From contig NZ_JAQZAN010000010.1 of the NCBI RefSeq assembly GCF_028737255.1, positions 62,001-126,000 of the forward strand: 64,000 nt of DNA. Reading direction: 5' to 3'. A model generated the notes under the pieces. The model did not search any database, was not told where the DNA came from, and saw nothing but the letters and a program-made list of their open reading frames with translations. Origin of the DNA: Actinomycetospora straminea. Its GTDB lineage: Bacteria > Actinomycetota > Actinomycetes > Mycobacteriales > Pseudonocardiaceae. The translations under genes and the position numbers were made by a program. How positions within the stretch are numbered: the stretch's first letter is position 1; each line of letters opens with the position of its first letter. Shown one piece after another: positions 1-64,000 of this stretch.

Positions 1-1199
1 CGCCTGTCCCCGGCTATCGCCGCGTATAGCTCGGCGAACACCGTCGACGTCGTCGCGCTGTCCGCCGACCAGGTCGTTGCGACGACGTGCCGGTATCCCG
101 TGTAGTGCAGCGCCGCGGCCAGGGTGATGGCCTCGTCGAGCAGGTCCACCCCGCCCACCGCCGTCTTGCACGCCGAGAGGCCTGCGAATTCTCCGCCGGA
201 CCGGCTCTGGGACAGGGCCTCGACGGTGAGCCGGGACCCGTGTAGCAGCAGCGCACCCTGCGACGGATCTGCCAGGTCCTGGTCGCCGTGGCAGACGAAG
301 TGCACCCAGCGATGCCGTTCGAGCTCGCGCGCGACGGCCGACGCGGTGGCCGCGGGCCCCTCCAACAGGGTGCAGTGGTCCGGACCGAAGGCTGCGACGA
401 GGGCCTCGCGCTCCGCGGTGCCGTCGAGCTCGGCCTGGCCACTAACCTTAGACGCGTCTACTAGCAGGAGCCGGCCGTCGGTGATCTCGGGGTCCTCTGG
501 CTCGACGCGCGGCCGCCGGGCGTCGAGGAGGGCCCGGACCGTGGGGGTATACGACGAGACGACCCGGTCAAGCACGGTCCGCGGGTCGGCACGGCCCTCC
601 GCCGCGTCCGCGTGGTGGCCTGCGGAGTGCAGTGGCAGGAGCGTGAGCGGCCCGGTCGGGCACCACCACAACCGCAGCCACTGAGCGGTCGAACGCTCGG
701 GCGTCATTGTGAGGCCTAGGGTTGTCAGGACGGGGTCCGCGATGGTGTCCCACATCCAGGCCTGGAGGTCAGTGAGCATCGCGTCAACCTCGTCATAGGC
801 CTCCTCCACCGCCTGGGCCGCGGCGAGCACGCGGGCCGCGGCGCCGCGCCCAGTGCCGGTCGCGGCTTCGGCGTGGGCCGCCTCCGCCGCCTCCGCCCGT
901 TGGAGGACCGTGAGGTAGTGGTTGGCACGTTCGGTCGCCGACTCGAGACCGAGCGCTGGCAGTGGAACCGGCGTGACCCCCTCGTGCTCGACGACGAGTG
1001 CGTCGCACTCCCACCGGCTGACGTTGATCACGACGATCGGCCCCGTACCCTTCGCGGGCCGCAGCTGCTCGGGCTCCGGCGCCCTTAGGAAGTCCGCGAA
1101 ACCGTCCTTGCCGCGCACCTCCTCGACGAGCTCGTCCCACTCCCTGGAGAGGGCCGCCCGCCGATCGGCGGCATTGTTCGCACCAGCCGGGTCGACCAT
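1..1199 (-). CDS. CHAT-domain (caspase-like) protein, C terminus off the left edge
   Basis: An uninterrupted minus-strand frame starts at an ATG at 1199 and runs off the window, so the C terminus is missing. The N-terminal helix SREWDELVEEVR, the strand PIVVINVSRWECDALVV, the motif HFVCHGD (His at about residue 304) and the motif LSACKT (Cys at about residue 344), followed by VGGVDLLDEAI and HVVATTWSA, are the hallmarks of the CHAT peptidase fold with its His-Cys dyad intact. CHAT proteases usually have N-terminal TPRs in the same chain; here the chain begins just before the CHAT fold. The TPR gene lies divergently 71 bases away. The in-frame codons upstream of 1199 offer no better start and no clear ribosome binding site is seen. 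Role by family: regulated proteolysis, often in conflict or cell-death systems; the target is unknown. Confidence 0.8.
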   Translation of the reverse strand, partial: MVDPAGANNAADRRAALSREWDELVEEVRGKDGFADFLRAPEPEQLRPAKGTGPIVVINVSRWECDALVVEHEGVTPVPLPALGLESATERANHYLTVLQRAEAAEAAHAEAATGTGRGAAARVLAAAQAVEEAYDEVDAMLTDLQAWMWDTIADPVLTTLGLTMTPERSTAQWLRLWWCPTGPLTLLPLHSAGHHADAAEGRADPRTVLDRVVSSYTPTVRALLDARRPRVEPEDPEITDGRLLLVDASKVSGQAELDGTAEREALVAAFGPDHCTLLEGPAATASAVARELERHRWVHFVCHGDQDLADPSQGALLLHGSRLTVEALSQSRSGGEFAGLSACKTAVGGVDLLDEAITLAAALHYTGYRHVVATTWSADSATTSTVFAELYAAIAGDR

Positions 1200-1270
1200 G
1201 ATCTGACAGTCGTGCGAGGTGCAACGGCCATTACAGTTCCCCGACCGGCGCCCTTGGCTGGCGGTGTTCG

Positions 1271-3784
1271 GTGACCTCAGGCACGCAGGACGAGCTCGTC
1301 GCCCTCCTCCAGGCGGCTGTCCGCAATGCGCCCGGCGGGGTGCTCACCGCAGCGTCGGAGCAAGCCGCCGACCAGCTCGCGGAGCTCCTGGGTCCGCCGC
1401 CCGCGGCAGACCCGCGCCTTGTCCATGCCCTCGCTGTTTTCCATCTGGCCCGGTTCCAGGCCCTCGACCTTCCGAAGGGCGAGGAGGACCTAGGGGCCGC
1501 GATGGCATATTTCTCCGCGCTCCACGACCGGTACCCGGAGCTGGTGCCAGAGAGCCTCCGGAAGTTAGTCGGCGTCTCTAGTCCTGAACCAGACGGCAGC
1601 GAACTGCTCCGCGCCGCCCTCGACCAAGGGGGCGACGGCGAGCTCCTCCGTGAAGCCGTCGCCCTGCTCCGGGCCGAGATCGACCATGAGCCCGCCGCAG
1701 CCCTCTACGCGAATCTCGGCGTCGCTCTCCGCGCGATGTTCGAGGAGACCGGAGACCGCGCACACCTCGACGACGCCGTCGAAGCTCTTACCCGCGCTGT
1801 GGACGCGGCGGACCTCGAAGACGAGAGCCGGGTGCTGTTCCTCTCCCAGCTCGGCGCGGCCCTGCGGGAGCGATCGGGCTTCGCCGACCGGGCCGCGGAT
1901 CTCGACGCGGCTGTTCAATACCACCGCGAGGCGACCGGCTTGGCCCGCGGAGCCGCCTGGCCGCCCGCCGCCCAGAACCTCGGCAACGCCCTCACCGACC
2001 TCCACCAGGCCACGGGGGACGAGACCGCGCTGCGGGAAGCCATCGAGGTGCTGGAGGCCGCCAGCACTGCGTCGTTGAACGTGACCTCTGCCAACAGCCT
2101 CGGAGTCGCCCTGCGCGCCCGCTACGACCTGCTCGGGGCCCTCCCCGACCTGGACCGCGCGCTCGGCTACTTCCAGGCCGGTGTTGACGCGACGAGCGCG
2201 GGCGACCCGACCGTGGTGCTCGCGGCGAACAATCTCGGCACTTCGTGGGCCGTGCACTTCGAACACAGCGGTCAGCTCGACGATCTCCGCGCCGCCGAGG
2301 CCGCCCTCCGGACCGCGCTCGACGCGACCGTCGAGCGTGCGGCGCTACGCCCGCTCATCCTTGGCAACCTCGCGAACGTGCTGCACAGCCGGTTCGAGGA
2401 GGAGGGCGACACGGCGCGGCTCGCGGAGTCCGTCGGGCTGCTCCGCGAGACTTCCGGGGCCACCGCTGACGACGATGCCGACCTGCCGATGCGGCTCACG
2501 AACCTCGCAGTCGCGCTGTCGAGCAGGTACGAGCGGTTCGGTACCGCGGAAGACCTTCGGGAGGCGATTGACACCGCCGAGCGGGCGGTCGAGCTGGTAC
2601 GCCGGCCTGGCGAGCGAGCCGCCCTGCTGGGGAACCTTGGCAATCTGAGGGCCACGGCGTTCGAGGTGAGCGGCGACCGAGTGGACCTCGACACGGCGGT
2701 CGCGGCGCTCACCGATGCCGTCGAGTCACTGCACACCACGCACCCGGACCGGGCCCGACACCTGAACAACCTTGGCCTGGTCCATCGGCAGAGCTTCGAG
2801 CGCAGCGGTAGCCCGGCCGACCTCGACCACGCGATTGCCGCGCACGAGGCGGCCGTCGCCATCGGGCCGTCAACCTCCGCCGAGCAGGGTGGGTACCTCT
2901 CCAACCTGGGTAGCGCCCTGCTGGCCCGCTTCCATGTCGACGAGGCCGGACCTGCCCTCGACGAGGCTATCGCCCGGTTCCGCCAGGCTCGCGCCGTTGT
3001 CGCGCCCGACCATCCCGATCGCGCAGGGGTCGAGGGCAACTTGGCCTCGGCGCTGATCACCCGGGCGGAGCGGGACGGCCCGGAGGCGGATGGCGACCTC
3101 GCCGAGGCCCAGACCGTCCTCGCGCAGGCGGCAGGCCGACACGACACCGACTATCCCGGGTCCGCCCTCACCGCCCTACACAGCGGACGATGGGCGGACC
3201 TGCGCTACCGCAGGCTGACCCGCGCCGATCACGACGCAACGGACGTCTGTCTCGACGGACTCGCGGCCTTCCAGCTCTGCGCGAGTGACGACCGTGTGCG
3301 ATTGTCGTCACGGATCGACGCGGCCCGGGGGGCGGCGTCGCTGGCACGACGAGCTGGCGACCTTGCGACGGCGGACGCCGCAGGCCAGGTGGTCCTGGCC
3401 CTACTGCCCTCGCTGGTCACGCTGGAACGCGAACGACCGGACCGCGAGCATCGACTCGTCGAGCTAGCGGGTCTTGGCGGCGACGCAGCAGAGGTCCGCC
3501 TCCGGCGCGGGGACGCCGAGGCGGCGCTCGCGTTGCTGGAGGGAAGCCGGGCAGTCCTCTGGTCCCAGCTCGTCGGGAGCCGCAGGCTGCTGGATCGGCT
3601 GCGCTCAGTCGACCCCGAGCTCGCTGCCCGGCTAACCACGCTCACCACACTCCTGAACAGTCCGCCCGAAATAAACCCGGCGTTGTCCGCGCGACGGACA
3701 GCCCAGCGCCGTCGCGCCGAGACCTACCGGGAGTGGCGGGCGCTCGTCGTCGACGCCGTCACGCGCCTGAGAAGGTCACCGTAA
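1271..3784 (+). CDS. TPR-repeat protein lacking a CHAT domain
   Basis: An 837-residue protein with a GTG start, made almost wholly of helical tetratricopeptide-like units. Repeats recur as NLGxAL/NNLG plus LDxAIxxxxxAV from about residue 140 to 620 (for example around ANLGVAL, QNLGNAL, NNLGTSW, LGNLANVL, LTNLAVAL, LNNLGLVH, LSNLGSAL). The C terminus carries the helical linker LLEGSRAVLWSQLVGSRRLL and ends in RRRAETYREWRALVVDAVTRLRR, the helix that normally leads into a CHAT fold, and then stops. It is therefore the TPR half of a TPR-CHAT protein. It shares a 71-base divergent promoter region with the CHAT gene. TPR solenoids act as sensors or protein-binding platforms; the partner is inferred to be the CHAT protein. 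Cytosolic: no signal peptide or membrane segment. Confidence 0.85.
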   Translation: MTSGTQDELVALLQAAVRNAPGGVLTAASEQAADQLAELLGPPPAADPRLVHALAVFHLARFQALDLPKGEEDLGAAMAYFSALHDRYPELVPESLRKLVGVSSPEPDGSELLRAALDQGGDGELLREAVALLRAEIDHEPAAALYANLGVALRAMFEETGDRAHLDDAVEALTRAVDAADLEDESRVLFLSQLGAALRERSGFADRAADLDAAVQYHREATGLARGAAWPPAAQNLGNALTDLHQATGDETALREAIEVLEAASTASLNVTSANSLGVALRARYDLLGALPDLDRALGYFQAGVDATSAGDPTVVLAANNLGTSWAVHFEHSGQLDDLRAAEAALRTALDATVERAALRPLILGNLANVLHSRFEEEGDTARLAESVGLLRETSGATADDDADLPMRLTNLAVALSSRYERFGTAEDLREAIDTAERAVELVRRPGERAALLGNLGNLRATAFEVSGDRVDLDTAVAALTDAVESLHTTHPDRARHLNNLGLVHRQSFERSGSPADLDHAIAAHEAAVAIGPSTSAEQGGYLSNLGSALLARFHVDEAGPALDEAIARFRQARAVVAPDHPDRAGVEGNLASALITRAERDGPEADGDLAEAQTVLAQAAGRHDTDYPGSALTALHSGRWADLRYRRLTRADHDATDVCLDGLAAFQLCASDDRVRLSSRIDAARGAASLARRAGDLATADAAGQVVLALLPSLVTLERERPDREHRLVELAGLGGDAAEVRLRRGDAEAALALLEGSRAVLWSQLVGSRRLLDRLRSVDPELAARLTTLTTLLNSPPEINPALSARRTAQRRRAETYREWRALVVDAVTRLRRSP

Positions 3785-3905
3785 AGCGCACCGGGCCTGG
3801 AGGACGTTCGCTCCCACTCAGAGTTGGTGATCGTGCGGGCGGCCAGTAGGTTCAGAGAGGAGATGCGTCAGCGGGTCAGCCGGGTGGCTCGTGCTCGGCT
3901 AATAC

Positions 3906-4370
3906 TTACCCTCCAAGAAGGTCTCGTGCCCCGGCGATGAACGCGCTCCGCTTGGTCTCGTACTGGAGTTCTCGGACCTCCATATCGGCCTTGTCGCCCG
4001 CTTCGCGGAGGACGTCGATGTATGCAGCCAGCCCACGGGCTGCAGAGTGGAGAGACGGATCGCCAATCACGAGCATGAGCCGCGCCTGCGCGCTCTCTGC
4101 TGCGGCCCCACTACGGTCCGCCTCCACCATCGCTGAGCGCCATTCCTCTCCCTCCTCTTTGCGGCGAAACCACGCGGTGATGGCGGCGCGCTTCAGCTCG
4201 GCTATAGCGGTCAGGAACTCACTGCACGCCAGCAAGCGCTCTTGTCTCAGTCGCTCTTCTCGGGCCGCTCTTTCGGCGCGAGCCGCAGTGCGACGTTGGA
4301 AGAGGTACGTCGACAAAGAGCCGAGCAATGTACCCGCCACTGCAATCAAGCTGGTTGCTATCCCGCCCAT
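3906..4370 (-). CDS. Small membrane-anchored coiled-coil protein
   Basis: A 154-residue protein when started at the internal ATG at 4370. That start places the single membrane segment (GIATSLIAVAGTLLGSLSTYLF) at the extreme N terminus, as in similar actinobacterial small proteins; a longer reading from 4427 adds an unlikely 19 residues. After the membrane segment comes a strongly charged coiled coil (RRTAARAERAAREERLRQER), then an alpha-helical cytosolic domain ending ARDLLGG. No catalytic motif is visible. It lies convergent to the TPR gene with 120 bases between and next to the integrase scar, so it may belong to the mobile segment or to the TPR/CHAT locus. Function unknown. Confidence 0.65.
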   Translation of the reverse strand: MGGIATSLIAVAGTLLGSLSTYLFQRRTAARAERAAREERLRQERLLACSEFLTAIAELKRAAITAWFRRKEEGEEWRSAMVEADRSGAAAESAQARLMLVIGDPSLHSAARGLAAYIDVLREAGDKADMEVRELQYETKRSAFIAGARDLLGG

Positions 4371-4727
4371 GAGCAGATCATGGAGGACCTGCCGGCCTCG
4401 ACCAACCCCTGCACACCTCTCCGACATACTATCGAGCCCTGGTGCGCCCCTCGTTCACTTCGCAGCCTCAGCAGGCGGACGCGCACGAGAACGTCGATCA
4501 GTGGCTTTGAGCCAAACGACGACTTCCGGTCGCGCACGGCACACGTGCCCGTCGGACAGCCGGACCCGACACGCCAGCACCGGCGGGAGGGCCCGCTTTG
4601 GGTACCGCTTACGTCAACCCATCGCTCGACACAGGGCTCGATCACTCATGATCGAGACCAGCGGGCTCCATCGCTGACCAGCACGAACGCTCACCGCATC
4701 ACACGACTGCGGACGTGACTCTCGTCC

Positions 4728-4761
4728 ACTGGGTTCGGGGTTCGAGTCCCTGACGGCGCAC
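4728..4761 (+). repeat. tRNA 3'-end fragment, attachment-site-like copy 1
   Basis: The 34 bases contain a T-arm (CGGGG-TTCGAGT-CCCTG, five pairs with one G-T) followed by the 3' acceptor strand ACGGCGC and the start of CCA. No matching 5' acceptor strand (GCGCCGT) or D-arm lies upstream, so this is not a complete tRNA. The upstream bases TGACTCT resemble the anticodon loop region of actinobacterial tRNA-Lys from memory, but the assignment to Lys is tentative. A near-identical copy sits at 6526-6558. Tyrosine recombinases commonly use tRNA 3' ends as attachment sites, and an integrase remnant lies within 50 bases. Confidence 0.6.
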
Positions 4762-4808
4762 CCAATTCCCAGGTCAGAGGCCGGACAACAGTCCGTGCCC
4801 GACCGGGC

Positions 4809-4913
4809 ACCCCCGCGGCGCTCGACCTGGCGGGCCTTGCCGTCGAGGTCGCGGAACCACGCCAGGGCGACGTAGCGGCCGGGCTCGCCGGTGACCCGGA
4901 TCGTTCCATAGGC
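4809..4913 (-). pseudogene. Tyrosine-recombinase (integrase) N-terminal remnant
   Basis: In one minus-strand frame about 35 residues read YGTIRVTGEPGRYVALAWF then RDLDGKARQVERRGG. This matches the pattern of the arm-DNA-binding N terminus of actinobacterial phage/ICE integrases (a small beta-sheet domain with G-x-I-x-V, then a Y/F-R-D-x-D-G turn followed by R-x-V-x-R-x-G). The frame then degenerates within 15 residues and runs into the tRNA-like copy; core-binding and catalytic (R-H-R-Y) domains are absent. Position beside the tRNA 3' end is where an integrase gene is expected. Confidence 0.45.
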
Positions 4914-5404
4914 CGACCGCGCTGGGTGGAGAGCGCCACCAGGCAGCACAGGTGCCGGTCATCGACAACAGGGGCGCTTGCACCCGCACGGGCGGCCCGG
5001 CAGGACAGAGCCCGCGCCGCCGAGGGAGAGACCCTGAGCCCCCCCAGTCTCTGGACAGGTTGAGGCCTCGGCCGAATTAATGAAGATTCGCTCAACGTTG
5101 CTCGAAATCGGACCGAAGCTGGCAATAACGACAATCGCGGCTTCTCGACAGCGGCCCCGCAACTGCAACTGGACGTCGGCATGGGCGCCTTCGGCGCCCG
5201 CTCCAGTTAAATCTTCCTGGCTATCGATGACTTCGATACTGACCGCGCGCACTACTTCACAGTCGGTCGCCCCCCACATCTTGTCGCCTTCAATAAGTAG
5301 CCTTGGAGAAAGCGAGCCGTGTCCGCCTCTTGACTTGACGACATGGTTGACCAAGCACACTCTCGAACTCCGACGCCCATCCGAGCAATCATGAAGGAGG
5401 AACG

Positions 5405-5587
5405 ATGGCTTCAGTTCGACGTGGAGTTGTCGCCGCTGCTTTGATCGCAGCTGCAACTCTCGGTACCGCTGCGCCGGCACTCGCCAGCCCTTCCCCGCCG
5501 ACCAATGGCGGAAATGGTGCTGGGCAGAGCGGCCAGTGCACTGGCCCGGCCGCTGACCGACCGGCGTCCTGCCAGTCGTCGAAGTAA
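5405..5587 (+). CDS. Small secreted peptide, 60 residues
   Basis: The ATG at 5405 follows a strong ribosome binding site (GAAGGAGG at 5393-5400, 4 bases before the start). Residues 1-28 form a classical Sec signal peptide: basic start MASVRRG, hydrophobic core VVAAALIAAATLGTAA, and ALA cleavage motif. The mature peptide of about 32 residues is rich in Gly, Pro, Ser and Gln and has two cysteines (SGQCTGP and ASCQSSK), which could form one disulphide. No domain is recognised. It lies between the two tRNA-end copies, so it was probably carried by the former mobile element. Could be a secreted signal, a small toxin or a cell-wall peptide; function not assignable. Confidence 0.7.
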   Translation: MASVRRGVVAAALIAAATLGTAAPALASPSPPTNGGNGAGQSGQCTGPAADRPASCQSSK

Positions 5588-5983
5588 AAGATCGGCCACA
5601 GAGCGCGACCGACTCCAAGACAGCCCTGCAATCAGGTCGGTGCGAGCTACGGCCTCCGTGGGACTCCCGGGTCGCGAGCCGAGCCATCCCTCTGCGGCAT
5701 CGCTTGCTGAGGGGGCATGGCCTTGGCTCTAGCGATCCGGGACTTCTCATGAGGTGTCGGCGCAACAAGTGGGGATTTGCGGGGCCTGGGTGCTCCATAG
5801 TGCTTCTGTTCCCTCATTCGACATCTGCCGCGACTCGGAGAAGAACCTCACGGCCGAGCCAGAACCACGCCTGGCGACACTTGCACGCGAACCCTGAACC
5901 CGCCGTAGTGCCGAGCTCGAGCAGCTTGAGATCAGTTGACCCGAGGCCTCGACGCTGCTATCCGCCTGACCGAACATGGTTAC
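5588..5983. other. Intergenic stretch, nothing recognised
   Basis: About 400 bases between the small secreted peptide gene and the DUF1330 gene. Codon-position composition is irregular on both strands and I see no gene, hairpin or repeat in it. Confidence 0.4.
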
Positions 5984-6313
5984 ATGAGTCAGACCACAGA
6001 CTCCGAGTCCTCCGGTAACTACTACATCCTCTTCGACGTCGATATCCGGAATGGCGAGCGCTACCGCCGCCACATGGAGCGAGCCCGCCCTGCCCTGGAA
6101 GCCGCCGGTGGCCGGCACCTCGTACGAGGGGGCAACTTCACGGTGTACGAAGGGGACTGGACCCCCTCGCGACTGGTCTTCTTGGAGTTCCCATCCCAGG
6201 AAGCGTGGGAAGCCTTCTACTACGGGCCAGACTACGCAGAGATCAAACCGGCCCGCGACGAGGTCTCTGATGGACGAATGGTCGGAGTACAGGGCCTGAC
6301 GCCGGGTACGTGA
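5984..6313 (+). CDS. DUF1330 family protein
   Basis: A 109-residue protein from the ATG at 5984. The upstream in-frame ATG at 5936 adds 16 residues without family similarity. The pattern YYILFDVDIRNGERYRRHMERARPALEAAGGRHLVRGG then VYEGDWTPSRLVFLEFPSQEAWEAFYYGPDYAEIKPARDEVSDGRM is the full DUF1330 fold, a dimeric alpha-beta ferredoxin-like barrel related to the Dabb/EthD proteins. The C-terminal segment PDYAEIKPAR is the most conserved part of the family. No enzymatic role is established for DUF1330. It stands alone inside the segment bounded by the tRNA-end copies. Confidence 0.85.
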   Translation: MSQTTDSESSGNYYILFDVDIRNGERYRRHMERARPALEAAGGRHLVRGGNFTVYEGDWTPSRLVFLEFPSQEAWEAFYYGPDYAEIKPARDEVSDGRMVGVQGLTPGT

Positions 6314-6525
6314 GAGTGGCCGCGCTATGCAGCACAGGTACAGGCACGAAGGCCCGGATCGCGCCTCGCGCTGAGCAAGGTCGACCCAGAAAGTACCCGT
6401 GAGATTCGTCCAACGACGGTCCAGAAGCAACCGCGACTGCGCGAAGGGTCATGCGCCGGTCTTCTCAGGTAGGCCTCGATGTCAGCGACTCGTCGGTGAC
6501 ATCGAGGAAGTCGCCGTCGAGAATC

Positions 6526-6558
6526 ACTGGGTTCGGGTTCGAGTCCCTGACGGCGCAC
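6526..6558 (+). repeat. tRNA 3'-end fragment, attachment-site-like copy 2
   Basis: Thirty-three bases identical to 4728-4761 except for one missing G before TTCGAGT. The T-arm and the acceptor strand ACGGCGCA are kept, but the CCA continuation of copy 1 is replaced by CTC. The bases just upstream (GAATCACTGGG) extend the resemblance to a tRNA anticodon 3' arm. The two copies in direct orientation 1.8 kb apart fit the ends, or successive insertions, of an element that used a tRNA 3' end. Confidence 0.6.
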
Positions 6559-7258
6559 TCTCTCTACTGAGCACAGCCCTGCGGCGATCTTCGGAGTGAC
6601 TCCAGACCGGTCCGACGGGCCGTTTACTTCCGAGCGCACCCGTTGTAGACGCTCAGATGTCCTGGCCAGTGCTCGACTTGGCTCGCCCTGATGCGCCCAC
6701 AGATCCGTGGATGGCAGCCGCGCTTGACGACGCGGACTCGCTGCCGTCCTTGCCGGACGTGGGGCTAGGACGTTGCGCAACGTATTCCACGCTCCTGGTC
6801 GGCTCCAACGCCGCAGACGACCCCCTCCCGCCCCGTACCGATGGCCGACGCCGACGTCGACGGCCAGGTGCAGCGATCACCCTCGACAGCAGGCTTGACG
6901 GCGACCCTGCCCACCCGGGGGTGCGATGGGCCAGGACGACGATCGAGAAACCCGCGCACCCGCCTGCTCGCTGGCCCGACGGAGCGGCGGGCCACCGCAG
7001 GCGGTCGGCATCGAACATCCCCGGCTCCGGTCAGGGGGACGGATGTCGACACCCTCCTCGGCCGACGTGAGGTCCGGAGAAGGACCCGCGCAGACCACCC
7101 CCCACCGACTGCTTCCACGACTTGCTGTTCCTCCAAGCCGCGCACGCCCCGACGGGAGGAATGGTGCTGACGGGCACCGCTTCTCGGCTGTCGCTGCGCT
7201 ACCTTTTTTCCGGTGGCTTCCTCTCGGTTGGAGGCCGCGCGGTGAGGGATGTGGCGAG
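6559..7258. other. Gene-poor stretch, nothing recognised
   Basis: About 700 bases before the SPFH gene. Several frames are open on both strands because GC is high, including one continuous with the SPFH gene from 6926, but none shows protein-like composition, a ribosome binding site or a known motif. Confidence 0.4.
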
Positions 7259-8209
7259 ATGATCGTTGCCCTTGCGCTCTGTGCCGCCGTTCTCCTGGTG
7301 GCCGCGACGCTGGTCGGAACGAGCATGCGGGTCGTCCGCCAGTACGAGCGCGGAGTCGTGTTCCGGTTCGGCAGGGTGGAGCCCGGCACCACGAGAGCGC
7401 CCGGGATCGTCCTGCTCTGGCCGTTCGCGGACCGGTTGACGAAGGTCAACATGCAGATCGTGACCCTGCCGGTCCCGGCGCAGGACGGGATCACCCGTGA
7501 CAACGTCACCGTGCGGGTCGACGCGGTCATCTATTTCCGGGTGGTCGATCCCGTCCGCGTGGCGGTGGACGTGCAGGACTACTTGTCCGCGATCGCGCAG
7601 CTCGCCCAGACGTCGCTGCGGTCGATCATCGGGAAGAGCGACCTCGACGATCTGCTCAGCAACCGGGAGAAGCTCAACCAGGGCCTCGAGCTGATGATCG
7701 ACACCCCGGTCGTGGACTGGGGCCTGCACATCGACCGCGTCGAGATCAAGGACGTCTCGCTGCCCGAGTCCATGAAGCGTTCCATGTCGCGTCAGGCCGA
7801 GGCCGAGCGTGAACGTCGCGCTCGCGTCATCACCGCTGACGGCGAACGTCAGGCGGCGGCGACACTCTCCGCGGCCGCGGAGACGATGTCGGACCACCCG
7901 GCCTCCCTGCAGCTCCGCCTCCTGGAGACGGTCGTGGAGGTGGCGGCCGAGAAGAACTCGACGCTCGTGCTGCCCTTCCCCGTCGAGCTGCTGCGGTTCC
8001 TCGAGCGCGTCACCCCCGAGGAGAACCAGGCCCCGACCGCGATGGATCGGGTCGCAGCAGGGTCGGCGCCGCCCCACCCCCTCCGGGATCTGACCGGGTC
8101 CACGGCACGAAACCGGTCGGGTCTCCGCTCGACGGCTCGCGTACCAGTTCGGCCACGAGCCCGGCCACGATCCCGGAGGAGGACACCGGCACGCGCGACC
8201 TGGAGGTGA
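7259..8209 (+). CDS. SPFH/Band-7 (slipin-like) membrane protein
   Basis: A 316-residue protein from the ATG at 7259; the frame is open further upstream but the extension lacks sense and would hide the membrane anchor. Residues 1-20 are one membrane segment (MIVALALCAAVLLVAATLVG). Next comes the SPFH domain: VRQYERGVVFRFGRV, PGIVLLWPFADRLTKVNMQ, then TRDNVTVRVDAVIYFRVVDP, typical of stomatin/slipin proteins. A charged helix (RQAEAERERRARVITADGERQAA) leads to the slipin end LVLPFPVELLRFLE. The last 60 residues are Arg/Pro-rich and poorly conserved in character, perhaps read-through past an ancestral stop. Role by family: membrane-domain scaffold; many relatives pair with an NfeD protein, not seen here. 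Confidence 0.85.
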   Translation: MIVALALCAAVLLVAATLVGTSMRVVRQYERGVVFRFGRVEPGTTRAPGIVLLWPFADRLTKVNMQIVTLPVPAQDGITRDNVTVRVDAVIYFRVVDPVRVAVDVQDYLSAIAQLAQTSLRSIIGKSDLDDLLSNREKLNQGLELMIDTPVVDWGLHIDRVEIKDVSLPESMKRSMSRQAEAERERRARVITADGERQAAATLSAAAETMSDHPASLQLRLLETVVEVAAEKNSTLVLPFPVELLRFLERVTPEENQAPTAMDRVAAGSAPPHPLRDLTGSTARNRSGLRSTARVPVRPRARPRSRRRTPARATWR

Positions 8210-8558
8210 CCCTGCCGGGGGCACGCATTGCCCGGCTCGCACGCACAGCGGTGCGTGGGCCGCCCAAGGAGGGCCCACGGGGGACACCGATCGGGCAGGT
8301 CTCGGCCTTCACCTCCAGAATGGGGACGGGGCTGTCGAGCAGGAGCCGCTGGGCGAGGCCGCCGAGCAACGCCTTGCTCACCGGCGCCCGCAAGACGTCT
8401 TTCCACCCACTCCATGGTGGCCGCATCGGCGTCCTGGTTCCGTTTCACAGCGTGTCACGCGTCTCAACCTCATGCTGAGCTTTAGGGTCCGCCCGAACCT
8501 CGCGGAGGGCAGTCCGCGCGGCGTCGGTGACCGTGCCAGACGACAGGGAGACCAAGAG
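8210..8558. other. Intergenic stretch
   Basis: About 350 bases between the SPFH gene and the first MW-family gene. The only signal is a possible universal-stress-protein fragment on the minus strand at 8292-8426. Confidence 0.35.
8292..8426 (-). pseudogene. Possible universal stress protein C-terminal fragment
   Basis: A minus-strand frame reads GWKDVLRAPVSKALLGGLAQ then RLLLDSPVPILEVKAE. This resembles the last helix and strand of UspA-type domains (a Gly-Ser-x-Ser/Ala-x-x-Leu helix followed by S-P-V-P-V-L-V-V). Nothing upstream on that strand continues the Usp fold and there is no start codon with a ribosome binding site, so at most it is a remnant. Could be a chance match. Confidence 0.25.
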
Positions 8559-9032
8559 ATGTGGGAATGGCGGGAGGACGCGAGGCGCGAAGGGCGACGG
8601 CTCGATGCGGTCGACACCTGGGCTGGGCAGGCGCGCGACGAGCGGGCGGACGAATCGACGCCGATCTTTCGCGCCATGGCGGCGGCCTGGGAGGACCGGG
8701 GGCGGCAGGTCGCCAGCGGCCGCAACGGCGTCGACACCACCCGCCACGATGAGCGGCATCCGGGGATTCCCGTACCGCGTTCGGGTTCGGGAGCGTCGCC
8801 GGATCAGTGGCTGCACGACGTCGGCCGCTCGCGGACTCTCGCATCGATGAACAGGACGCCGCCCCGCCCGTCGGTCAGCACGCCCGACGGCGAGCTCGAG
8901 TATCGCGCGAAGCACCGACGTGAGTCGCAAGCGATGACGCCGACAGCTGGCGGTCAGCACGCCCTGCAGCTGGACGAGGACGACACCGGCCGCCACATCT
9001 GCAAGATCGTCTGGCTGGTGCCCCGAACGTGA
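8559..9032 (+). CDS. Uncharacterised MW-family protein (copy A)
   Basis: A 157-residue hydrophilic protein starting MWEWREDARREGRRLD at the ATG at 8559, with AGGGAG nearby as ribosome binding site (about 8546-8551). The middle has STPIFRAMAAAWEDRGRQ. Both segments recur in the minus-strand gene at 10078-10893 (MWQWQ...GRSLDEY and TPIFQAVASEWERH), and both proteins carry a GGxHAL segment near the C terminus, so the two are paralogues. No membrane segment, signal peptide or known domain is seen; much of the sequence is Arg/Gly/Pro/Ser-rich and probably disordered. The last dozen residues (RHICKIVWLVPRT) look unlike the rest and may follow a small frameshift. Function unknown. Confidence 0.55.
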   Translation: MWEWREDARREGRRLDAVDTWAGQARDERADESTPIFRAMAAAWEDRGRQVASGRNGVDTTRHDERHPGIPVPRSGSGASPDQWLHDVGRSRTLASMNRTPPRPSVSTPDGELEYRAKHRRESQAMTPTAGGQHALQLDEDDTGRHICKIVWLVPRT

Positions 9033-9595
9033 TGGCGCGCGGCCGGCACTCCTGCCGACCGGTGCGGGCGACGCCTGACGTGCTCGGCAGACGAGCGTCG
9101 AGGGGCCGGTGAGCTGCCCCAGGGGTAGCCGGCGCTCGTCGTCGCACAGGTGCGCATTGATGCCCTGACCCCGTCATCGAGGTGCTCGATCCCCGGTCTC
9201 GTCGAGGAGTTCCGCAGCGTGTGGTCTTCGACCCGCCTTCACGCCCGAACAAGCACCACGACACACCCTCCCGATGGCAGCTCGACGACCCGGTCGGGGC
9301 GTGTCGGTAGTGGAGCAGTACGGGAGCAGCGGGCGGCCTGGCGGGCCGGACGACGCCGGCGGCCCGCGCGAGCATCGGGGACGGCCGCCGTCACCAGGGT
9401 GAACGTCCACTCGGCCGGATCATTGCGTCGTCCCGGATGTACTCGTGCCAGTCGAATGGTCGAACTTGCTCAGAGACTCACTCAGGACCGTAATCCCGGC
9501 GTGATGGAGGGCGACAAGTCAGCAACCCGCCACCCTCGGCGGGGCACCCAGGGAGGGGAGTCGGTCTGGCTGCCCTCATCGTCGTGGAGGTGTGG
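9033..9595. other. Intergenic stretch, nothing recognised
   Basis: About 560 bases without a convincing frame on either strand; no hairpin or repeat noticed. It includes the ribosome binding site of the next gene at its right end. Confidence 0.4.
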
Positions 9596-10048
9596 ATGGC
9601 GGTACGCCTCGAGGTCACCCGGACCGGACTGCGTGTGCACTTTTCAGGCCCCGACGTGCTCGCCGCGTGCTCGCGGGGGCTGTTCGTCCCCTACACGCGG
9701 GTCCTCGGGATCCGGGTGATGACACGAGCCGACGCCGTCGCCTCGAGCCCTCACCTTCCCTGTCCGGGCCTGTGGTGGTGGCAGCGCTACCGCGCCGGCT
9801 GCTGGGGAGTCGGTGAACGTCGCCAGCTCTGGAGCGCCCGTCTGGGCACAGACGTGGTGGTCATCTACCTCAGCGGCCGACCGTTCCATCGTGTGGTGGT
9901 GGAGGTCGACGAGCCCGAGCGGGCTCACCGGCGGATCGACGCGGCCCTGTTGCACAGCAAGAAGACCAGCCCGCGACGCGCGCTACGTGGTCACCGGCGA
10001 TCCTCCATCGAGCAATCCATCCCCGAGCCCGCCGGTGCCGACCGTTGA
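9596..10048 (+). CDS. Uncharacterised PH-like protein
   Basis: A 150-residue protein. The ATG at 9596 is preferred over the GTG at 9584 because GGAGG at 9586-9590 sits five bases before it. The sequence alternates strands and turns: MAVRLEVTRTGLRVHFSG, LVPYTRVLGIRVMTR (seen as LFVPYTRVLGIRVMTR), then GLWWWQRYRAGCWGVGERRQLW and DVVVIYLSGRPFHRVVVEVD, ending in a helix. That succession, with a WW pair and a closing helix, resembles bacterial PH domains, although I cannot name a family. No membrane segment is seen. The last 35 residues are Arg/Ser-rich. It lies between the two inverted MW-family genes. Function unknown. Confidence 0.6.
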   Translation: MAVRLEVTRTGLRVHFSGPDVLAACSRGLFVPYTRVLGIRVMTRADAVASSPHLPCPGLWWWQRYRAGCWGVGERRQLWSARLGTDVVVIYLSGRPFHRVVVEVDEPERAHRRIDAALLHSKKTSPRRALRGHRRSSIEQSIPEPAGADR

Positions 10049-10077
10049 CTTCGGTCCGGACTCGGTGGCCGATGGGT

Positions 10078-10893
10078 CTATGTGGATTCGCTGGACGTCG
10101 AGGCCCCTGATGCTGCTCCGATGGTGTTGAGATCTTCGCGCAGCGTCGGTTCGTCCCCATCGCGCGGCTTCAAGGCGTGTCGTCCGCCCTCGGCCGTCGA
10201 CGTGGCCAGCGGCCGGCGCCGCCGTTGCGCGCGACGCGTCAGTTCCTCGTCGATCGAGCGGTTCGGTGGCGGCACCATGCCCGCCGGGTAGACATCGCGC
10301 CCGCTCGCGTCCCGCGGACGCTGGACGGGCAACGGTCCTGACCCCGACCGGGGCTCGGGCACCCAGCCAGACGGAGCCCTCTCGCCGGAGGGCGCGACGC
10401 CCAGCACCTGGCGGCCGGCGACGTCGACGACCCGGGCGCCGCGCGGTGGGGGTGGCGGCACCGCAGGCACCGCTGGCAGATCACGGGTGCGGCCCGGGTC
10501 TCGCGGTCGTTGGACCGGCAGCGGTCCCGTTCTCACACGCGGCGCGGGCGCCCAGGCAACGTGATCCTCCTCGAGGGCGGGCGGGCTGCCCCGGCGATGG
10601 CCGCCGACGTCGTCGCGCTGGTGCCGCTCCCACTCCGACGCGACGGCCTGGAAGATCGGCGTCGGCTCCCAGTCGCCCCGCACTGTCGCGGATGATCCCG
10701 GCACCACGTCCTGCGCACACCCCCAGCGCTGCCCCGGCAGAGTCGGGTCCGGCACCGAGGTCCGGGACTCACTGGTACGCGGGCTTTCCGGTTCGACGAG
10801 CGGCCCCGCGTACGACGACGCCACGTGCCGGCTCTCGCCGCCGTACTCGTCGAGGCTCCGTCCTCCGACTGCGCCCCCCTGCCATTGCCACAT
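10078..10893 (-). CDS. Uncharacterised MW-family protein (copy B)
   Basis: A 271-residue hydrophilic, Pro/Arg-rich protein from the ATG at 10893, with GGGAGG six bases before the start. It begins MWQWQGGAVGGRSLDEYGGE and later has TPIFQAVASEWERHQRDD, both matching the plus-strand paralogue at 8559. A motif GPLPVQRPRD occurs twice, about 70 residues apart, so the longer protein includes an internal duplication of its disordered part. The segment GGRHALKPRDG near the end also has a counterpart in copy A. No enzyme motif or membrane segment is visible. Convergent with the PH-like gene (30-base gap). Confidence 0.55.
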   Translation of the reverse strand: MWQWQGGAVGGRSLDEYGGESRHVASSYAGPLVEPESPRTSESRTSVPDPTLPGQRWGCAQDVVPGSSATVRGDWEPTPIFQAVASEWERHQRDDVGGHRRGSPPALEEDHVAWAPAPRVRTGPLPVQRPRDPGRTRDLPAVPAVPPPPPRGARVVDVAGRQVLGVAPSGERAPSGWVPEPRSGSGPLPVQRPRDASGRDVYPAGMVPPPNRSIDEELTRRAQRRRRPLATSTAEGGRHALKPRDGDEPTLREDLNTIGAASGASTSSEST

Positions 10894-11375
10894 CTCCGGC
10901 CTCCCTTCGCCCCGCTCCCCCGTGGACCGCCGGTGCGCGTCGAGCTCCGCACCACGCGCCTCCGCCGCAAGCCCGGAACCATAAACCTCAAGATGACCTT
11001 GAGATGGGCGGGGTCGGGAGAGGCAGTCGATCACCACCCCGATGCGCCCACCGGGTGGTCTCGGGTCGCGCCAACCGCAGCAGGGAGCCCGCGCCCCGCG
11101 GCCGAGCGCGCTACGCACTACGGCGATACCACGGCCTGTGCGTCGGCGACCTCGTTCATGCGTCCACGTCCGTCTCCCCCTGGACACCCCGCCACGAGGT
11201 CGTCGAGCTACCCCAGAGCCTCCATCCCGAGCCGCACGCCCCGAACTACTACGCGGATGACCCGAACAGACCCCGGTGGGAACTCCGCTTGCACCCTCTT
11301 CGGCGTGGCGGGTAACAGCCACGACCGGTGCATGCGACATCGGACTGAACCACCACCGACGAACGGGGACCGACG
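10894..11375. other. Intergenic stretch, nothing recognised
   Basis: About 480 bases between MW-family copy B and a very small possible gene. Open frames on both strands here lack protein-like composition and ribosome binding sites. Confidence 0.35.
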
Positions 11376-11513
11376 GTGACGGGGACACTACTGATTGCCG
11401 CGGCGGCCTTCTCCCACGCGGCGCTCGGCGCGACGCTGTACGCCGTCGGCCACCGACGTGGCGCTCGACGACGACCGCCTCGGCGGGTGCGGGTCCAGCT
11501 GCATGGCCGGTAG
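11376..11513 (+). CDS. Possible single-span membrane microprotein, 45 residues
   Basis: A GTG at 11376 preceded by GGGGA opens a 45-codon frame ending in TAG. Residues 4-24 (TLLIAAAAFSHAALGATLYAV) form one hydrophobic membrane span. The rest is strongly basic (HRRGARRRPPRRVRVQ), which by the positive-inside rule would put the C terminus in the cytosol. No homologue is recognised. Composition is clearly that of a small membrane protein, but the size makes a chance frame possible. Confidence 0.35.
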   Translation: MTGTLLIAAAAFSHAALGATLYAVGHRRGARRRPPRRVRVQLHGR

Positions 11514-11770
11514 CTGACGGTCGATGTCCAGATCGTGACACCGGAGTGGCGCCGGACCGCTGGGCGATGACCGGGTGGAGCCTTGCGCTGTCGTGGCGCC
11601 CACCGGCGCGGGCTGGCTCACGGGTCACAGGAGCGGTCGAGGTCGTCGGTCACGGCCCCCGGGGTCCTCGGACGGATCGCCGGTGGCCATGCGGACCGGC
11701 AGACCCCTTCATGACCTCCTGCGGTCGCGAGAGCGGAGAACAGTGGTCGGGACGCCACGCCGCGCGGCCC

Positions 11771-12958
11771 TCAGCGGCCGGGCTCGTGGAGACCGAAGAT
11801 GAGGTAGGGGTCGCTCGGGTCCCAGCTGTTGTCCACCTGCGAGCGGCGTCCGATCTCGCGGCATCGCTCGAGGAGTCGGCGACCGAGGTCGAGCTGGGCC
11901 TCCTCCCAGGTCTTCAGGGCGGCCGGGATGTCGCCGCCGGCACCCTCGAGCGCGTCGGCGAGGGCCCATGCGTCGGCTGCGGCCTTGGCCGTCCCGGCCG
12001 CCGCATGGGGGCGCACCGCGAACGCTGCATCCCCGAGGATCGCGACCTGCCCCGCGGTCATCGCCGGGACGTCGATGTCGTAGACGGCCTGGACGAACGG
12101 CTCGCGCGCGCCGTTCACCACCTCCGCGATCGGTGGTGCGAGCTCCCGAGTTGCCGTGGCGCGGAACTCCTCGATGGCCTCGTCACTCAACATCCCGGGC
12201 GGCACGGACACTTTCCGCGGTTGGCCATCTCGACCGGCGAGCAGCCGGTCGAAAGGTGCGCCGGGAGCGACGTTGCGGTACCAGACGTAGTTGGACAACC
12301 GTTCGCCCGGCTGCACGGCCCCCCCAGGGCCCGGGATCGGATAGACGAGAACGTGGCTGTCGCGGATCACCTGATAGGTGATGGCGTCGCGCAGTTCGGC
12401 AAACGTCTCCGGGCGGAGATCCTCCTCGGGCACGGTGCCGCGATAGGCGACGTAGCCGGAGTAGCGCGACCGGGCGGAGGGGAAGAGCGTCTCGCGGGTC
12501 AGGGAGTTGATGCCGTCGGCGGCCACGAGTAGGTCGCACTCGTCGCGCGCCCCGTCGGCGAAGGTGATCTCCACACCTTCGTGGAGCTGCCGGAAGGACG
12601 TCATCTCGCGGCCGAGGTGGTAGCGCTCGGCGTCGAAGATTCGCAGCAGCTCCCGGTAGATGGCGTTCCACGAGGAGAAGCGGTAGTGGTGCTCGGCCTG
12701 GTAGCGGCGGGACCCGTCGGACCACAGATAGCGGATCCACCCGGTCCGGGAACAGAACGTGTCCGGGTCGACGGCGGTCCGCTCGCGGAAGTAGCGGATG
12801 GTCGCGTCGAGGACGGCGATCCCCGCCCCGCGGGCGTCGAGCTCGGATCGTGACCGCTCGTAGATGTGGACGTCACAGCCCAGATCGCCCAGCAGGAGGC
12901 CCGCCGTCAGACCCCCGATGGAGCCGCCGACGACGGCCACTCGTGGGTTCGAGCCCAT
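11771..12958 (-). CDS. FAD-dependent aromatic monooxygenase (UbiH/PHBH type)
   Basis: A 395-residue protein from the ATG at 12958. The Rossmann motif VVGGSIGGLTAGLLLGDLG with E at the end of the second strand (IYERS) binds FAD ADP. The motif ECDLLVAADGINS is the DG fingerprint and VAILGDAAFAVRPHAAAGTAKAAADA the GD motif, so all three class A flavoprotein hydroxylase motifs are present. These enzymes hydroxylate aromatic or related rings with NAD(P)H and O2. The start overlaps nothing but lies two bases after the stop of the PNPOx-like gene, so the two are translationally coupled. The substrate is not deducible; 2,6-dihydroxypyridine and hydroxybenzoate hydroxylases are among the relatives. 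Confidence 0.85.
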   Translation of the reverse strand: MGSNPRVAVVGGSIGGLTAGLLLGDLGCDVHIYERSRSELDARGAGIAVLDATIRYFRERTAVDPDTFCSRTGWIRYLWSDGSRRYQAEHHYRFSSWNAIYRELLRIFDAERYHLGREMTSFRQLHEGVEITFADGARDECDLLVAADGINSLTRETLFPSARSRYSGYVAYRGTVPEEDLRPETFAELRDAITYQVIRDSHVLVYPIPGPGGAVQPGERLSNYVWYRNVAPGAPFDRLLAGRDGQPRKVSVPPGMLSDEAIEEFRATATRELAPPIAEVVNGAREPFVQAVYDIDVPAMTAGQVAILGDAAFAVRPHAAAGTAKAAADAWALADALEGAGGDIPAALKTWEEAQLDLGRRLLERCREIGRRSQVDNSWDPSDPYLIFGLHEPGR

Positions 12959-12960
12959 CG

Positions 12961-13482
12961 TCAGGGACGCCCGAACGTCGCGATCTTGTCGACCGACAGC
13001 TCGAAGAGGATGCGGCTCTCGCCGACCGACTCGTCGCGCAACCCGTATGCGGAGTCCTGACCTGTATATTTCCGCCAGATTCGGTCGACCTGGTCCGTGA
13101 CGCGTTTGCCGTCGCTGGGGTGGTCCTCGGGGATCTCGCGGCGGACCGTGGTCTTGATCGATACCCAGTGGTAGGCGTTCTGCGGGTTCATCAGGAGGAA
13201 CGTCGCGTGCGGTGTCGCGCGCAGCCACTCCACTTTCTTGCGGTGGTGGGCGAGGTTGAGCAGCACGACCTCGCCTTCGTAGTCGAACCACACCGGCGTC
13301 AGATTCGGCAGGCCGTCCCGCCCCACCACCGCCACCGTCGCCGTGACCGGCTCGTCGAGGAGCTGCTTGTACATCGGGTCGAGATCCGCCAGCGTCGTGA
13401 TCGCCCCGCGGTCACCGACGGTGAACTGCCCGGGCTGCGTCCCTTCGGAGACATCTCGAATGTTGGCGACGACGATGCTCAC
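12961..13482 (-). CDS. Pyridoxamine 5'-phosphate oxidase-family flavoprotein
   Basis: A 173-residue split-barrel protein. DEPVTATVAVVGRDGLPNLTPVWFDYEGEVVLLNLAHHRKKVEWLRATPHATFLLMNPQNAYHWVSIK has the order of a PNPOx/F420-binding split barrel: G-x-P-x-x-T-P-V-W for the cofactor loop, N-x-x-x-x-x-K-x-x-x-L for the phosphate-binding helix and the late WVSI strand. Actinobacterial members bind FMN, haem or coenzyme F420; which one is used here cannot be told. It is the first gene of a two-gene unit with the FAD monooxygenase, so it may supply reduced cofactor or act on the same substrate. Divergent from the TPP enzyme gene. Confidence 0.8.
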   Translation of the reverse strand: MSIVVANIRDVSEGTQPGQFTVGDRGAITTLADLDPMYKQLLDEPVTATVAVVGRDGLPNLTPVWFDYEGEVVLLNLAHHRKKVEWLRATPHATFLLMNPQNAYHWVSIKTTVRREIPEDHPSDGKRVTDQVDRIWRKYTGQDSAYGLRDESVGESRILFELSVDKIATFGRP

Positions 13483-13625
13483 GGTGGGCCTCCCGGTGGC
13501 GGTGCTGGTGGATCACCTCGAGGCGAGCGTAGGTTTCCGTGATCCAGGGCACAACGCCGTCGCCCTCCCCGCGAACGGAGCGCCACCGCAGCGATGCCTT
13601 TCTCGACACGTCGTCAACGGCCTCC

Positions 13626-15197
13626 GTGGTGACCGTCGGTCCGCGTGCCCTCGCCACCGCCCTCGTCCGCGCCTGGCGCGATGCCGGGACCTCGGTGCTG
13701 TTCGGAGTCCCCGGTGGCGGAGCAAACCTCGACGTCGTCGGAGCGGCCGCGGAGGACGGCATCCGCTTCGTCCTGACCCACGACGAGACCGCGGCAGGGA
13801 TCATGGCCTCCACGCACGGGCTGCTCACCGGCACGGTCGGCGCGGCGGTGGTCACCCGTGGCCCCGGAGCGACCGCCGCCGCCACCGGACTCGCCCAGGC
13901 CACGCTCGACCGGTCCCCGCTCCTGCTCGTCAGCGACACCGTTCCGGAGCGGTCAGCTGCCCGCGTCGCGCACCAGCGCATCGACGAGCAGGCCATGACG
14001 CGACCGATCGCGAAATGGTCGGGGACTCTGGGGACAGAGAACCCGGCACAGGTCGCGGCCGCTGCTGTCGGTCTTGCTCGTCGAGGACCGGCCGGCGGGG
14101 TTCACCTGAGCATGGACCCGACCGCCCCTGGCAGCTCGCCGCCACCGTCGAGCGCGGACGCGGCCCTCGACGAGGGTGCGACGGATCGAGCTTCCGCGAT
14201 GATGACCCGGGCCAAGCGCCCCGTCGTCCTCGTCGGCCTCGCCGCAACAGACCATCCGGGCCTGGCCGACGCCCTGCTCGCGACGGGCCTGCCCGTCCTC
14301 TGCACCTACCAGGCCAAGGGCGCCGTGCCGGATGCCCGCTCCGCGGGCTTGTTCACCGGAGGAGTGCTGGAGCGCCCGCTGCTGGACCGAGCCGACATCG
14401 TCCTCGCGGTCGGCGTGGACCCCGTCGAACTGATTCCAGCTCGCTGGCCGTACGAGGCGCCCGTGGTCATGCTGCATCCCGAGCCGGTGGACGGCAGCTG
14501 GTTCGGCGACCCGGAGATCGTCGTGGGCCCCCTCGCGACCACCCTTCCCACCGTCCTCGGCGACGCGTTCCACCGTTGGGAGTCGGGCACGGCCGAGGAC
14601 GCCCGCCGCGAGGCGCTCGACACGCTCGAGACCGGCGGTGGCGAGTTCGGGCCCCATGACGTGGTGCGCGAGGTTGCGCGGGCGGTCGGCAGCTCGACCA
14701 CGCTGACGGTCGACGCCGGCGCACACATGCTGGTGGCGATGCCGTTCTGGGAGGCGACGGCCCCCCGCCGGGTCCTGATCTCCAACGGCCTGGCGACCAT
14801 GGGGTTCTCGCTGCCCGCAGCGGTGGGCGCGGCGCTCGCCCGCCCCGGCTCTCCCGTGGTGTGTTTCGTCGGCGACGGCGGACTGGGGATGACCCTGGCT
14901 GAGCTCGAGACGGTCGTCCGGCTCGATCTCGACGTCACCGTCGTGGTCTTCAACGACGCCGCGCTCAGCCTCATCGAGATCAAGCAGACTGACGGGCAGG
15001 GCGACGCGAACGCGGTGCGCTATGGGACCACCGACTTCGCGGCCATCGCCTCCGGCATGGGGATGCGAGCCACGATCGCGGAGCACCGGCAGGCGCTCCG
15101 GCACGAGCTCGACCAAGCCCGGACGGGCCCTCGCCTGATCGACGTCCGCATCAGCCCGGCCACTTATGCACACGTCCTGACCGCCACCCGGGGGTGA
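13626..15197 (+). CDS. TPP-dependent decarboxylase/synthase (acetolactate synthase-like)
   Basis: About 523 residues from the GTG at 13626; the frame is open back to a GTG at 13539, but the extra 29 residues lack similarity and would leave only 56 bases for the divergent promoter. Domain order is Pyr (LFGVPGGGANLDVV, catalytic Glu in LTHDETAAGIMA), central domain (around KRPVVLVGLAA) and PP domain with the TPP/Mg motif GDGGLGMTLAELETVVRLDLDVTVVVFNDAALSLI (about 15 residues shown by key points GDGG and FND). Relatives include acetolactate synthase, benzoylformate decarboxylase and sulphoacetaldehyde acetyltransferase. It stands alone, opposite the PNPOx gene, so a catabolic 2-oxoacid decarboxylase is more likely than valine synthesis. 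Confidence 0.85.
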   Translation: MVTVGPRALATALVRAWRDAGTSVLFGVPGGGANLDVVGAAAEDGIRFVLTHDETAAGIMASTHGLLTGTVGAAVVTRGPGATAAATGLAQATLDRSPLLLVSDTVPERSAARVAHQRIDEQAMTRPIAKWSGTLGTENPAQVAAAAVGLARRGPAGGVHLSMDPTAPGSSPPPSSADAALDEGATDRASAMMTRAKRPVVLVGLAATDHPGLADALLATGLPVLCTYQAKGAVPDARSAGLFTGGVLERPLLDRADIVLAVGVDPVELIPARWPYEAPVVMLHPEPVDGSWFGDPEIVVGPLATTLPTVLGDAFHRWESGTAEDARREALDTLETGGGEFGPHDVVREVARAVGSSTTLTVDAGAHMLVAMPFWEATAPRRVLISNGLATMGFSLPAAVGAALARPGSPVVCFVGDGGLGMTLAELETVVRLDLDVTVVVFNDAALSLIEIKQTDGQGDANAVRYGTTDFAAIASGMGMRATIAEHRQALRHELDQARTGPRLIDVRISPATYAHVLTATRG

Positions 15198-15205
15198 GGC
15201 CCCCG
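15189..15205 (+). terminator. Short GC hairpin at the stop of the TPP enzyme gene
   Basis: CGGGGG at 15189-15194 pairs with CCCCCG at 15200-15205 around a five-base loop that includes the TGA stop. There is no U-tract. It could act as a weak terminator between the convergent TPP and thioesterase genes. Confidence 0.3.
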
Positions 15206-15386
15206 CCGCATCACTGTCGCGGGAGGTCCTCGTCGTGGTCGAAACGATGGCGACCGAGCGGAGCACATCCCGCGACCCGGTGGTCATCTCGCAGGCGGCG
15301 CTCGTGGCCGTCTTACGTGCAGACCACGGTCGGCTTCACCCCGCAGCGCGACCAGCCCGGGCTGATGGGGCCGCGGTCCGACGGCT

Positions 15387-15863
15387 CTACAGCGAGGGCG
15401 CCGCGTGGCTCGCCGGTGCCGAGGAACCCGGCGTGCCCGTGTCGCGAAGGCCGTCGGACGAGAGCCCGGCTCGCAGGTGCTCCGGCCATGGGGCGGCGCG
15501 ACCGTCGGCGCCGACGTGGACCACGGTGTGGTGGCCCTCGACGCACAGCTCATCGTCACGGGTGATGTGCCAGCGGAAAGTGACCGAGGTCCGTCCCGAC
15601 GCGGCCACGCCGAGTCGGACCTCGATCTCGTCATCGAACTCCAGCGCCCGGTGGTAGACGGCGTCGGTGGATCGGCGCGGGTAGGGACCGGCCTCGTCGC
15701 GGTCGCGGCCGAGGCGACGTAGCAGGGCGTGCTCGGCGAGCTCTGCCCAGCGGAAGACGGCGGTCCAGTGGATGCGTCCGCCGGCGTCGGTGTCGGCCCA
15801 GGCGACGCGCAGGCGCTCGGTGTGGAGCACGGTGGGGTCGACGGTCTCGTCGACGCCGGTCAC
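15387..15863 (-). CDS. Hotdog-fold acyl-CoA thioesterase (4HBT type)
   Basis: A 158-residue protein. LRVAWADTDAGGRIHWTAVFRWAELAEHALL is the 4-hydroxybenzoyl-CoA thioesterase motif with the catalytic Asp (WADTDAGG) and the long hotdog helix; VYHRALEFDDEIEVRLGVAASGRTSVTFRW and CVEGHHTVVHV complete the sheet. The GTG start at 15863 overlaps the TGA of the upstream CoA ligase by four bases (GTGA), so the two are co-translated. It would release free acid from a CoA thioester or recycle CoA when the ligase product stalls. The last 25 residues are low complexity. Confidence 0.85.
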   Translation of the reverse strand: MTGVDETVDPTVLHTERLRVAWADTDAGGRIHWTAVFRWAELAEHALLRRLGRDRDEAGPYPRRSTDAVYHRALEFDDEIEVRLGVAASGRTSVTFRWHITRDDELCVEGHHTVVHVGADGRAAPWPEHLRAGLSSDGLRDTGTPGSSAPASHAAPSL

Positions 15864-17470
15864 GACGGGTCCCCGATCGGTGCGTAGGTGGCGCGCAGTC
15901 CTCGCTTGTCGATCTTCCCGACGGCGGTCTTGGGGATGGCCTCGACGAGGGTGATGCGTTCGGGGAGCCACCAGCGCGCCACCGAGGGCGCGATGAAGGC
16001 GCGCAGCTCCTCGGGGGTCACCCTCCGGTCCGGGTGCGTGACCACGAGGGCGAGGGGACGCTCGCCCCACTTCTCGTCGACGACACCGATGACGGCGGCC
16101 TCGGCGACGGCCGGGTGGGCGAGGATGGCGTTCTCCAGCGCCGGCGTCGAGATCCACTCTCCGCCGGACTTGACGACGTCCTTGGCCCGATCGGCGATGC
16201 GCACCCACCCCCGCGGATCGATCGTGACGATGTCCCCGGTCCGGAACCACCCGTCGGCGGTCCACTGCTCCGCGCTCGCCTCGGGCGCCTCGAGGTACTC
16301 CCTCGCCACCCACGGTCCGCGGATCTCCAGCTCGCCGAGGGTCGTCGCGTCCCACGGGACCTCCACGTCCTCGGCCCGGGCGCGGATCTCCAGCAGCGGC
16401 AGCGGACGCCCCTGGCTGTGCCGCACCGACTCGAGCTCGCCGGGCGGGAGCGCCCGTTCCTGCACTCCGGGCTCAGCGATCAACCCCATGATCAGCTCGG
16501 TCATGCCCCAGGTGTGCACGACGGTCAGGCCGTGGCGGTCGCGGAACCCTTCGATCATCGTCGGCGGGGCGGTCGAGCCGCCCGAGAGGATGGCGCGCAG
16601 CCGGCTGACGTCGTGCTTCCCCGGAGCGGCGTCGAGCTCCCGGAGCACCGAGGTCCACACGGTGGGCACGCCCCCGGTCATCGTGACCTGCTCGTCCTCG
16701 ATCAGCTCGAGCAGGCTCGCCGCATCGAGGAACGGGCCGGGGAGCACGAGACCTGCCCCGAGCAGTGCGCTGGTGTACGGCCAGCCCCACGCCAACGCGT
16801 GGTACATCGGGACGACCGGCATGACGACGTCCTCGTCGCGGAGGCCCAGCCACCCCTGCAGGGAGCTCGACAGCGCGTGCAGGACCAGGGCGCGGTGGGA
16901 CACCTCGACGCCCTTGGGACGTCCCGTCGTCCCGCTGGTGTAGCCGAGCAGGGCCGTCGCGTGCTCGTCGATCTCCGCGGGCGTCCACTGCTCCTCTCCG
17001 GTGGCGAGGAGCTCCTCGTAATCGACCGCTCCCGCGTGCGCGTCGCCGCTGCCCCCGATGACGACGACCCGGTCGAAAGGCACGCCGTCGGCGGTGGCGC
17101 GCAGATGCTCGAGCAGCGGAAGGAACGACGCGTCCACGAACAGCACGGCATCGCGGGCGTGGGTGGCGATCCAGGCGATGTCCTCGTGGTGCAGGCGCGG
17201 GTTGAGCGGGTGCAGCACCAGCCCGGCCATCGGGACGCCGTAGTAGAGCTCGAGGTGCTGGCGGTGGCTCCAGCACAGGCTCGCCACCCGGGTGTCGGGT
17301 GCCAGGTGGAAACCCTGCAGGGCGGAGGCGAGACGCCGAGCGCGTCGCCCGACACCCGCCCAGTCGCTGCGGTGCAGGCTGCGGTCCGGCTCGCGGGAGA
17401 CGACCTCGCGGCGCGGGGAGAACTGCTCGGCGCGGCGCAGCACCGCCGTGATCGTGAGCTCGGTGTCCAT
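15860..17470 (-). CDS. Acyl/aryl-CoA ligase (ANL superfamily)
   Basis: A 536-residue AMP-forming ligase. The P-loop is [18 protein letters not shown] at about residue 180, the aromatic/ATP motif VVHTWGMTE, the DGWFRTGDI hinge region and the catalytic lysine in [16 protein letters not shown]. The ATG at 17470 is used, with AAGG nine bases ahead; a GTG at 17479 would overlap the upstream stop. Length and motifs fit medium-chain or aryl fatty-acid-type ligases such as the alkK/FadD3-like group. It lies between the O-demethylase-like gene and the thioesterase, so its substrate may be an acid made by that enzyme. Confidence 0.9.
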
Positions 17471-17475
17471 GACCG

Positions 17476-18894
17476 TCACACCTTCTGCAGGGTCGCGTCC
17501 GTGTCCGCGGTGACGTCGTCGCGGCGGTGCTGGGTGATGAACGGCTGTTCGGCGACCCTCGCCCGCAACTTCCAGGTCGGCTCCCCCGCGACGCCGCCGC
17601 CGCCGGGTCCACCCCAGGAGACCGTCACCTCGTCCCCGACGGCGACGCTGCTGTCGATCCGCGCATTGCTGATCAGTCGGCGCAACGTCGGGCTGTAGGT
17701 CCAGGCCGACGCCCACCCCACCGCGTGCTCCTGCTCGACGGGCAGGAACTGCATGCGGAACTGCCCCCACGGGAGGTCGGGGGGCGGCGGTGCGGGGGCG
17801 TCGCGGAACTGCGCGGCGAACAGCTCGCCCACGTCCTCGGGGTGCCACTCCAGTCCGCGGAAGGTGCGTCGTGGGCCCCCCGCGTCGGCCTGGCGCGCCA
17901 GAGCGTCGCGACCGCTGAATTGGCGGGCCTGCCCGTCGCGATCGAGGTCCACGGTATGGCCCCACCCGACCTCGGCCGGGGTCACGAGGTGCTCGGTGAG
18001 GTCCTGCGGATTCGCCGCGAACTCCTCGGGGGCGACCCACAGGGCCGCGAAGCGGGGGAGCTTCTCGCGCGGGAACCGGTCGGGCAGGAAGTCGCGGATG
18101 ATGGTGGGCATGTTCGACTCGGTGTGGCCGATGAGCTGGGCCTTGAACCCGAGCTCGCGCAGCCCGTGCTCCGCCCCGGTCTCACGGACGGCCCGCCACA
18201 GCTCGTGGGCGCGCCCGCCGTCGGTGCGCATCAGCAGCTCGTAGCCGATCTCGCCGGTGACGCCCTGGCGCTGCACGATCACCTCGGTGTCGAACAGCTC
18301 GAGGCGACGCCACCGAGAGAAGCGCAGCCCGCCGAAGTCCTCGCCCGTCACGGCCTCGAGCACCTCGCGCGAGCGGGGACCCTGCAGCGCGAAGCAGGTC
18401 CAGTCCGGGGTCTCGTCGACGATCTCGACGTCCATGCCCAGCCGGCGCTGCTGCAGCGGCACCCAGTACTGGGCGCCGGACTGGGTGAACAGGTAGTCCT
18501 GCTCCCCCAGCTTGAGCGTCAGGCCCTCGATCGCGATCCGTCCGTCCTCGCTGGTCATCGGGGTGAACAGGGTCTGACCGACCACGCAGTGCGTGGGGTC
18601 CTTCACCGAGATCCGGTCGAGGAACTCCGTCGCCCGTGGCCCGGTGATCCGGACCTTGTTCAACCAGCTCCAGTCACCGAGCACGGCCGAAGCCCGCAGG
18701 GCGCGCGACTCGCGCCACCAGCGCGTGTACTCGTAGCCCATGAGGAAGCCGCCGTTGAGGTGGACCCACGTGTTGCTGACGTTGGTCGCGTCCTGGGCCG
18801 GCGCGCCCGGACTGCCGATGTAGGGGCGGTCGCGGAACGCGAGCTCCCGGTACTGGTTGGCGAGCCGGTACTGCTCGCGCACATCGATGTCCAT
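17476..18894 (-). CDS. LigM/DesA-like THF-dependent O-demethylase (GcvT fold)
   Basis: A 472-residue GcvT-fold protein, the same size as the vanillate/syringate O-demethylases LigM and DesA. Landmarks are LNKVRITGPRATEFLDRISV (tetrahydrofolate-binding N domain), WTCFALQGPRSREVLEAVTGEDF and the QRQGVTGEIGYELLM segment typical of T-proteins, and the C-terminal barrel ISNARIDSSVAVGDEVTVSW, which aligns by eye with the LigM end. It would move a methyl from an aryl methyl ether, or from another O/N/S-methyl donor, to tetrahydrofolate. Dimethylglycine oxidase-like or DmdA-like demethylation is the main alternative. It is the first gene of a three-gene unit with the CoA ligase and thioesterase, downstream of a PaaX-type regulator. 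Confidence 0.75.
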   Translation of the reverse strand: MDIDVREQYRLANQYRELAFRDRPYIGSPGAPAQDATNVSNTWVHLNGGFLMGYEYTRWWRESRALRASAVLGDWSWLNKVRITGPRATEFLDRISVKDPTHCVVGQTLFTPMTSEDGRIAIEGLTLKLGEQDYLFTQSGAQYWVPLQQRRLGMDVEIVDETPDWTCFALQGPRSREVLEAVTGEDFGGLRFSRWRRLELFDTEVIVQRQGVTGEIGYELLMRTDGGRAHELWRAVRETGAEHGLRELGFKAQLIGHTESNMPTIIRDFLPDRFPREKLPRFAALWVAPEEFAANPQDLTEHLVTPAEVGWGHTVDLDRDGQARQFSGRDALARQADAGGPRRTFRGLEWHPEDVGELFAAQFRDAPAPPPPDLPWGQFRMQFLPVEQEHAVGWASAWTYSPTLRRLISNARIDSSVAVGDEVTVSWGGPGGGGVAGEPTWKLRARVAEQPFITQHRRDDVTADTDATLQKV

Positions 18895-18974
18895 CGTCAC
18901 CAGCTCCTCGGCCGCGTCGCCGTCCGCACCCCCCAACGCTAGACGCTCCGAGCGACGACCGGCAACCGACGTGT

Positions 18975-19913
18975 CTAGAGTTTTTGCTGGTCGCGCGCGA
19001 CGAGATCCAGGGCGTCGCACGTCGTGTGGAACGAGACCAGTGGAGCTCGATCCGGGGCGCCCTCGTGGACGAGCTCACGCACGCGCTCGGTCGCCGCCGG
19101 CGCCAGACCGTCGTACAGCGCGGCGAAGAGCTCCCGCGCTCGGGCCTGCGGCCAGTGCTCGGGCAGCAGCTCCTGCGGGAGCTCCGGATCGAGGCCGGGG
19201 AACTCCCGCCACACGTCGATTGCCGCGGTGCGGGCAACGAGCGCCTGCGCGGGCGTCAGCTCGTCGACGAGATCACCCAGCGGGGCGAACCGGGCGGCGA
19301 ACTCCTCGTAGCGTCGCCGGAGATCTTCCAGGTCCCAGGCCCGTGCCGGGTCTCCCCCGGCGATGGCCGACGAGGCACGTCCCACCACCACCGCGGCCTT
19401 CTGCACCCCGAGCTCGGCGAGCACGGCCACGGCGTCGTGCTCGCGGTCGCCGGGCGCCGCGTAGACGGCGTCGAACAACGGCGCGAAACCGAGCCACCCC
19501 AGCCGCGACCTGAGGTGGGAGCGGACGGTGCGCTGCTCCTCGGGCACGGAGAACGTCACCAGCGTCCACCGGCCGTCCCAGGTCGATGTGCCCCGGGCGA
19601 AGGTGAAGATTCGTTCGGTCCCGGCGTCGAGGGTGCGGATCCCCTCGTCGGTGAGGGCGTAGTTCGTGCGCCGCCCGTCGCGGCGCGAGAGCAGCAGACC
19701 ACGGCGCGCCAGCCGACTCAGCGCCGCCCGGGCGTTGGCCTGCGCGACCCCGAACTCCCCGAGCAGCGACACCAGCACCGTGGAGGGCAGATCGACGCGT
19801 TCGGGGTACCAGTGATCTCCCAGCAACGTGAGCAGCAGATGCTGGGGACGCGCCGAGACCGCGGCGCGCTCGGCCTCGACCCGTGCTTCCGGCCCCGACA
19901 CTCGCGACCCCAC
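18975..19913 (-). CDS. PaaX-family transcriptional regulator
   Basis: A 312-residue regulator. The N-terminal winged helix is LLLTLLGDHWYPERVDLPSTVLVSLLGEFGVAQANARAALSRLARRGLL (key elements GDHW, LLGEFGV, N-A-R-A-A-L-S-R-L); YALTDEGIRTLDAGTERIF closes the wing. The centre (WDGRWTLVTFSVPEEQRTVRSHLRSRLGWLGFAPL) and the C-terminal helical part (RAWDLEDLRRRYEEFAARFAPL, DVWREFPGLDPELPQELLP) are characteristic PaaX domains. PaaX proteins repress aromatic acyl-CoA pathways and are induced by CoA thioesters, which fits a ligase-containing unit directly downstream on the same strand. An 80-base gap separates it from the O-demethylase gene. Confidence 0.9.
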   Translation of the reverse strand: MGSRVSGPEARVEAERAAVSARPQHLLLTLLGDHWYPERVDLPSTVLVSLLGEFGVAQANARAALSRLARRGLLLSRRDGRRTNYALTDEGIRTLDAGTERIFTFARGTSTWDGRWTLVTFSVPEEQRTVRSHLRSRLGWLGFAPLFDAVYAAPGDREHDAVAVLAELGVQKAAVVVGRASSAIAGGDPARAWDLEDLRRRYEEFAARFAPLGDLVDELTPAQALVARTAAIDVWREFPGLDPELPQELLPEHWPQARARELFAALYDGLAPAATERVRELVHEGAPDRAPLVSFHTTCDALDLVARDQQKL

Positions 19914-20140
19914 GAAGCAGAGCCTAGGTCGGCATCGCTCTCGGGCCCCATCCCGTCACCGGCGTCACGCTGCCGCGTCGGTCGAGCGTCCGTGGCCGAC
20001 CCACGCCTCCCCGGCAACTCGCGGATCGCATGTCGCTGGGCACCGAGGAGTCGACGGCGCCGCATTCGGCAGGGATTCCCGAGCGAGCCGGTCGCTTCCT
20101 TCCTCGGCGGCGTCTCCCCGGGCACGGGGGTGACGGGCGA

Positions 20141-20527
20141 TCAGGCCTTCCCGGGGGTCAGGACGATGTTGCCGAGGTGGTCGACGGTGGCGGCGGTGCC
20201 CTCGGGCACCGCGAGCGTGGTGGTGTCGGCCTCCACCACGGCCGGGCCGGCGAACGCCTGCCCGCCCGCAGGTCCGCGTAGTGGTAGGCGTCGACGTCCT
20301 GCCAGCCCTGCTCGTGGGCGAGGAACGCCCGTCGCTGCCCGGAGGGGTGGGGGCGGCCGCTGCCACGTTCGGCCGTGGGCCGGTCGGGCTGCACCGGCAG
20401 CGTGCCGGTGGCGTAGGAGCGGTAGGTGATCAGCTGGTGGCCGGCGGCGCGGAAGCCGGCCTGAGAGCCCGTCGAAGGTGTCGGTCACGCCGGCCGCGGC
20501 CGCGTCGTCGATCGTGCCCGCGGGCAC
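20141..20527 (-). pseudogene. Hydantoinase A (HyuA)-like C-terminal remnant
   Basis: Two minus-strand frames together give the end of an N-methylhydantoinase A/oxoprolinase-type subunit. The upstream part reads FRAAGHQLITYRSYATGTLPV and GQRRAFLAHEQGWQDVDAYHYADL in one frame; the last part reads AGPAVVEADTTTLAVPEGTA then TVDHLGNIVL in another, so a frameshift lies near 20270. The upstream three quarters of the gene, including its ATPase motifs, are absent. HyuA proteins act with HyuB on cyclic amides or in acetone/acetophenone carboxylases. Clearly non-functional. Confidence 0.6.
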
Positions 20528-20615
20528 CGGGGTCGCGACCTCGGTTGGCCGAGCGGTGCTCGACGGTCCACTTCACGGCCATGTCGATCGCGGCGCACAA
20601 CACGGTGTGCCGGTG

Positions 20616-20840
20616 CAGGCCACGGCGCTGGCGATCTTCGGCATGTGCAACTGGGTGAACAAGTGGTACCGGCCGAGCGGCGAGAGTGCTCGAAGAAGGC
20701 CTGCACGTACCCCGGGATGGATTCGTTGGCGAGGACCATCTTGCCTGAGCGGCCCGGAGATCGCCGACATCTGGACCGACGTCGTCCTGGGCGGACTGCG
20801 CCTCGACGGGACGCTCCCGAGCGTTCCGTCCTCGGCCTAG
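20616..20840 (+). pseudogene. TetR regulator C-terminal remnant
   Basis: The plus-strand frame reads ALAIFGMCNWVNKWYRPSGE, then about 20 unrelated residues, then PEIADIWTDVVLGGLRLDG. This is the closing helix pair of TetR-type fatty-acid/steroid regulators (A-x-F-G-M-x-N-W-x-x-x-W-Y-R-P, E-E-I-A-D). The 60 bases at 20688-20747 interrupt the two helices. No DNA-binding domain is found upstream. It is antisense to a poorly defined frame and adjoins the HyuA remnant, marking 20.1-20.9 kb as a decayed catabolic locus. Confidence 0.5.
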
Positions 20841-21394
20841 ATCGACCACGACGGTCGTGCCGAGGGCCGCACGGGCGTTCGTTGGTGAGCGGTCGACCAA
20901 GACGTGGCCGCCGTTCGCGGCGGACGACCACAGCGACTTCGGTGGTGATGCGCGCCACCATCGGTGCACCGGCGTCCCGTGGCGCTGCCCCCCAGCACCG
21001 GGGGCGCCGGTCCACCACGCCGGCGGAACGGCGGCCCACGATCACCACACGACGCCGACCCGCCGGGGTCCGCAGGACGTCGGGCAGCTCGGCCCACCCC
21101 GTGACCCCGGCCCTCGGTACGTGATCACGGTCACGTCCGCGATCTCGTGACGATCCCCCGATCCGGTGTGTCCCACCCGGGAGTTCGACGGACAGCGCCC
21201 GGGCTCGACGTCGTCGACCGGCACCTGCCCGGCGACGACGAGGGCGGCGACACGGCCTCCCCCGCCGCCCCGGTCCGGGTCCGGTGCCCCGACGCAGCCG
21301 GCACACCGATCGCGACGGTGTGCGCCGGGCCGCGGGCAGGAGCGAGCGAGGCCGTCGACGAGGACCGGACTCCGAGGAAGACGAGGAGGACACC
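20841..21394. other. Decayed intergenic stretch
   Basis: About 550 bases between the TetR remnant and the first VOC gene. Frames are broken on both strands; short protein-like pieces occur on the minus strand but I cannot assign them. The ribosome binding site of the VOC gene lies at the right end. The 227 bases at 19914-20140, left of the HyuA remnant, are also empty. Confidence 0.35.
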
Positions 21395-21784
21395 GTGACC
21401 GACCGGACCGACCACGGACACGGCGTGCGACTGCGCCCGATGGTGCACGTGGAGGACCTGACCGCCTCCGTCGCGTTCTACGAGCAGCTGGGCGCGCGCG
21501 TGGTGCACGGGCGCCGGGACGGCGACCGGGCACTGATCGAGATCGGGGACGCGCGGGTGGGCCTGCTGGCGCACCCCCCGTACCCCTGTCAGGGCGAGGG
21601 CGCCGTCGAGCTGGGCTTCGAGTGCTCCGACCCGCTGGAGGAGGTCGAGGCGCGGCTGCGCGCCCGCGGCGTGACGATCGCCCGCCCGACGAGCGACGAG
21701 GCCGGCGGGCGGCAGCTCCGGGTGGTCACCCCGGACGGGCTCCTGCTCAAGATCGACGAACTGGACCCGGTCCTCTTCGACTGA
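21395..21784 (+). CDS. VOC-family (glyoxalase/bleomycin-resistance fold) protein
   Basis: A 129-residue single VOC module started by GTG at 21395, with GAGGAGGA four bases before it. LRPMVHVEDLTASVAFYEQLGARVVHGRRDGDRALIEIGDARVGLLAHP is the first beta-alpha-beta-beta-beta unit, with the metal-ligand position at H in MVHVEDL. AVELGFECSDPLEEVEARLRARG and QLRVVTPDGLLLKIDEL form the second, with E in KIDEL at the usual metal-ligand position. The fold covers glyoxalase I, extradiol dioxygenases and epimerases; the substrate is unknown. It lies 123 bases before a second VOC gene on the same strand. Confidence 0.85.
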   Translation: MTDRTDHGHGVRLRPMVHVEDLTASVAFYEQLGARVVHGRRDGDRALIEIGDARVGLLAHPPYPCQGEGAVELGFECSDPLEEVEARLRARGVTIARPTSDEAGGRQLRVVTPDGLLLKIDELDPVLFD

Positions 21785-21825
21785 CGCACGCCGACGCGGT
21801 CGCGGGGCCGCCTACCCTGCAAGAC

Positions 21826-21854
21826 TTGTCGGTACCGGAACCACTCAGTATCGT
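21826..21854 (+). promoter_or_regulatory. Candidate housekeeping promoter
   Basis: TTGTCG (21826-21831) and TATCGT (21849-21854) are separated by exactly 17 bases and lie 54 bases before the ATG of the VOC gene at 21908. The stretch is distinctly richer in A and T than its surroundings and overlaps an imperfect dyad around GGTACCGGAACC. Confidence 0.45.
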
Positions 21855-21907
21855 TAGGCCGACCCCAGGACTCCGGGGTCGACCAGCGACACGGGGAGCA
21901 CGCCAGC

Positions 21908-22387
21908 ATGTCGGTCAGCACCACCACCCACCTGAACTTCAACGGTGAGGCACGCGAGGCGCTCGGCTTCTACCGGTCGGTGTTCGGCGGCCAGACCATG
22001 ATCGCCACCTACGGCGACCTCGGGGCGCCGGCGGGCTCGCCCGACGCCGAGCGGGTGGTGTTCGGGCAGGTGGAGTCCGACACCGGGTTCCGGGTCATGG
22101 CCTACGACGTGCCCACCACCAGCCCGGCGACCACGCTGAGCAGCGGGCACCGCGCCTCGACCCGCCGGGAGAACCACACCACCACCCTCACCGCCGAGCC
22201 GTTCTTCATCTCGGTGCGCGGCCAGAGCGTCGACGAGATCGCCGCGATCTGGGACAAGCTCGCCGCCGGCGCGACCATCGTCGCCGATTACGGACCCGCG
22301 CAGTGGGCGCCCGCCGCCGGCATGCTCACCGACCGGTACGGGGTCACCTGGAACCTCGACGTCGCCGCCCCGTACGCCCCCTCCTGA
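21908..22387 (+). CDS. PhnB-like VOC-family protein
   Basis: A 159-residue protein with THLNFNGEAREALGFYRSVFGGQTMIATYGDL at the N terminus, the signature of the PhnB/3-demethylubiquinone-like branch of VOC proteins. The central part has RVMAYDVP and a variable loop, then FFISVRGQSVDEIAAIWDKLAAGATIVADYGPAQWAPAAGMLTDRYGVTWNLDV, which ends in the usual W-x-x-x-x-G-x-x-x-D-x-x-G-V-x-W pattern. No known metal-ligand set is evident, as in most PhnB-like proteins. A good promoter lies just upstream, so it is probably its own unit. Function unknown. Confidence 0.85.
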   Translation: MSVSTTTHLNFNGEAREALGFYRSVFGGQTMIATYGDLGAPAGSPDAERVVFGQVESDTGFRVMAYDVPTTSPATTLSSGHRASTRRENHTTTLTAEPFFISVRGQSVDEIAAIWDKLAAGATIVADYGPAQWAPAAGMLTDRYGVTWNLDVAAPYAPS

Positions 22388-22450
22388 GCGGCGGACGCGC
22401 GCATCGGGCAGGAGGCCCGCAGGACGAGCTGTCCGCCGAGGTCGAAGCTC

Positions 22451-23254
22451 TCAGTGCGACGCGAAGGCCTCGCGGGCCGCGGCGAGGGCGTTCAGGGCGG
22501 CCGGGAACCCGGCGTAGACGGCCATCTGCGTGATGACCTCCACGACGTCCTCCCGGGTGCCGCCGACGTTCAGGCACCCGCCGACGTGGAGGCGCAGTTG
22601 CGGCGTGGCGGTGCCGAGGGCCGTGCACGCGGCGACGGTCACCAGCTCCCGCATCCGCAGATCGAGACCGGTGCCCGCGTAGATGTCGCCGAACGCGAAC
22701 TCGACGAGGTAGCGGCCGAGGTCCGGCGCGACGTCGCGCAGGCTCTCGACCACGCGGTGCCCGGCGTCCCCGTCGATCTCCGACAGCAGGCGCAGGCCCC
22801 GCTCGTACCGGCTCTCGTCCCCGTCGGGACCCCGGTCGGCGGCGACCTCGACCGCGGCCCCCTCCTCGGAGAAGACGGCCCGCGCGGCGCTCAGCCCGTT
22901 GAGGGCGGCGGGGAAGCCGGCGTAGACGCTGATGTGCGCGATGGTCTCCGTGATCTCGCGCGGCGTGGTGCCGACCTCGAGGGCCCCGCGGATGTGGAAG
23001 TGCAGCTGGGTCGGGGCGGTGCCCAGCGCGGTGAGCGCCGCGACCGTGACGAGCTGCCTCTCCCGCCAGGTCAGGCCGGGACGGGCGTAGACGTCGCCGT
23101 AGGCGAACTCGACGGTGTACCGCGCGAGGTCGGGCGCCAGGTCGGCGAGCGCGTCCACCACCGCCGGGTCGTGCTGCCCACCGACGACGCGCAGGATCTC
23201 CAGCCCCCGCGCGTACCGGTCGTCGGGCGCCGGTGCGGTCGCGTCCTCGTCCAC
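22451..23254 (-). CDS. Tandem carboxymuconolactone decarboxylase (CMD/AhpD-fold) protein
   Basis: A protein of about 267 residues with two copies of the CMD domain. Copy 1: YARGLEILRVVGG, RYTVEFAYGDVYARPGLTWRERQLVTVAALTALG, LHFHIRGALEVGTTPREITETIAHISVYAGFPAALNGL. Copy 2 repeats this order from YERGLRLLSEIDG to ITQMAVYAGFPAALNAL. Each copy is the size of PcaC, so an ancestral PcaC-like gene was duplicated and fused. The GTG at 23254 lies ten bases after the SMP-30 stop; a GTG at 23323 would overlap that gene by 59 bases and is the alternative. PcaC-type proteins decarboxylate 4-carboxymuconolactone, but many CMD proteins are of unknown function. Last gene of a long minus-strand unit. Confidence 0.85.
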   Translation of the reverse strand: MDEDATAPAPDDRYARGLEILRVVGGQHDPAVVDALADLAPDLARYTVEFAYGDVYARPGLTWRERQLVTVAALTALGTAPTQLHFHIRGALEVGTTPREITETIAHISVYAGFPAALNGLSAARAVFSEEGAAVEVAADRGPDGDESRYERGLRLLSEIDGDAGHRVVESLRDVAPDLGRYLVEFAFGDIYAGTGLDLRMRELVTVAACTALGTATPQLRLHVGGCLNVGGTREDVVEVITQMAVYAGFPAALNALAAAREAFASH

Positions 23255-23264
23255 GGCGGCCGCC

Positions 23265-24254
23265 TCAGGACCGGCGGGACGCGACGGCACGGCCGTCGGG
23301 GACGTCCCGGAGACCGGGCTCACCGTGGGTGTCCGTGCAGGTCGTGGCACCGAGCGACATGCCCGGGCTCCTTTCTCTCGCGCCGAGGACCTGACGGTCC
23401 TGACGGGTTGCGGTACGAGCACCCGCGGCGGGAGCGAGGCCCGGCGTCCGGATCCCACGGTCCACCACGAGCACGCGACCGCCCTTCGCCGCCGTCACCA
23501 CGAGGAGGTCGAGCGCGGGCCCGGCGAAGCACAGATTGGTGGGGAACGTCGGCTCGGGGAAGTCGATGACCCCGTCCGGGCGACCGTCCGGGGCGAACAC
23601 GAACACCGCGTCCGCCGCGGGCGCGGCCACGTAGAGCCGGCCGTCGGCGTCGAGGGCGAGACCGTCGGGACCTCCTGCGGGCAGGTCCGCGGACCGGCCG
23701 TCCGCGACCAACCGGTCGTCGACCCACCGGTGCCGGGTGACGGTCCCGTGATCGGTGTCGGCGAGGTGGAGGACGTCGCCCCCGGGACCGAACGCGAGCC
23801 CGTTGGGGAAGGTGAGGTCGTCGAGGACGGTGGTCGTGACGTGGTCGGTGGGGTCGAGCGCGCACAGCCGGCCGGTGTCCCCGGGCAGGCCGGGATCGGT
23901 GAACCAGATGCGGCCGTCGGGTCCCACGGCGAGGTCGTTGGGCGCCCTCGCTCCCGGGACGCAGACATCGCGGACATCGTCGCCGACGACCTGCTGGAGC
24001 CCGGCGCGTGCGGAGCGCGCGGACCGGCTCGACCGCAGTGAGCCCCCGTTCTGGGCGACCCACACCGTCCCGTCCGGACCCTCCGCGAGCCCGTTGGGGC
24101 CACCCCCGACCTCGGTCGTCCCGACCACTCCCCCGTCGAGATCGATCTCGACGACCAGTCCGCGCGTCATCGCGACGACGAGCAGCCGGCCGTCGGAGGT
24201 CAACAGCGGCCCCTCCGTGAAGCCGATGCCCGCGGCGAGCACCCGGGGCGTCAC
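23265..24254 (-). CDS. SMP-30/gluconolactonase-family lactonase
   Basis: A 329-residue six-bladed propeller. Metal ligands of the family are in place: Glu in GFTEGPLL near the start, Asn in GGGPNGLAEGPDG and ARAPNDLAVGPDG, and Asp in GGPDGLALDADG. Repeated blades appear as P-N-G-L-A-x-G-P-D-G. The GTG start at 24254 overlaps the CoA ligase stop (GTGA). The last 55 residues after VLVVDRG extend beyond the normal end of the fold and read as Arg/Thr-rich sequence; an ATG at 23360 inside this tail has an AAAGGAG ribosome binding site in front of it. Such enzymes open sugar or aromatic lactones, which would suit the lactone-forming CMD protein next door. Confidence 0.85.
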   Translation of the reverse strand: MTPRVLAAGIGFTEGPLLTSDGRLLVVAMTRGLVVEIDLDGGVVGTTEVGGGPNGLAEGPDGTVWVAQNGGSLRSSRSARSARAGLQQVVGDDVRDVCVPGARAPNDLAVGPDGRIWFTDPGLPGDTGRLCALDPTDHVTTTVLDDLTFPNGLAFGPGGDVLHLADTDHGTVTRHRWVDDRLVADGRSADLPAGGPDGLALDADGRLYVAAPAADAVFVFAPDGRPDGVIDFPEPTFPTNLCFAGPALDLLVVTAAKGGRVLVVDRGIRTPGLAPAAGARTATRQDRQVLGARERSPGMSLGATTCTDTHGEPGLRDVPDGRAVASRRS

Positions 24255-25843
24255 CGCGGGCCCGCCAGGACGTCGCGCAGGGCCCGCTTGCTGACCTTGC
24301 CGGTGGCGGTCAGCGGGAGGTCCTCGAGCGCGAGCACCGCGACGCGGTCGGGCACCTTGTAGCTGGCCGCGCACTCCCGCACGTGGGACACCAGGCGCGC
24401 CGGGAGGTCCGGGGCGACGCCGGGGCGCGCGACGACTGCCGCGACCATGCGCTCCTCGCCGTCGGCACCGGGGAGCCCGACCACGAAGGCCTGGTCCACG
24501 TCGGGGTGACCGGCCAGCAGCTCCTCGACCTCGAGCGGGGCGACGTTGATCCCCTTGATCTTCAGCATCTCCTTGCGCCGACCGACGACGTGCAACCGCT
24601 GCTCGTCGTCGAGGTGCCCGAGGTCCCCGGTGCGCAGCCAGCCCCCGTCCCGGAAGCTCCCCTCGTCCAGCTCCGGGGCGCCGAGGTACCCCTCGATCAC
24701 GCATCCCCGCAGCTCGATCTCGCCGGTCGTGCCGGTCGGGACCACGGTCCCGTCGGGGTCGGTGATCCGGATCTCCTGGGTCGGCACGACGGTGCCCGAG
24801 GTGTGCAGCCGGACGTCGAGCGGGTCGTGCGCGTCGGACACCGTCGAGTGCCCGTAGGCCTCGGTGAGGCCGTACATGCTGCAGATCCCGGTGACGCCGA
24901 GCGCCTCCACGGCGAGGCGCTTGTCCTGGGGGGTGAAGCCGGTGGTGCCGGTGCGCAGCGCACCGATGTCGTGCTGCCCGAACGACGGGGCGGCGAGCAG
25001 GGTGCGGGTGACCACGCCGAGTCCGTAGTAGACCGTGCACCGCTCGCGGGCGAGGAACGCGAGCGAGCCGTCGCCCGACACGCGCTCCTCGAGGCACAGG
25101 GTCACGCCGTGGGCCAGGGTCACCGGCCAGGCGTTCGAGCACCCGTAGCCGAAAAAGAACGGCGCGCCCAGCCACAGCCGGTCGGAGGGCACGAGGTGCT
25201 GGCGACGCCCGATCTCGTGGGCGTTGCGGAGCAGCCGTCCGTGGCGCAGGGGCACCGGCTTCGGCCGCGCGGTGCTGCCGCTGGTGAACAGCAGCAGCGC
25301 GAGGTCGTCGGGGGTCGGCCCCGCCGACGGACGGGGGGTCGACTCCCCCGGCAGCTCGTCCGCGGCCGGCCAGACCATCATCCCGAGGTAGCCGTCCCCG
25401 CCCGGGGTGAAGGGGCGCCCGTACCCGGCCCGGTCGAACTCCGCGCCGGTGTCCCGCCCGAAGACGACGTCGTCGGTGACCACCATCCGCACCTGCGAGC
25501 TCCCCAGCACGTGCCGCAGCTCGTCGGCCCGGTACCAGGTGTTGAGCGGGACGACCACGGCGCCGATCCTGAGCGCCGCCGCGGCCGCGACGATCCAGCG
25601 CAGCCCGTTCGGCAGCAGGATGCCGACCCGGTCGCCGTGGGCGATCCCCGCGTCGTCGAGGAACGCGGCGAGGCGGGCGGTGCGGTCGTCCAGCTCGGCC
25701 CAGGTGACGCGGCCCTCGGGTCCGACCACCGCCTCGGCGTCGGGCCGCGTCGCCGCGTGGGCCTCGATCGCCGCGGGCACGGTCAGGGCGGGTGGCCCCT
25801 CGGGGGACTCGAGGTCGGTCACGGGTCGGGTCAGGGCGCTCAT
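24251..25843 (-). CDS. Acyl-CoA ligase (ANL superfamily), altered P-loop
   Basis: A 530-residue AMP-forming ligase with a strong ribosome binding site (AAGGAGGAG) before the ATG at 25843. The P-loop region reads LFTSGSTARPKPVPLRHG, where the usual glycine pair of TSGTTGxPKG is Ala and Pro. The rest is standard: ICSMYGLTEAYG, GGWLRTGDLGHLDDEQRLHVVGRRKEMLKIKGINVAP and the catalytic Lys in PLTATGKVSKRALRD. Overlaps by four bases with both the DUF35 gene before it (ATGA) and the SMP-30 gene after it (GTGA). It would activate the acid that the neighbouring thiolase-fold enzyme handles as CoA ester. Confidence 0.88.
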   Translation of the reverse strand: MSALTRPVTDLESPEGPPALTVPAAIEAHAATRPDAEAVVGPEGRVTWAELDDRTARLAAFLDDAGIAHGDRVGILLPNGLRWIVAAAAALRIGAVVVPLNTWYRADELRHVLGSSQVRMVVTDDVVFGRDTGAEFDRAGYGRPFTPGGDGYLGMMVWPAADELPGESTPRPSAGPTPDDLALLLFTSGSTARPKPVPLRHGRLLRNAHEIGRRQHLVPSDRLWLGAPFFFGYGCSNAWPVTLAHGVTLCLEERVSGDGSLAFLARERCTVYYGLGVVTRTLLAAPSFGQHDIGALRTGTTGFTPQDKRLAVEALGVTGICSMYGLTEAYGHSTVSDAHDPLDVRLHTSGTVVPTQEIRITDPDGTVVPTGTTGEIELRGCVIEGYLGAPELDEGSFRDGGWLRTGDLGHLDDEQRLHVVGRRKEMLKIKGINVAPLEVEELLAGHPDVDQAFVVGLPGADGEERMVAAVVARPGVAPDLPARLVSHVRECAASYKVPDRVAVLALEDLPLTATGKVSKRALRDVLAGPR

Positions 25844-26214
25844 GGTGCTCCTCCTTCGCTCTCGGGGCGGAACACGACGCGCGGCGGTTCGGCGTCGGCG
25901 TCGATCTCCGCGATGACCGCACCGCCGATCGGCGTGCGCGGGTCCGTCAGCGTGCTCAGCAGTCGGGGTCCTTCGTCGAGCTCGACGACCGCGACGGGGT
26001 ACGGCGCGGGGTGCTCGGGCAGGTAGGTGCGGTGGAACTCGGCGACGCTCCAGAGGTGTCCGCGGCCCGAGGCCGTGATCCAGAGGGCCGGGTCGGGGCC
26101 GCCGCAGCGCGGGCAGGTGCGCGGGGGCGGGAAGGACGGGGCCGCGCAGTGCCGGCACAGGGCCACGCGCAGCTCGCCCCGGCGCAGGCCGTCGAGGTGC
26201 TCCCGGACGTCCAT
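25840..26214 (-). CDS. DUF35 (zinc ribbon plus OB-fold) acyl-CoA-binding partner
   Basis: A 124-residue protein. The rubredoxin-like zinc ribbon is CRHCAAPSFPPPRTCPRCGG (four Cys), followed by the OB fold GHLWSVAEFHRTYLPEHPAPYPVAVVELDEGPRLLS. DUF35 proteins form complexes with thiolase-fold partners; in steroid side-chain degradation the ChsH2 DUF35 domain holds Ltp2. The ATG at 26214 shares one base with the TGA of the thiolase-fold gene (TGATG), and the end overlaps the ligase start, so the three are tightly coupled. It is expected to be the second subunit of the enzyme encoded at 26214-27356. Confidence 0.88.
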   Translation of the reverse strand: MDVREHLDGLRRGELRVALCRHCAAPSFPPPRTCPRCGGPDPALWITASGRGHLWSVAEFHRTYLPEHPAPYPVAVVELDEGPRLLSTLTDPRTPIGGAVIAEIDADAEPPRVVFRPESEGGAP

Positions 26215-27356
26215 CAGTCGTCCGCACCGAACAGGACCGACGACACGACGGGCGCCGCGCACGCGTACTGGACGGTGCGCGCCCCGGGCACCTGGCGCGC
26301 ACCGCAGTCGCCGCGCAGCTGGCGCACGGCCTCGACGACCAGCGCCCAGCCCTGCAGGTAGCCCTCCGAGAGCTGTCCTCCCGACGTGTTGCAGGGCAGC
26401 TCCCCGCCGAGGGCGATGCGTCCGTCGGCCACCCACGCGCCGCCCTCGCCGGCGCCGCACCAGCCGAGTCCCTCGAGGGTGAACAGCACGTTCGGGCTGA
26501 AGTTGTCGTAGACCATCAGCGCGTCCACCGCGTCACGGCCCCGCCCGCTCGCCCGCGTCACCGCGTCGCCCACCTCCGCGAGGGCCCCGGCCCAGAAGTC
26601 GTCCGGCGGGAGGTCCGAGCCGGTCAGGCGCGACCGCTGGGCCGCGGCGAGCACCGGCACCGGGGGGTGCGGCCGGTCCCGGGCCCGGTCGAGCGTGGTG
26701 AGGACCAGGGCGACGCCCCCGTCGTTGATCTGGCAGTAGTCGAGCCGCCGGAGGGGCGCGACGACGGGCGGCGCGACGAGGTAGTCCTCGAGCGTCATGT
26801 CCGTCCGGCGCAGCGCGTCCGGGTTGAGCTGCGCGTGGCGGCGGAAGGTGGTGGCGACGGCGCCGAGCTGGCGGTCCGTGGTTCCGTGGAGATGGCGGTG
26901 GCGCGCCAGCATGAGCGCGGAGAAGGCGCCCGGCGAGGTCATGCCGTAGGGGGCGGCCAGCTCGGGCGTCGTGCCGTAGCCCTCCCCGGCCGCGGTCGAC
27001 CCGGACCCGCCCGCGCCGTAGGTGGCGCCGCGCGTCCGGCTGTCGTTGCCGTACACCACGGCGACGGTGCGGCACGTGCCGTCGCGCAGCGCGCCGGCCG
27101 CCAGCTGGAGCGCCGGTCCGGTCATGCGTCCCTCGGGCGGGAGGGCGACGGTCCACCGCGGGTCGATGCCGTGCTCGGCCGCCAACCGCTCGTAGCTGTC
27201 GACGCGGTGCGTGAGCAGGCCGTCCACCTCCAGCGCGCCCAGCGACGCGTCGCCCAGCGCGGCGCGCAGGGCCTCGCCCGCCAGATCGTCGGCGGTGCGC
27301 CCGAGCGCGCCGTAGGCGGTCGTGCCCACTCCGACCACCGCCGCGGCAGCGTTCAT
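26214..27356 (-). CDS. Ltp2-like thiolase-fold protein (probable retro-aldolase)
   Basis: A 380-residue thiolase-superfamily protein. The nucleophile position has VVYGNDSRTRG rather than the Cys motif NxCASG, and the GHPxGATG motif of thiolases is replaced by NTSGGQLSEGYLQG. Loss of Cys and His with a Tyr in the L-S-E-G-Y segment is the pattern of Ltp2, the aldolase that cleaves steroid side-chain beta-hydroxyacyl-CoAs. The DYCQINDGG and VYDNFSPNVLFTLEGLGWC segments are standard for the SCP-x/lipid-transfer branch. It is followed at once by its DUF35 partner. Upstream is a TTGATAC motif shared with other promoters here. Inferred: C-C cleavage of a branched or cyclic acyl-CoA. Confidence 0.82.
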   Translation of the reverse strand: MNAAAAVVGVGTTAYGALGRTADDLAGEALRAALGDASLGALEVDGLLTHRVDSYERLAAEHGIDPRWTVALPPEGRMTGPALQLAAGALRDGTCRTVAVVYGNDSRTRGATYGAGGSGSTAAGEGYGTTPELAAPYGMTSPGAFSALMLARHRHLHGTTDRQLGAVATTFRRHAQLNPDALRRTDMTLEDYLVAPPVVAPLRRLDYCQINDGGVALVLTTLDRARDRPHPPVPVLAAAQRSRLTGSDLPPDDFWAGALAEVGDAVTRASGRGRDAVDALMVYDNFSPNVLFTLEGLGWCGAGEGGAWVADGRIALGGELPCNTSGGQLSEGYLQGWALVVEAVRQLRGDCGARQVPGARTVQYACAAPVVSSVLFGADD

Positions 27357-27370
27357 GAGGACCTCCCTGA

Positions 27371-27390
27371 TCTGATCATTGATACGACGT
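27371..27390. promoter_or_regulatory. Partial TTGATAC operator-like motif
   Basis: TTGATACGA at 27379-27387 lies 23 bases upstream of the thiolase-fold gene start at 27356, in a short AT-rich pocket (TCTGATCATTGATACGACGT). It matches the first seven bases of the TTGATACAAGATA motif found at 32161 and 37622. Confidence 0.35.
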
Positions 27391-27431
27391 CTGCGGACAC
27401 GTCGACGCCCGGCGGACGGTGACCGCCGCGC

Positions 27432-28124
27432 TCAGTCGGCCAGGATGCCGTTGCGCCAGAGCACGGCGACGACCTGATCGCCCTCGTGCTGCACGTGCTC
27501 CCGGTTGGCCCGGTCGGCCTCGGCCTCGTCGCCCGCACGGAGCGCGGCGATGATGCGGGCGTGGCCCCGGTTCGCCTCCGGGCTCGCCGCCGCGGGCAGG
27601 CTGTACACCTCGCGGGGCAGGTTGTGCGACAGCTGCCGGAGCACCGAGAGGGTCCGGCGACTCGCGCCCGTGCGGTTGATCAGGGAGTGGAACTCCCAGT
27701 TCAGGTCGTGCAGGACGTCCGGGTCGTCGTTGTCGCTCATCAGCGCGTGCAGCTCGTCGAGCCGGGCCAGCACGGGCTCGGTGATGCGGCGGGCCGCGCC
27801 CCGGGCGGCGAGGCCCTGCGCCATCCCGTAGAGGCGGTAGTGGTCCGCGATGTCCTCGGAGCGGATCGGCACCACGAAGGTCCCGCGGTGCGCCTCCGAG
27901 GCCACCAGACCGTCGGCCTCGAGAGTGATCAGCGCTTCCCGTACGGGCAGGCGGCTCACGCCCAGCTCCTCGGCGATGGCGTCCTGCGGGACCCGCTGCC
28001 CGGCGGTGAGCCGGCCGTCGAAGATCATCGAGCGGATGTGCTCGGCCACCTCGACGGCGAGACCGCGGCGCTGCGCGCGGGCCCGTCCTGCCACGCCCGC
28101 ACCTCCCGCCCGCTGCCCGTCCAC
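27432..28124 (-). CDS. GntR-family (FadR/FCD type) regulator 1
   Basis: A regulator of about 230 residues. The winged helix is GLAVEVAEHIRSMIFDGRLTAGQRVPQDAIAEELGVSRLPVREALITLEADGLV, the typical GntR recognition helix V-S-R-x-P-V-R-E-A-L. The FCD ligand domain follows (DHYRLYGMAQGLAARGAAR, DLNWEFHSLINRTGASR, HARIIAALRAGDEAEADRANREHVQHEG) with the metal-binding D/H/H/H set plausible at D in D-L-N, H in F-H, and later H. The GTG at 28124 is chosen because it leaves a GATA-GTT-TATC dyad upstream; a GTG at 28160 would overlap the preceding gene by four bases. It sits inside the operon it may control. Confidence 0.85.
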   Translation of the reverse strand: MDGQRAGGAGVAGRARAQRRGLAVEVAEHIRSMIFDGRLTAGQRVPQDAIAEELGVSRLPVREALITLEADGLVASEAHRGTFVVPIRSEDIADHYRLYGMAQGLAARGAARRITEPVLARLDELHALMSDNDDPDVLHDLNWEFHSLINRTGASRRTLSVLRQLSHNLPREVYSLPAAASPEANRGHARIIAALRAGDEAEADRANREHVQHEGDQVVAVLWRNGILAD

Positions 28125-28126
28125 CG

Positions 28127-28137
28127 GATAAACTATC
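28127..28137. promoter_or_regulatory. Dyad upstream of GntR regulator 1
   Basis: GATAAACTATC (read GATAGTTTATC on the other strand) is an inverted repeat with four-base arms, GATA and TATC, around three bases. It is a rare AT-rich patch lying immediately before the preferred GTG of the GntR gene, a place where autoregulatory operators are common. Confidence 0.35.
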
Positions 28138-28156
28138 ACCGACCTTGGCGCACTGG

Positions 28157-29263
28157 TCACGGCGCGGACACCGCCTCCGGCACGCCCCACCGCCGCAGGG
28201 CCGCCTCGGCGGACCCGGGGTACGCCGCCGGCGCCGAGGGCGTGCGGTCGAACCGTGGGGCCGCCGCGGGCGCCACCCCGCCCGGCCCGCGGCGCAGCGT
28301 CCCCCGGCTGCTCAGGTGGGGGTCGTCGGGCGCCTCGGCCATCGACAGCACCGGGGTCACGCACGCGTCCAGCGCGTCGAACACGTCGGTCCACTCCCCG
28401 CGGGTGCGTGTCGCGAACACCGCGGCGATCCGCTCCTTCGTCTCCGGCCACCGGGCACGGTCCCACTGGGCGGCCACGGACTCCGGGTCGATCCCCAGCC
28501 CCCGGAGCAGGCGGGCCCAGAACTGCGGCTCGATGCTGCCGACCGCCATGTACTCGCCGTCGGCGGTCGCGTAGACGTCGTAGAAGGGCGCGCCGGTGTC
28601 GATGTCGTTGGTGCCGGGCTCGTCGGACCAGCGGCCCTGCGCCGCGCGGCTCCAGATGCCGGTCATCAGCAGGGAGACGCCGTCGACCATCGCGGCGTCG
28701 ACGACCTGACCGCGACCGCTGATGCGGCGCTCGAGCAGGGCGGTGACGACCCCGAAGGCGAGCACCATGCCGCCGCCGCCGTAGTCGCCGACCAGGTTGA
28801 GCGGCGGCACGGGCGCCTCGCCGCGGCGGGCGACGGAGCGCAGTGCCCCGGTGAGCGCGAGGTAGTTGATGTCGTGCCCGGCCTGGCGGGCCCGCGGGCC
28901 GTCCTGTCCCCACCCGGTCATCCGGCCGTAGACCAGGCCGGGGTTCTCGGCCAGGCACTCGCGGGGTCCGAACCCGAGCCGCTCCATCACGCCCGGGCGG
29001 AAGCCCTCGAGCAGCACGTCGGCGCGCTGCACCAGCAGGCGCGCGGTCTCCCGCCCGGCGTCGGTCTTGAGGTCGACCTCGAGGCGGGGCCGCCCCCGCA
29101 CGAGCGCCCCCGCGTCCGCGGGCTCCCCGGGGCGGTCGAGCCGGATGACGTCGGCCCCGGCGTCCGCCAGCACCATCGCCGCGAAGGGTCCCGGTCCGAG
29201 CCCGGCGAACTCCACGACGCGGACACCGGTCAGTGGTCGTGACACGTTCTCGTCTCCCGTCAC
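28157..29263 (-). CDS. Alpha-methylacyl-CoA racemase-type CoA transferase family III protein
   Basis: A 368-residue CaiB/BaiF-fold protein. The three acid-base residues known for the M. tuberculosis racemase MCR have counterparts: His in AGHDINYLALTG, Asp in LVGDYGGGGMVLAFG and Glu in VGSIEPQFWARLL. The N terminus RVVEFAGLGPGPFAAMVLADAGADVIRLDRPG and the segment LLEGFRPGVMERLGFGP are also typical. These residues favour racemisation of 2-methylacyl-CoA (R to S) over CoA transfer. That step is needed before beta-oxidation of methyl-branched chains such as isoprenoids or sterol side chains. GTG start overlaps the SDR stop by four bases. Confidence 0.88.
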   Translation of the reverse strand: MTGDENVSRPLTGVRVVEFAGLGPGPFAAMVLADAGADVIRLDRPGEPADAGALVRGRPRLEVDLKTDAGRETARLLVQRADVLLEGFRPGVMERLGFGPRECLAENPGLVYGRMTGWGQDGPRARQAGHDINYLALTGALRSVARRGEAPVPPLNLVGDYGGGGMVLAFGVVTALLERRISGRGQVVDAAMVDGVSLLMTGIWSRAAQGRWSDEPGTNDIDTGAPFYDVYATADGEYMAVGSIEPQFWARLLRGLGIDPESVAAQWDRARWPETKERIAAVFATRTRGEWTDVFDALDACVTPVLSMAEAPDDPHLSSRGTLRRGPGGVAPAAAPRFDRTPSAPAAYPGSAEAALRRWGVPEAVSAP

Positions 29264-30015
29264 GAGGCACGGGCCAGGTAGGGGTCACCGATGCTGCGGC
29301 CGCCGCAGGCGACCAGGACCTGCCCGGTGACGTAGCCGGCGTCGGCCAGGAACGCGACCGCGTCCGCGACGTCCTCCGGGCGGCCCGCGCGGCCCACCGG
29401 GATCGCGTCGAGCGTGCGACGCCGGACCTCGGGCGGCAGGCCGTCGGTCATCGGGGTGTCGACGAAGCCGGGCGCCACGGCGTTCACGGTGATGCCGCGG
29501 GGCCCGAGCTCGAGGGCGAGCGACCGGGTCGCGCCCACCAGCCCGCCCTTCGCCGTCGAGTAGGCCGTGGAGCCGAAGGTCCCCAGCCAGGCCCGGGAGG
29601 CGAGGTTGACGATCGCGCCGCCGCCGCGCGCGCCCATGCCCGGCCCGACGAGGCGCGCCAGCGCCAGCGGGCCGATCAGGTTGATCTCGGTCAGCCGCCG
29701 GAACAGGGCCGGCTCGAGCCGGCGGACCCGCGCGTCGCGCAGGACGCCGGCGCAGTTGACCAGGAGGTCGGCGCCGCCGAGCGCGTCGGCGCGGGCCACG
29801 ACGGACCGGCGCGAGGCCGGGTCGGTCACGTCGAGCAGGTGGGGCTCGACGCGGCCCCCGATCTCCGCGGCGGCCTCGTGCACGGCGGTCTCGTCGAGGT
29901 CGGCGAGCACCACGGTGAACCCGTCGGCCGCCAGCCGCCGCACGATGCCGCGGCCGATGCCGCCCGCGCCTCCGGTGACGATCGCCGTCCGGCCCGAGGG
30001 ATGTGTCGTGGTCAC
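29260..30015 (-). CDS. Short-chain dehydrogenase/reductase
   Basis: A 251-residue classical SDR. Cofactor motif TGGAGGIGRGIVRR, acidic residue at the end of strand two (LADLDE, favouring NAD), NCAGVL in place of NNAG, catalytic Ser in IVNLASRAWLG, and Tyr/Lys in STAYSTAKGGLVG. The C terminus (VAFLADAGYVTGQVLVACGGR) forms the usual dimer interface. Likely a 3-hydroxyacyl-CoA or alcohol dehydrogenase within the DUF35/thiolase operon. GTG start overlaps the preceding mini-SDR stop by four bases. Confidence 0.88.
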   Translation of the reverse strand: MTTTHPSGRTAIVTGGAGGIGRGIVRRLAADGFTVVLADLDETAVHEAAAEIGGRVEPHLLDVTDPASRRSVVARADALGGADLLVNCAGVLRDARVRRLEPALFRRLTEINLIGPLALARLVGPGMGARGGGAIVNLASRAWLGTFGSTAYSTAKGGLVGATRSLALELGPRGITVNAVAPGFVDTPMTDGLPPEVRRRTLDAIPVGRAGRPEDVADAVAFLADAGYVTGQVLVACGGRSIGDPYLARAS

Positions 30016-30527
30016 GGTCGGATCCTCCCGAGGTCGGTCCCGGCGGTCAGGTAGATCTCCTGACCGGTGATCGCCTCCCCGCCCTCGCCGAGCAGGACGC
30101 CGAGCTGGCCCGCGAGGGCGGCGACGGTCGTCGCCCGGGGGTCGACGGCGACCACGTTGACGGCCACCTGCTCGCGCGCCAGCTCGATCGCGAGCGTCCG
30201 CGCCATCGACAGGACCCCGCCCGTCACCGCCGAGGCCGCGGCCCCGCCCGCGGTGGCCATCAGCGGCGCCGCCGGGAGGACGAACACGAGGCGGTGCACC
30301 GCGCCGTCGAGCACCGCCCGGACGTCGGCGAGCACCGCGTCGAGCGTGTCCCCGACGTCGGTGGCGAGACGCTCGTCGGTCAGCTCGTCGAGGGGCCGCA
30401 GGTCGGGCACGGCCGGGACGACCACGGCCGAGGGCGACGTGGGGCGGGCGACCGCGAGGGCGTCGGTCACGAGGCGGGTGGCGGCGCCGTGGCCGCGCAC
30501 GACCGCCTCCACCGTCGGCGCGCTCAT
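30012..30527 (-). CDS. Truncated SDR-like protein without catalytic residues
   Basis: A 171-residue protein that aligns only with the second half of SDRs. VHRLVFVLPAAPLMATAGGAAASAVTGGVLSMARTLAIELAREQVAVNVVAVDPR and the end GQEIYLTAGTDLGRIRP follow the SDR path, but the Gly-rich cofactor motif is missing and the active-site Tyr-x-x-x-Lys is replaced by Ser-Ala-Val-Thr-Gly. So it cannot be a normal oxidoreductase. ATG start overlaps the thiolase stop (ATGA). It may pair with the full SDR that follows, or serve as a scaffold; both are guesses. Confidence 0.75.
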   Translation of the reverse strand: MSAPTVEAVVRGHGAATRLVTDALAVARPTSPSAVVVPAVPDLRPLDELTDERLATDVGDTLDAVLADVRAVLDGAVHRLVFVLPAAPLMATAGGAAASAVTGGVLSMARTLAIELAREQVAVNVVAVDPRATTVAALAGQLGVLLGEGGEAITGQEIYLTAGTDLGRIRP

Positions 30528-31678
30528 CGGGCCATCACGACCGTGGTGACCGAGCCGCCGTCGGTGCCGTTGACCGTGCCGCCCTTGCAGTAGGCCAGCC
30601 CGGTGCGCGCGCCCTCGACCTGGCGTCCGCCCGCCGTGCCCCGCAGCTGCCAGGTCAGTTCGCAGACCTGGGCCGCGCCGGTGGCACCCACCGGGTGGCC
30701 GCGCGAGAGGAGGCCGCCGCTGGGGTTGACCGGCAACCGGCCGCCGAGGGTCGTGTGCCCGTCGGCGGTCCAGGCCGCCCCCTGACCGTGGGGGACGAGC
30801 CCGAGGCCCTCCATGCGCACGATCTCGGCGATGGTGAAGCAGTCGTGCATCTCGACCAGGTCGACCTCGTCGGGGCCGACCCCGGAGAGCTTCCACGCCT
30901 CCTCGCCGGCCCGCCGCGACACGTCCTCGGCGTTGAGGTCGCCGGTCCCGGTCTGCACCGACCCGCTGACCAGGCCCACGCCGAGGACCCGCGGCGTGTC
31001 CGGCGCCATCCCGAGCCGGCGCAGGCCGGCCGGGCTCGCGAGTAGGACGGCGGCGGCACCGTCGGAGATCGGGCTGCAGTCGAGCAGCCCGAGCGGCTCG
31101 GCGATGGGGCGGGCGTCGAGGACCTGCTGCAGGTCGACCGGCTTCTGGTACTGCGCGTACGGGTTGTGCACGGAGTGCGCGTGGTTCTTGACCGCGACGG
31201 CCGCGATCTGCTCGCGGGTGGCGCCGTGGTCGGCCATGTACCGGCGCGCACTCATCGCGTGCCCGGCCGCCATCACGTAACCGACGGCCGCGTCGAGGTC
31301 GCCGGGGTCGGGGCGGACGCCGCCGGCGACGCGGTCGGTCATCTTCTCGACGCCGATCACCAGGACGACGTCGTGCAGCCCGGCGGCCAGGGCGACCCAC
31401 GCCTCGCGGACGGCCGTGGCGCCGCTGGCGCAGTAGTTCTCGTGGTTGGAGACCGGCGCGCCGTCGAGGCCGAGCTGCGCGGCGATGCGCTGACCGGCCA
31501 CCGGGCCGCCGAAGACGTGCCCGACGTACAGCCCGTCCACCGCGGCCAGCCCGGCACCGGCGTCGGCGAGGGCCTCGCGGGCCGCGCCGACCGCCATCCG
31601 CTCGAGGGTGACGTCCGCGGGGTACTTGCCGAACCGGACCATCCCGACGCCGGCGACGTGGGCGGGGGCGAGTGTCAT
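30524..31678 (-). CDS. Thiolase (SCP-x type, Cys and GHP motifs intact)
   Basis: A 384-residue thiolase-superfamily enzyme. The nucleophilic Cys lies in ENYCASGATAVREAW, the aspartate-histidine region in EMHDCFTIAEIVRMEGLG, and the NPSGGLLSRGHPVGATGAAQ motif carries the catalytic His. Near the C terminus GLAYCKGGTVNGTDGGSVTTVV provides the second Cys region. This set supports real acyl-CoA thiolysis, unlike the Ltp2-like paralogues. ATG at 31678 overlaps the DUF35 stop (ATGA). DUF35 plus SCP-x thiolase pairs act on branched or steroid-like 3-oxoacyl-CoAs. Confidence 0.9.
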   Translation of the reverse strand: MTLAPAHVAGVGMVRFGKYPADVTLERMAVGAAREALADAGAGLAAVDGLYVGHVFGGPVAGQRIAAQLGLDGAPVSNHENYCASGATAVREAWVALAAGLHDVVLVIGVEKMTDRVAGGVRPDPGDLDAAVGYVMAAGHAMSARRYMADHGATREQIAAVAVKNHAHSVHNPYAQYQKPVDLQQVLDARPIAEPLGLLDCSPISDGAAAVLLASPAGLRRLGMAPDTPRVLGVGLVSGSVQTGTGDLNAEDVSRRAGEEAWKLSGVGPDEVDLVEMHDCFTIAEIVRMEGLGLVPHGQGAAWTADGHTTLGGRLPVNPSGGLLSRGHPVGATGAAQVCELTWQLRGTAGGRQVEGARTGLAYCKGGTVNGTDGGSVTTVVMAR

Positions 31679-32112
31679 GCCGAGACCTCCTCGGAGACGC
31701 GGAAGCGGTGGCCCATCAGCGGGGCGCCCGACTCGTCGTGCTCGAAGGGCACGAGCTCGAGCGACACCGGCAGTCCGTGGGAGACCTCCTCGGGCGCCAC
31801 GCCGACGACCTGGGCCATGAGCCGCACGTCGTCGGCGGGCAGGTCGATCCAGGCGAGGACGTAGGGCACCTCCACGCCGGCGGGGGCCTGCCGGACGACG
31901 GTGAACGAGTGGATGCGCCCCCGGGTCGACAGCTCGTGGCCGGCGACCTCCTCGGCACGGCAGGCCGGGCACACGTCGCGAGCCGGGAAGGTGGCCGTGC
32001 CGCAGGCGCCGCAGCGGGATCCGAGGAGCCGCGGGGGGTCGAGCGAGAGCAGCCCCTCGCGGAACGGCCGGGCGGCCGCCCGGTCGGCCTCCGTGGCCGC
32101 GGTCGGTGACAT
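31675..32112 (-). CDS. DUF35 (zinc ribbon plus OB-fold) partner protein
   Basis: A 145-residue protein, first gene of the minus-strand run that ends near 22.4 kb. Zinc ribbon CGACGTATFPARDVCPACRA (four Cys), OB fold GRIHSFTVVRQAPAGVEVPYVLAWIDLPADDVRLMAQVVG. The ATG at 32112 is preceded by GGGAGG and gives a sensible start (MSPTAATEADR); an earlier in-frame start at 32169 would lie inside the operator motif. It should form a complex with the thiolase encoded next. Confidence 0.88.
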   Translation of the reverse strand: MSPTAATEADRAAARPFREGLLSLDPPRLLGSRCGACGTATFPARDVCPACRAEEVAGHELSTRGRIHSFTVVRQAPAGVEVPYVLAWIDLPADDVRLMAQVVGVAPEEVSHGLPVSLELVPFEHDESGAPLMGHRFRVSEEVSA

Positions 32113-32160
32113 CGACGCCTCCCTGGGAGCAGACCGGACACCGGAACTCTTCGACAACAT

Positions 32161-32174
32161 TTGATACAAGATAC
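32161..32174. promoter_or_regulatory. TTGATACAAGATAC operator-like motif
   Basis: The 14 bases TTGATACAAGATAC lie 49 bases before the DUF35 start at 32112, in a short AT-rich island. Thirteen of them recur exactly at 37622-37634, upstream of the mycofactocin-type SDR. The inverted form GTATCAAATATC is at 32284. Two GntR-family genes are nearby, and GntR/FadR operators are short AT-rich dyads, so this is a likely regulator site. Confidence 0.5.
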
Positions 32175-32283
32175 ATTACCTGGCCAGCTCAGCGGTAGGG
32201 CCGTCGGGCGTCGATCACGACCGCGGCGCGGTCGCTGCACCGTGGAACAGGACCCCTTGCCTCGCGACCCAGCCGATGCAATC

Positions 32284-32295
32284 GTATCAAATATC
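32284..32295. promoter_or_regulatory. Inverted TTGATAC motif before the alcohol dehydrogenase
   Basis: GTATCAAATATC is, on the minus strand, GATATTTGATAC, sharing TTGATAC with 32161. It is 66 bases upstream of the plus-strand alcohol dehydrogenase start at 32361. With the site at 32161 it would let one regulator act on both divergent units. Confidence 0.4.
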
Positions 32296-32360
32296 TGAAC
32301 AGACGGGAGTCGCTCCTCGCCGAGCTGCCCGTCGTCGACCACCGACCCCGGAGACGCCCC

Positions 32361-33476
32361 ATGAAGACGCGAGCCGCGGTGCTCACCGCCCCCCACCGAC
32401 CGTTCGAGGTCCGCGAGATCGAGCTCGACGAGCCCCGGGCCCACGAGGTGCTGCTGCGGATGTCCGCGGCGGGCCTGTGCCACTCCGACCTGCACATGGT
32501 GGACGGCGACAACGTCGTCCGGTTCCCGATCATCGGTGGCCACGAGGCGGCCGGGGTCGTCGAGCAGGTGGGCCCGGGCGTGACGCGCGTGGCGCCCGGC
32601 GACCACGTCGTCTGCAGCTTCACCCCGGCCTGCGGCACCTGCCGCTACTGCTCGACCGGCCGCCAGAACCTCTGCAACTCCGGGGCCACGATCCTCGAGG
32701 GGTCGATGCCCGACGGCACGTTCCGGGCCCACGACGACGAGCTCGGGGACATCGGCGCCTTCTGCATGCTGGGCGCCTTCTCCGAGCGGGCGACGGTCTC
32801 GGAGCTGTCGTGCGTCAAGGTCGACGAGTGGCTGCCGCTGGACAAGGCGGTGCTCGTCGGGTGCGGCGTGCCGACCGGGTGGGGCAGCGCCGTCAACGCC
32901 GGCGGGGTGTCCCCCGGCGACACCGTCGTGGTCTACGGCCTGGGCGGCGTCGGGATGAACGCGGTCCAGGGCGCGGTCCACGCCGGCGCGAAGTACGTCA
33001 TCGGGGTCGACCCGGTCGCCTTCAAGCGCGACACCGCCCTGGAGTTCGGCGCCACCCACGTCTTCGCCACCGCCGACGAGGCGGCCGACGCGACCCGGCA
33101 GCTGACCTGGGGCGAGGGCGCCGACCAGGCGATCTGCGTGGTGGGGGTGATGACCGAGGAGGTCATCAGCAACGCCTTCGCCGTGATCGGCAAGGGCAGC
33201 ACGGTCGTCGTCACCGGGGTCGCGAACCCCGAGCTGCTGACGGTCCACGTGTCCGGATCGGACATGGTCTTCAACCAGAAGACGATCAAGGGCACGCTGT
33301 TCGGCTCGTCGAACCCGCAGTACGACATCGTCCGGATGCTGCGCCTCTACGACGCGGGCCGGCTCAAGCTCGACGAGCTGATCACGCAGAGGTACTCGCT
33401 CGACGAGATCAACCAGGGCTACCAGGACCTCCGCGACGGCAAGATCATCCGCGGCGTCATCGACTACACGAAGTGA
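32361..33476 (+). CDS. NDMA-type (mycofactocin-linked) zinc alcohol dehydrogenase 1
   Basis: A 371-residue medium-chain dehydrogenase. Catalytic zinc ligands: Cys in AAGLCHSDLH, His in GGHEAAGVVE, Cys in VGCGVPTGWG. Structural zinc: CGTCRYCSTGRQNLC. Cofactor fold: VVVYGLGGVGMNAVQGA with Asp in GVDPVAFKR. Overall length and the MKTRAAVL start match the actinobacterial family known as NDMA-dependent alcohol dehydrogenases, whose NAD is tightly bound and is re-oxidised through mycofactocin. Oxidises a primary or secondary alcohol intermediate. Eight bases before the MHS transporter gene, so probably co-transcribed. Confidence 0.88.
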   Translation: MKTRAAVLTAPHRPFEVREIELDEPRAHEVLLRMSAAGLCHSDLHMVDGDNVVRFPIIGGHEAAGVVEQVGPGVTRVAPGDHVVCSFTPACGTCRYCSTGRQNLCNSGATILEGSMPDGTFRAHDDELGDIGAFCMLGAFSERATVSELSCVKVDEWLPLDKAVLVGCGVPTGWGSAVNAGGVSPGDTVVVYGLGGVGMNAVQGAVHAGAKYVIGVDPVAFKRDTALEFGATHVFATADEAADATRQLTWGEGADQAICVVGVMTEEVISNAFAVIGKGSTVVVTGVANPELLTVHVSGSDMVFNQKTIKGTLFGSSNPQYDIVRMLRLYDAGRLKLDELITQRYSLDEINQGYQDLRDGKIIRGVIDYTK

Positions 33477-33484
33477 GCGCCACG

Positions 33485-34813
33485 ATGACCACCTCCGCCC
33501 CCATCCCCCGCCGCGTCGTGCGGGCCACCCTCATCGGCAACTTCACCGAGTGGTTCGACTTCGCCGTCTACGGCGCCGTCGCCGTCACCCTCGGGAAGGT
33601 CTTCTTCCCGTCGGACGACCCGGTCGTCTCGCTGCTCGCCTCGCTCGCGGTGTTCGGCGTCGCATACGTGTTCCGCCCGCTCGGCGGTGCGCTCCTGGGC
33701 TCGCTCGGTGACCGGCGCGGCCGCCGGGTCGCCCTGTCCCTCGCGGTGCTCGGCATCAGCGGCGCGACGACGTTCATCGGCCTGCTGCCCTCCTACGCGG
33801 CCATCGGGTTCTGGGCGCCGGTCCTGCTCGTGCTGCTGCGCTCGGTCCAGGGCCTCTCCGCGGGCGGTGAGTGGACCAGCGCGTCCGCCTTCATCGCCGA
33901 GTACGCCCCGGCCGGTCGACGCGGCGCGCGCGCCGCCCTGATCTCCGCCTCCGCCGGCCTCGCGATCGTCGCGGGGACGGCGTCGGTGCTCGCGCTGGAG
34001 TCGGCGCTCACCCCGGCGGCCATGCAGTCGTGGGGCTGGCGCGTGCCGTTCCTCCTCGCCGCGCCCCTCGGCCTCGTCGGGTTCTACCTGCGGTCGAAGC
34101 TCGACGAGACGCCCGTCTACCGCGAGCTCCGTGCCCAGGACGAGGTCTCGGCCACCCCGCTGCGCGACGCGCTGCGCACCGAGCGCCCGGCGATGCTCAT
34201 CGCCTTCGCCTGCACCTCGGTGACCGGCGTGGGCTTCTACTACCTGGCGACGTACTTCGGCAACGCACTGTCGATCACCGGCGACCGCCGCACGGCGCTG
34301 ATCGTCACCTCGATCGCCATGGTCTTCTACAGCGCGATCTGCCCGCTGGCCGGACGCGTCTCCGACCGCATCGGCCGACGCCCCGTCTACATCGGCGGCG
34401 CGCTCGCGCACGCCGTGCTCGCGGTGCCGGTCCTCCTGCTCGTCGGCTCCGGGTCGCCGTGGCTCGCGCTGCTCGGGATGTGCCTGTTCGCGATCCCGCA
34501 GTCCGGGCTGAACGTGATGTCCTCGATCGTGCTGGTCGAGCTGTTCCCGGCGCGGACCCGGTCCAGCGGTGCCGCTCTCGCCTTCAGCGTCGGTGTCGGT
34601 CCGGTCGCGGGGACGGCCCCGCTCGTCGCGGCGACGCTGGCCTCGTCGGCGGGGAGCGCGGTCGGCAGCGCCGTCGCCTCGGGGCTCTACCTGGCCGTGA
34701 TCGCGCTGGTGGTCGGCCTCGTGCTCCTGCGGGTCCTCCCGGAGACCTCGGGGCGTTCGCTGAGCGACGCCGCGCCCACCGTCCGGGACCGCGCAGAAGT
34801 CACGGCGGGCTGA
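33485..34813 (+). CDS. MHS-family (metabolite:H+ symporter) transporter
   Basis: A 442-residue 12-span MFS protein. The start RRVVRATLIGNFTEWFDFAVYG is the diagnostic N terminus of the metabolite:H+ symporter branch (ShiA, KgtP, ProP). The loop motif GDRRGRRVAL lies between spans 2 and 3, and RSVQGLSAGGEWTSASAFIAEYAP in spans 4-5 is characteristic. RVSDRIGRRP repeats the loop motif in the second half, and LVELFPARTRSSGAALAFSVG is typical of span 10-11. Members import carboxylates, shikimate or similar acids. Placed between an alcohol dehydrogenase and a regulator of a catabolic cluster, it probably imports the growth substrate. Confidence 0.9.
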   Translation: MTTSAPIPRRVVRATLIGNFTEWFDFAVYGAVAVTLGKVFFPSDDPVVSLLASLAVFGVAYVFRPLGGALLGSLGDRRGRRVALSLAVLGISGATTFIGLLPSYAAIGFWAPVLLVLLRSVQGLSAGGEWTSASAFIAEYAPAGRRGARAALISASAGLAIVAGTASVLALESALTPAAMQSWGWRVPFLLAAPLGLVGFYLRSKLDETPVYRELRAQDEVSATPLRDALRTERPAMLIAFACTSVTGVGFYYLATYFGNALSITGDRRTALIVTSIAMVFYSAICPLAGRVSDRIGRRPVYIGGALAHAVLAVPVLLLVGSGSPWLALLGMCLFAIPQSGLNVMSSIVLVELFPARTRSSGAALAFSVGVGPVAGTAPLVAATLASSAGSAVGSAVASGLYLAVIALVVGLVLLRVLPETSGRSLSDAAPTVRDRAEVTAG

Positions 34814-34836
34814 CCGGCGGGCTGACATCCGGGCGA

Positions 34837-34870
34837 CGACGGCGGCGTGGTGACCACGCCGCCGCCGTCG
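34837..34870. terminator. Strong hairpin between convergent genes
   Basis: CGACGGCGGCGTGG (34837-34850) pairs with CCACGCCGCCGCCGTCG (34854-34870) around the loop TGA, with a three-base bulge. It lies between the transporter gene (ends 34813) and the convergent GntR gene (ends 34898) and can serve both directions. No U-tract, as is usual in high-GC actinobacteria. Confidence 0.65.
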
Positions 34871-34897
34871 CGTCCCGGCCGCGGCGTGGGCCGGCGG

Positions 34898-35614
34898 TCA
34901 GCCGGCGTCCTCCGCGGCCCGGCGGACGAGGTTGGCGCGCACCAGGGCACCGCCGTGGTCGATGTGCTCCCGCATCCGGGCGCGGGCATCCTCCACCGCC
35001 CCCGCGCGCAACGCGGCGAGGATCGCCCGGTGGTCGGCGACGCTCGTGTCGACGTAGCCCTCGATGCTGGCGAAGAAGTGGCGGGGCACGTAGCGCACCG
35101 CCACCGCCAGCAGGAGGGTCAGCTTCGGCGACCCCGCCGCCTTGTTGATCGTCCGGTGGAACTCGTGGTTGAGGTCCTCGACGAGCTCGGTCCGGCCCTC
35201 GGCGGCGGCGGACTCCAGCCGGTCCTGCACCGCCTCGAGCCGGTCCACCTCCTCGGCGGGGATCCGTGCCGCCGCGCGGCTCGCCAGCTCCCCGGCCAGA
35301 TAGGCCTGCGCGTCGAACATGTCGGCGATGTCCGACGGCCGGAGCTCGACCACGCGGAAGCCGCGACGGGGCTCGAGGGCGAGGAAGCCCTGGGCGCGCA
35401 GCGCCAGCAGGCCCTCCCGGATCGGCGTCGGGCTCATGTCGAGGTCCTCGGCGAGCCGGTCGATGGACACGAGCCGGCCTGCGCCCAACTCGCCCGAGAG
35501 GATGAGCCCCCGGACGTAGGTCTCCACCTCCGCGGGCATGGGCCGCCGCGCGGCGAGGCGCGCCGCGGCCGAACCGCGCCGAGGACCGCGCGCCGGGAGA
35601 TCCCGCTCCGACAC
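34898..35614 (-). CDS. GntR-family (FadR/FCD type) regulator 2
   Basis: A 238-residue regulator from the GTG at 35614. Winged helix VETYVRGLILSGELGAGRLVSIDRLAEDLDMSPTPIREGLLALRAQGFL with recognition helix M-S-P-T-P-I-R-E-G-L. FCD domain: FDAQAYLAGELASRAAARI, LNHEFHRTINKAAGSPK, VADHRAILAALRAGAVEDARARMREHIDHGG with the His/Asp/Asn ligand set. It is convergent with the NDMA-alcohol dehydrogenase/transporter unit and just downstream of the MDR and SDR genes on its own strand (38-base gap). A candidate for binding the TTGATACAAGATA motifs. Confidence 0.87.
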   Translation of the reverse strand: MSERDLPARGPRRGSAAARLAARRPMPAEVETYVRGLILSGELGAGRLVSIDRLAEDLDMSPTPIREGLLALRAQGFLALEPRRGFRVVELRPSDIADMFDAQAYLAGELASRAAARIPAEEVDRLEAVQDRLESAAAEGRTELVEDLNHEFHRTINKAAGSPKLTLLLAVAVRYVPRHFFASIEGYVDTSVADHRAILAALRAGAVEDARARMREHIDHGGALVRANLVRRAAEDAG

Positions 35615-35652
35615 GTCGCCGCCTCCCGTCCCGGCCGGCCCCCCGACGACGG

Positions 35653-36657
35653 TCAGGGTACGACCACGGCCCGCCCGGCCACCGCCCGACGGTCCATGTC
35701 GGCGAACGCCTCCGCGACCATGTCCATCGGGTACGGCCGGACCACCGGCACCACCGTCCCGGACGCCACCCACCGGAGGGCCTCGGCGAACGTCGCCGCG
35801 CTGGTGGACTCCGACCCCGTGACGACGAGCTCCCGGGACAAGAGGTGGAACGGGTGGAAGGACACCGGCCGGCCGGTCTGCTGCCCCACCAGCACCAGCC
35901 GTCCGCCGTGGACGAGACCGCGCAGGAGGGCGGTGAACGTCTCCGGCGCGCCGACGGTGTCGAGCACGACGTCCACCGCGGGGCCGGGTGACGACCGGCG
36001 GCCGACCACGTCGGCGGTGTGCAGGACCCGGTCGGCGCCCGCGGCGAGTACGGTCTCGGCCTTCTCCGGCGAGCCGGTCAGCCCCGTGACCCGGGCGCCG
36101 AGGGCGGCGGCCACCTGGACCCCGTGGAGCCCGAGGCCGCCGCCCGCGCCCGTCACCAGCACCGACTCGCCGGCGCGCACCCCCACGGCGCGGCAGGCCT
36201 GGAGCGCCGTGCCGACCGCGCAGGCGACCACGGCGGCCACGGGCGACGACACCTCGTCCGGGACGGGCAGCAGCGCGGAGGACCGCACGAGCACGTCGTC
36301 GGCCAACCCCCCGTACACGAACGCGCGGTCCGGGCAGCGCAGTTCCTCGCCCGACCGGCACCACCGGCAACGCCCGCACGTCGCGAACTGCTTCGAGGCG
36401 ACCCGCTGCCCGACCGCGAGACCCCGCGCGGCGGGCCCGAGGGCCTCGACCGTCCCGGCGATCTCGTGGCCCAGGACCAGCGGGTCGGGCGGGGCGCCGC
36501 GCGTCAGGCCGTAGCGGTCGGCCTGGTCGTGGCCGCACAGACCGCACGCCTCGACCCGGACGAGGACCTCGTCCTCGCGCGGGGCCGGGACGTCGGCGTC
36601 CACCGTCGTCAGCGTCCCGCCGTCGGGGCCGCGGCGGGTGAGGTGGACGGCCCTCAC
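35653..36657 (-). CDS. Zinc-type medium-chain alcohol dehydrogenase
   Basis: A 334-residue MDR protein from a GTG at 36657. Catalytic zinc ligands Cys in EACGLCGHDQ and His in VLGHEIAG; structural zinc site CGRCRWCRSGEELRC; cofactor motif VLVTGAGGGLGLHGVQVAAALGARV. The lack of the NDMA-family insert and the shorter length separate it from the two NDMA-type enzymes here. It resembles zinc-dependent enzymes acting on cyclic or secondary alcohols. Lies 49 bases after the mycofactocin-type SDR, on the same strand. Confidence 0.85.
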   Translation of the reverse strand: MRAVHLTRRGPDGGTLTTVDADVPAPREDEVLVRVEACGLCGHDQADRYGLTRGAPPDPLVLGHEIAGTVEALGPAARGLAVGQRVASKQFATCGRCRWCRSGEELRCPDRAFVYGGLADDVLVRSSALLPVPDEVSSPVAAVVACAVGTALQACRAVGVRAGESVLVTGAGGGLGLHGVQVAAALGARVTGLTGSPEKAETVLAAGADRVLHTADVVGRRSSPGPAVDVVLDTVGAPETFTALLRGLVHGGRLVLVGQQTGRPVSFHPFHLLSRELVVTGSESTSAATFAEALRWVASGTVVPVVRPYPMDMVAEAFADMDRRAVAGRAVVVP

Positions 36658-36706
36658 CGCGGGGCGTCCTCCGACGCGCCCGCGGTGCGGGCCCGTGGTG
36701 CCGTCG

Positions 36707-37546
36707 TCACCGCGTGGCCTGGCCGCAGTCGACGTGCAGCATGTGCCCGGTGACGACGCGGGCGTTGTCGGAGACCAGGTAGAGCACGGCGTTCGTGATG
36801 TCGTCCATCTCGGCACGCCAGCCCTCGAAGTTCACCAGCCCCGAGAAGTGCTCGTAGGACTCCGCCATGCTGATGCCGCCCAGCGCCTCGGCGAGACCGA
36901 TCACCATGTAGGAGCCGCCGTCGGGGTCCGGCTTGATCGTGGCCGGGGCGATGCCGTTGACGGCGATGCCGAACTCGGAGAGCTCGGTCGCCCAGGACCG
37001 GGTCAGGCCGACGACACCGTGCTTCGACGCGACGTAGTGGGACAGCATCGCGTGGCCGCTGCCGATGACGGCCGAGGAGATGTTGATGATCTTGCCGGTG
37101 CGCCGACCGATCATGTTCGGGACGACGTACTTGGCCAGCCACATCGGGCCCTTGAGGTTGATGTCGATGACGGCGTCGAGGACGTGGCTGCGCATCTCGT
37201 GGATCGGGTCGATCGCCGCCATCCCGGCGTTGTTGATCAGGACGTCGATCTTGCCGAAGGTGTCCAGCGCCTCCTGCACCGCGGCCTTGACCTGCTGCTC
37301 GTCGCGGACGTCGGCGACGACCGGCAGCGCCCGGCGTCCGCGCGCCTCCACCTCCTTGACCGTGCGGTCGAGGTCGTCGCGGTCGGCGACGCGGTAGAGG
37401 TCCGGGATCGGGGTGGTGGTGTCGAGGGCGACGATGTCGCACCCGGCCTCGGCGAGCGCCCGGGCGTGGTTCGCCCCCTGACCGCGGCCGGCGCCGCTGA
37501 TCAGGACGACCTTGTCCTCGAACCCCTGCAGTGTCGTGCTGTACAT
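36707..37546 (-). CDS. Mycofactocin-type SDR dehydrogenase
   Basis: A 279-residue SDR from the ATG at 37546, with GAAGGAG before it. LISGAGRGQGANHARALAEAGCDIVALDTTTPI is the start pattern of the mycofactocin-coupled SDR family (G-A-G-R-G-Q-G plus a longer loop after Asp). NNAGMAAIDPIHE, catalytic Ser in INISSAVIG, and Tyr/Lys in SHYVASKHGVVG are present. The extended loop PATIKPDPDGGSYM between strands six and seven also fits. Such enzymes keep their NAD bound and pass electrons to mycofactocin. Preceded by the TTGATACAAGATA motif at 37622. Confidence 0.88.
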   Translation of the reverse strand: MYSTTLQGFEDKVVLISGAGRGQGANHARALAEAGCDIVALDTTTPIPDLYRVADRDDLDRTVKEVEARGRRALPVVADVRDEQQVKAAVQEALDTFGKIDVLINNAGMAAIDPIHEMRSHVLDAVIDINLKGPMWLAKYVVPNMIGRRTGKIINISSAVIGSGHAMLSHYVASKHGVVGLTRSWATELSEFGIAVNGIAPATIKPDPDGGSYMVIGLAEALGGISMAESYEHFSGLVNFEGWRAEMDDITNAVLYLVSDNARVVTGHMLHVDCGQATR

Positions 37547-37621
37547 GGACGCACTCCTTCGTCGGCTCCGCGGTCCCGGGGACCAGGGCCGCACCGCGCC
37601 CGGACAGGACCGTCCTAATAG

Positions 37622-37634
37622 TTGATACAAGATA
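37622..37634. promoter_or_regulatory. TTGATACAAGATA operator-like motif
   Basis: Thirteen bases identical to 32161-32173, 76 bases before the SDR start at 37546 and in the shared divergent region with the CoA ligase at 37759. Flanks differ (AATAG before, GGAGA after), so the match is not part of a longer duplication. Confidence 0.5.
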
Positions 37635-37725
37635 GGAGATGCAGCGGGCAAGCATCGGCCGAGCACGCGCAGGCCCGCTCCGACGGCACGTCGACCCTTG
37701 TGCCCGCCGACGACCTCCCCCACAA

Positions 37726-37743
37726 TTCAAACCACCGGTGGAT
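37726..37743. promoter_or_regulatory. TTCAAACCACCGGTGGAT palindromic operator, copy 1
   Basis: The 18 bases contain the perfect palindrome CCACCGGTGG and extend to the imperfect dyad AAACCACCGGTGGATTT. It ends 15 bases before the ATG of the CoA ligase at 37759. The same 18 bases occur in reverse orientation before the other CoA ligase (47380-47397). A TetR regulator gene lies directly downstream of this ligase and is the natural candidate to bind it. Confidence 0.6.
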
Positions 37744-37758
37744 TTAGGAGGTCAACCC

Positions 37759-39297
37759 ATGGACGTGCCCGGCCTCATGCGGCAGGCGGCGACCGTCAAC
37801 GCACACCGCACCGCGATCGTCACCCGCGACCGGAGCCTGACCTTCGCGCAGGCCTGGGACCGGGGCGTGCGGGTGGCGAACGGCCTGCGTGCCCTGGGCG
37901 TCCGGCCCGGGGACCGGGTCGCCGCGGTCGAGGACAACACCCTCGGGGCCGCGGACTTCTTCCTCGGCGCGGCGATCGCCGGGGCGGTGCGCGTGCCGCT
38001 CTACCCCCGCAACTCGCGCCGCTCCCACCAGGTGATGATCGAGCAGACCGGCGTCGTGGCGGTGGTCGCCGAGGCCGCCCACGCCGACGGGGTGAAGGGA
38101 CTGGAGCAGGAGGTCGACGGCCTCGCGCACGTCCTGGTCCGCGACGAGACCTGGGAGGACTGGCTGGCGGCCCAGTCGAACGTCGACCCGCACGTCGAGG
38201 TCGGCCCGGACGACTGGTACATCATCCGGCACTCGTCGGGCACGACCGGCCGCCCCAAGGGCGTCGGCTACACCCAGCACGACTGGCTGGTGAACTGCCG
38301 CAACTGGTTCTACCGGCTGCCCGCCCTCGGCTGGGACTCCGTGGTCGGCCACGCGGCGCCGATCTCCCACGCCGCCGGCTACCTGTTCATCCCGGCGTGG
38401 CTGGCCGGCGCCACCAACCTGCTCTACGGCGCCTTCGACGTGCCGACGTTCCTCGAGCTCACCGAGCGCCACCGGGTCACGCACACGTTCGCGGCCCCGT
38501 CCATGCTCGCTGGCATCGCGAGCGACCCGACGGTGCCGGACCGGGACCTCACGGCGCTGCGGTGCATCCTCGTCGGCGGCGGTCCCATCACCGACGCGAC
38601 GATCAACCGCGGGCGCGCCGCGTTCGGCGACGTCGTCTACCAGGTGTTCGGCCAGACCGAGGCGACGCCGCTGACCATCGCCACGCCCGCCGAGTGGTTC
38701 GCCGACGTGCCCGGCTCCACCCCGATGCGCTCGGCGGGGCGGGTGCTGCCCTTCTGCCGCCTCGAGATCCGGGACCCCGAGGGCCGCGTGCTCGGCCTCG
38801 ACGCCGAGGGCGAGATCTGGACCCAGGTCGAGGCCCAGATGCGCGGTTACTGGGGCGACCCCGCCCGTACGGCCGAGCGGCTGGTCGACGGCTGGGTCCG
38901 CACCGGCGACATCGGCAAGCTCGACGCGAACGGCTACCTCTACGTGCTCGACCGCGTGGACGACATGATCGTGTCGGGCGGGTTCAACATCTGGCCGGCC
39001 GAGCTCGAGACCGTCCTGGCCGACCACCCCGACGTCGTCGAGGTCGCCGTGTTCGGCGTGCCCGACGCCCGGTGGGGCGAGACACCCCTGGCGGTCTGCC
39101 GCACCACGCCGGGCGCGGCGGTGACCGGCGACGAGCTGATGGACCTGGTGGCCGAGCGACTGGGCCGCTACCAGAAGCCGTCCCGCGTCGAGTTCGTCAC
39201 CGAGCCGCTGCCCAAGTCGGTGACCGGCAAGCTCCAGCGCAAGGTCCTGCGCGACCCGTACTGGGCCGATCGCGACACCCGGGTGAGCGGGGCGTGA
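37759..39297 (+). CDS. Acyl-CoA ligase (ANL superfamily)
   Basis: A 512-residue AMP-forming ligase with an excellent ribosome binding site (AGGAGG, 37747-37752). P-loop [22 protein letters not shown] motif VYQVFGQTEATP, hinge DGWVRTGDIGKLDANGYLYVLDRVDDMIVSGGFNIWPAELE, catalytic Lys in LPKSVTGKLQRKVLRD. Its promoter carries the 18-base palindrome shared with the ligase at 45807-47363, to which it is a diverged paralogue (both have a Y-F/L-F-I-P or Y-F-A-T segment after HAAGY). It is followed by a hairpin and the TetR gene. Confidence 0.9.
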   Translation: MDVPGLMRQAATVNAHRTAIVTRDRSLTFAQAWDRGVRVANGLRALGVRPGDRVAAVEDNTLGAADFFLGAAIAGAVRVPLYPRNSRRSHQVMIEQTGVVAVVAEAAHADGVKGLEQEVDGLAHVLVRDETWEDWLAAQSNVDPHVEVGPDDWYIIRHSSGTTGRPKGVGYTQHDWLVNCRNWFYRLPALGWDSVVGHAAPISHAAGYLFIPAWLAGATNLLYGAFDVPTFLELTERHRVTHTFAAPSMLAGIASDPTVPDRDLTALRCILVGGGPITDATINRGRAAFGDVVYQVFGQTEATPLTIATPAEWFADVPGSTPMRSAGRVLPFCRLEIRDPEGRVLGLDAEGEIWTQVEAQMRGYWGDPARTAERLVDGWVRTGDIGKLDANGYLYVLDRVDDMIVSGGFNIWPAELETVLADHPDVVEVAVFGVPDARWGETPLAVCRTTPGAAVTGDELMDLVAERLGRYQKPSRVEFVTEPLPKSVTGKLQRKVLRDPYWADRDTRVSGA

Positions 39298-39318
39298 CAC
39301 CCGCGTCCGGGCACGGGA

Positions 39319-39349
39319 GACGGGCGGGGGACACCGGCCTCCGCCCGTC
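39319..39349 (+). terminator. Hairpin after the CoA ligase
   Basis: GACGGGCGG (39319-39327) pairs perfectly with CCGCCCGTC (39341-39349) over a 13-base loop. It starts 22 bases after the ligase stop and precedes the TetR gene at 39404, so TetR probably has its own promoter or depends on read-through. Confidence 0.6.
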
Positions 39350-39403
39350 CCGGCCTATCCTGGCCTCCCGACCGGGGCCGAGCGCGAGGGAGACGTCGAC
39401 ATC

Positions 39404-40072
39404 GTGTCCAGTGCAGACGCGAGCACGGCGGACACCGGGTCCGGACGGGCCCGGCCTGCCGGGCGGCGGCGACGCCAGCAGCACGCCCGTCGCGAGGAGG
39501 TCCTCGAGGTCGCCGCGCGGATGTTCCACGAGCGCGGGTACGCGGCCACCACCACGCAGGAGATCGGCGCCGCGCTGGGCATGCTCAAGGGCAGCGTCTA
39601 CTACTACATCTCCAGCAAGCAGGATCTGCTGTTCGAGCTGATCGCGCAGTACCACGACGACACCCTCGAGCACTTCGAGCGGATCGTCGCCTCCGGCGCC
39701 GCGCCGCTGGACAAGGTGCGCGCCCTCGTCGCCGCGGACACCGCGCACGTCGCCGACAACATCGAGCGCGCGAGCCTGTTCCACACCGAGTGGCGCGCCC
39801 TGCCCCCCGAGCGCCGGCAGCCGATCCTCGACGAGCGACGACGCCACGAGACCGCCGTCGAGGAGTGGCTCACCGCCGGTCAGGCCGCGGGGACCGTCCG
39901 GGCGGAGGTCGATCCGCGCACCGCGGCGCTCGCCCTGTTCGGGATGGTGAACTCGGTGTCGCGCTGGTTCCGCGCCGACGGCCGCAAGACCGGTCAGCAG
40001 GTCGGCGAGGAGTTCGCCGACCTGGTCGTGGGCGGGCTCGCGGCGCGGGCCCCGTCGGATCCCGACGGCTGA
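39404..40072 (+). CDS. TetR-family regulator
   Basis: A 222-residue regulator, GTG start. DNA-binding domain: RREEVLEVAARMFHERGYAATTTQEIGAALGMLKGSVYYYISSKQDLLFEL, with recognition helix M-L-K-G-S-V-Y-Y-Y. C-terminal domain ends in the helix pair ALALFGMVNSVSRWFRADGRKTGQQVGEEFADLVVGGL, the KstR2/fatty-acid-type pattern that binds acyl-CoA or related ligands. Situated between the two halves of the ligase/thiolase cluster and close to the CCACCGGTGG operators. Likely repressor released by a CoA thioester. Confidence 0.88.
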   Translation: MSSADASTADTGSGRARPAGRRRRQQHARREEVLEVAARMFHERGYAATTTQEIGAALGMLKGSVYYYISSKQDLLFELIAQYHDDTLEHFERIVASGAAPLDKVRALVAADTAHVADNIERASLFHTEWRALPPERRQPILDERRRHETAVEEWLTAGQAAGTVRAEVDPRTAALALFGMVNSVSRWFRADGRKTGQQVGEEFADLVVGGLAARAPSDPDG

Positions 40073-40088
40073 CCCGCGCCGCGCCGCG

Positions 40089-41327
40089 TCACTTCCCGCC
40101 GAGGATGGTGACGCAGGTCGATGCGTCCTCGACGCCGTAGAAGCCGCCGCCGCTCTGGCTGATCGTCCAGCGCGCGCCGGGGACCTGGCGGTCACCCGCC
40201 TCGCCCCGCAGTTGGGTGACCAGCTCGAAGGTCTTGGCCAGCCCGGTCGCCGCGATGGGGTGCCCCTTGGAGACCAGGCCGCCGGAGACGTTGATGGGAA
40301 TACGGCCCCCGAGGGTCGTCTCCCCGCGCTCGGCGGCGGCACCGCCGTTGCCCCGCGCGACGAGCCCGAGGTTCTCGCTCTGCAGGATCTCCCCGAAGCT
40401 GGTGGCGTCGTGGAGCTCGGCGACGTCGACGTCCTCGGGGCCGATGCCCGCCCGCTCGTAGGCCCGGGTCGAGGCGACCACCGAGAGGTGGCGGTCGAGG
40501 TCGTCCGGGGAGCGGTCCTGGCCGCTGGCGAGCTCCACGGCCGCGATCGGCACGCTCCGCGCGCGGTCGCCGTGGCGGCCGAGGACGCGGTCGCTGCAGA
40601 CGAGCACCGCGGCGGCGCCGTCGGACATCGGGGCGCACATGGGGAGCCTGATCGGCCAGGAGATCGTCGGGGCCGCGAGCACCTCGTCGACGCTGAACGG
40701 GCGCCGGTACTGGGCCCACGGGTTGTGCACGCTGTGCCGGTGGTCCTTGGCCGCCACGGCCGCGAGCTGGCGGTCGGTCAGGCCGTAGCGCTTCATGTGG
40801 TACTTCGCGAGGGCCGCGTAGACGTCCATGAAGAGGCTCTTCGCCTCGGGAGCCGGCTCGGCCACCCCGTCCGGGGTCGGGACGTCGGCGCCGAGGGCCA
40901 GCAGGCCCGCCGTCGTGGCGTCCGCGTCGTGCACGTCCCAGGCGCCGTGGAACCAGGCGAAGGAGCCCGCCTTGTCCGCGGTCATCCGCTCGACCCCGAC
41001 GGCCAGGACGACGTCGGCGTTGCCCGCCCGGACGTGCGACTCGGCGAGCAGCAGGGCCGTGTCGCCACTGGCGCAGGCGTTCTCGACGTTGAACACCGGC
41101 CCGCGCTGGAAGCCCATGTCGCGCATCGCGATCTGCCCGGCGACCGCGTGCTGGCCCTCGAGGGCTCCCTGCATGGCGGTGGAGAAGAACACCGCCTCCA
41201 CCGCGTCGAGGGTGGTCCCGGCGTCCTCGAGCGCGCCGTCGACCGCCTCGCGGGCCAGCTCCTTGACGCCGACCTCCGGACGCCGCCCGAACGCGGTGGT
41301 GCTCGCCCCGATGATGTGGCTGGTCAT
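40089..41327 (-). CDS. Thiolase (SCP-x type)
   Basis: A 412-residue thiolase-superfamily enzyme, ATG at 41327 with GGAGGAGAGG before it. Nucleophilic Cys in VENACASGDTALLLAE; ELHDATSFGEILQSENLGL; His in NVSGGLVSKGHPIAATGLAKTFEL. The C-terminal Cys region usually seen as C-x-G/S-G is replaced by ISQSGGGFYGVED, so the second active-site Cys is missing, as in several SCP-x/lipid-transfer thiolases. Last gene of the run that starts at 47363. Convergent with TetR (16-base gap). No DUF35 gene is adjacent, unlike the other thiolases. Confidence 0.87.
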   Translation of the reverse strand: MTSHIIGASTTAFGRRPEVGVKELAREAVDGALEDAGTTLDAVEAVFFSTAMQGALEGQHAVAGQIAMRDMGFQRGPVFNVENACASGDTALLLAESHVRAGNADVVLAVGVERMTADKAGSFAWFHGAWDVHDADATTAGLLALGADVPTPDGVAEPAPEAKSLFMDVYAALAKYHMKRYGLTDRQLAAVAAKDHRHSVHNPWAQYRRPFSVDEVLAAPTISWPIRLPMCAPMSDGAAAVLVCSDRVLGRHGDRARSVPIAAVELASGQDRSPDDLDRHLSVVASTRAYERAGIGPEDVDVAELHDATSFGEILQSENLGLVARGNGGAAAERGETTLGGRIPINVSGGLVSKGHPIAATGLAKTFELVTQLRGEAGDRQVPGARWTISQSGGGFYGVEDASTCVTILGGK

Positions 41328-41391
41328 GGTCCTCTCCTCCCCCGCCCCGGCGGGTGCTCGATCGACTGACACGTCCGCGCCGCCGCGGCGC

Positions 41392-42183
41392 TCACCAGGC
41401 CGGCGTCCGGCGCTCGCGGAAGGCGCTGACGCCCTCGCGGTAGTCCGCGGACCGGGCGTGCTCGGCGGCCGCCTCCTGCTCGCGGCGCAGCGCTTCCTCG
41501 ACCGGGAGCTCGAGCCCCTCGTCGACCAGCGTCTTCATCCGTCGCAGCCCGTCCGGGCTGCGGGCGGCCAGGGTGGCCGCGAGGTCGTCGACGGCCGCGT
41601 CGAGATCGGCGTCGGGGACGACGCGGCAGACGAGGCCCCAGGACTCCATGGTGGCCGCGGGCACGCTCTCGCCGGTGTAGAGCAGGTACTTGGCCCGCGG
41701 CGACCCGAGACGCCGCGGCAGCCGGACCGATCCGCCGCCGCCGGGCAGCAGCCCGTAGCGCGCGTGCCCGTCGCCGAAGACGGCCGACTCGGCGGCGACC
41801 ACCAGGTCGCACGCGAGGACGACCTCGAGGCCGCCGGCGACGGCGAGGCCGCCCACGGCCGCGACGACGGGCACGGGGAGCGCCGCGAGACGGCTCAGCG
41901 TGGAGCTGATGTCGTCGTGGAACTGCTCGAGACCCGGGCCCTCCCCGAGGGCCGACACGGCCTCCAGGTCGCCGCCCGCGCAGAACGCGCGGCCGCGGGC
42001 GCCGATGACGAGCACCCGGGTGGACGGGGGCAACGTGTCGATCGCCCGCCCCAGCGCGGCGACCAACGACGGGCTCAGGGCGTTGAGCCGGTGGGGACGG
42101 TTCAGCGTCCAGCGCGTGACCGGCCCCTGCACCTCGACCAGCAGCTCGACCAGCAGCTCGGTGTCCTGCGCGGCCCCGGACAT
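41392..42183 (-). CDS. Crotonase-fold protein without the hydratase glutamates (A)
   Basis: A 263-residue enoyl-CoA hydratase/isomerase-fold protein. The CoA/oxyanion motifs are clear: RAFCAGGDLEAVS and GGLAVAGGLEVVLACDLVVAAESAVFG. In the active-site stretch FGDGHARYGLLPGGGGSVRLPRRLGSPRAKYLLYTG, the positions of rat hydratase Glu144 and Glu164 hold His and Tyr. So simple hydration as in classical ECH is unlikely; hydrolase, lyase or ring-opening crotonases are alternatives. Strikingly similar active site in the paralogue at 44999-45817. 64-base gap to the thiolase gene after it. Confidence 0.87.
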   Translation of the reverse strand: MSGAAQDTELLVELLVEVQGPVTRWTLNRPHRLNALSPSLVAALGRAIDTLPPSTRVLVIGARGRAFCAGGDLEAVSALGEGPGLEQFHDDISSTLSRLAALPVPVVAAVGGLAVAGGLEVVLACDLVVAAESAVFGDGHARYGLLPGGGGSVRLPRRLGSPRAKYLLYTGESVPAATMESWGLVCRVVPDADLDAAVDDLAATLAARSPDGLRRMKTLVDEGLELPVEEALRREQEAAAEHARSADYREGVSAFRERRTPAW

Positions 42184-42213
42184 GGCACCTCCTCAGGTGG
42201 CGTCGCTTCATTC

Positions 42214-42237
42214 GACCAAACGATGGGTGGAATTTGA
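42214..42237. promoter_or_regulatory. Degenerate relative of the CCACCGGTGG operator
   Basis: ACCAAACGATGGGTGGAATT is followed by TGAA, upstream of the crotonase start at 42183. The half site GGTGG plus TTTGAA is shared with the 18-base operator at 47380, with two extra A bases between; the other half is diverged. The patch is AT-rich, suggesting an internal promoter in the long minus-strand run. Confidence 0.35.
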
Positions 42238-42315
42238 AGCCGCGGCGGCCACCCCCGTCCGCGGCGGAACTCCCCCGGCGTGCTGTACCGCTCGCGGACG
42301 CGCGCGGCGGCCCGG

Positions 42316-43431
42316 TCAGAACACGACGACCCCGCGGAGGTTGCGGCCCGCGTGCATGTCGTCGAAGCCGGTGGCGATCTCGTCCAGCGTGTACCGGGTG
42401 GTGATCAGCTCGTCCAGCTTGAGCGCCCCGGCCTGGTGGAGACGGAGCTGGGCCGGGATGTCCGCGGTGGGGGCGGAGGCGCCGAACAGCGAGCCCTGCA
42501 GGCGCTTCTGGTAGAGCACCAGCTCGGTGAGCGGGATGTCGCCGTCCCCCGTCCTGGTCGCCCCCAGCCCGACGACGACGCAGGTCCCGGCCTTGCGCAC
42601 CGCCCGCAGCGCGGCGCCGACGTGCCGCCCCGTCGTCACCCCGACCGCCACGATCGCCGCGTCCGCGCCCTGGCCGTTGGTCAGCTCCCGACCGATCTCC
42701 GTGGCCTCGGCGATGTCCGCCACGGCGTGCGTGGCCCCGAGCGCGAGCGCCTGGGTCCGCTTGAACTCCACCGGATCGACCGCGATGACCGCCAGCGCCC
42801 CGGCGTGCGCGGCCCCCTGCACCGCGTTGATCCCGATGCCGCCGACACCCATGACGATCACGACGTGACCCGGCTCCACCTCGGCCGAGTTGACCGCCGC
42901 GCCCCACCCGGTCCCCACGCCGCAGCCGGTCAGGCACGCCGTCTCCAGCGGGATCCAGGGGTCGACCTTGATGGCCGAGGCCGTCGCCACGGTCGTGTGC
43001 TCGCAGAACGTGGAGAGCCCGCACATCTGACCGACGGGGGCACCGTCGAGGGCCAGCCGGAAGCTGGTCGGGTCGTCCCACCGGGCGTTCGTGCCGGCCG
43101 CGGCACCCATGTCGCAGAGGTTCTGGTGGCCGGTGGCGCACCACCGGCAGCGCCCGCACGCGGGCAGGAAGGAGAACACCACGTGGTCCCCCTCCTCGAA
43201 CCCCGGGGTGTGCGGCCCGACGGCCTCGACGATCCCGGAGCCCTCGTGCCCGCCGGCGAAGGGGAGGATCCCGACCTTCATGTCCCCGGTGGCGTGGTGG
43301 TCGTCGGAGTGGCAGAGCCCGCTCGCGACCATCTGCACGCGGATCTCGCCCGGCCGCGGGTCGTCCACCTCCAGCTCGACGACCTCGTACCGGCCGGGCA
43401 CCTCCCGCAGGACCGCGCCTCGCGTCAGCAT
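42316..43431 (-). CDS. NDMA-type (mycofactocin-linked) zinc alcohol dehydrogenase 2
   Basis: A 371-residue medium-chain dehydrogenase, same length and layout as the enzyme at 32361. Catalytic zinc: Cys in ASGLCHSDDH, His in GGHEGSGIVE, Cys in TGCGVGTGWG. Structural zinc: CGRCRWCATGHQNLC. Cofactor motif VVIVMGVGGIGINAVQGA, then AVDPVEFKRTQALALGATHAV. Belongs to the NDMA-dependent group that works with mycofactocin. In the same orientation as the Ltp2-like and crotonase genes on either side (gaps 37 and 132 bases), it probably oxidises an alcohol intermediate of this pathway. Confidence 0.88.
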   Translation of the reverse strand: MLTRGAVLREVPGRYEVVELEVDDPRPGEIRVQMVASGLCHSDDHHATGDMKVGILPFAGGHEGSGIVEAVGPHTPGFEEGDHVVFSFLPACGRCRWCATGHQNLCDMGAAAGTNARWDDPTSFRLALDGAPVGQMCGLSTFCEHTTVATASAIKVDPWIPLETACLTGCGVGTGWGAAVNSAEVEPGHVVIVMGVGGIGINAVQGAAHAGALAVIAVDPVEFKRTQALALGATHAVADIAEATEIGRELTNGQGADAAIVAVGVTTGRHVGAALRAVRKAGTCVVVGLGATRTGDGDIPLTELVLYQKRLQGSLFGASAPTADIPAQLRLHQAGALKLDELITTRYTLDEIATGFDDMHAGRNLRGVVVF

Positions 43432-43468
43432 CCTCGTCCTCCTCCCCGATCCGTCGACCCTCGTGCCC

Positions 43469-44605
43469 TCAGCGGTCGGACCGCAGGAGCAGGGCCGACC
43501 CGTCCATCAACGCGCCGGACGTCGCGACGGCGACCTCGTGGTCGGGCGCCTGGCGGTCGCCGCCGCGCCCCTGCACCTGCAGCACGGCCTCCGCGACCGT
43601 GTTCATGCCGTGCAGGTACCCCTCCCCCAGCAGGCCGCCGTGGGTGTTGACGGGGAGCCGGCCCGACCGGACCAGCTCACCCGCCCCGCCCCGGTCGGCG
43701 AGCCCGAGGCCCTCCAGGCTCATCAGGACGGCGCTGGTGAAGCAGTCGTAGAGCGCGGCCACGTCGACGTCGCCGGGGGTCAGCCCGGCCCGCCCGAACA
43801 GCTCGTCGCGCAGTCCCTCGGTGAAGTTGCGGGTGTAGTCCCCGGTCAGCACGTGGTCGCCGATGTCGAGACCCGGCCGGGGACCCGCGCGGTAGGCCGC
43901 CGACGCCACGACCGCGGGCGGCCGGGCGAGATCCCGCGCCCGGTCCAGCGACGTGACGAGCAGGGCGCAGGCCCCGTCGACCTCGGTGGTGCAGTCCGCC
44001 GCGCGGAACGGGTCCGCGACCATCGGCGACGCGAGGTAGCCCGCCATGTCCAGCGGACGCCGCTGGACCGCGCGCTCGTTGCGCACCGCGTAGGCACGGT
44101 GCGCCACGGCGACGGATCCGAGGTCCTCGATCCCCTGCCCGGTCTCGTGCAGGTACCGGCGCGCCCACATCGCGATGTACATCGGGTAGGCGTCGTAGCC
44201 GATCGGGTACCGGTACTGCCCGCCGCGCCCGGGGAAGCGCGCCGAGCCGACCTTGGTCCCGGACCGCCCGTTGAGCGCGCGGAAGACCAGCACGTGCTCC
44301 GCGCGCCCGGTGGCGATCGCGGCTGCGGCCAGCCCGACGAGGTGGCACGGGGCGTGGCCGGCCTGGTTGAGGTCGAGGACGAACCGGAGCCCGGGCAGCG
44401 CCAGGGCCGTCGCGAGGGCCTGGCAGTTTTCGGAGTCCGACCCGACCATGTGGCTCGCGATGCCGTCGAGCTCGGCGAGCGTGAGGCCGGCGTCCGCGCA
44501 CGCGGCGACGGCCGCGTCGGCGGCGAGGTCGAGGACCGGGCGGCCCGAGGACCGGGTGAACGGGGTGTACCCGACGCCGGCGACCGCGACGGCGCGGTCA
44601 GCCAT
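43469..44605 (-). CDS. Ltp2-like thiolase-fold protein (probable retro-aldolase)
   Basis: A 378-residue thiolase-superfamily protein. Where thiolases have NxCASG it reads DLNQAGHAPCHLVG, and instead of GHPxGATG it has NTHGGLLGEGYLHGMNTVAEAV. This G-E-G-Y form with loss of Cys and His is the Ltp2 retro-aldolase pattern. AADCTTEVDGACALLVTS and ALYDCFTSAVLMSLEGLGL mark the SCP-x branch. The DUF35 gene overlaps its start by eight bases, so partner and enzyme are made together. Likely cleaves a beta-hydroxyacyl-CoA into a ketone or aldehyde and acetyl- or propionyl-CoA. Confidence 0.82.
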   Translation of the reverse strand: MADRAVAVAGVGYTPFTRSSGRPVLDLAADAAVAACADAGLTLAELDGIASHMVGSDSENCQALATALALPGLRFVLDLNQAGHAPCHLVGLAAAAIATGRAEHVLVFRALNGRSGTKVGSARFPGRGGQYRYPIGYDAYPMYIAMWARRYLHETGQGIEDLGSVAVAHRAYAVRNERAVQRRPLDMAGYLASPMVADPFRAADCTTEVDGACALLVTSLDRARDLARPPAVVASAAYRAGPRPGLDIGDHVLTGDYTRNFTEGLRDELFGRAGLTPGDVDVAALYDCFTSAVLMSLEGLGLADRGGAGELVRSGRLPVNTHGGLLGEGYLHGMNTVAEAVLQVQGRGGDRQAPDHEVAVATSGALMDGSALLLRSDR

Positions 44606-45002
44606 CGAGGACCATCCGGAGCTCGCTCCAGTCCTCGTGGTGGTGGAACCGGGGCCGGACGCGGGCGCCGAAGTCCACCCCGTCCGGCTCGTCGAGGCGC
44701 AGGGCGAGGCGCGGCCCCTCGTCGAGGTCCACCGTGGCGACGACGTAGGGCACGTCGGCGGCGAACGCCTCGTCGAAGGCGCGGTGGACCACGATCCAGG
44801 AGTACACGCTCCCCGTGCCGGGGACGTCCTCCGCCGCCCCGCCGCTCGTGGCGCACCACGGGCAGCGGCCCATCGGCGGGAAGCGCAGCCGCTGGCAGGC
44901 CGAGCACCGCTGGAGCGCGATGCGTTCCTCGCGCAGCGCGGCCCAGAAGGTCGCGCTGTCGGCGTCGGGCTCCGGCGGGGCGGGCCGTGGACGCGCCGTC
45001 AC
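44598..45002 (-). CDS. DUF35 (zinc ribbon plus OB-fold) partner protein
   Basis: A 134-residue protein. FWAALREERIALQRCSACQRLRFPPMGRCPWCAT holds the helix and four-Cys zinc ribbon, and GSVYSWIVVHRAFDEAFAADVPYVVATVDLDEGPRLALRLDEPD the OB fold. The GTG at 45002 overlaps the crotonase stop (GTGA) and its end overlaps the Ltp2-like start, locking three genes together. Inferred second subunit of the retro-aldolase encoded at 43469-44605. Confidence 0.87.
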   Translation of the reverse strand: MTARPRPAPPEPDADSATFWAALREERIALQRCSACQRLRFPPMGRCPWCATSGGAAEDVPGTGSVYSWIVVHRAFDEAFAADVPYVVATVDLDEGPRLALRLDEPDGVDFGARVRPRFHHHEDWSELRMVLDG

Positions 45003-45817
45003 GACGCGAACCCCGGCTCCCGCTTGTCGGCGAACGCGGCGAAGCCCTCCGCGGCGTCCGCGGACTCGGCGTGCCGGGCGCACACCGCGCCCTCCAGTGC
45101 GAGGGCCTCGTCGACGGCGAGCCGGCCCCCGACGTCGGACAGGTGCTTCATGGCCCGCAGCCCCGCCCCGCTGCGACGGCCGAGGGTCGCTGCGAGCCGG
45201 TCGGCGCCCGCCCACAGCTCCCCCTCGGGCAGGACCTCGGCCACGAGACCCCACTGCTGCATCGTTGCGGCGGAGACGCTCTCGCCGGTGTAGGTCAACC
45301 AGTTGGCCCGGTTCACCCCGATCCGCCGCGGCAGGCGCACGGACCCGCCCCCGCCGGGCACGAGCCCGCAGCGGGCGTGCGCGTCACCGAACCGGGCGGT
45401 GTCGGCGGCGAGCACCAGGTCGCAGCACAGCACCAGCTCGAGCCCCCCGGCGACGGCCCACCCGTGCACGACCGCGACGGTGGGCACGGGCAGGCGCTCG
45501 ATCCGGGACAGCACCGCCGAGATCGTCGCGAAGTAGCGCCCGGCGCCGCCCGGCCCGGACGCGCGGGCCCGGCGCGCCTCGGCGAGGTCGCCCCCGGCGC
45601 AGAAGCTGCGCCCGCTGCCGCGGATGAGCACGCCGCGGACCGCGGGATCGTCCTCGATCGCGGCGCACGCCTCGTCCAGCGCCTCGACCAGCGGGGAACC
45701 GAGGCTGTTGAGCGACTCCGGGCGGTCGAGCGTGAGCACCGCGCAGCCGGCCCGGCGCTCGACGCGCAGCGCCGGCCGGCCCCGCTCCGACGCCTCGGAC
45801 CACGCCTCAGATGACAC
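44999..45817 (-). CDS. Crotonase-fold protein without the hydratase glutamates (B)
   Basis: A 272-residue paralogue of the crotonase at 41392. Motifs: RSFCAGGDLAEAR, HGWAVAGGLELVLCCDLVLAADTARFGDAHARCGLVPGGGGSVRLPRR (key points GGLEL, FGDAHAR, GGGGSVRLPRR), then ANWLTYTGESVSAATMQQWGLV. Positions equivalent to Glu144 and Glu164 of rat hydratase are His and Trp. The shared segment F-G-D-x-H-A-R-x-G-L-x-P-G-G-G-G-S-V-R-L-P-R-R suggests both copies use the same unusual chemistry. Its start overlaps the ligase end by 11 bases and its end overlaps the DUF35 start. Confidence 0.87.
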   Translation of the reverse strand: MSSEAWSEASERGRPALRVERRAGCAVLTLDRPESLNSLGSPLVEALDEACAAIEDDPAVRGVLIRGSGRSFCAGGDLAEARRARASGPGGAGRYFATISAVLSRIERLPVPTVAVVHGWAVAGGLELVLCCDLVLAADTARFGDAHARCGLVPGGGGSVRLPRRIGVNRANWLTYTGESVSAATMQQWGLVAEVLPEGELWAGADRLAATLGRRSGAGLRAMKHLSDVGGRLAVDEALALEGAVCARHAESADAAEGFAAFADKREPGFAS

Positions 45818-47363
45818 GGTCGCGGCCCTTCCAGTAGGTCTCGCGGATCACGCGCTTGAGCACCTTCCCGGCCGCGCTGCGCGGCAGCGCGTCGACGACC
45901 CGGACCGACTTCGGCGTCTTGACCCCGCCCAGCCGCGCGCGCAGCGTCGCGATCAGCTCGGCGGTGTCGAGCTCCGCTCCCGGCTTCAGCTCGACGACCG
46001 CGGTCACGGCCTCGCCCCAGCGGTCGTCCGGGACGCCGATGACGGCGCAGTCCTGGACGGCGGGGTGGTCCCACACCACCTGCTCGACCTCGGCCGGGTA
46101 CACGTTGAACCCGCCGGAGATGATCATGTCCTTCTTGCGGTCGACGACGTAGAGGAAGCCCTGCGCGTCCCGCTCACCGATGTCGCCGGTGTGGAACCAG
46201 CCGTGGGCGAAGGCCCGCGCGTCCTCCTCCGGGTCGTCGACGTAGCCCGCCATCACGGTGCCGCCCCGGCAGACGATCTCGCCGCGCTCCCCCACGCCGA
46301 GCAGCCGGCCGTCGTCGTCGGCGATGGCGATCTCGGTGAAGGGGCCGGGACGTCCGCAGCTGAGCAGGCGACGCTCCTTCGCCGGGTCCGCCAGCGCCTC
46401 GACGTGGTCCCGGGGCAGGAGGAACCCGAGGACCACCGGCGCCTCCGTGAGCCCGTAGGTCTGCGCGAGGACCGGCCCGAAGACGTCGATGGCCTCCCGC
46501 AGCTTGTGGGTGGCCATCGGGGCCCCGCCGTAGATCATGTACCGCAGCGAGGAGTAGTCGAAGTCGCCGACCCGCGGGTGCGCGAGCATCGTGTAGATCA
46601 ACGTCGGGGGCAGGAACAGCGTCGTCGCGCGGTGCTCCTCGATCGCCTGCATGATCGCGAGCGGCTCGGGGGCGGGCAGCGTGACGACGGTGCCGCCCTG
46701 GGACAGCAGCGTGGTGGCGAAGTAGCCCGCCGCGTGCGTCAGCGGCGCCGCCGCCACGGTGACGGGGTTCGTCTCGTAGTGCATGAGGCTCTGGTAGTTC
46801 GCCACCATCGCCTCGAAGCCGCGGTTGGTGTGCCGCACGCCCTTGGGGCGCCCGGCCGTCCCGCTCGTGCTGGGCAGCATGACGACGTCGTCCGGCCCGG
46901 TCGGGCACGTGACGGTCGGGCCGGGTCCGGGCAGCCAGTCCTCGAACGTCGGGACGCCGTCGAGGACGGGTAGACCGTCGAGCTGCACCGCCGACCGCAG
47001 CGTCGGCACCTCGGCGAGCGCCCGGGCGGCGTCGGCGGCGACGCTCGGGTGGAAGAACAGGTGGCGCGCCCCGAGCCGGGTCAGGACCGCGACGTTCTCC
47101 TCGATGCCGTTGCGCGCGTTGACCGGGATCCAGGGCTGGCCGGCGCGCGCCGCGCCGAACTGGCACGCGAAGCCCCGCGGGTGGTTGGGGGTCCAGATCG
47201 CGACCGGCTCCCCCGGGGTGAAGCCGTCGCGCTGCAGGCCACGGGCGATGCGATGGGTGATCGCGACGAGATCGTCGTAGGTCCACACGATCTCCGACGA
47301 CCGCACCGCGTCCTGCTCGCCGAACAGTTCCGCGCCGCGGTCCAGGAAGTCGACGTACCGCAC
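45807..47363 (-). CDS. Acyl-CoA ligase (ANL superfamily)
   Basis: A 518-residue AMP-forming ligase. The GTG at 47363 is chosen because GGAGG lies seven bases before it and the operator at 47380 then falls just upstream; an earlier in-frame start at 47408 would be on the far side of the operator. P-loop LPSTSGTAGRPKGVRHTN, ATP motif LAQTYGLTEAPV, hinge HGWFHTGDIGERDAQGFLYVVDRKKDMIISGGFNVYPAEVE, catalytic Lys in LPRSAAGKVLKRVIRE. First gene of the run crotonase B, DUF35, Ltp2-like, NDMA alcohol dehydrogenase, crotonase A, thiolase. Likely provides the entry CoA ester. Confidence 0.9.
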   Translation of the reverse strand: MRYVDFLDRGAELFGEQDAVRSSEIVWTYDDLVAITHRIARGLQRDGFTPGEPVAIWTPNHPRGFACQFGAARAGQPWIPVNARNGIEENVAVLTRLGARHLFFHPSVAADAARALAEVPTLRSAVQLDGLPVLDGVPTFEDWLPGPGPTVTCPTGPDDVVMLPSTSGTAGRPKGVRHTNRGFEAMVANYQSLMHYETNPVTVAAAPLTHAAGYFATTLLSQGGTVVTLPAPEPLAIMQAIEEHRATTLFLPPTLIYTMLAHPRVGDFDYSSLRYMIYGGAPMATHKLREAIDVFGPVLAQTYGLTEAPVVLGFLLPRDHVEALADPAKERRLLSCGRPGPFTEIAIADDDGRLLGVGERGEIVCRGGTVMAGYVDDPEEDARAFAHGWFHTGDIGERDAQGFLYVVDRKKDMIISGGFNVYPAEVEQVVWDHPAVQDCAVIGVPDDRWGEAVTAVVELKPGAELDTAELIATLRARLGGVKTPKSVRVVDALPRSAAGKVLKRVIRETYWKGRDRVI

Positions 47364-47379
47364 GGGCCATCCTCCTTCG

Positions 47380-47397
47380 ATCCACCGGTGGTTTGAA
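47380..47397. promoter_or_regulatory. TTCAAACCACCGGTGGAT palindromic operator, copy 2
   Basis: Read on the minus strand, these 18 bases are identical to 37726-37743, including the perfect core CCACCGGTGG. The site lies 16 bases upstream of the CoA ligase start at 47363, almost the same distance as copy 1 from its gene (15 bases). Confidence 0.6.
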
Positions 47398-47659
47398 AAT
47401 AGCGACATGCGGAGCGCAGACGCAAGGGCCTCCCGTCGCCGGGACGTGGTCCGGGGGTGACATGGGCCGGTCGGTCAGGTTTCCGCGGGAACGGCGTCGT
47501 CCCGCGGAGGGGCGGCGCCCGCCGCGTCGCCGACGTCGATGCACCCGGTGCATCGATCTCGCGCACAGGTCGCCGTTTCCCCCGTCGTCGTCCGGGCGCA
47601 GGCTGAGCGTGCGGCGCACCCCGCGCCGCCCCCGCCCCCGGACGTCGTGAGGTCCCGCC

Positions 47660-48535
47660 ATGTCGGAAACCACCACGCGGGAGCTGGCCGACCTCCTCGA
47701 GGACTGGGCCCCGCCGGAGGTGAGCACCGCCCGGTCGATCGACCCGTGGCCGGCGGCCGCCTTCGCGGACCTGCTCGACGCCGAGCCGCCGGACCTCGAG
47801 GAGGGCGCCCCTCTCCCTCCCCTGTGGCACTGGTTCACCCTGCTCGAGCACCGGGCGTCGTCCGACATCGGCGAGGACGGCCACCCCGTCGAGGGCCCCT
47901 TCCTGCCGCCGCTGCCCCGGCGGCGACGCATGTTCGCCGGAGGTCGCCTGTGGTCGTCCGGCCCCCTCCCCGTCGGCGCCGAGCTGCGGTGCCGCGAGCG
48001 CGTGTCGGACGTGGCCGTGAAGTCGGGCCGGAGTGGCGCGAGCGCCTTCGTCACGGTGCGCCGGGAGCTGACGGTGGACGGGCGAGACGTCGCCGTCGAG
48101 GAGCAGGACGTCGTGTACCGCTCGGAGACCCCCGGCCGGACCCGGCCGTCGATCGGACGTCCCCTCGCCGACGGGACCGAGCTGCCGGGCCCCTGGCGAC
48201 GCGGCCTCGAGCCCGATCCGGTGCTGCTCGCACGCTTCAGCGCCCTGACCTACAACGGCCACCGCATCCACTACGACCACCCGTACACCACCGGCGTCGA
48301 GGGCTATCCGGACCTCGTGGTCCACGGGCCGCTGCTCGCGCTGCTCGCCCTGGAGCTGCCCCGCACCTGCGCGCCGGACGCCGTGGTGGCCGAGTTCTCC
48401 TACCGACTGGTGCGACCGGCCTTCCTCCCGACGCCGCTGGTCGCCGCCGGTGCGCCCGACGGGGACGGGGCGTCCCTCGCCGTCGGGGCCCGGGATTGTC
48501 CGCCCTCCCTGACCGCCACCGCCCGCTTCCGCTGA
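47660..48535 (+). CDS. Double-hotdog (HTD2/MaoC-like) acyl-CoA dehydratase
   Basis: A 291-residue protein of the HTD2/mesaconyl-C4-CoA-hydratase type. The N-terminal hotdog half lacks a hydratase motif (MFAGGRLWSSGPLPVGAELRCRERV), while the C-terminal half has FSALTYNGHRIHYDHPYTTGVEGYPDLVVHGPLLALLALE, the hydratase motif with the His/Asp-type active site in N-G-H-R-I-H-Y-D and the overhanging helix. It hydrates an enoyl-CoA. This could supply the hydratase activity that the two crotonases here seem to lack. Fifteen bases before the acyl-CoA dehydrogenase gene, divergent from the ligase run. Confidence 0.85.
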   Translation: MSETTTRELADLLEDWAPPEVSTARSIDPWPAAAFADLLDAEPPDLEEGAPLPPLWHWFTLLEHRASSDIGEDGHPVEGPFLPPLPRRRRMFAGGRLWSSGPLPVGAELRCRERVSDVAVKSGRSGASAFVTVRRELTVDGRDVAVEEQDVVYRSETPGRTRPSIGRPLADGTELPGPWRRGLEPDPVLLARFSALTYNGHRIHYDHPYTTGVEGYPDLVVHGPLLALLALELPRTCAPDAVVAEFSYRLVRPAFLPTPLVAAGAPDGDGASLAVGARDCPPSLTATARFR

Positions 48536-48549
48536 CCGAGAGGCCCGCC

Positions 48550-49710
48550 ATGCCCACGCTGGACACCGAGGAACGAGCGGTCGTCGACCTCGTGCGCGAG
48601 TTCGTCGACCGTGAGGTCAAACCGCACGTCAACGAGCTCGAGCACGCCGACGCCTACCCCGAGGCCCTCATCGAGCAGATGAAGGAGATGGGCATCTACG
48701 GGCTGGCGATCCCCGAGCCCTGGGGCGAGGCCCCGGTCTCCATGCCCTGCTACGCGCTCGTCACCGCCGAGCTCGCCCGCGGGTGGATGAGCCTCGCCGG
48801 CGCCATGGGCGGGCACACCGTCGTCGCCAAGCTGCTCGTCGAGTTCGGGACCCGCGACCAGCAGGACCGCTACCTGCCGCGGATGGCCACCGGCGAGCTG
48901 CGCGCCACCATGGCGCTGACCGAGCCCGGCGGCGGGTCGGACCTCCAGGCGATGACCACGAGGGCGCACCGGGACGGCGACGACTACGTCGTCAACGGCG
49001 CCAAGACGTGGATCAGCAACGCCCGCCGCTCCGGGCTCATCGCCCTCCTGTGCAAGACCGACCCCGCCGCCGAGCCCGCGCACCGGGGCGTCTCGATCCT
49101 GCTGGTCGAGCACGGGCCCGGTCTCGAGGTGTCGAAGGACCTCTCCAAGCTCGGGTACAAGGGCGTCGAGACGTGCGAGCTGAACTTCACCGACATGCGG
49201 GTGCCCGGCGACGCGCTGCTCGGGGGCCGTGAGGGTCGGGGCTTCGCCCAGATGATGAAGGGCCTCGAGACCGGACGCATCCAGGTCGCCGCGCGTGCCC
49301 TCGGCGTCGGGACCGCCGCGTTCGAGGACGCGTTGCGGTACGCCCAGGAGCGGGAGACGTTCGGCAAGCCCATCTGGCAGCACCAGTCGGTGGGCAACTA
49401 CCTCGCCGACATGGGCACGAAGATCACCGCGGCGCGGCAGCTGATCCTGCACGCCGCCGAGAAGTACGACACCGGCGCCCGGGCCGACCTGGAGGCCGGG
49501 ATGGCCAAGCTGTTCGCCTCCGAGACCGCGATGGAGGTCGCGCTCAACGCGGTGCGCGTCCACGGCGGCTACGGCTACTCGACCGAGTACGACGTCGAGC
49601 GGTACTTCCGCGATGCGCCGCTGATGATCGTCGGCGAGGGGACCAACGAGATCCAGCGCAACGTCATCGCCTCGCAACTGGTCAAGCGCGGTGGACTCGA
49701 CCGCGACTGA
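48550..49710 (+). CDS. Acyl-CoA dehydrogenase
   Basis: A 386-residue flavoprotein dehydrogenase. FAD/substrate motifs MALTEPGGGSDLQAMTT and WISNARRSG, arginine motif YAQERETFGKPIWQHQ, and IVGEGTNEIQRNVIA with catalytic Glu in G-E-G-T-N-E-I-Q. VHGGYGYSTEYDVERYFRD lies just before. This is the classical short/medium-chain type with its base in the last position. Its product is the natural substrate of the HTD2-like hydratase encoded just upstream; the pair can run the first two beta-oxidation steps. Followed by LysR after 24 bases. Confidence 0.92.
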   Translation: MPTLDTEERAVVDLVREFVDREVKPHVNELEHADAYPEALIEQMKEMGIYGLAIPEPWGEAPVSMPCYALVTAELARGWMSLAGAMGGHTVVAKLLVEFGTRDQQDRYLPRMATGELRATMALTEPGGGSDLQAMTTRAHRDGDDYVVNGAKTWISNARRSGLIALLCKTDPAAEPAHRGVSILLVEHGPGLEVSKDLSKLGYKGVETCELNFTDMRVPGDALLGGREGRGFAQMMKGLETGRIQVAARALGVGTAAFEDALRYAQERETFGKPIWQHQSVGNYLADMGTKITAARQLILHAAEKYDTGARADLEAGMAKLFASETAMEVALNAVRVHGGYGYSTEYDVERYFRDAPLMIVGEGTNEIQRNVIASQLVKRGGLDRD

Positions 49711-49734
49711 CGAGCCGGCGGCCATGATGGCCCC

Positions 49735-50634
49735 GTGACGACCATCGACGAGCTCGCGTGGTTCGTCGTGCTCGCCGAGACCGAGCACATGACCCGCGCC
49801 GCCGATCGCCTCCGGGTCGCCCAGCCGACGCTCTCCCGTGCCCTGCGGCGTCTCGAGAGGGAGATGGGAGCGCCGCTGTTCGACCGTGTCAACCGGCGGC
49901 TGCGACTCAACCGGTCGGGAGAGATCCTCCTCGAGCACGCCCGCCGCGGCCTCGCCGAGCTCGACACCGCCCGGGAACGCATCGCCACCTGGCGCGATCC
50001 CGAGCGCGGGACGATCCGCCTCGCGTTCCTGCACTCGATCGCCACCTGGCTCACCCCGGACGTCCTGCGCGCCCACCGATCCCGGGCACCCGGGGTCACC
50101 GTCGAGCTCACCCAGGGCGTCGCGCACGAGATCCTGGAGCACCTCCGGGCCGGGCGCGTCGACGTCGCGCTCACCACCTCGCCGCCCGACGGCGAGGACC
50201 TCGCCTGGGCACCGCTGCACCGTGAACAGTTGTGTCTCGCGGTGCCGGCCGACCACCCCCTCGCCGGCCGGGACCGGATCGATCTGGCCGAGAGCGCGCA
50301 CGAGCCGTTCGTGGTCCTGCGCGAACCGATCGGTTTCCGTCGGCTGACCGACGAGCTCTGCGCCCGGGCGGGGATCGCCCCCCGCGTCGCCTTCGAGAGC
50401 ACCGAGATCGGCACCCTGGAGGGCCTGGTCGCGGCCGAGCTCGGCGTCGCGATCGTGCCCGCGCCGCGCCCGGGCCGCGCCGAGCCCGGCGTCGCGTACG
50501 TCCCCCTCGCCGACGTGCTCGCGCACCGCCTCATCGGCCTGGTCTGGCACCGGGGGCGTGCGACCGGTCCCGTCGTCGCCGCGTTCATCGACGTCGTCAC
50601 CCGACGGCTCGACGCCGTGACGGGGTCGTCCTGA
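49735..50634 (+). CDS. LysR-family regulator
   Basis: A 299-residue LysR protein with a GTG start. HTH: LAWFVVLAETEHMTRAADRLRVAQPTLSRALRRLEREMGAPLFDRVNRRLRLNRSG, the canonical first 60 residues. The effector domain follows (TIRLAFLHSIATWLTPDVLRAHR, REQLCLAVPADHPLAGRDRIDLAE, GLVAAELGVAIVPAPRPG). Same strand as the hydratase/dehydrogenase pair with a short gap, so it may be co-transcribed or control them. Its last 38 bases overlap the end of the convergent hydrolase gene. Confidence 0.9.
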   Translation: MTTIDELAWFVVLAETEHMTRAADRLRVAQPTLSRALRRLEREMGAPLFDRVNRRLRLNRSGEILLEHARRGLAELDTARERIATWRDPERGTIRLAFLHSIATWLTPDVLRAHRSRAPGVTVELTQGVAHEILEHLRAGRVDVALTTSPPDGEDLAWAPLHREQLCLAVPADHPLAGRDRIDLAESAHEPFVVLREPIGFRRLTDELCARAGIAPRVAFESTEIGTLEGLVAAELGVAIVPAPRPGRAEPGVAYVPLADVLAHRLIGLVWHRGRATGPVVAAFIDVVTRRLDAVTGSS

Positions 50635-51445
50635 CGCACCCGCGCGCGCCCTCGACGCCCTGACGGGACGCGGCCAGGAAGGAGTGGACGATCCGGGACG
50701 TCTCCTCGGGTCTCTCCGCCAGCACGGCGTGGGACGCGTCGACCTCCTGGACGCTGATGTTGGGGCGATGCCGGGCGAGCTCGAGCAGGTCCCGCCGTAG
50801 TCCGCTGCGGAACGCCCTCATCAGGGGCTCCCATCGTGGGGGCGTCATCGGGCCGCTCGACGCCGCGACCACGAGCAGGACCGGCGCGGTGACCTCCTCG
50901 AACGAGCGCAGGTCGTCGGCGCGCAGCAGGGCACGGGCCGCCGCGCTCGCCTGCGCCTGTGTCGACGGCTTCTGCGCCTCGAGGCCGGCGAACACCTGCT
51001 CGAACCACGTGGTGTAGTCCGCGGCGGCGAGGCCGAGGGTCTGCGCGTCGAGGCCGGTCCCCGTGGGGTCGTGGTGGGCGAGGTCGACCCCGGCCTGCCG
51101 GTGCCCGTCGAGGCTGACCGCCCCCGGGCAGTCGGGGTGGCGTCCCGCCCACCGGCCCGCGACCAGGCCGCCCACCGAGTGCCCCACCACGGCCGGGGAC
51201 CCGAGCTCGAGGGCGTCGACGACGGTCTCGAGGTCGTCGAGCACGGCGTCCCAGGTGAACGGGCCGGCCCCGGAACCGCCGTGGCCGCGGAGATCGACCG
51301 CGACGGGGCGGAAGCGGTCCGCGAGCAGGGGGCCGAGGACGTCGAAGCTCCTGCTGTCGGCCCCGGCCCCGTGGAGCAGCAGCACCGCGGGACCGGTACC
51401 CCCGTAGACGTTGACGTGGAGCGGCACGGCGCCCCGGGAGATCAT
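50597..51445 (-). CDS. Alpha/beta hydrolase
   Basis: A 282-residue hydrolase. AVLLLHGAGADSRSFDVLGPLLADRFRPVAVDLRGHGGSG is the oxyanion loop and Asp strand; VVGHSVGGLVAGRWAGRHP the nucleophile elbow with Ser in G-H-S-V-G; a cap of about 80 residues; DASHAVLAERPEETSRIVHSFL carries the catalytic His. The ATG at 51445 shares one base with the FAD monooxygenase stop (TGATG). Co-operonic with that monooxygenase and the exporter. Substrate unknown; hydrolysis of an ester or lactone made by the monooxygenase is plausible. Confidence 0.88.
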   Translation of the reverse strand: MISRGAVPLHVNVYGGTGPAVLLLHGAGADSRSFDVLGPLLADRFRPVAVDLRGHGGSGAGPFTWDAVLDDLETVVDALELGSPAVVGHSVGGLVAGRWAGRHPDCPGAVSLDGHRQAGVDLAHHDPTGTGLDAQTLGLAAADYTTWFEQVFAGLEAQKPSTQAQASAAARALLRADDLRSFEEVTAPVLLVVAASSGPMTPPRWEPLMRAFRSGLRRDLLELARHRPNISVQEVDASHAVLAERPEETSRIVHSFLAASRQGVEGARGCVRTTPSRRRAVG

Positions 51446-52650
51446 CACGAGGTGACGGCCGCGGTCGGGGCGTCGTCCGCCGGCAGGTCGATCTCGTCGG
51501 CGGGCGGGCGGGACGGACGACCGAGGAGCCCCGCGGCCCGCGACACGAGCGGGTGGGACATCGCGCGGAAGAAGGCGAGGGTGCCGGCGCGGCCGAGCCG
51601 GGTGTCGGGGTTGCCCAGCTCCGGGGCGCCGGGCGTGAGCCGCTGTGCCCGCTCGACGTAGGGGCGCACCCGGCTCTCGTAGGCGCCGACGGCCGTACGG
51701 TGGTCGTCGTGGCGGTCGAGCTCGCCGCCGAGGACGTGGGCCCCGACCAGCGCGATGCTCGTGCTCATGCCGCTGATCGGCGAGGCGCAGCCCGCCGCGT
51801 CGCCGACCACGACGGCACGCCCGGCGCTCCAGCGCGGCAGCCGGGCCTGGCCGATCGCGTCGAAGTAGAACGGTGCGTCGTCGAGCGCGGCGAGGATGCG
51901 CGGGGCGGCGTAGCCGACGTCGGCGAAGGTGCGTCGCAGGATGGTCGCCTGGTCGGCGCGGTCGAGGGTCTCGAGGCCCCGGACGTCGGTCATGAACGAC
52001 AGCAGCGCGCGGGTGGTGCCGAGGTTGTCGGGCCGCACGTGCACGCTGCGGCGCCCGAGAGCGTGGTGCCAGTTCCACCACGCGTCGTCGGTGTCGGTGC
52101 GGGGCAGCGTCACGTAGGCGCAGTACATACCGAGTTCGCGGATGCGGGCGTCGGGCAGGACCAGGTCGCGGGTGGACGAGCGCAGGCCCTCGGCGATCGC
52201 GACCACGTCGGCGGAGAGGGTCTCGCCGTCGGAGAGGGTGGCGACCACGCGGTCGCCACGGTCCTCGAGGTCCTCGATCCGGGTGTCGAACCGGTAGTCG
52301 GTGACCGTGGACGTCCGGTCGACGAGGATCCGGGAGAGCTCGCCGCGCAGGATCTCGTACTCGACGGTGCCGATGTCGGTCTCGGAGACGGGGAACGACG
52401 CGAGGACCCGGCCCTCGTCGTCGACGAAGCGCAGCCCGCGCTCGCCGGTGGTGGCCGCGGCGACGGCGTCGACCAGGCCGAGGCGTCGCAGGACCTCGCG
52501 TCCGGCGCCCTTGACGTCGACGTTCTGACCCTCGTCGCGCAGCTTCGGTGCTCGCTCGACGATGGTGGTGCGCCAGCCCCGCCGGGCGAGCTCGAGCGCG
52601 AGGGCGGGTCCGGCGATGCTGGCTCCGGAGATGAGGGCGTGGCGGCTCAC
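51445..52650 (-). CDS. FAD-dependent monooxygenase (TetX/RdmE type)
   Basis: A 401-residue class A flavoprotein. ALISGASIAGPALALELARRGWRTTIVERAPKLRDEGQNVDVKGAGREVLRRLGL is the start typical of TetX-like/anthracycline hydroxylases; ADVVAIAEGLRS replaces the usual ADGxxS; GRAVVVGDAAGCASPISGMSTSIALVGAHVL is the GD motif. The E for D change in the DG motif is seen in some relatives. With the MFS exporter upstream and MarR control, this looks like a drug- or aromatic-modifying unit rather than primary catabolism. Stop overlaps the hydrolase start. Confidence 0.87.
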   Translation of the reverse strand: MSRHALISGASIAGPALALELARRGWRTTIVERAPKLRDEGQNVDVKGAGREVLRRLGLVDAVAAATTGERGLRFVDDEGRVLASFPVSETDIGTVEYEILRGELSRILVDRTSTVTDYRFDTRIEDLEDRGDRVVATLSDGETLSADVVAIAEGLRSSTRDLVLPDARIRELGMYCAYVTLPRTDTDDAWWNWHHALGRRSVHVRPDNLGTTRALLSFMTDVRGLETLDRADQATILRRTFADVGYAAPRILAALDDAPFYFDAIGQARLPRWSAGRAVVVGDAAGCASPISGMSTSIALVGAHVLGGELDRHDDHRTAVGAYESRVRPYVERAQRLTPGAPELGNPDTRLGRAGTLAFFRAMSHPLVSRAAGLLGRPSRPPADEIDLPADDAPTAAVTS

Positions 52651-54272
52651 GAGCTGCCTCCAGGGGTGTCGGGCCGGGTGCGGGCAGGCGGGGTGGTCGT
52701 CGGGGTGGTCGTCGGGGTGGTCGTCGGGGTGAGGTCGGGCGGGGCGTCGAGGACCTCGGTGAGTCCGGAGGGGGCGAGCAGGGCGCAGAGCAGGCCACCG
52801 AGGGCGGCCGCGGCGGCGCAGCCGACGAGGGCGACCTGGTAGCCCGCGGTGAAGGCGGACCGGGCGGCGGCGAGGAGCGCGTCACCGGCGGGGCCGAGCT
52901 CGGGGGCCAGGCCGACCACCTCGCTGAGGCCGTCCGACGCCCGCGCGGCGGCCGGACCGGGCAGTCCCACGAGGGCGTCGGCGACCCGGGACTGGTAGAC
53001 CACGAGGAGGCCGGCCCCCACGACGGCGCTCGAGGCGGCCACGCCCACCTGGCGGGTGAGGTAGGTGAAGGCGGAGGCCACGGTCAGGCGGGAGGCCGGC
53101 AGCCCGGCCACGACGAGCGTCGTCGCCGGCGTGATGGCGAGCGTCGTGCCGGCGCCGAACACCACGAGCGCGAGGGCGGTCGGCCAGTAGGACGTCGCGG
53201 AGGCCCCGAGCGCCAGCAGCAACAGCCCCGCGGCGGTGAGACCGGCGCCGAGCGCCCCGGTCCCCCGGGCGCCGAACCGGCGGAGCACGACGGTCAGCGC
53301 GGGGATGGCGAGGACCAGCCCGACGTCGGCCGGCAGCAGCGCCACCGCCGCGGTCAGGCCGGAGTAGCCGCGCACGTACTGCAGGTACTGCGGCCCGAGG
53401 AACGTGAAGGCGGAGAACGCCGCGAACACCAGGAGCAGGAGGAGGCTGCCGACGACCACGCCACGGTCCCGGAGCAGGCGCAGCGGCAGCAGCGGCGTCC
53501 GGGCGCGGAGCTCACGGACGACGAACCCGATCAGGGCCGCGGCCCCGAGCACGATCGGCACCAGGGCGGCCGGGGCGGTCGGCCCCGACTGCCCGGCCTG
53601 CGTGATGCCGAGGACGACGCCGGCGAGGCCGACGAGGGCCAGCACGGCCCCGGGCCAGTCGAGCGCGAGCTCGCGACGGGGGCGATCCCGCGTGGTGCGT
53701 GCGACCGGGAGCGCCACCAGCAGGGCGACGACCCCGAACAGCCCGGGCACGGCCCGCCACGACACGACGTCGACGAGGACGCCGCTGATGAGCCCGCCGA
53801 GGGTCGCCGACACCGACGACACGCCCACCCAGATCGCGACGGCCCGGGCCCGCAGCCGCTCCGGGTAGGCGTCGACGAGGACCGCCAGGGTGCTCGGGAA
53901 CACCGCGGCGGCACCGAGCGCGGACACCGCACGCAGCGCGGCGATGAGCACCGGGGTCCCGGCCAGCCCGATGAGGAGCTGGGCGCCACCGAACACGAGC
54001 AGGCCGCCCACCAGGGCCCGCCGGCGCCCGAAACGGTCGGCCGCGAGCCCGGCGGGCAGCAGGACCGCGGCGAAGACCACCGTGTAGGCGGTCTCGATCA
54101 CCGTCAGTTCGGTCTGGCCGGCCCCGATCTCGCCGGCGAGCACCGGCAGCGCGATCCCGAACGACGTACTCGCCCCGATGACGGCGAACAGCGCGGCGGC
54201 CACCGCGGGGAGGAGGGCGCGCGGTCGACCGACGCCGGCAGCGGCGGACGTGGTGGAAGATGGAGCCGTCAC
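52647..54272 (-). CDS. MFS drug exporter, DHA2 (14-span) type
   Basis: A 541-residue membrane protein with 14 predicted spans. GLAADRFGRRRALVGGLLVFGGAQLLIG is motif A; ALRAVSALGAAAVFPSTLAVLVDAYPERLRARAVAIWVGVSSVSATLGGLISGVLVDVVSWR follows the EmrB/QacA order (motif C equivalent around G-x-x-x-G-P/G-x-x-G). The C-terminal tail is cytosolic and contains TPTTTPTTTPTTTPP, coded by a 12-base tandem repeat. GTG start at 54272. Divergent from a MarR gene with a shared operator between them, the usual arrangement for a MarR-repressed efflux pump. Confidence 0.9.
   Translation of the reverse strand: MTAPSSTTSAAAGVGRPRALLPAVAAALFAVIGASTSFGIALPVLAGEIGAGQTELTVIETAYTVVFAAVLLPAGLAADRFGRRRALVGGLLVFGGAQLLIGLAGTPVLIAALRAVSALGAAAVFPSTLAVLVDAYPERLRARAVAIWVGVSSVSATLGGLISGVLVDVVSWRAVPGLFGVVALLVALPVARTTRDRPRRELALDWPGAVLALVGLAGVVLGITQAGQSGPTAPAALVPIVLGAAALIGFVVRELRARTPLLPLRLLRDRGVVVGSLLLLLVFAAFSAFTFLGPQYLQYVRGYSGLTAAVALLPADVGLVLAIPALTVVLRRFGARGTGALGAGLTAAGLLLLALGASATSYWPTALALVVFGAGTTLAITPATTLVVAGLPASRLTVASAFTYLTRQVGVAASSAVVGAGLLVVYQSRVADALVGLPGPAAARASDGLSEVVGLAPELGPAGDALLAAARSAFTAGYQVALVGCAAAAALGGLLCALLAPSGLTEVLDAPPDLTPTTTPTTTPTTTPPARTRPDTPGGSS
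52690..52731. repeat. 12-base tandem repeat in the exporter tail
   Basis: The unit GGGGTGGTCGTC is present three times head to tail from 52690 to 52725 plus six bases of a fourth. On the coding strand it gives the peptide unit TPTT. A 12-base unit keeps frame when copy number changes, so length polymorphism between strains is likely. Confidence 0.8.
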
Positions 54273-54292
54273 GGAGGAAGATTGCCTCGTAC

Positions 54293-54305
54293 TTCCATGA
54301 TGGAA
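54293..54305. promoter_or_regulatory. TTCCATGATGGAA palindrome, probable MarR operator
   Basis: Perfect inverted repeat TTCCAT-G-ATGGAA centred between the divergent starts of the exporter (54272) and the MarR gene (54332). It stands in a short AT-rich patch. Length and placement match the dyads bound by MarR dimers that regulate their own gene and a divergent pump. Confidence 0.6.
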
Positions 54306-54331
54306 ACATTCGATGACTTGGACGGTAGAGC

Positions 54332-54793
54332 ATGGCCGGGTCGGATGACACGTCGATCCAGCCGTTGGACGACGCGACCACGGGCGTCCACCTCCTGATC
54401 GCGGCCGCGTACGACCTCGCGGCCGCGCAGGCGCGACGGATGGGCACGCACGTCACCGACATGCGCGCCCTGTCACTGCTCCAGATCCAGGGGCCCCTGC
54501 AGGCGACGGAGCTCGCGCGTCGCCTCGCCATCTCCGCGAACGCGGCGACCGCGCTGGTCGACCGGCTCGCCACGTCGGGGCACGTCGACCGTGTCCCGCA
54601 CCCGACCGACCGTCGACGGGTCGTCGTGCGGCTGCGCCCGGGTGCCCGCGACCTGGCCCGACAGAGCTGGCTGCCCTCGATCCTCGACGTCGACGCGATC
54701 AGCCGTTCCCTGGAGCCCGCCGAGCACGAGGCGGTGACCCGCTTCCTGGAGCGGGTCACGCACTCGATGAACGCGCACGCGCAGTCGGACTGA
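54332..54793 (+). CDS. MarR-family regulator
   Basis: A 153-residue winged-helix regulator. LSLLQIQGPLQATELARRLAISANAATALVDRLATSGHVDRVPHPTDRRRVVVRLRPGARDL contains the recognition helix (SANAATALVDRLATSG) and the wing with the conserved D-R-R segment. N- and C-terminal helices form the dimer (HLLIAAAYDLAAAQARRMG; EHEAVTRFLERVTHSMNAH). Divergent from the DHA2 exporter; likely its repressor, relieved by a phenolic or drug ligand. Confidence 0.9.
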   Translation: MAGSDDTSIQPLDDATTGVHLLIAAAYDLAAAQARRMGTHVTDMRALSLLQIQGPLQATELARRLAISANAATALVDRLATSGHVDRVPHPTDRRRVVVRLRPGARDLARQSWLPSILDVDAISRSLEPAEHEAVTRFLERVTHSMNAHAQSD

Positions 54794-54823
54794 CCAGCCG
54801 CGACGACGACGGTGCTACGATCC

Positions 54824-54839
54824 GGAACTCTACAGTTCC
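54824..54839. promoter_or_regulatory. GGAACT-CTAC-AGTTCC dyad before TetR gene
   Basis: Six-base perfect arms around four bases, located 84 bases upstream of the TetR start at 54923. A TACGAT hexamer (54816-54821) just before it could be a -10 box. Such an autoregulatory site is common for TetR proteins. Confidence 0.5.
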
Positions 54840-54922
54840 ACGAGCGACCGTGGTCGCCCCTGCCGCCGCCCCTCGGTCCGTCGACGGCGGCGCTCCCGGT
54901 CGGCAGGCCGGGGAGGGTCGTC

Positions 54923-55576
54923 ATGTCCGAGCAGACCGAGCAGCGGAAGGCCGCGGGACGTGGTGGTCGCAAGCGGGACCCCAGCCGCGACGACGCGATC
55001 CTCGAGGCGACCACGGAGGTGCTCGGCGAGGTCGGGTACGCCCGTCTGACCATGGACATGGTCGCCGCACGGGCCCGGGCCGGGAAGGCGACGATGTACC
55101 GGCGCTGGGCGTCGAAGCAGGACCTGGTCCTCGACGCCGTGGAGCGCTTCCGGGGTGCTCAGGTCGATCTCGCGGCCCTGCCCGACACCGGGTCGGTGCG
55201 GGGTGACCTCGTCGCCCTGTTCCGACCGGACACCCCCGAGCAGAGTGCTCGTCGGATGCGGGACCTGGTCGGGTTGGCCTCGGTGCTCTGGCACGAACCC
55301 ACCCTCGCCGAGGCGGCCGACGCCGCGCTCGTCGGCCCGTGGGCGCAGGCACACCGCACCGTGATGCTGCGCGGTGTCGAACGGGGCGAGGTCCCGCGCG
55401 AGGCGGACATCGACACCATCTGCCGGGTCCTGCCGACGATGGCCGCCTACCGCTCCCTCGTCGAGCGCAAGCCGTTCGACCGCGACTTCCTCCTGGCCTC
55501 GATCGACGTCGTCATCATGCCGGCCCTGCGCGCCGCGCGAGACGCGACCGCTCCGACGAGCCACAGCGGCGGCTGA
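54923..55576 (+). CDS. TetR-family regulator
   Basis: A 217-residue regulator with GGGGAGGG before the ATG at 54923. DNA-binding domain: RDDAILEATTEVLGEVGYARLTMDMVAARARAGKATMYRRWASKQDLVLDAV, recognition helix A-G-K-A-T-M-Y-R-R-W, the RamR/TetR_C_16-type group. The C-terminal domain (LVGLASVLWHEPTLAEAADAALVGPWAQAHRTVMLRGVERGE) is of the AcrR-like acyl/drug-binding class. It follows the MarR gene on the same strand but has its own dyad upstream. Target unknown; the SDR gene 149 bases downstream is one candidate. Confidence 0.88.
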   Translation: MSEQTEQRKAAGRGGRKRDPSRDDAILEATTEVLGEVGYARLTMDMVAARARAGKATMYRRWASKQDLVLDAVERFRGAQVDLAALPDTGSVRGDLVALFRPDTPEQSARRMRDLVGLASVLWHEPTLAEAADAALVGPWAQAHRTVMLRGVERGEVPREADIDTICRVLPTMAAYRSLVERKPFDRDFLLASIDVVIMPALRAARDATAPTSHSGG

Positions 55577-55725
55577 CGGGTGTCCGACGAGCGGCACGCG
55601 ACCGGCAGGAGGCGGGCGACGACGATGAGAGGGCGGCCCTGAGGATCGGCGAACTGTCCGGGCGCACCGGGACCCCGACGGGCTCGACGCGCTCGCGGAC
55701 ACCCTGGCCTCCTAGGCTGCCGGTC

Positions 55726-56499
55726 ATGGACCTGGGTCTCGCCGGCCGGTCGGCGCTGGTGTGCGCCTCCACCTCCGGCCTCGGCCGCGCCACGGCCGCG
55801 GCACTGGCCCGGAACGGCGCGCGCGTCGTCGTCTCGGGACGGTCCGCCGAGCGGGCGCGCGCCGCGGCGGAGGAGCTGCCGGGCGCGGTGGGCATCGGCG
55901 CCGACCTGGTCGCGCCGGGCGGCGCCGAGGAGCTCTTCGCGGCCACCGTCGACCAGGTCGGGTCACCCGACATCCTGGTGCTCAACGGGCCCGGCCCGCC
56001 GCCGGGCACCGCCCGCGACGTCGACGCCGACGGCGTCCGGAGCGCGATCGACACCCTCGTCGTGCCGCACCAGGTCCTCCTGGAGCTCGCCCTGCCCGAG
56101 ATGGTCCGTCGCGGGTGGGGGCGGGTCCTGAGCATCAGCTCCACCAGCATCGAGGCGCCCATCCCCGGCCTCGCGCTGTCGAACCTGGCGCGGGCGGCGC
56201 TGGCCGGCCACCTCAAGACCCTCGCGGCGGAGGTGGCGCCCTCCGGGGTCACGGTCAACTCGCTGCTGCCCGGCCGCATCGCCACCCCGCGGGCCGAGCA
56301 GATCGACACGGCGGTCGCCGAGCGCACCGGCCGGCCGCGCGAGGACGTCGAGGCCGATGTGCGCGCGACGATCCCGGTCGGCCGCTACGGCGACCCCGAG
56401 GAGTTCGGGGCGGCCGCCGCGTTCCTGTGCAGCGTCCCCGCCGCGTACATCACCGGGACGGCGCTGCGCTGCGACGGCGGCATGGTGCCGACGCTCTGA
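55726..56499 (+). CDS. SDR-fold protein with altered active site
   Basis: A 257-residue SDR-like protein. LVCASTSGLGRATAAALARNGARVVVSGR is a variant cofactor motif (S-T-S-G-L-G for G-x-x-x-G-x-G) with Arg after strand two, favouring NADP. NNAG becomes LNGPGPPPG. Ser is present in LSISSTSIEAPIPG, but where Tyr-x-x-x-Lys is expected the protein has Ser-Asn-Leu-Ala-Arg (ALSNLARAALAG). This combination defines a recognised SDR subgroup of uncertain activity, often labelled 3-oxoacyl-ACP reductase-like. C terminus TGTALRCDGGMVPTL is normal. Convergent with the CoA ligase at 56560. Confidence 0.85.
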   Translation: MDLGLAGRSALVCASTSGLGRATAAALARNGARVVVSGRSAERARAAAEELPGAVGIGADLVAPGGAEELFAATVDQVGSPDILVLNGPGPPPGTARDVDADGVRSAIDTLVVPHQVLLELALPEMVRRGWGRVLSISSTSIEAPIPGLALSNLARAALAGHLKTLAAEVAPSGVTVNSLLPGRIATPRAEQIDTAVAERTGRPREDVEADVRATIPVGRYGDPEEFGAAAAFLCSVPAAYITGTALRCDGGMVPTL

Positions 56500-56559
56500 C
56501 CCCTCGCCCGACACGGGCTCCGCTGCGCCGGGACGAGGTGGACGGCGAGGAGGGCCCCG

Positions 56560-58062
56560 TCAGGCCGACACCTGGTCGCGCAGGCGGAGGGCCAGGCGCG
56601 CGGCGTCGGCCCGCGAGAGCTTCCCGACGCGGTTCTGGGGCAGGCCGTCCACCCGGAAGGCGAACTCCGGCCACTTCCCCTTCGTCAGCCCGAGGTCGCC
56701 GAGGTGGCGCTGCAGCTCGGGGAGATCCAGGTCGTCCCGGGACGTCACGAGCAGGGCGGCGACCCGCTCCCCCAGGACGTCGTCGGGCACGGGGACGACG
56801 CAGACCTGGTCGACGTGCGGATGCCGTGCCACCGCCGACTCGACCTCGGTGACGTCGATGTTGCGGCCACCGCGGATGATGATGTCCTTCTCCCGGCCGC
56901 GGATGGACGCCGTCCCGTCGGGCGCGATCTCGACGAGGTCGCCGGTCGGCAGGAAGCCGTCGGGGGTCAGGTCGGGCGGGACGACCTCGCCCGCCCGCGC
57001 GTACCCGAGGAACAGCGACGGTCCGCGGACCTCGGCCCGACCGGTGACCCCGACGGCGGCCGGCGCCCCGGTCTCGTCGACGGCGCGGAGCTCGGTCCCG
57101 GGGAACGGGGTGCCGTCGGTCGCCAGGCGGGTCACGGGGTCGTCGTCCGGCCGCGAGGTCGTGTGCCCGAGACACTCGGACATGCCGAAGACCCGCAGGA
57201 TGCGGGTGCCGAGCCGCTCCTCGGCCCGGCCGAGGGCGCCGGCGTCCATCGGCCCGCCGCCCACCGTCATGGCCGTCAGGGCGGCGAGCTCGCCGCCGTG
57301 ACGGGCCGCGGCGCCCATCTGCAGCGCCATGGTGGGCACGCACATCGTCCAGCGCGCGTCGTGGGCGGCCATGAGGTCGACCGCGACCTGCGGGTCCCAG
57401 CGGTCGAGCAGCAGGACCCGGCCCCCGAGCATGAGCGGCAGGTAGAGCCCGAAGCAGACGGCGGCCGCCGAGGACAGGGGCACGAGCGCGGCGACCGTGT
57501 CCCCGGGCCGCAGCCCCACCGCGTCGATGGTGGCCCGGCCCGCGTAGCGCAGGGCGGCCTCGGTCTGGACGACGCCCTTGGCCCGGCCGGTCGAGCCCGA
57601 GGTCAGCCCGATGACCGCGCCCCCGCGCCAGCGCTCGGGCGGGCGCGCCGGGCGGGCCGTGAGGCGCCAGCCGTCGAGGACCGCGGCGTCGGACCGGGTC
57701 GCGGTGTCGTGGGCGATGTCAGGGGCGATGGCGTGGGCGATGTCCGGCGCGAGGAGGACCGCGTCCGGGTCGACGTCCTCGCACGCGGCCGCGAACTCCT
57801 CGCAGGTGGTGTGCCGGCTCAGGAGGGCGAGGGTGCCGTCGAGCCGCCCGACCGCGACGGCGGCGACGAGCGTGCGCCACGAGTTGTCCGCCTGCACCAT
57901 CAGGGTGGGTCGGCGCCCCGTGCGGGTCTCGATCTCGCCGGCGAGCCCCGCGCCGCGCCGCAGGAGGTCCGCCAGGCCGTGCGGACCCTCGGCGTCGATC
58001 GCGACGACGTCGTCGGGCGCGACGGCGGCGCGCCGGTCCAGCTCGGCGACGAGCTGCCTCAC
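56560..58062 (-). CDS. Acyl-CoA ligase (ANL superfamily)
   Basis: A 500-residue AMP-forming ligase. P-loop IGLTSGSTGRAKGVVQTE, ATP motif ILRVFGMSECLGH, hinge DGFLPTGDLVEIAPDGTASIRGREKDIIIRGGRNIDVTEVE, catalytic Lys in LPQNRVGKLSRADA. Within it an imperfect repeat reads IAHAIAPDIAHDTA. The GTG at 58062 overlaps the EthD stop by four bases. Last gene of the EthD/ligase unit; cyclohexanecarboxylate-CoA ligase-like proteins are among the relatives. Substrate not deducible. Confidence 0.88.
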   Translation of the reverse strand: MRQLVAELDRRAAVAPDDVVAIDAEGPHGLADLLRRGAGLAGEIETRTGRRPTLMVQADNSWRTLVAAVAVGRLDGTLALLSRHTTCEEFAAACEDVDPDAVLLAPDIAHAIAPDIAHDTATRSDAAVLDGWRLTARPARPPERWRGGAVIGLTSGSTGRAKGVVQTEAALRYAGRATIDAVGLRPGDTVAALVPLSSAAAVCFGLYLPLMLGGRVLLLDRWDPQVAVDLMAAHDARWTMCVPTMALQMGAAARHGGELAALTAMTVGGGPMDAGALGRAEERLGTRILRVFGMSECLGHTTSRPDDDPVTRLATDGTPFPGTELRAVDETGAPAAVGVTGRAEVRGPSLFLGYARAGEVVPPDLTPDGFLPTGDLVEIAPDGTASIRGREKDIIIRGGRNIDVTEVESAVARHPHVDQVCVVPVPDDVLGERVAALLVTSRDDLDLPELQRHLGDLGLTKGKWPEFAFRVDGLPQNRVGKLSRADAARLALRLRDQVSA

Positions 58063-58385
58063 CGCACGGCCCCGAGCATGTCGCGCTCGTCGCCGAGCAG
58101 GGCGATCCGACGACCCCGCATCGACCCGACGTGACGGACGGCGGCCGCCCACTCCTCGCTCTCCAGCGCGGCGCGGGCGGAGGCCTCGTCGTCGAAGCTC
58201 AGCACCGAGAGACCGTCCCACCCCTCCGAGCGGGGCTCGAGCGCGCTCGAGACCGCGGTGTGCCGCCAGGCCCGCAGCCCGGGCAGCGGGTAGGTCATCT
58301 CCGCGTGCTCGCCGCGCCACCAGTCGATGAACTGCTCGTGCGTCCACTCCGGGGGACGGGCGGCCAGCAGGACCAGGTTGAACAC
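58059..58385 (-). CDS. EthD-domain protein
   Basis: A 108-residue ferredoxin-like protein. FNLVLLAARPPEWTHEQFIDWWRGEHAEMTYPLPGLRAWRHTAVSS is the EthD signature (F-x-x-W-W-x-x-x-H-x-x-x, P-G-L-R). WDGLSVLSFDDEASARAALESEEWAA follows with the usual D/E-x-x-x-x-x-A-L pattern. EthD proteins act beside monooxygenases or as small isomerases/cyclases; the true reaction is mostly unknown. Overlaps the ligase start (GTGA) and follows a SnoaL-like gene by 25 bases. Confidence 0.87.
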   Translation of the reverse strand: MFNLVLLAARPPEWTHEQFIDWWRGEHAEMTYPLPGLRAWRHTAVSSALEPRSEGWDGLSVLSFDDEASARAALESEEWAAAVRHVGSMRGRRIALLGDERDMLGAVR

Positions 58386-58410
58386 GGTTCCTCCTTCTCG
58401 GCGGCGGGTG

Positions 58411-58800
58411 TCAGCGGACGACGTCGAGCTCGGGCGAGCGACCGATCATGAGGTCGGTGACCCTGCCCTCGGCGTCGAGCCGCGCGGCCGCGACGAACGT
58501 GGACTCGAACGCGCCACCGCGACGGGCCTGGCCGAGCACCAGCTCGTCGGAGGCCACCGTGGAGGCGCTCAGGACGTGGTGGGTCAGGACGCCCTTCTCG
58601 CGCTGGGCGAGGTAGCCCTCCATCGCCGCGCGGCCGCCCGCGAAGTCCCGCGCCTCCCCACCCCCGGTGCCGAACACGATGGAGAAGCGGAAGTCGGGCG
58701 CGATCATGTCCAGGATGTCGTCCGGCGAGTCCCCGTCGAGGCTGGCGAACCAGCGACGCAGGAACGGCGCCGTGGTCGTGGCGAGATCGTCGTCGATCAT
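58411..58800 (-). CDS. SnoaL-like (NTF2-fold) protein A
   Basis: A 129-residue cone-fold protein with AGGAG before the ATG at 58800. PFLRRWFASLDGDSPDDILDMIAPDFRFSIVFGTGGGEARDFAGGRAAMEGYLAQRE is the first half (helices then the first strand), HHVLSASTVASDELVLGQARRGG the second. The fold houses dehydratases, isomerases and polyketide cyclases. A TTGAGTTCAA dyad lies just upstream (58814-58823). Probably the start of the EthD/ligase unit. Function unknown. Confidence 0.8.
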   Translation of the reverse strand: MIDDDLATTTAPFLRRWFASLDGDSPDDILDMIAPDFRFSIVFGTGGGEARDFAGGRAAMEGYLAQREKGVLTHHVLSASTVASDELVLGQARRGGAFESTFVAAARLDAEGRVTDLMIGRSPELDVVR

Positions 58801-58813
58801 CCCGACTCCTGAG

Positions 58814-58823
58814 TTGAGTTCAA
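58814..58823. promoter_or_regulatory. TTGAGTTCAA dyad
   Basis: TTGA and TCAA form arms around GT, in an AT-rich stretch (TTCAATTCGATTTAG follows) between the SnoaL-like gene start at 58800 and the nitroreductase end at 58869. A possible binding site for the TetR regulator at 59946. Confidence 0.35.
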
Positions 58824-58868
58824 TTCGATTTAGTGGAGAGTAGGCACGGCGCGCCTCGGCGGCAAGGG

Positions 58869-59567
58869 TCAGCGGGCCGCGAGGCCCCGGACGTCCGGCA
58901 CGCTCGGCAGGCCGGCGTCCCACCCGTCCAGGTGCAGGACGTCGTCGACGGACGGCCGGCGCGCGCGGCCGAAGCGCTCGCCCACGGTGAAGGCCACCGG
59001 GGTCAGGCACACCTGCTGCACCCGCTCGTACGGGATCCCCAGCAGGTCGGCGGCCTCGCGCTCGCGGGCCAGGTGCATCGTCGTCCAGCAGGTGCCGAGG
59101 CCGCGGGCCCGGGCGGCCAGCATGAAGCTCCACGTCGCCGGCAGCACGCCCCCGAGCAGCGAGGCGCTCGCCATCGCCGAGAGCCCGTCCAGCCGCGCTC
59201 CCTCCAGGCAGACGAGCACGATGGTGTCGACCTCGTGGAGGGCGTTCGCCAGCGCGTCGGCGGACCGCGCGGAGCGTTCCTGCGTCCTGGCGGCTCCGGC
59301 GTCGTCAGTCGCGACCCGCCCGATGTAACCCTCCGAGTCGCGGTAGGTCCCCTCGTAGACCTCGGTGTAGAGGTCGGCCAGCCCGGTCCGCAGCACTGGG
59401 TCCCGGACGACGACGAAGCGGGTCCGGGGCAGGTTGGACCCGGCCGGAGCCTGGAGCGCCACGTCGACGCACTCGCGGATCAGGTCGAGCGGGACGGGCC
59501 GGGCGGGGTCGAGGCGACGCCGGACGGCCCGGGTGGTGGTGAGGACCTCGTCGGCCTCCATGCTCAC
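58869..59567 (-). CDS. Nitroreductase-family flavoprotein
   Basis: A 232-residue FMN-binding protein. TTRAVRRRLDPARPVPLDLIRECVDVALQAPAGSNLPRTRFVVVRDP is the nitroreductase N terminus with the FMN-phosphate Arg motif R-A-V-R-R-R and A-P-x-G-S-N; SLLGGVLPATWSFMLAARARGLGTCWTTMH is the C-terminal FMN helix region with G-x-G-T-C-W. LGIPYERVQQVCLTPVAFT follows. Uses NAD(P)H to reduce enones, nitro groups or to form desaturated products. GTG start overlaps the SnoaL stop by four bases. Confidence 0.9.
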   Translation of the reverse strand: MSMEADEVLTTTRAVRRRLDPARPVPLDLIRECVDVALQAPAGSNLPRTRFVVVRDPVLRTGLADLYTEVYEGTYRDSEGYIGRVATDDAGAARTQERSARSADALANALHEVDTIVLVCLEGARLDGLSAMASASLLGGVLPATWSFMLAARARGLGTCWTTMHLAREREAADLLGIPYERVQQVCLTPVAFTVGERFGRARRPSVDDVLHLDGWDAGLPSVPDVRGLAAR

Positions 59568-59926
59568 TCCCCACCCACCGGCAGCGGGAACATCCCGAAG
59601 TCGGGCCGGAAGAACGCCTGGTAGCGGGTGACCAGACCGTCGGCGACCAGCGCCGTCGCGGTGAACGACCCGGTCCCGCGGCCGTCGGCCTCGGTGACCA
59701 CGCCGTGGACCATCTCGAGGTCACCGTCGACCGCGCGGCGGTGGACGTGGTGGCGCCGGCCCACGGCGGGCCGGCCCGCGACGTAGGCCTCGAGGTCGGG
59801 GCGGCCGGACCCCCGCACGTCGTGGCCGGGGATCGCGATCAGGAACTCGACGTCGGGGGCGACCAGGTCCAGCCCGCTCAGCGGGTCCGCCCCGTCGAGC
59901 CGCTCGTAGTACTCCTCGATGATCAA
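59564..59926 (-). CDS. SnoaL-like (NTF2-fold) protein B, TTG start
   Basis: A 120-residue cone-fold protein: IIEEYYERLDGADPLSGLDLVAPDVEFLIAIPG, then DLEAYVAGRPAVGRRHHVHRRAVDGDLEMVHGVVTEADGRGTGSFTATALVADGLVTRYQAFF. The natural start is a TTG at 59926: GAGGAGG lies seven bases upstream, no ATG or GTG fits, and TTG gives the expected N terminus. Opens 19 bases after the TetR stop and overlaps the nitroreductase start. Paralogue in fold to the protein at 58411. Likely a dehydratase/isomerase-type helper; no reaction assigned. Confidence 0.75.
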   Translation of the reverse strand: MIIEEYYERLDGADPLSGLDLVAPDVEFLIAIPGHDVRGSGRPDLEAYVAGRPAVGRRHHVHRRAVDGDLEMVHGVVTEADGRGTGSFTATALVADGLVTRYQAFFRPDFGMFPLPVGGE

Positions 59927-59945
59927 CTGCCGTCCTCCTCGACGG

Positions 59946-60581
59946 TCACGGCGTATCGGCGGCCACCATGCGGACCGCGCACCCCTCCATGAACTCCGCG
60001 ATGGCGTCGAGGTCGAGCGCACCGTCCGGGCGGTACCAGCGCCACACACCGGTGATCAGACCCAGGAGGCTGCGCGCCATGATCGCGGGGTCGCGGCCCG
60101 GGAACTCCCCGGACCGGATGCCCTGCTCGAGCAGGTCGACCCAGTTCCGCTCCACGCGGGCCACGAGCGCCCGGCAGGCCTGGCGCTCGGACTCCTCGCG
60201 CTCCGAGAGCCGGGCCGTCGCGAGCAGCCCGATGTTGGCCACCAGGATGCGGTTCTGCTGGACCTCGGGCGGCGAGAGGGCGTACGCCGCGCCCACCGCC
60301 GCCCGGAGCCCGGCCAGTGCCGTCGGTGCGCCCGCGACGGCGTCGTGGAACGCGGCGTCGGAGTTCCGCAACCCCAGCCGCATGATCGTGAGAAGGCAGT
60401 GGGCCTTGGACTCGAAGTAGTGGTAGAGCGCGGTCTGCCCGATGCCGACGCGGTCCGCGACCGCCGACCACTTCGTGCCCTCGTAGCCGGCCTCCCCGAA
60501 GCACTCCACGGCGGCGGCCAGGATGGCGGGCCGCTTGGACCGTGGACCGTCGTCGGTCTCGGTGAGTGCCTCGATGCTCAT
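59946..60581 (-). CDS. TetR-family regulator
   Basis: A 211-residue regulator. RPAILAAAVECFGEAGYEGTKWSAVADRVGIGQTALYHYFESKAHCLLTIM is the DNA-binding domain, recognition helix I-G-Q-T-A-L-Y-H-Y-F. The C-terminal helices end in LLGLITGVWRWYRPDGALDLDAIAEFMEGC, the KstR2/FadR-type ligand-domain end. ATG at 60581 has AAAGGG before it; an upstream ATG at 60641 would overlap the dehydrogenase stop (ATGA). Placed inside the operon between the acyl-CoA dehydrogenases and the SnoaL/nitroreductase genes, probably controlling it in response to an acyl-CoA. Confidence 0.88.
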   Translation of the reverse strand: MSIEALTETDDGPRSKRPAILAAAVECFGEAGYEGTKWSAVADRVGIGQTALYHYFESKAHCLLTIMRLGLRNSDAAFHDAVAGAPTALAGLRAAVGAAYALSPPEVQQNRILVANIGLLATARLSEREESERQACRALVARVERNWVDLLEQGIRSGEFPGRDPAIMARSLLGLITGVWRWYRPDGALDLDAIAEFMEGCAVRMVAADTP

Positions 60582-60637
60582 GGGCAGCCCTTTCGCCGGG
60601 TGGGTCTCCCCCAGCGTAGACAGCTCCTGAACCGGGT

Positions 60638-61753
60638 TCATGCGCTCGCCACGCCGACCGCGGCCAGCAGCGCCTCGGTGTGCTCGGTCCCCAGCAGGAC
60701 CGCGTCGGTGGCCGCGCGACGGACGTGGAGGTGGGCCACGTGCTCCCAGGTGAAGCCGATGCCCCCGTGGACCTGGACGGTCTCCCCCGCCACCCAGGAG
60801 TAGGCCTCCCCGCAGACGAGCGCGGCGGTGGCGACGGCCGCCGGCGCCTCCGGGGAGGACTCGGCGAGCGCGGCCGCGGCCCACCAGGACGCGGAGCGTG
60901 CCGCCTCCACCCGCACCGCCATGTCCGCACACCGGTGCTTGACGGCCTGGAACGTGGCGATCGGGAGGCCGAACTGGACCCGCTGCCCGGCGTACGCGAC
61001 GGAGAGCTCCATGGCGGCCGCCGCGCCGCCCGTCTGCTCGCAGGCGAGCGCGGCCCGGCCCCGCTCGAGCACCCGCGTGACGACGTCGCGGGCGTCGCCG
61101 GTGCCGCCCAGCCGTCGGGCGGGGACCCGGTCGAGCAGCACGTCGGCGAGCTGCCGGTTCGGGTCCAGGGCCCGCAGCGGCGACCGCACCAGGCCCTCGG
61201 CCGTGCCGTCCACGACGAACACGGCCGGCTCGCCCTCGACGGCCGCGACGACGAGGAGGACATCGGCCGTCGCGCCCTCGACGACCTGCAGCTTGGTGCC
61301 GGACAGCCGCCACCCGCCGTCGTCGTCCCCCTCCGCCCGTGTGCGGAGGCGGTCGGGGTCCCAGGTGTCGTGGTCCTCGCGGAACGCGAAGGCGGCCGTC
61401 CGCTCGCCCGCGGCCAGGTCGGCCAGGAGCTCCCGACGGAGGTCGTCGGTGCCCCGCAGGGCGGTCAGGGCGCCGACGGCGAGGACGGCGGTGGAGAACC
61501 ACGGCAGGCGGACCGGACGCCGGCCCAGCTCCTCGGCGACGACCGCGACCTCGCGGAAGGTCGCGCCGGCGCCCCCGAGCTCCTCGGGCACGTCGAGGGC
61601 GACGACCCCGAGCTCGGCGGCGAACCGGCGCCAGAGGTCGCGGTCCCACGGGGTGTCCGGGTCCCGGGACGGTTCGGTCCGCCGCTCGAGGAAGTCCCGC
61701 ACGACGACCCGCAGGTCCTCGGCGTCGGCGTCGGGGGTGATACGGAGGCTCAC
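60638..61753 (-). CDS. Acyl-CoA dehydrogenase-family protein, base in WEH motif
   Basis: A 371-residue dehydrogenase subunit. Shortened N-terminal domain (VVRDFLERRTEPS, VALDVPEELGGAGATFREVAVVAEELG). ARG motif YAGQRVQFGLPIATFQAVKHRCADM. Catalytic base is probably the Glu in VHGGIGFTWEHVAHLHVRRA; the usual late Glu (E-G-T) position holds Leu-Gly-Thr-Glu. This type is common as one subunit of heteromeric steroid/bile-acid-like acyl-CoA dehydrogenases in Actinobacteria. GTG start overlaps the preceding dehydrogenase stop (GTGA), so the two probably form one enzyme. Confidence 0.85.
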   Translation of the reverse strand: MSLRITPDADAEDLRVVVRDFLERRTEPSRDPDTPWDRDLWRRFAAELGVVALDVPEELGGAGATFREVAVVAEELGRRPVRLPWFSTAVLAVGALTALRGTDDLRRELLADLAAGERTAAFAFREDHDTWDPDRLRTRAEGDDDGGWRLSGTKLQVVEGATADVLLVVAAVEGEPAVFVVDGTAEGLVRSPLRALDPNRQLADVLLDRVPARRLGGTGDARDVVTRVLERGRAALACEQTGGAAAAMELSVAYAGQRVQFGLPIATFQAVKHRCADMAVRVEAARSASWWAAAALAESSPEAPAAVATAALVCGEAYSWVAGETVQVHGGIGFTWEHVAHLHVRRAATDAVLLGTEHTEALLAAVGVASA

Positions 61754-63057
61754 GGGGTCTCCCCGTCGTCGGCCGCCTCGGCCAGGACCTGCGCGAAGCG
61801 CTCCCGGGACTCGGCGCGGCGGGTGGGCAGGATGTAGGGCGGGAACAGCCCGTCGTCGGGCTCGGTCCCGCGCAGCAGGGCCTGGGCGAGGTTGATCTTG
61901 TGGATCTCCGTGGCGCCGTCGGCGAGGCCCATGTGGTACGACTCCAGGACCCACTTGCCGAACGGCAGCTCCTTCGAGATGCCCAGCGAGCCGTGGATCT
62001 GGATCGCGCGCCCGGCGACGTCGGCGAGCACCTTCGGCATGGCCGCCTTGACCGCCGAGATGTCGGCGCGGACCTTGCGGTAGTCCTGGTAGCGGTCGAT
62101 GCGCCACGCCGTGCGCAGCACCAGCAGGCGGAACTGCTCGATCTGGATCCAGGAATCGGCGATCATCTCCTGGACCAGCTGGGTGTCCGCCAGCCGCGTG
62201 CCCTTGGTCGTCCGCGACACCGCCCGGCGCTTCATCATCTCGAAGGCCGACGCGACCAGCCCCACCGTGCGCATGGCGTGGTGGATGCGGCCCCCGCCCA
62301 GACGGGTCTGGGCCACGGCGAAGGCCTCGCCGCGCTCGCCGAGGATGTTCTCGGCCGGGACGCGGACGTCGGTGTAGCGCAGGTACTGGTGGGTGCCGAC
62401 CGGCTCCTCGTGGCCCCAGACCGACACGTCCCGGACCCGCTCGATCCCCGGGGTGTCCGCGGGGACGACGAACATCGACATCGACCGGTGGGGCTCCGCG
62501 TCCGGCTCGGTCACCGCCATGACGATGAGGAACTCCGCGAACAGCGCGTGGCTGGAGAACCACTTCTCGCCGTTGATCACCCACTCGTCGCCGTCGAGGA
62601 CGGCCGTGGTGCGGAAGCCGGTCGGGTCCGAGCCGCCGTGCGGCTCGGTCATGGAGAAGCAGGAGACGATGTCGCCGGCGATCAGCGGCTCGAGGTAGGT
62701 CTTCTTCAGGTGGTCGGTGCCGTAGTGGGCGAGGATCTCGGCGTTGCCGGAGTCCGGTGCCTGGCACCCGAACACGACCGGACCGGAGTGGGTGCGACCC
62801 AGCTTCTCGTTGAGCAGCGCCAGGCGCAGCTGGCCGTAGCCCTCCCCGCCCAGCTCCGGGCCGAGGTGGCAGGCCCAGAGCCGCCGCTCCTTGACCCGCT
62901 CCTGCAGCGGCCGGATCAGCGCGTTGCGGACGGGGTCGTGCGGGTTCCAGGCGTGCTCGACGACGAGGTCGACGGGCTCGACCTCGTCGCGGACGAACTC
63001 CTCGACCCACTCCAGTTCCCGGGCGACCTCGGGCTCGGACTCGAATCCCCAACTCAT
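61750..63057 (-). CDS. Acyl-CoA dehydrogenase-family protein (ACAD10/11-like)
   Basis: A 435-residue dehydrogenase. CFSMTEPHGGSDPTGFRTTA, INGEKWFSSHALFAEFLIVMAVT and SMFVVPADTPGIERVRDVSVWGHEEP are the FAD/substrate segments; RTTKGTRLADTQLVQEMIADS the ARG motif region. The last motif reads LADGATEIHKINLAQALL, with Asp where E-G-T has Glu, as in ACAD10/11-type enzymes. Longer than standard dehydrogenases with a C-terminal tail. Encoded 13 bases after the thiolase stop and overlapping the next dehydrogenase. Confidence 0.88.
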   Translation of the reverse strand: MSWGFESEPEVARELEWVEEFVRDEVEPVDLVVEHAWNPHDPVRNALIRPLQERVKERRLWACHLGPELGGEGYGQLRLALLNEKLGRTHSGPVVFGCQAPDSGNAEILAHYGTDHLKKTYLEPLIAGDIVSCFSMTEPHGGSDPTGFRTTAVLDGDEWVINGEKWFSSHALFAEFLIVMAVTEPDAEPHRSMSMFVVPADTPGIERVRDVSVWGHEEPVGTHQYLRYTDVRVPAENILGERGEAFAVAQTRLGGGRIHHAMRTVGLVASAFEMMKRRAVSRTTKGTRLADTQLVQEMIADSWIQIEQFRLLVLRTAWRIDRYQDYRKVRADISAVKAAMPKVLADVAGRAIQIHGSLGISKELPFGKWVLESYHMGLADGATEIHKINLAQALLRGTEPDDGLFPPYILPTRRAESRERFAQVLAEAADDGETP

Positions 63058-63070
63058 GGCGGTGCGGCTC

Positions 63071-64000
63071 CTAGCGGGTGAGCACGGTGCAGGCGGAGAT
63101 GCCCGGCGCGCCGTAGACGTGGGTGAACCCGACCCGCGGGTCACCCGGGACCTGGTGCTCGCCGGCGTCGCCGCGCAGCTGGAGCACGTTCTCGTGGACC
63201 TGCCGCAGGCCCGAGGCGCCGATCGGCTCGCCGTTGGCCAGGCAGCCGCCGTCGGTGTTGACCGGCAGCCGGCCCTCGATCGCGGTGGCGCCGGAGACGA
63301 TCAGCTCCTCCTGCTCGCCGTGCGCGCAGAGCCCGGTCTCGGCCATGTGCATGAGCTCGGCGCCGGACTCGGTGTCCTGGATCTGCGCGACGTCGACCTC
63401 CGCCGGCGCGACCCCGGCGGCGTCGAACGCCGCGGCGGCGGCATCGACGGTCGGGGAGGGCGCGCGGTCGAGGGCGAGCCAGGGCGAGAACACCTCGAAC
63501 GAGCCGTAGCGGCGGCTCCGGAAGGTCGCGGCCGCCAGGAACACCGGACGGTCGGTGTAGCGGTGGGCGTCCTCGGCGCGGCACAGCACCAGCGCCACCG
63601 CGCCCTCGCCCGGCGAGCAGTACATGTACTGGGTGAGCGGGTGGGAGATCATCGGCGCCGCGGCGATCTCGTCCGCGGTGATCTCCTTCCGTCGCCACGC
63701 CATCGGGTTGCGGGCGCCGTTGCGGAAGGCCTTGGCCGCGATCTCGGCGAGCACGTCGGGCTTGATCCCGTGGTCGTGCAGGTAGCGCTGGATCTTCATG
63801 CCGAAGAACTGCGTCGTGACCATCATCCCGGTCTCGCCGTACCAGGACCCGATCCCGTGCTCGGCGGGGTCGGTGTCGAAGGCGCCGCGCGGGTGCTTGT
63901 CGAACCCGATGACGATGCCGAGGTCGTGGGTCCCCGACCGGATGGCGGCGTCCGCGGCGATGAGGGCGGAGCCGCCGGTCGCGCAGCCGTTCGCCACGTT
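63071..64000 (-). CDS. Thiolase-fold protein, GEP variant, N terminus off the right edge
   Basis: The last 309 residues of a thiolase-superfamily protein; the N terminus lies beyond the window. The nucleophile motif VANGCATGGSALIAA keeps Cys. SWYGETGMMVTTQFFGMKIQRYL and YCSPGEGAVALVLCRAEDA are SCP-x-like. The third motif reads NTDGGCLANGEPIGASGLRQVHE, so the catalytic His of G-H-P is Glu. AQIQDTESGAELMHMAETGLC replaces the usual H-D region. It is therefore neither a standard thiolase nor an Ltp2-type. Thirteen bases upstream of the dehydrogenase pair, probably first or near-first gene of that unit. Confidence 0.82.
   Translation of the reverse strand, partial: NVANGCATGGSALIAADAAIRSGTHDLGIVIGFDKHPRGAFDTDPAEHGIGSWYGETGMMVTTQFFGMKIQRYLHDHGIKPDVLAEIAAKAFRNGARNPMAWRRKEITADEIAAAPMISHPLTQYMYCSPGEGAVALVLCRAEDAHRYTDRPVFLAAATFRSRRYGSFEVFSPWLALDRAPSPTVDAAAAAFDAAGVAPAEVDVAQIQDTESGAELMHMAETGLCAHGEQEELIVSGATAIEGRLPVNTDGGCLANGEPIGASGLRQVHENVLQLRGDAGEHQVPGDPRVGFTHVYGAPGISACTVLTR

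Follow-up and report, generated by a model that had tools for sequence, protein, structure and literature searches.

The 64,000-nt stretch of DNA analysed here (the window; negative positions lie left of window position 1) overlaps a locus, labelled L003, that, on a narrow balance, we read as encoding a putative TPR-CHAT protease made of several subunits, of the kind found in conflict systems: CHAT would dock in trans on TPR arms and work together with a zinc-ribbon-like protein (ZnR) and a membrane protein (TM). The caspase-like CHAT enzyme often shares one chain with its sensor; here the enzyme, two sensor-like arms, ZnR and the membrane protein are separate. The locus is not a one-off split gene. 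Its features are listed below.

1199 to -111 (1..1199 inside the window; L003:5889-7199), minus strand: stand-alone CHAT protein (caspase/separase-like), predicted protease subunit, 436 aa, start ATG at 1199
288..290, minus strand: codon of presumed catalytic His304 (HFVCHG), from alignment with Craspase TPR-CHAT
168..170, minus strand: codon of presumed catalytic Cys344 (LSACKT), from the same alignment
1110..1166, minus strand: linker helix at the CHAT N-terminus, DRRAALSREWDELVEEVRG, by sequence similarity
1200..1270: intergenic region of 71 bp between the divergent start codons, from the ORF starts
1271..3784, plus strand: TPR1, CHAT-less TPR protein, 837 aa (TPR_10, E 7.4e-12)
3533..3634, plus strand: pre-CHAT helices of TPR1, LLEGSRAVLWSQL...PELAARL, proposed CHAT docking end (pre-CHAT HMM, 75 bits)
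3707..3760, plus strand: relic linker helix close to the end of TPR1, RRRAETYREWRALVVDAV, resembling the CHAT N-terminus by sequence similarity
-443..-132, minus strand (that of CHAT): ZnR, 103 aa, named from its cysteine pattern
-1087..-440, minus strand (that of CHAT): TM, conserved membrane protein, 215 aa
-3966..-1084, minus strand (that of CHAT): TPR2, second CHAT-less TPR protein, 960 aa, ending with pre-CHAT helices

The CHAT protein belongs to Pfam family PF12770 (117.3 bits, E 1.1e-33; cut-off 24 bits), and its fold, with intact His and Cys, is present on the minus strand where the first-pass annotation had placed it. In a local phmmer alignment (E 0.0017), His304 and Cys344 lie opposite H585 and C627 (own residue count) of the Craspase TPR-CHAT, whose catalytic residues are those named in PMC9729208. 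Both the catalytic His and Cys are kept in all related loci compared, 46/46 split and 45/45 fused (91/91). Similarity among stand-alone CHATs begins at the linker helix. A continuation of the gene upstream of 1199 with TPRs of its own, which the first-pass annotation had raised as a possible objection, is excluded because an in-frame stop lies upstream and there is no earlier start codon. GC3 is 0.87 for CHAT and 0.84 for TPR1.

TPR1 was also correctly described at the outset as an 837-residue CHAT-less TPR protein on the plus strand, 71 bp from the CHAT start, and a Pfam search found no CHAT domain in it. Both TPR1 and TPR2 end with helices that run straight into CHAT in fused relatives; in TPR1 these are followed by an additional linker-helix copy. 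The two proteins match each other and, at E ≤ 1e-3, nothing outside the cassette in the window's genome. On the CHAT strand the order is CHAT, ZnR, TM, TPR2, three of the four genes lying left of position 1. CHAT and ZnR are 20 bp apart, and the next two junctions overlap by 4 bp each; the four genes appear to form one operon. A stand-alone CHAT, a junction-ending CHAT-less TPR, ZnR and TM genes are thus all present at this locus.

ZnR and TM, both unnamed, are likely the business end of the system. ZnR probably binds zinc, judging from its sequence. In the TM model (mean pLDDT 80, pTM 0.56), three long helices accompany a C-terminal domain of five strands; the membrane topology of TM is a guess from hydropathy, which is clear for two segments and weaker for the first helix. 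Only the C-terminal domain gave fold matches, all weak and all to small beta-barrels: the best E value, 1e-3, was for Hfq, and the structural matches were to the biotin ligase C-terminal domain (Z 8.0) and Hfq (Z 7.4). Neither ZnR nor TM has been assigned a family name, and in two plasmid records, where an HMM recognised them, they are called ‘hypothetical’. No PHROGs family was found for four proteins of the set, and no NCBIfam model scored over its cut-off among the proteins of the window's genome. The first-pass annotation had named a small membrane protein as a possible cleavage target. That frame, at 3906-4427, has a best match of E 0.022 among frames of at least 90 aa in the other 90 loci and was dropped; the conserved membrane protein is the one at -1087..-440.

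The comparison set comprised 91 related loci, 46 with a stand-alone (split) CHAT and 45 with a fused CHAT. Six loci (L010, L011, L012, L013, L017 and L021), taken to be the same as L157, L094, L161, L163, L099 and L156, respectively, were left out as duplicates before counting, as was the fragment L020, while L019 was entered as fused despite its broken frame. The fetched regions (80 around matches) are part of all matches, and the genome sets searched overlap. Of the stand-alone CHATs, 42/46 have within 9 kb a CHAT-less TPR gene that stops at the CHAT junction, against 0/45 of the fused ones; the former count includes L153, assigned by eye, the first automatic rule having given 39/46. Protease and TPR protein therefore do occur together as separate genes, as had been supposed, and the idea that relatives of the two genes never co-occur is refuted. 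The contrast is not phylogenetically independent: well-supported branches provide 4 independent pairs, of which 3.6 on average run in the expected direction (sign test, p 0.125). Among 64 TPR partners, 61 end a median of 7 aa past the junction.

ZnR occurs exactly where TM was scored present, in 17/46 split and 15/45 fused loci (32/91), and in 0/59 of the others; L117, L156 and L174, with weak partial TM matches of at most 59 bits, were scored absent. The pair is absent in 29/46 of the split loci and is therefore not required by all stand-alone CHATs. Two close pairs of loci have CHAT-ZnR-TM in common as one DNA block, and their TPR genes are different and located elsewhere. That the enzyme set is kept and the arms differ in some related bacteria suggests a mix-and-match alarm system. 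Several other close pairs keep their TPR arms, so arm exchange is not universal.

The conserved divergent co-occurrence expected by the first-pass annotation holds for co-occurrence and fails for orientation: the neighbouring TPR gene is divergent in 8/46 stand-alone CHAT loci and tandem in 7/46, so divergence itself is not conserved. Besides the window, the divergent loci are L009, L014, L150, L164, L183, L184 and L185 (the last assigned by eye), and the genomes that carry two of these, G965 and G938, consist of a single contig; L187, divergent but with its genes ~1.26 kb apart, is outside the eight. Candidate start-to-start gaps range from about 0 to 260 bp, with start choice uncertain, and a scan confined to sigma-70 found no sigma-70-like site in 1100-1400. 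One promoter serving both genes by design, as first proposed, finds no support in these counts, gaps and scan.

That proposal belonged to a fuller account, in which one TPR-CHAT gene was split by inversion, with a shared promoter and activity regained by re-assembly of that pair. The divergent pair is real, and in the CHAT tree (73 rows, omitting L019 and fused rows below 230 bits) the window's CHAT has the fused L006, L148 and L149 as weakly supported neighbours. Yet the linker helix is present in both TPR1 and CHAT, which speaks against simple fission, the locus has two TPR arms instead of a single one, and the tree needs 8 changes to account for the eight divergent rows, well-supported branches forcing no fewer than 6 of these. 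Nor does the DNA around TPR1 look like an invertible switch: among 24 inverted-repeat pairs within 900-4000, the one bracketing TPR1 (1261-1277/3773-3789, 17 nt, 82%) does not stand out from the others in this G+C-rich stretch. We regard a split by inversion as improbable; because TPR1 keeps its own linker-helix copy, a fused paralogue that lost its CHAT part is the better fit. Poorer still is the case for an assembly artefact, a mis-joined or frameshifted TPR-CHAT gene. Although the genome is a draft (56 contigs, 98.96% complete), a frameshift is excluded because CHAT and TPR1 lie on opposite strands, and seven other loci share the divergent layout, including those on single-contig genomes; we give this explanation almost no weight.

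The CHAT-less TPR genes could instead be decayed TPR-CHAT paralogues with no role for CHAT, neighbours by descent and not partners. The relic linker helix in TPR1 and in the partners of L097 and L181 would suit such decay, as would the 5/64 partner frames below 400 aa and the grouping of some partners with fused proteins in the pre-CHAT tree (136 columns, 108 rows), which is mostly poorly resolved, including where TPR1 groups. However, all 64 partner frames are open (149-1716 aa between stops), 61 have the uniform end, none lies beside the 45 fused CHATs, and TPR2 falls in an all-CHAT-less group of six loci (the window, L009, L094, L157, L161 and L187; SH-aLRT 98). Decay thus seems unlikely, if a little less so than inversion. 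The rival we take most seriously is a securin-like restraint, in which the TPR proteins inhibit or scaffold a constitutively competent CHAT and their removal, not a linker signal, frees the protease. Separase in securin complexes is among the fold relatives, and separate, partly exchangeable partners would be as fitting for inhibitors as for sensors; against this, the TPR genes end at the cis junction of fused relatives, in which restraint and activation must both come from a single chain. We put the chance of such restraint at about one in five.

In the favoured multi-subunit reading, stand-alone CHAT would dock in trans on the C-terminal helices of TPR1 or TPR2, as it does in cis in fused relatives; the pre-CHAT HMM that marks this end was built from 24 fused proteins only. 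The TPR superhelix may bind a trigger, either an invader or a stress signal, and the trigger-bound TPR would move the linker and so set the His-Cys pair. The activated protease would then target the ZnR/membrane-protein pair at the membrane or act by way of it, the outcome most likely being a conflict response, anti-phage or self-limiting. CHAT activity would accordingly need assembly with TPR, and we infer that the arms are exchangeable around CHAT. Possible, though somewhat short of even odds, is the wider proposal of a portable CHAT-ZnR-TM core for killing or signalling, with CHAT-less TPR proteins as plug-in sensor arms that share a docking end and are gained, lost and exchanged, so that several triggers feed one caspase-like switch per cell.

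A conflict setting is suggested because a few relatives adjoin CATRA or TCAD9 genes and the spread is sporadic: 2/18 genomes in the genus, the second with a remote fused CHAT, and 10/390 in the family at E 1e-74. The case for defence is indirect, since none of CHAT, TPR1, TM, TPR2 and a 173-aa neighbour matched a PADLOC-DB family at E ≤ 0.1, and the CHAT is absent from phage records. No literature on the cassette was found among the matches listed, which covered titles and abstract openings of CC-licensed PMC articles. If the arms are swappable, the pairs L093/L150 and L007/L183 would be direct records of arm swaps. Arm exchange around a fixed protease core would then be a bacterial counterpart of exchangeable receptors feeding one executioner. 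A machine also built as separate parts would open its docking surface and activation step to study by mixing subunits.

Among known systems, CATRA (Pfam CATRA-N/C, ‘CASPASE and TPR Repeat-Associated’) is tied to caspases and TPR repeats, judged by Pfam name alone, and CATRA proteins adjoin the stand-alone CHATs of L152 and L158. The founding paper is reportedly that of Burroughs and Aravind in 2020. CATRA-N (PF20269) has 0 matches in the window's genome and occurs in 6/13 genomes searched; at the window's locus CHAT, TPR1 and TPR2 are separate genes, an arrangement that the Pfam name may suggest for CATRA too. Separase-securin shares the superhelix and the caspase-fold protease, and the separase protease domain aligns with residues 602-1069 of a fused relative's model (5fc3_B: Z 22.6, 3.7 Å over 324). 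Separase, however, is eukaryotic, a single chain, and acts on another substrate in another domain of life.

Craspase TPR-CHAT (Csx29, of type III-E CRISPR) shares the CHAT fold, the His-Cys pair, the TPR superhelix and the linker, and both Csx29 and separase align with the fused relative's model across TPR, linker and CHAT (7y9x_B: Z 29.1, 6.0 Å, 573 residues). Its junction, with pLDDT block means of 44 to 61 (residues 621-700), was too uncertain for a docking surface to be read from it. In Craspase the signal travels via the TPR-CHAT linker, according to PMC9729208. Csx29 is one chain, whereas the window has separate genes on opposite strands, and the Csx29 model NF041237 scores 34 bits against an NCBIfam cut-off of 300. 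The neighbours also differ, those at the window's locus being ZnR and the membrane protein. A type III-E system would have gRAMP/Cas7-11 and a CRISPR array nearby; among frames with GC3 above 0.75 in the 15 kb around the locus, the longest has 1230 aa and is that of TPR2. Also close are the fused actinobacterial TPR-CHAT proteins followed by ZnR-TM (L006 from Lentzea, L016 from Streptomyces tibetensis, L102-L104, L148 and L149), which have a homologous CHAT (57% identity between the window and L006) with ZnR and TM downstream. There, TPR and CHAT form one chain with no CHAT-less TPR gene nearby, whereas in the window they are separate genes.

The cassette is a separated form of TPR-CHAT, and probably a multi-arm one. 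Within the 6.29 Mb host genome the window covers 62001–126000 of contig C1, and part of the cassette lies to its left (negative positions).

Genes of the cassette
1199 (start) to 111 bp left of the window, minus strand: CHAT, the stand-alone caspase/separase-like protease, 436 aa
1271 to 3784, plus strand: TPR1, divergent CHAT-less TPR protein, 837 aa
−443 to −132, minus strand, as CHAT: ZnR, 103 aa, so named from our reading of a zinc-ribbon-like cysteine pattern
−1087 to −440, minus strand, as CHAT: TM, membrane protein, 215 aa
−3966 to −1084, minus strand, as CHAT: TPR2, second CHAT-less TPR protein, 960 aa

The first-pass annotation described CHAT, on the minus strand from 1199, and TPR1, on the plus strand at 1271–3784, as two genes, and our analysis confirms both. 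CHAT does not extend upstream of 1199 into TPRs, as the in-frame stop ahead of the gene is followed by no start codon before 1199. The Pfam CHAT match has an E-value of 1.1e-33. The histidine and cysteine noted earlier are present, and are retained in 91 of 91 loci. In a sequence alignment, His304 and Cys344 lie opposite H585 and C627 of the Craspase TPR-CHAT protein (Craspase numbering counted in the alignment), the catalytic residues named in the passages of PMC9729208 used here. The spacings along CHAT–ZnR–TM–TPR2 are 20, −4 and −4 bp. Pfam gave nothing above cut-off for ZnR or TM. Across seven TM relatives, 47 columns are invariant, two of them cysteines towards the C-terminus, and one relative is predicted to fold into three long helices plus a C-terminal domain of five strands. 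In a medium-confidence model, the C-terminal domain of the TM protein at L006:8581–9231 (residues 157–208) is akin to small β-barrels (biotin ligase C-terminal domain, Hfq/Sm). TPR1 and TPR2 are each other's sole matches in the genome (E ≤ 1e-3). The genome also encodes a second, remote CHAT-like protein (G000:C3:97492–98001; L004 4391–5434, minus strand; 347 aa, 47 bits) whose sequence contains HFSGHG and LNACYS.

The CHAT search matched 2/18 genomes of the genus (E ≤ 1e-20; one is the window's own), 38/394 of the class (1e-40) and 44/397 of the order (1e-50). By family group, matches were found in 10/390 genomes of f1, the window's own (1e-74), 30/350 of f3 (1e-74), 6/35 of f20 (1e-60), 4/200 of f19 (1e-74) and 6/200 of f21 (1e-74); named genomes contributed 17 loci. 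The analysed set comprises 91 non-duplicate loci, 46 with a stand-alone CHAT (split) and 45 with TPR and CHAT in one chain (fused). CHAT-less TPR genes ending at the junction were detected with an HMM built exclusively from 24 fused proteins and covering the region that directly precedes CHAT. By the first automatic rule, such a gene occurs in 39/46 stand-alone versus 0/45 fused loci (Fisher 7.5e-19, relatedness not removed). Within 9 kb the count is 42/46 versus 0/45, bearing out the co-occurrence of both genes' relatives; this includes L153, scored by eye because 12 copies of an eight-residue unit interrupt its pre-CHAT motif. Four tree-independent contrasts ran in the expected direction in 3.6 of 4 on average (p 0.125). 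No partner was scored in L007, owing to ~890 extra residues after the motif in its TPR protein, or in L100, L172 and L186, where the locus is cut short on one side. Stand-alone CHATs have no partner (n = 4), one (n = 23), two (n = 15) or three (n = 4), and arms within one locus share 25–39% identity (27 pairs, local alignments). The octapeptide repeated in the L153 protein (5432–8269) is EIADSAAR, absent there in the near relative L154. In the L007 protein (9491–14638), the residues after the motif include no CHAT and Pfam finds weak TPRs only; it is possibly an alternative effector.

The junction bears on how the two genes arose. Similarity of the stand-alone CHATs to the window CHAT begins at helix DRRMALAREWDELV, with the strongest deviations in L100 and L175. 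Nine divergent loci were checked, and in each a start codon is available 0 to 48 bp ahead of the aligned start, counting the nearest one; the annotated start of two plasmid CHATs coincides with, or slightly precedes, the aligned start of this linker helix. Of the CHAT-less partners, 61 of 64 terminate a median of 7 aa past the pre-CHAT helices; the other three (TPR1 and one each in L097 and L181) extend into a linker-helix relic. In the window the linker helix is therefore present in both CHAT and TPR1, which favours a history in which a fused paralogue next to a stand-alone CHAT lost its own CHAT part, over a single gene cut in two. The earlier proposal of one divided TPR-CHAT gene is thus disfavoured: two separate genes were correctly observed, and their interpretation was right in part only. 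On a 73-row CHAT tree the fused or split state has to change six times, with fused rows nested in split groups (L165; L006, L148 and L149; L102–L104). The window CHAT clusters with fused L006, L148 and L149, weakly (bootstrap 96, SH-aLRT 27). The eight divergent rows of the tree require eight changes, at least six of them forced by well-supported branches.

ZnR and TM co-occur in 17/46 split and 15/45 fused loci, and ZnR is found in 0/59 others; three loci with weak partial TM matches were scored as lacking TM. Eight fused f3 loci have ZnR and TM oriented convergently to CHAT, with a TM match that ends before the C-terminal domain. CHAT and TM have similar identities in four compared pairs (L093–L150, 83% and 83%; L007–L183, 70% and 75%; window–L006, 57% and 56%; window–L009, 48% and 49%), and the TPR arms do not follow. 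Between L093 and L150, a single DNA block is shared (84%, 2308 columns), which begins just ahead of CHAT and finishes with the TM gene; the comparison spanned 19.5 kb and gave no further block above 80 columns at E ≤ 1e-5. The L093 arm lies downstream on the same strand and the L150 arm upstream and divergent; they are distant relatives (32% over 462 aa). At the DNA level, block limits are the same for L007–L183. No arms are common to L014–L162 (CHAT 84%) or L152–L158 (CHAT 75%). Arms are retained in L153–L154 (92%), L159–L163 (81%) and L098–L099 (61%, 58%), and in part in L157–L161 (two of three) and L014–L164 (one, 68%). Arms therefore differ in some close pairs but are retained in others.

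TCAD domains are part of predicted ternary conflict systems. Three split cassettes (L014, L162, L164) lie beside a large protein, assigned to TCAD9 by Pfam in L014 and by similarity in L162 and L164; NTPase matches in the L014 protein are weak and below cut-off. CATRA proteins adjoin two further split cassettes, identified by Pfam in L152 and by similarity and a CATRA-N search in L158.

Predicted conflict-system proteins beside stand-alone CHATs
L014 8190–13586, minus strand, with counterparts in L162 and L164: large TCAD9 protein, possibly including a P-loop NTPase, encoded downstream of CHAT
L152 7040–8722, minus strand, and L158 10677–12329: CATRA-N/CATRA-C proteins, both loci without the ZnR–TM pair

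In the passages of PMC8195603 used here, CATRA is predicted to be a ternary conflict system. CATRA-N has no match in the window's genome. More CATRA-N proteins occur in genomes with stand-alone CHATs, at G567:C37:166196 and 178595 (~14 and 26 kb from CHAT) and, far from it, at G965:C1:4855761 and 7245970. Related CHATs, fused or not, are on 29 plasmid records; no phage record matches the CHAT. Two plasmid records were examined around the match: the Streptomyces plasmids L188 (NZ_CP043960.1) and L189 (NZ_CP108058.1) carry CHAT, ZnR and TM in that order. The next gene encodes a CHAT-less TPR protein with a pre-CHAT match in L189, and an 842-aa protein without one in L188. Near TPR1, a 173-aa protein (3906–4427, minus strand) has a single hydrophobic segment at its N-terminus, a charged stretch, and no good match beside related cassettes. 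An SPFH/Band 7 (stomatin-like) protein lies at 6926–8209 on the plus strand (Pfam E 2.8e-37, residues 136–307); its listed start is probably too early.

For the fused relative L015 (1069 aa), the predicted structure has good confidence over most of TPR and CHAT and low confidence at the junction. Csx29/Craspase (Z 29.1, 6.0 Å over 573 residues) is among the best structural matches to this model, as is separase (Z 22.6, 3.7 Å over 324). According to the same passages of PMC9729208, RNA in Craspase sits between TPR and linker, linker and CHAT shift by up to ~26 Å, and the dyad distance goes from ~7 to 3 Å. By analogy, CHAT would dock on the C-terminal helices of the TPR proteins, the TPR arms may act as sensors, and the ZnR–TM pair could be a substrate or membrane outlet. 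Our literature search found no paper on a CHAT–ZnR–TM–TPR cassette. TPR-CHAT is already known as a kind; the separated cassette is a new variant of it.
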